NCBI GenBank assembly: GCA_002712305.1
Contig: PATE01000019.1
Location: 27,114 to 33,360, forward strand
Source: Gemmatimonadota bacterium
GTDB lineage: Bacteria; Latescibacterota; UBA2968; UBA8231
Length of the DNA stretch: 6,247 nt
Reading direction: 5' to 3'
Below are positions 1-6,247 of the stretch, one piece after another; position 1 is the stretch's first letter; the number at the start of each line of letters is the position of its first letter. The notes under the pieces are model-generated. The model was not told the origin of the DNA. It ran no database searches and was given only the letters and a program-made list of their open reading frames with translations. The translations under genes and the position numbers were made by a program.

Positions 1-1
1 G

Positions 2-1312
2 CGGCCGCCGACCGTCCTGTTCTACAGTCGTCGCATCGGAATTCAGGATGGCTACGGAATCCCTGTGACGTACGGTGCGAAACTCACGGGACGCGTGGGT
101 GCTTATGAGGTAGGTCTGCTGAACTCGATGACAGATCCCGCTGTGTTTCGTGACGGGGTGGAGCAGGACGAGTATCTGTCTGACACCGGCGATTGGTACG
201 ACGACGACGCTCTTGACGACTTGAGCGACCGCGAGCAGGATGCGCTCTCCTTCATAGATACGGTCACTGTCGACGTCATCGATACTCTCGACGTAGATCG
301 CACGGTGTTCACCGTTGCACGAGTGAAACGCGATATCCTCGGTCGTTCAAATGTGGGTATCATGCTCGCCGATCGCTCTCCAGGTGAAGACGAGGACTAC
401 AATCGAACCGCGGGAGTAGACGCAAATCTGTCCTTCCTCGATGGTTCGGTGAATGTGATGGGATTCGCCGCTCAGAGTTGGACACCTGGCCTCTCCGGCC
501 AGGATCGTGCCGCTTACGTCGAACTCGATCGGCGATGGGGGGTCGCCGAGTTCAACACGTCCTTCCTCGATGTGGGTGAGAACTTCAACCCGGAGATCGG
601 GTTCGTGCCGCGCGATGACGTCCGTCGGTTCAAGACGCGGACCAGCTATCGGCCTCGATCCTCCCTCGGCTGGATTCGACTCTACTCTCTGGGGGTCTCG
701 TGGACCCATTTGCTTGACCGTGACAATACGCTGCAGACGCGGCGTCTGAATGGATCGGCTTTCGTCAATCTGGAGGCGGGTGACTGGATCGGCATCGAGG
801 TGCACGAGCGATTCGAGCGCCTCGACGAATCCTTTGAGATTCACGATGACATCGATATCCCGGATGGGAAGTTCAGTTTCACGGAGGCGAGTCTTGGCTT
901 CTTTCTCAGCAATGCGCGTCGCATCGGCGGGCGAGGCCAGATCGCCGTGGGCGGCTTCTTCGGGGGCACGCGTCGGCGAGCTGACGTGGAAATCAGTTAC
1001 AAGGCCAACGAGCAAGTCAGTCTGGAATCGGCCTACGAGATCAATCGCGTCGAGTTGCCGGCGGGGTCGTTCACGACTCATCGGGCCAGTCAACGAATGC
1101 TGCTGACGCTCTCCACCGATCTCTACATTCGTGGTCTTGCACAATGGAACAGTCAGCGAGAGGTTGTGGGGGGGAATCTCCTGCTCGGCTATCGCTACAA
1201 GCCGGGCAGTGATCTGTTCCTCGTGTACAATCATCTGTTTGACACCGACGACAGCCTGCATCAGCTCGATCGCTCGATCCAGCTCAAGTTGGCATACTAC
1301 TGGAGCCCCTGA
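2..1312 (+). CDS. DUF5916 family outer-membrane-type protein, C-terminal part (5' truncated)
   Basis: The frame is open from base 2 and ends at TGA 1310-1312, giving about 436 residues with no start in the window. The ATG and GTG codons near 62-128 lie inside conserved sequence and are not starts. Motifs I recognise from DUF5916 are LFYSRRIG close to the window start, GAKLTGRVG, VKRDILGRSNVG, GVDANLSF, FNPEIGFVPRDDVRRF and, near the end, GYRYKPGSDLFLVYN followed by a final strand LKLAYYW. Alternating polar and aromatic strands suggest a beta-barrel ending with an outer-membrane-type C-terminal strand. Family members are usually roughly 700-850 residues, with an N-terminal CBM9-like carbohydrate-binding domain and a signal peptide; both would lie upstream of this window. 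The cellular role is not established; a surface binding or uptake role is inference. An Asp/Glu-rich stretch at 134-301 looks like an insertion. The next gene starts 90 bases downstream. Confidence 0.82.
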   Translation, partial: RPPTVLFYSRRIGIQDGYGIPVTYGAKLTGRVGAYEVGLLNSMTDPAVFRDGVEQDEYLSDTGDWYDDDALDDLSDREQDALSFIDTVTVDVIDTLDVDRTVFTVARVKRDILGRSNVGIMLADRSPGEDEDYNRTAGVDANLSFLDGSVNVMGFAAQSWTPGLSGQDRAAYVELDRRWGVAEFNTSFLDVGENFNPEIGFVPRDDVRRFKTRTSYRPRSSLGWIRLYSLGVSWTHLLDRDNTLQTRRLNGSAFVNLEAGDWIGIEVHERFERLDESFEIHDDIDIPDGKFSFTEASLGFFLSNARRIGGRGQIAVGGFFGGTRRRADVEISYKANEQVSLESAYEINRVELPAGSFTTHRASQRMLLTLSTDLYIRGLAQWNSQREVVGGNLLLGYRYKPGSDLFLVYNHLFDTDDSLHQLDRSIQLKLAYYWSP

Positions 1313-1402
1313 TCATTCCGTGAGCCGTGTGAATCTGAGCAGTAAAGCTGCATATTAGGACGTCACCTCCACCTCTACCTGGACACCGACGCTACTCTCG
1401 CC

Positions 1403-1522
1403 ATGCTCATCTGGATCTTCGCAGCCACCTGTGCAGGCCTCCTGATCATGACCGGCCGAAGCTGGATGGAATTCACCCAGCGTGCCGATCAATTGAATCG
1501 AGAGATCGGTGAACTGGAGTGA
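1403..1522 (+). CDS. Small membrane-anchor peptide; N-terminal part of an interrupted coiled-coil gene
   Basis: This is a 39-residue frame from ATG 1403 to TGA 1520-1522. Residues 2-17 are a hydrophobic run (LIWIFAATCAGLLIMT) that could form one short membrane segment or uncleaved anchor. Arg19 and Arg27 follow it, which by the positive-inside rule places the C-terminal side in the cytoplasm. Residues 28-39 (ADQLNREIGELE) begin a coiled coil with Leu31, Ile35 and Leu38 in core spacing. The coiled coil resumes directly after the stop, in the same frame and heptad register, so I read this as the front end of one 113-codon gene rather than a finished protein. No clear SD precedes the ATG, and the frame is closed upstream by TAA at 1343-1345, so ATG 1403 is the best start available. 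I do not recognise a family. Confidence 0.5.
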   Translation: MLIWIFAATCAGLLIMTGRSWMEFTQRADQLNREIGELE

Positions 1523-1744
1523 TTGATCGAGGAACACACCAAGCGCCTCGAGGAGGTCAGGGCTCGTGTACAGGAGGTGAAGGAGCAGATCGCCGCCAAG
1601 GTCGAAGAGTGCGACGAACTGGATCGGCGTGTGGGCGAACTCGAGGAGGAGCTCAAGACTCTGGAGACACAACTCGAGCGACTGAAACCGAAGAGCAGAC
1701 AGGTCGACAAGAACGACAACGAGGACTGGTTGTGGAAGAGGTAG
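1523..1744 (+). CDS. Coiled-coil segment; C-terminal part of an interrupted coiled-coil gene
   Basis: This frame encodes 73 residues, opening with TTG directly after the TGA at 1520-1522 and ending at TAG 1742-1744. It is almost entirely one long Glu/Arg/Lys-rich helix, with Leu, Val and Ile recurring at 3-4 spacing up to the LETQLERL stretch, followed by a polar, basic tail ending WLWKR. A single Cys sits in a core 'a' position. As a separate gene it would need TTG initiation; GGTGA at 1508-1512 is a possible weak SD, and GGAG at 1516-1519 is too close. Because frame and heptad phase match the preceding anchor peptide, it more likely belongs to a single product of 1403-1744. Alternatives are a recent C-to-T nonsense change (CGA to TGA), a sequencing error, readthrough, or two translationally coupled genes. 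No family is recognised. Confidence 0.5.
   Translation: MIEEHTKRLEEVRARVQEVKEQIAAKVEECDELDRRVGELEEELKTLETQLERLKPKSRQVDKNDNEDWLWKR
1735..1741 (+). promoter_or_regulatory. Ribosome binding site for the second coiled-coil gene
   Basis: GAAGAGG lies 8 bases before ATG 1750 and supports that start over the in-frame GTG at 1732, which would sit on top of the SD. It lies inside the last codons of the preceding frame, so the two genes are probably translationally coupled. Confidence 0.5.
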
Positions 1745-1749
1745 TCGGC

Positions 1750-2073
1750 ATGGCCGCTATTGGTTCTCTGGTGGGCTTCGCTCTGGTTAAGGCTTATTCC
1801 AGCAAGACGCTCAACGAGCTACGTGCCGAGTACGGTCGCCTGATGACGCAGGAGCGTCACCTGCGGCAACAGTGCGAGCACGAAGAGGACGAACTCGAGA
1901 GTGCCGAAGCACGCATGGAGCAGTTGGACACGGACAAGGACAACCTCAGCAAGGACGCGGACAGGTTGTCGGCGGAAATCGAACGTGTCGATGGAGAGGT
2001 CCAGCGCGCCAAGGGTGACGATGAGGACGAGGACGGCTCAGCCAGCGACGAGGGAGAGGGGTCAGCGGGATGA
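1750..2073 (+). CDS. Small membrane-anchored coiled-coil protein with acidic tail
   Basis: The protein has 107 residues, starts at ATG 1750 and ends at TGA 2071-2073. Residues 1-16 are a short hydrophobic, Gly/Ala-rich segment (IGSLVGFALV) that could anchor the protein in a membrane, although it is short for a full span. From Leu21 to Ala87 the sequence keeps an unbroken 3-4 heptad pattern (Leu21, Leu24, Tyr28, Leu31, Leu38, Cys42, Leu49, Met56, Leu59, Leu66, Leu73, Ile77, Val80, Val84), predicting about 65 residues of continuous coiled coil. The last 18 or so residues are an acidic Asp/Glu/Ser/Gly tail, probably disordered. The layout of anchor, coil and tail, the length and a core-position Cys all match the preceding interrupted gene, so the two may be paralogues or partners. 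Its stop overlaps the hydrolase start as ATGA. No function is recognised. Confidence 0.75.
   Translation: MAAIGSLVGFALVKAYSSKTLNELRAEYGRLMTQERHLRQQCEHEEDELESAEARMEQLDTDKDNLSKDADRLSAEIERVDGEVQRAKGDDEDEDGSASDEGEGSAG
2052..2061 (+). promoter_or_regulatory. Strong ribosome binding site for the ceramidase-like gene
   Basis: The purine run GGGAGAGGGG lies 8 bases before ATG 2070, within the acidic-tail codons of the upstream coiled-coil gene. Together with the ATGA stop/start overlap it fixes ATG 2070 as the start and implies coupled translation of the two proteins. Confidence 0.7.
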
Positions 2074-3557
2074 GTCGTTCCGGTCAGGCATTGATGGCCG
2101 GCGTCGCCGCCGTCGATATCACCGGCACTGCTCGAGAGCAGACGGACGATCCACTCTACGGTCGGATCGATGCGGAAGCCGCCGCCGACCGGTTATTCGT
2201 AAAGGCTCTCGTCCTGCAAAACGGTTCGACGACGGCTGTGGTGATCACCATCGATGCTGTGGCGATCGAAGAGATCGGATCTATCCGCAACAACTATCTG
2301 GCTACCGTGCGACAGGCGTTGTCGTCAGAGCTGACGATCGAACCCACGTGTGTGCTCGTCAATGCCAGCCACTGCCACGGCGTCGTCTGCAGCGATGTGG
2401 CCGAGCGGACGATCGAAGCTGTTCGACAGGCGAAGGCGCAGCTGGTGCCCGTCCGGGTTGGTGTGGGTACGGGTCATGAAGACCACATCATGGAGAATCG
2501 TCGGCTTCGTTTGAAGGGCGGTCACGTGGCAGACGTGAGGCACGCCTACAGCCTGCCGCCCGATGACGAGATCGCCTCTGTGGGGCCTGTCGATCCGCAG
2601 ATCGGCATCCTTAGACTCGACCGACTTGACGGTGGGACCCTTGCTGTCGTCTACCACTTCGCCTGCCACCCGATCATCGGCGTCCCCAGTGGCGCCAACA
2701 CGGCCGACATCTCTGGCTTCGCCAGTCGTGTCATCGAGGATCAACTCGGCGGCGGCGCGATGGCCCTGTTCCTCCAGGGCTGCGGTGCGGATATCAACCC
2801 GATCCTCTATCGAGACTTCGACAATCCGCCCGATGCCCGGACTCACGGTGCTCGCCTTGGCCTGAGCACGATGCGCGGTGTGGTGGATGTAACCTGTGAC
2901 GACGATGCACGTCTCGGCCTGATTCAACGGACCATCCAGATTCCACGGGCAGATCTGAGTTTGCGAATCGCCGAGATGGAGCAGGAACAGAAGCAGCTGC
3001 TGGCTTCATTGCGGCCGACGAATCTGAATCTGAAGAGTTACGTCCCTCTACTGATCAAACACCGCCTGTCGCCTGAGTATCCCTCCTACGATGCTCATCG
3101 GTATCTGCATGAGGAATCGTTGGGGCGGCAGGATCTGCGTCGGCTGGATACGAAGAACCAGCAGCAGATGGAGGTCTACAGCGCCAACATCACGATCATG
3201 GAGCAACTGACGAGGCTGCAGGTCAATCTCGACCTGCTGCGCAATCACCAGCGTCGATTCATCGAGGACGGTACGGGATTCATCGATGCAGAGGTGGTGG
3301 CGTTGCGCGTGGGAGACTTCGTGTTGGTCACATTCCCGGGTGAATTGTCTGTCGAACTGGGACTTCGCATCAAGGCAGATTCACCGCATGCACATACCTT
3401 CGTGTCCGGTGTCACCAACGGTTATCTCTATTACACGCCGACGGTGGAGCAACTGGCCAATCGGGGGCGGGCGCAGGAGGACAGCGATTGTCTGGTGGAC
3501 GAGTCCTGGGAAAAAGTGTTCACCGACCACGTGGATCAGATGCTCAAGCAGGTGTAG
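2070..3557 (+). CDS. Neutral/alkaline ceramidase-like amide hydrolase (N-terminal catalytic domain type)
   Basis: This 495-residue protein has the landmarks of the neutral/alkaline non-lysosomal ceramidase N-terminal domain (PF04734). Residues 10-18 are AGVAAVDIT, the usual opening strand. NASHCH at 98-103 matches the family's His-x-His metal site, ACHP at 198-201 supplies a second His (200), GCGADINP spans 237-244, PGE at 423-425 supplies the expected Glu, and GYLYYTPT at 451-458 supplies the expected Tyr. Thus candidates for all four zinc ligands described for Pseudomonas neutral ceramidase (His, His, Glu, Tyr) are present, and I expect an active zinc enzyme. It lacks the C-terminal domain of secreted ceramidases and has no signal peptide, so it is probably cytoplasmic. 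Residues about 290-400 form a charged, helix-rich insertion without catalytic motifs. Many stand-alone bacterial members have unknown amide substrates, so ceramide is not assured. It is coupled to the upstream coiled-coil gene. Confidence 0.83.
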   Translation: MSRSGQALMAGVAAVDITGTAREQTDDPLYGRIDAEAAADRLFVKALVLQNGSTTAVVITIDAVAIEEIGSIRNNYLATVRQALSSELTIEPTCVLVNASHCHGVVCSDVAERTIEAVRQAKAQLVPVRVGVGTGHEDHIMENRRLRLKGGHVADVRHAYSLPPDDEIASVGPVDPQIGILRLDRLDGGTLAVVYHFACHPIIGVPSGANTADISGFASRVIEDQLGGGAMALFLQGCGADINPILYRDFDNPPDARTHGARLGLSTMRGVVDVTCDDDARLGLIQRTIQIPRADLSLRIAEMEQEQKQLLASLRPTNLNLKSYVPLLIKHRLSPEYPSYDAHRYLHEESLGRQDLRRLDTKNQQQMEVYSANITIMEQLTRLQVNLDLLRNHQRRFIEDGTGFIDAEVVALRVGDFVLVTFPGELSVELGLRIKADSPHAHTFVSGVTNGYLYYTPTVEQLANRGRAQEDSDCLVDESWEKVFTDHVDQMLKQV

Positions 3558-4947
3558 CAACGAACTGCAGGCTATAGAGGTCAGCGTCGCTGAGCACGAA
3601 ACGTAGGCGTACGGGTTTTCCGGCCAGAGAGCTTACATCGCCGGACCCTTTCCAGGTGACGCGCCGATCCAACTCATCCCCATAGATCTCATCGGCATCG
3701 CGAAGGACAAACCCCTTGATGGCTTTTCCGTTCTCCTCCTGGATCTCTACGCGCACCGAACCCGCCGCAGATGTGGCCACATTGAGGCTGAGCTGATTCC
3801 CCTCGAAAGTGAGGGTGCGTGTCAGAAGCTCGCCGTCCCTGAGTGGCGCGTTGGCCGAGACGAACCCATCAGCGCGAACGGTGAAGCGTCGCAGTCGACA
3901 GCCATCCCCACGGTAGTATCCCTCGGTGGTGAAGATGGACAATTCCTTCGGCGCACTGGGTAGATCGTTGGCTGTCTCGAGGATGCCCCAGGCGGTCATA
4001 TTGTTGCGATTCTCCCAGCGTTCGGGCTGTAGACCAGGTCGAACGAGGGCCTCCGTCCAGCGCTTGAATCGCAGGCCGTCGCGACTGGTCATGTACACGG
4101 CATCGGACATGCCATTGTGCTCGTGGCCATACATCGATCGCTCGGGGACGAAGCGCTTCGGGAAGCCCATATAGATGTGGGGTGCACGGTAGTAGGGCGT
4201 CACGGCGTTGGTGTAGAGATGCTCCAAGGGCGCATCGCCAAAGTCGATAAACTTCGGCTTCGTCCACTTGCGAAAGTCTTTGGATGTGCAGGTCATGATG
4301 TGACGTGTACGCTGACCGTCGATGTAGACGGAATGCCGATGGTAGTCGACGTAACATTCCCGCAGCGGATCCCAGAAGGCGAGATTCTGCGAGTCGAAGG
4401 CGCCTTCGGTGATGACGGGGTCCTTGCGCAGCAACTCCCAATGAATACCGTCGGCCGACTTGAAGGCGTACAGGGCCCGACCATGACTGCCCAGCGCCTT
4501 GTATTGCTCTCCCTCGCGGCATTTGGGATTGGGATCCCGGAAGGGCGTGAAATTGTGGGATCCGTATCCCTCCCAGATCACATTGTTGCGCGTCGAGCCT
4601 TGATAGTTCACCAGCCCCACATCGGGCCGTTCCCAGTTGATACCATCCCGACTCTCTGCATAACACACGACCTGCCGCTTCGTACTATGCCCACCCGGAT
4701 CGTAGTGCGTCCCGCGGTAGTACATGCGGAACAGCTTGCCGTCCTGAAACACCGTGTGGTAGCAGCAGGTGTTGCCTTCCCACGGCACATTGTGGTCGAT
4801 GGCGACATTGCGGGGCACCGGTTTCTGCAGGCGTAGCTCGACACGCTGCAGATCTTCGATGAGATAGTCGTCGATGAACAACTCGCGGCGCGATCCGAGA
4901 GAGATCGGTTTTTCATTCTTGCCTTTGGATCGCTTCGACGTCGCCAT
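3544..4947 (-). CDS. GH32/GH43-like five-bladed beta-propeller protein, putative glycosidase-related
   Basis: I place the start at ATG 4947-4945 (467 residues): GAGAG lies 7 bases upstream, whereas the longer TTG frame from 5034 has no SD and adds 29 unconserved residues. The protein opens with a Lys/Ser-rich stretch and then ELFIDDYLI at 22-30, a hallmark of a family common in Planctomycetota and Verrucomicrobiota and usually annotated as glycosyl-hydrolase-32-like. Repeated blade motifs follow: PWEG, MYYRG, SRDGINWERP, SADGIHWE, DPLRECYVDYHRH, EHLYTNAVTPYYRAPHIYMGFPKRF, TSRDGLRFKRW and ENRNNMTAWG. Together they fit a five-bladed arabinanase/invertase-like fold. The last 120 or so residues form a beta-sandwich (TSAAGSVRVEIQEENGK, VRLRFVLSDADLYSLQF). 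There is no signal peptide. Substrate and catalytic activity are unknown. Its 3' end overlaps that of the ceramidase-like gene by 14 bases. Confidence 0.82.
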   Translation of the reverse strand: MATSKRSKGKNEKPISLGSRRELFIDDYLIEDLQRVELRLQKPVPRNVAIDHNVPWEGNTCCYHTVFQDGKLFRMYYRGTHYDPGGHSTKRQVVCYAESRDGINWERPDVGLVNYQGSTRNNVIWEGYGSHNFTPFRDPNPKCREGEQYKALGSHGRALYAFKSADGIHWELLRKDPVITEGAFDSQNLAFWDPLRECYVDYHRHSVYIDGQRTRHIMTCTSKDFRKWTKPKFIDFGDAPLEHLYTNAVTPYYRAPHIYMGFPKRFVPERSMYGHEHNGMSDAVYMTSRDGLRFKRWTEALVRPGLQPERWENRNNMTAWGILETANDLPSAPKELSIFTTEGYYRGDGCRLRRFTVRADGFVSANAPLRDGELLTRTLTFEGNQLSLNVATSAAGSVRVEIQEENGKAIKGFVLRDADEIYGDELDRRVTWKGSGDVSSLAGKPVRLRFVLSDADLYSLQFVATPA

Positions 4948-4971
4948 TTCGGTACTCTCTTGCTTTGCGTT

Positions 4972-5034
4972 TTGTCGGGGGCTTTCCTCGGCGACAAGTA
5001 ACGACGGGACGTCCTTCGTGACCAGCCCCGACAA
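4972..5034. repeat. Spaced inverted repeat in a divergent intergenic spacer
   Basis: The spacer 4948-5067 separates the propeller gene (-) from the membrane-protein gene (+). It contains perfect 9-bp arms TTGTCGGGG (4972-4980) and CCCCGACAA (5026-5034), with 45 bases between them. The arms can be extended inward by CT/AG if one G is bulged. An 8-bp palindrome, GGACGTCC, sits at 5007-5014 between the arms. Possible roles are a repressor operator for two divergent promoters or a long hairpin in a leader. I see no convincing -35/-10 pair. If the propeller gene used the TTG at 5034, this repeat would be coding, which I consider less likely. Confidence 0.45.
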
Positions 5035-5055
5035 TTGCTCAATTCAGATGACGGT

Positions 5056-5060
5056 GGAGG
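5056..5060 (+). promoter_or_regulatory. Ribosome binding site for the membrane-protein gene
   Basis: GGAGG lies 7 bases before ATG 5068 and decides this start over the in-frame TTG at 5035, which has no SD and falls beside the inverted-repeat arm. Confidence 0.7.
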
Positions 5061-5581
5061 CCGAGAGATGCCGCTAGAGAAACAGATGGATCCGAGGCCA
5101 CTTCGGTTTCTTCAAGCCGCGGTGCTGGCTCTGGCAGCAGCTTTCCTGCAGCAGATCGTCCACGTGTCGACACACGGATTTGTGGCGCTCGCCGTGGGCA
5201 AACACTGGGACATGTTGAATCTGTTCGCTTCGGGCACCAGTTGGCCCGGCGAACCCATACCGTCGGGGGATGGCTGGGTCGCCGGCAGTGCAGCCATCGT
5301 CGGCATCATCGCTGGTGGCGTCGGACTGCTGCTGCTGAACCATGCCACCCTCATCGCTCGACCGAGACGGCGTCAGGCTCTCTTCTACTATGCCGCCATC
5401 AGCTGGATCGCCGGGTTCGGATATCTGTTCATCGATGCCATCTTCTTCAGTCCTGGTGGGAGCAACATCGGCGATTGGCGCAAGGTGATCGCTCTGTTCG
5501 GCGGGAGTTGGTCCGTTCGCCTGCCCATTCTGGCTATCGGACTCGCCGGAACCCTGGCCACTTACGTGTGGATGTCGAAGG

Positions 5582-5926
5582 ATGGAGCTGCGATTCGGGA
5601 CAGGCGCGCTCGATCGGGAACAGCGCCTTTGTGTGACGCTCCCCATGCTCCTGATTCCCTATTTGAGTGTGAATGTGGTGATGACGACGCTGTCCTACGG
5701 ACATCCCCTGGAGGGAACAGGCATGGCGATCGTGGCCATGAAGACGTGGATGGGGAATTCGCCTTTCTTCTGGTCCTTTTTTATCGCCGGCTACTGGGCC
5801 GCCTTTCGGGACGGCATCGATCGAACAAGCCCTCTGCCAGAGACGGCTTCCATCGCGTGGATTCTGCTGCCCGCCGGTTTCGTCGCCGTCGCCGTCGGCA
5901 TATTGCTGCCGACGGTCAACTTCTAG
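5582..5926 (+). CDS. C-terminal part of the frameshifted membrane protein
   Basis: This 114-residue frame holds the distal half of the membrane protein above. After a polar loop (LRFGTGALDREQR) come hydrophobic segments around LPMLLIPYLSVNVVMTT, SPFFWSFFIAGYWAAF and IAWILLPAGFVAVAVGILL. Its ATG 5582 has no usable SD: GAAGG abuts the codon with no spacing. It also begins in mid-protein, so independent initiation is unlikely. As sequenced it would be made only if ribosomes shifted +1 near 5580. I list it separately because the real coding sequence of this stretch is in this frame, not in the frame that remains open to 5943. Confidence 0.6.
   Translation: MELRFGTGALDREQRLCVTLPMLLIPYLSVNVVMTTLSYGHPLEGTGMAIVAMKTWMGNSPFFWSFFIAGYWAAFRDGIDRTSPLPETASIAWILLPAGFVAVAVGILLPTVNF
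5892..5915 (+). other. GC-rich hairpin at the 3' end of the membrane-protein gene
   Basis: CCGTCGGCA (5892-5900) and TGCCGACGG (5907-5915) are perfect 9-base complements around a 6-base loop, and a G-U pair can extend the stem by one. The hairpin ends 8 bases before the TAG at 5924. No U-tract follows (TCAACTTCTAG), so it is not a standard intrinsic terminator. It could be a weak or non-canonical terminator, an mRNA 3' stabiliser, or a by-product of GC-rich coding sequence. Confidence 0.45.
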
Positions 5927-5965
5927 CCATCGCCACGGCTTGACCTCATTCAGGAAGTTGCCACC

Positions 5966-6247
5966 ATGAAGATATCCATCACGCTGGACCGAGGAGAAGA
6001 CCGAGGTCAGAACTTCGGTACTCTCTTCGAAGCCAGGACACAGGACGGTTCTGCCGTCGTCGGTGCGGGTTTTCAGGGTGTTTACAACACGCATCACCGA
6101 ATCGATCGGCACGTGGTCCAGTTCTTCCTTCGCCCCACCGACGGGGAGCGAACGGCCACGACCCAATTGCTACCGCGTTCGACGGAACTGGCTGGCACGT
6201 ATCTGTTCGATCTGGATGGAGAGATCTATTCCAGCAGTGAGGATGTG
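5966..6247 (+). CDS. Unrecognised protein, N-terminal part (3' truncated)
   Basis: The frame is open from ATG 5966 to the window end (94 residues, no stop seen). AGGAAG at 5952-5957 lies 8 bases upstream as an SD. The sequence has no signal peptide or membrane segment and looks beta-rich: MKISITLDRGEDRGQNFGTL, then VGAGFQGVYNT, HVVQFFLRP and a strand pair TYLFDLDGEIYSS. The last part is reminiscent of a first beta-propeller blade, but I do not recognise the family. It starts 39 bases after the membrane-protein gene on the same strand and could be in its operon unless the hairpin at 5892-5915 stops transcription. Confidence 0.6.
   Translation, partial: MKISITLDRGEDRGQNFGTLFEARTQDGSAVVGAGFQGVYNTHHRIDRHVVQFFLRPTDGERTATTQLLPRSTELAGTYLFDLDGEIYSSSEDV

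Follow-up and report, generated by a model that had tools for sequence, protein, structure and literature searches.

Bacterial proteins that combine a membrane anchor with a coil are represented in Pfam by DUF948 (PF06103). In-frame TGA codons occur in bacterial selenoprotein genes of the fdhF type, in genomes that encode tRNA-Sec and SelB, and bacterial SECIS elements carry a GU motif in their apical loop. Readthrough of a stop codon is favoured by a following C, not by a following U. Private stops in conserved genes are also produced by ordinary nonsense mutations and by consensus errors in metagenome-assembled genomes, in assemblies that carry isolated N's and frameshifts. The window analysed here, the whole stretch of 6,247 nucleotides at C40:27114-33360 of genome G000, contains a small gene with an in-frame TGA, which we call coilA (1403..1744, plus strand). 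The protein matches DUF948 over residues 5-88 and has the same layout of anchor and coil, but the score of 33.5 bits is under the gathering cut-off of 37.2 and is unspecific, with eukaryotic coil families scoring equally; Pfam scans of the coils returned unspecific coiled-coil matches only. The closest counterparts of coilA are members of an unnamed family found in the window's GTDB family and class, with which it shares its length, membrane anchor, heptad coil and C-terminal KP-containing segment, as well as a second gene of the family, coilB, directly downstream. The window copy alone differs from this family in having an internal stop.

The reading frame described in the earlier note was confirmed by re-reading of the sequence: it opens at ATG 1403, meets TGA at 1520-1522 as codon 40 and is then open in the same frame to TAG at 1742-1744. 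The same note had proposed that this is one gene of 113 codons whose stop arose either by a recent nonsense change or by mis-sequencing, and had suggested a comparison of the stop-masked translation with related genomes. The homologues recovered were continuous, in agreement with this proposal. G001 (Gemmatimonadetes bacterium SI074_bin69, a genome of the same genus) has a continuous 113-codon open reading frame that is 72% identical to coilA over all 113 codons and has the same neighbours. The homologues in G009 (54% identical) and G012 (43% identical) are also continuous, as are paralogues in G005, G009 and G001, so that six of six close homologues in related genomes are unbroken. A class-wide profile search detected more distant relatives (E 3e-11 to 7e-6). 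None of the distant family loci that were read had an internal stop, the stops counted by the profile search being located at the C-terminal end, and none was reported by that search for the distant relative L121. Among the other family members that were read, codon 40 and its vicinity were free of stops. Anchor and coil as separate genes, the arrangement that the note had set against a single gene, were not found in any relative examined. On these sequence comparisons, coilA is a single gene, encoding a membrane-anchored coiled-coil protein and interrupted at codon 40, and the stop is private to the window's genome assembly.

The heptad repeat was re-examined on both sides of the stop. The core positions listed previously are correct, including His45, Lys66 and Cys70. 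The heptad strength observed for codons 41-98 was not reached in any of 10,000 shuffles, and that for codons 24-39 was reached in 30 of 10,000. The two halves prefer the same heptad phase of the seven available. The note had taken the shared frame and phase as an argument for one gene; the phases do agree, but the argument is weak alone, since two halves would agree in about 1 of 7 cases by chance and 73 open codons have a chance of ~8% at this base composition (59% G+C). The one-gene question is decided by the homologues and not by the heptad. They also bear on a split gene, in which a 39-residue membrane peptide would be followed by a separate 73-residue coil through reinitiation at TTG 1523. 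A TTG does lie directly 3' of the stop (1523..1525, plus strand) with GGAG just upstream, consistent with such a start. However, this TTG is the codon for Leu41, which is invariant in close homologues, and is therefore not a retained start, and no relative encodes the halves separately. We consider a split gene very improbable.

Codon 40 corresponds to heptad position f, where the residue varies freely among homologues. In the close homologues the codon is GAA, GGA, CAG, GGC, GGT or TCT (Glu, Gly, Gln, Gly, Gly and Ser), and neither TGA nor a Cys codon occurs at this position in any of the six. The previously suggested Arg ancestor (CGA) did not hold up, as the Arg codon occurs in none of them. 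GGA is the codon in G009, and a GGA ancestor would give both the TGA of the window and the GAA of G001 by one step each, suggesting by parsimony over few sequences that the replaced residue was probably Gly. Comparison with G001 gave a dN of 0.24, a dS of 2.3 and a dN/dS of about 0.10 for codons 1-39, and a dN of 0.20, a dS of 1.9 and a dN/dS of about 0.11 for codons 41-113, ratios that are rough because dS is near saturation. Simple parsimony with G009 as the outgroup placed two amino-acid changes in codons 41-100 on the window lineage and eight on that of G001. By these estimates codons 41-113 are constrained like codons 1-39 and have not decayed on the window lineage, which argues that the stop is either very young or not real; readthrough would fit as well and has to be weighed by other evidence.

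Taken with the variation at the homologous codons, these results indicate that the TGA (1520..1522, plus strand) is very likely a private single-base nonsense lesion in one 113-codon gene, present either as an error or as a very recent mutation. By our estimate a base-call or consensus error, in an assembly of uneven quality, is somewhat more likely than a real mutation that is very recent or segregating. No difference was found between this stop and the ordinary nonsense mutations and consensus errors of metagenome-assembled genomes: it is private, it lies in a conserved gene, and the assembly has isolated N's and frameshifts. In 1.10 Mb sampled from G000 there were 420 isolated N sites, almost all of them single bases, and none of this kind in the G001 sample. 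The window itself is free of N and is bounded exactly by single N's, at C40:27113 on one side and at C40:33361 on the other; 33 N's were counted in the surrounding 18.3-kb half-contig. Of the 342 N's inside confident open reading frames, 204 (60%) were at the third codon position, 80 at the first and 58 at the second (p about 2e-24). This bias is that of strain polymorphism rather than of random error, suggesting that the G000 consensus probably merges several strains and that the assembly represents a mixed population.

Lesions of other kinds were found by comparing G000 genes with their G001 orthologues (113-135 genes). Clean frameshifts were detected in L177 near 5175 and in L097 near 16035, the latter at six consecutive G's, and L054 has compensating frameshifts and an in-frame stop near 14900 in a gene that we take from its sequence to be LysE-like. 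The reverse orthologue test revealed no frameshifts in G001. The three frameshift-lesion genes of G000 lie on N-free stretches and N density does not track the lesions, which points to a general rate of error or of pseudogenes rather than to N-rich zones. coilA was the only confirmed clean single nonsense codon in the orthologue test, which indicates that nonsense errors are uncommon in the G000 assembly. The screen was filtered, as the unfiltered version was swamped by antisense open reading frames; its other stop hits were mostly in wrong-frame or terminal segments, with one further candidate in G001 (L163). Interior stops were also sought by codon usage, but this screen had a sensitivity of 11% and was not used for rates. 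With looser thresholds and no nearby start its yields were similar in the two genomes, at 19 candidates in G000 (1.10 Mb) and 13 in G001 (0.96 Mb), with no excess of TGA. Interior TAA codons, likely lesions, were also seen in apparently coding frames of G000 at 14704 of L098 (a HEAT-repeat membrane protein) and at 15236 of L056 (an unknown protein). The G000 assembly is thus flagged for mixed strains and frameshift-type lesions.

Programmed readthrough, in which both a 39-residue anchor and the full-length coil would be made, had been offered in the earlier note as an alternative to a lesion. The frame that stays open to 1742 and the purifying selection on the codons after the stop are compatible with it, although a lesion of very recent origin would leave the same selection visible. 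Folding of 40 nt immediately at the stop gave a hairpin more stable than those of most shuffled sequences (z -2.28), but the signal was gone when 50-81 nt were folded (z -0.37 to -0.66). No Rfam family was detected at the stop, nor any in the window at gathering scores, and the base after the TGA is U, not C. Together with the absence of stops around codon 40 in all homologues, the variable residue at that codon and the other lesions in the G000 assembly, these results do not support the proposal, and programmed readthrough is a very unlikely explanation. Less likely still is a TGA that is fixed in the species and read through at a low level, which would yield mostly the membrane peptide of 39 residues, together with some of the complete coil, and would amount to a newly arisen switch of expression in a bacterium equipped for selenocysteine. 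When relatives lend it no support, a stop within the frame of a heptad-perfect gene from an assembled environmental genome is not evidence for readthrough.

Whether codon 40 could encode selenocysteine was considered because G000 encodes the decoding apparatus, namely a tRNA-Sec whose anticodon is UCA (66.6 bits, cut-off 47) and SelB (350 bits, cut-off 242), at loci L071 and L079. In this and in its in-frame TGA, coilA resembles genes of the fdhF type. In contrast to those genes, it has no SECIS-like element, the loop of the hairpin at the TGA (AACACACCAAGCG) being without a GU motif, and no homologue with Cys, as codon 40 elsewhere encodes Glu, Gly, Gln or Ser. The position is moreover a structural one on the surface of the coiled coil, with no evident redox role. 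Selenocysteine at codon 40 is therefore the least probable of these readings, with next to no likelihood. Since tRNA-Sec (UCA) and SelB are encoded, true selenoproteins are probably present elsewhere in G000. Genome-wide reassignment of TGA was rejected, since prfB (RF2) is present (502.7 bits, cut-off 370) and genes of the window end in TGA (1310-1312, 2071-2073).

The favoured reading, a private nonsense lesion, has the following predicted consequences. Intact coilA would encode a short protein that is predicted to be anchored in the membrane at its N terminus and to form an uninterrupted coiled coil thereafter; it is encoded together with coilB, which specifies another anchored coil. If the TGA is real in some cells, translation there would stop after the 39-residue anchor and the coil would be lost. 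Translation of coilB would probably be lowered in the same cells through a putative coupling, as its start overlaps the end of coilA. The lesion is of an ordinary kind and teaches little itself. coilA and coilB in tandem constitute an uncharacterised family, which might merit a name of its own.

coilB (1732..2073, plus strand) is a second small membrane-anchored coiled-coil gene and is 63% identical to a G001 gene. It starts at GTG 1732, within the end of coilA, or alternatively at ATG 1750. Tandem pairs with overlapping or abutting ends were found at five loci outside G000, two in G001, two in G009 and one in G005. This recurrence suggests that the two proteins may be subunits that pair in the membrane. 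Downstream of the pair lies a neutral/alkaline ceramidase-like gene (2070..3557, plus strand; Pfam PF04734, E 3.4e-9), which is 82% identical in G001 and conserved with the pair there. Upstream is the C-terminal part of an outer-membrane-like gene (2..1312, plus strand), with a weak DUF5916 match (PF19313, E 0.046, below the cut-off); it is conserved in G001, in the same order at locus L029. Distant relatives with one coil were seen at L113-L117, L120 and L122, and most are flanked by an MgtE_N-like coiled-coil gene (a weak Pfam match, below the cut-off) and by a gene that, from its sequence, is presumably penicillin-binding-protein-like. These neighbours hint at the cell envelope, possibly at an uncharacterised envelope module.

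Two further observations concern the distal part of the window. The coding signal of a predicted membrane protein at 5035-5943 (frame of 5068) drops near 5580, and from there on it lies in the frame of ATG 5582-5926, suggesting that the window probably contains a second lesion, a frameshift. A search found no relatives of this protein. Together with a minus-strand gene (3544-5034), it accounts for ~2.4 kb at 3558-5965 of the window, located between genes that are 18 bp apart in G001 (L029 4485-4503). This difference represents either an insertion in the window or a deletion in G001.
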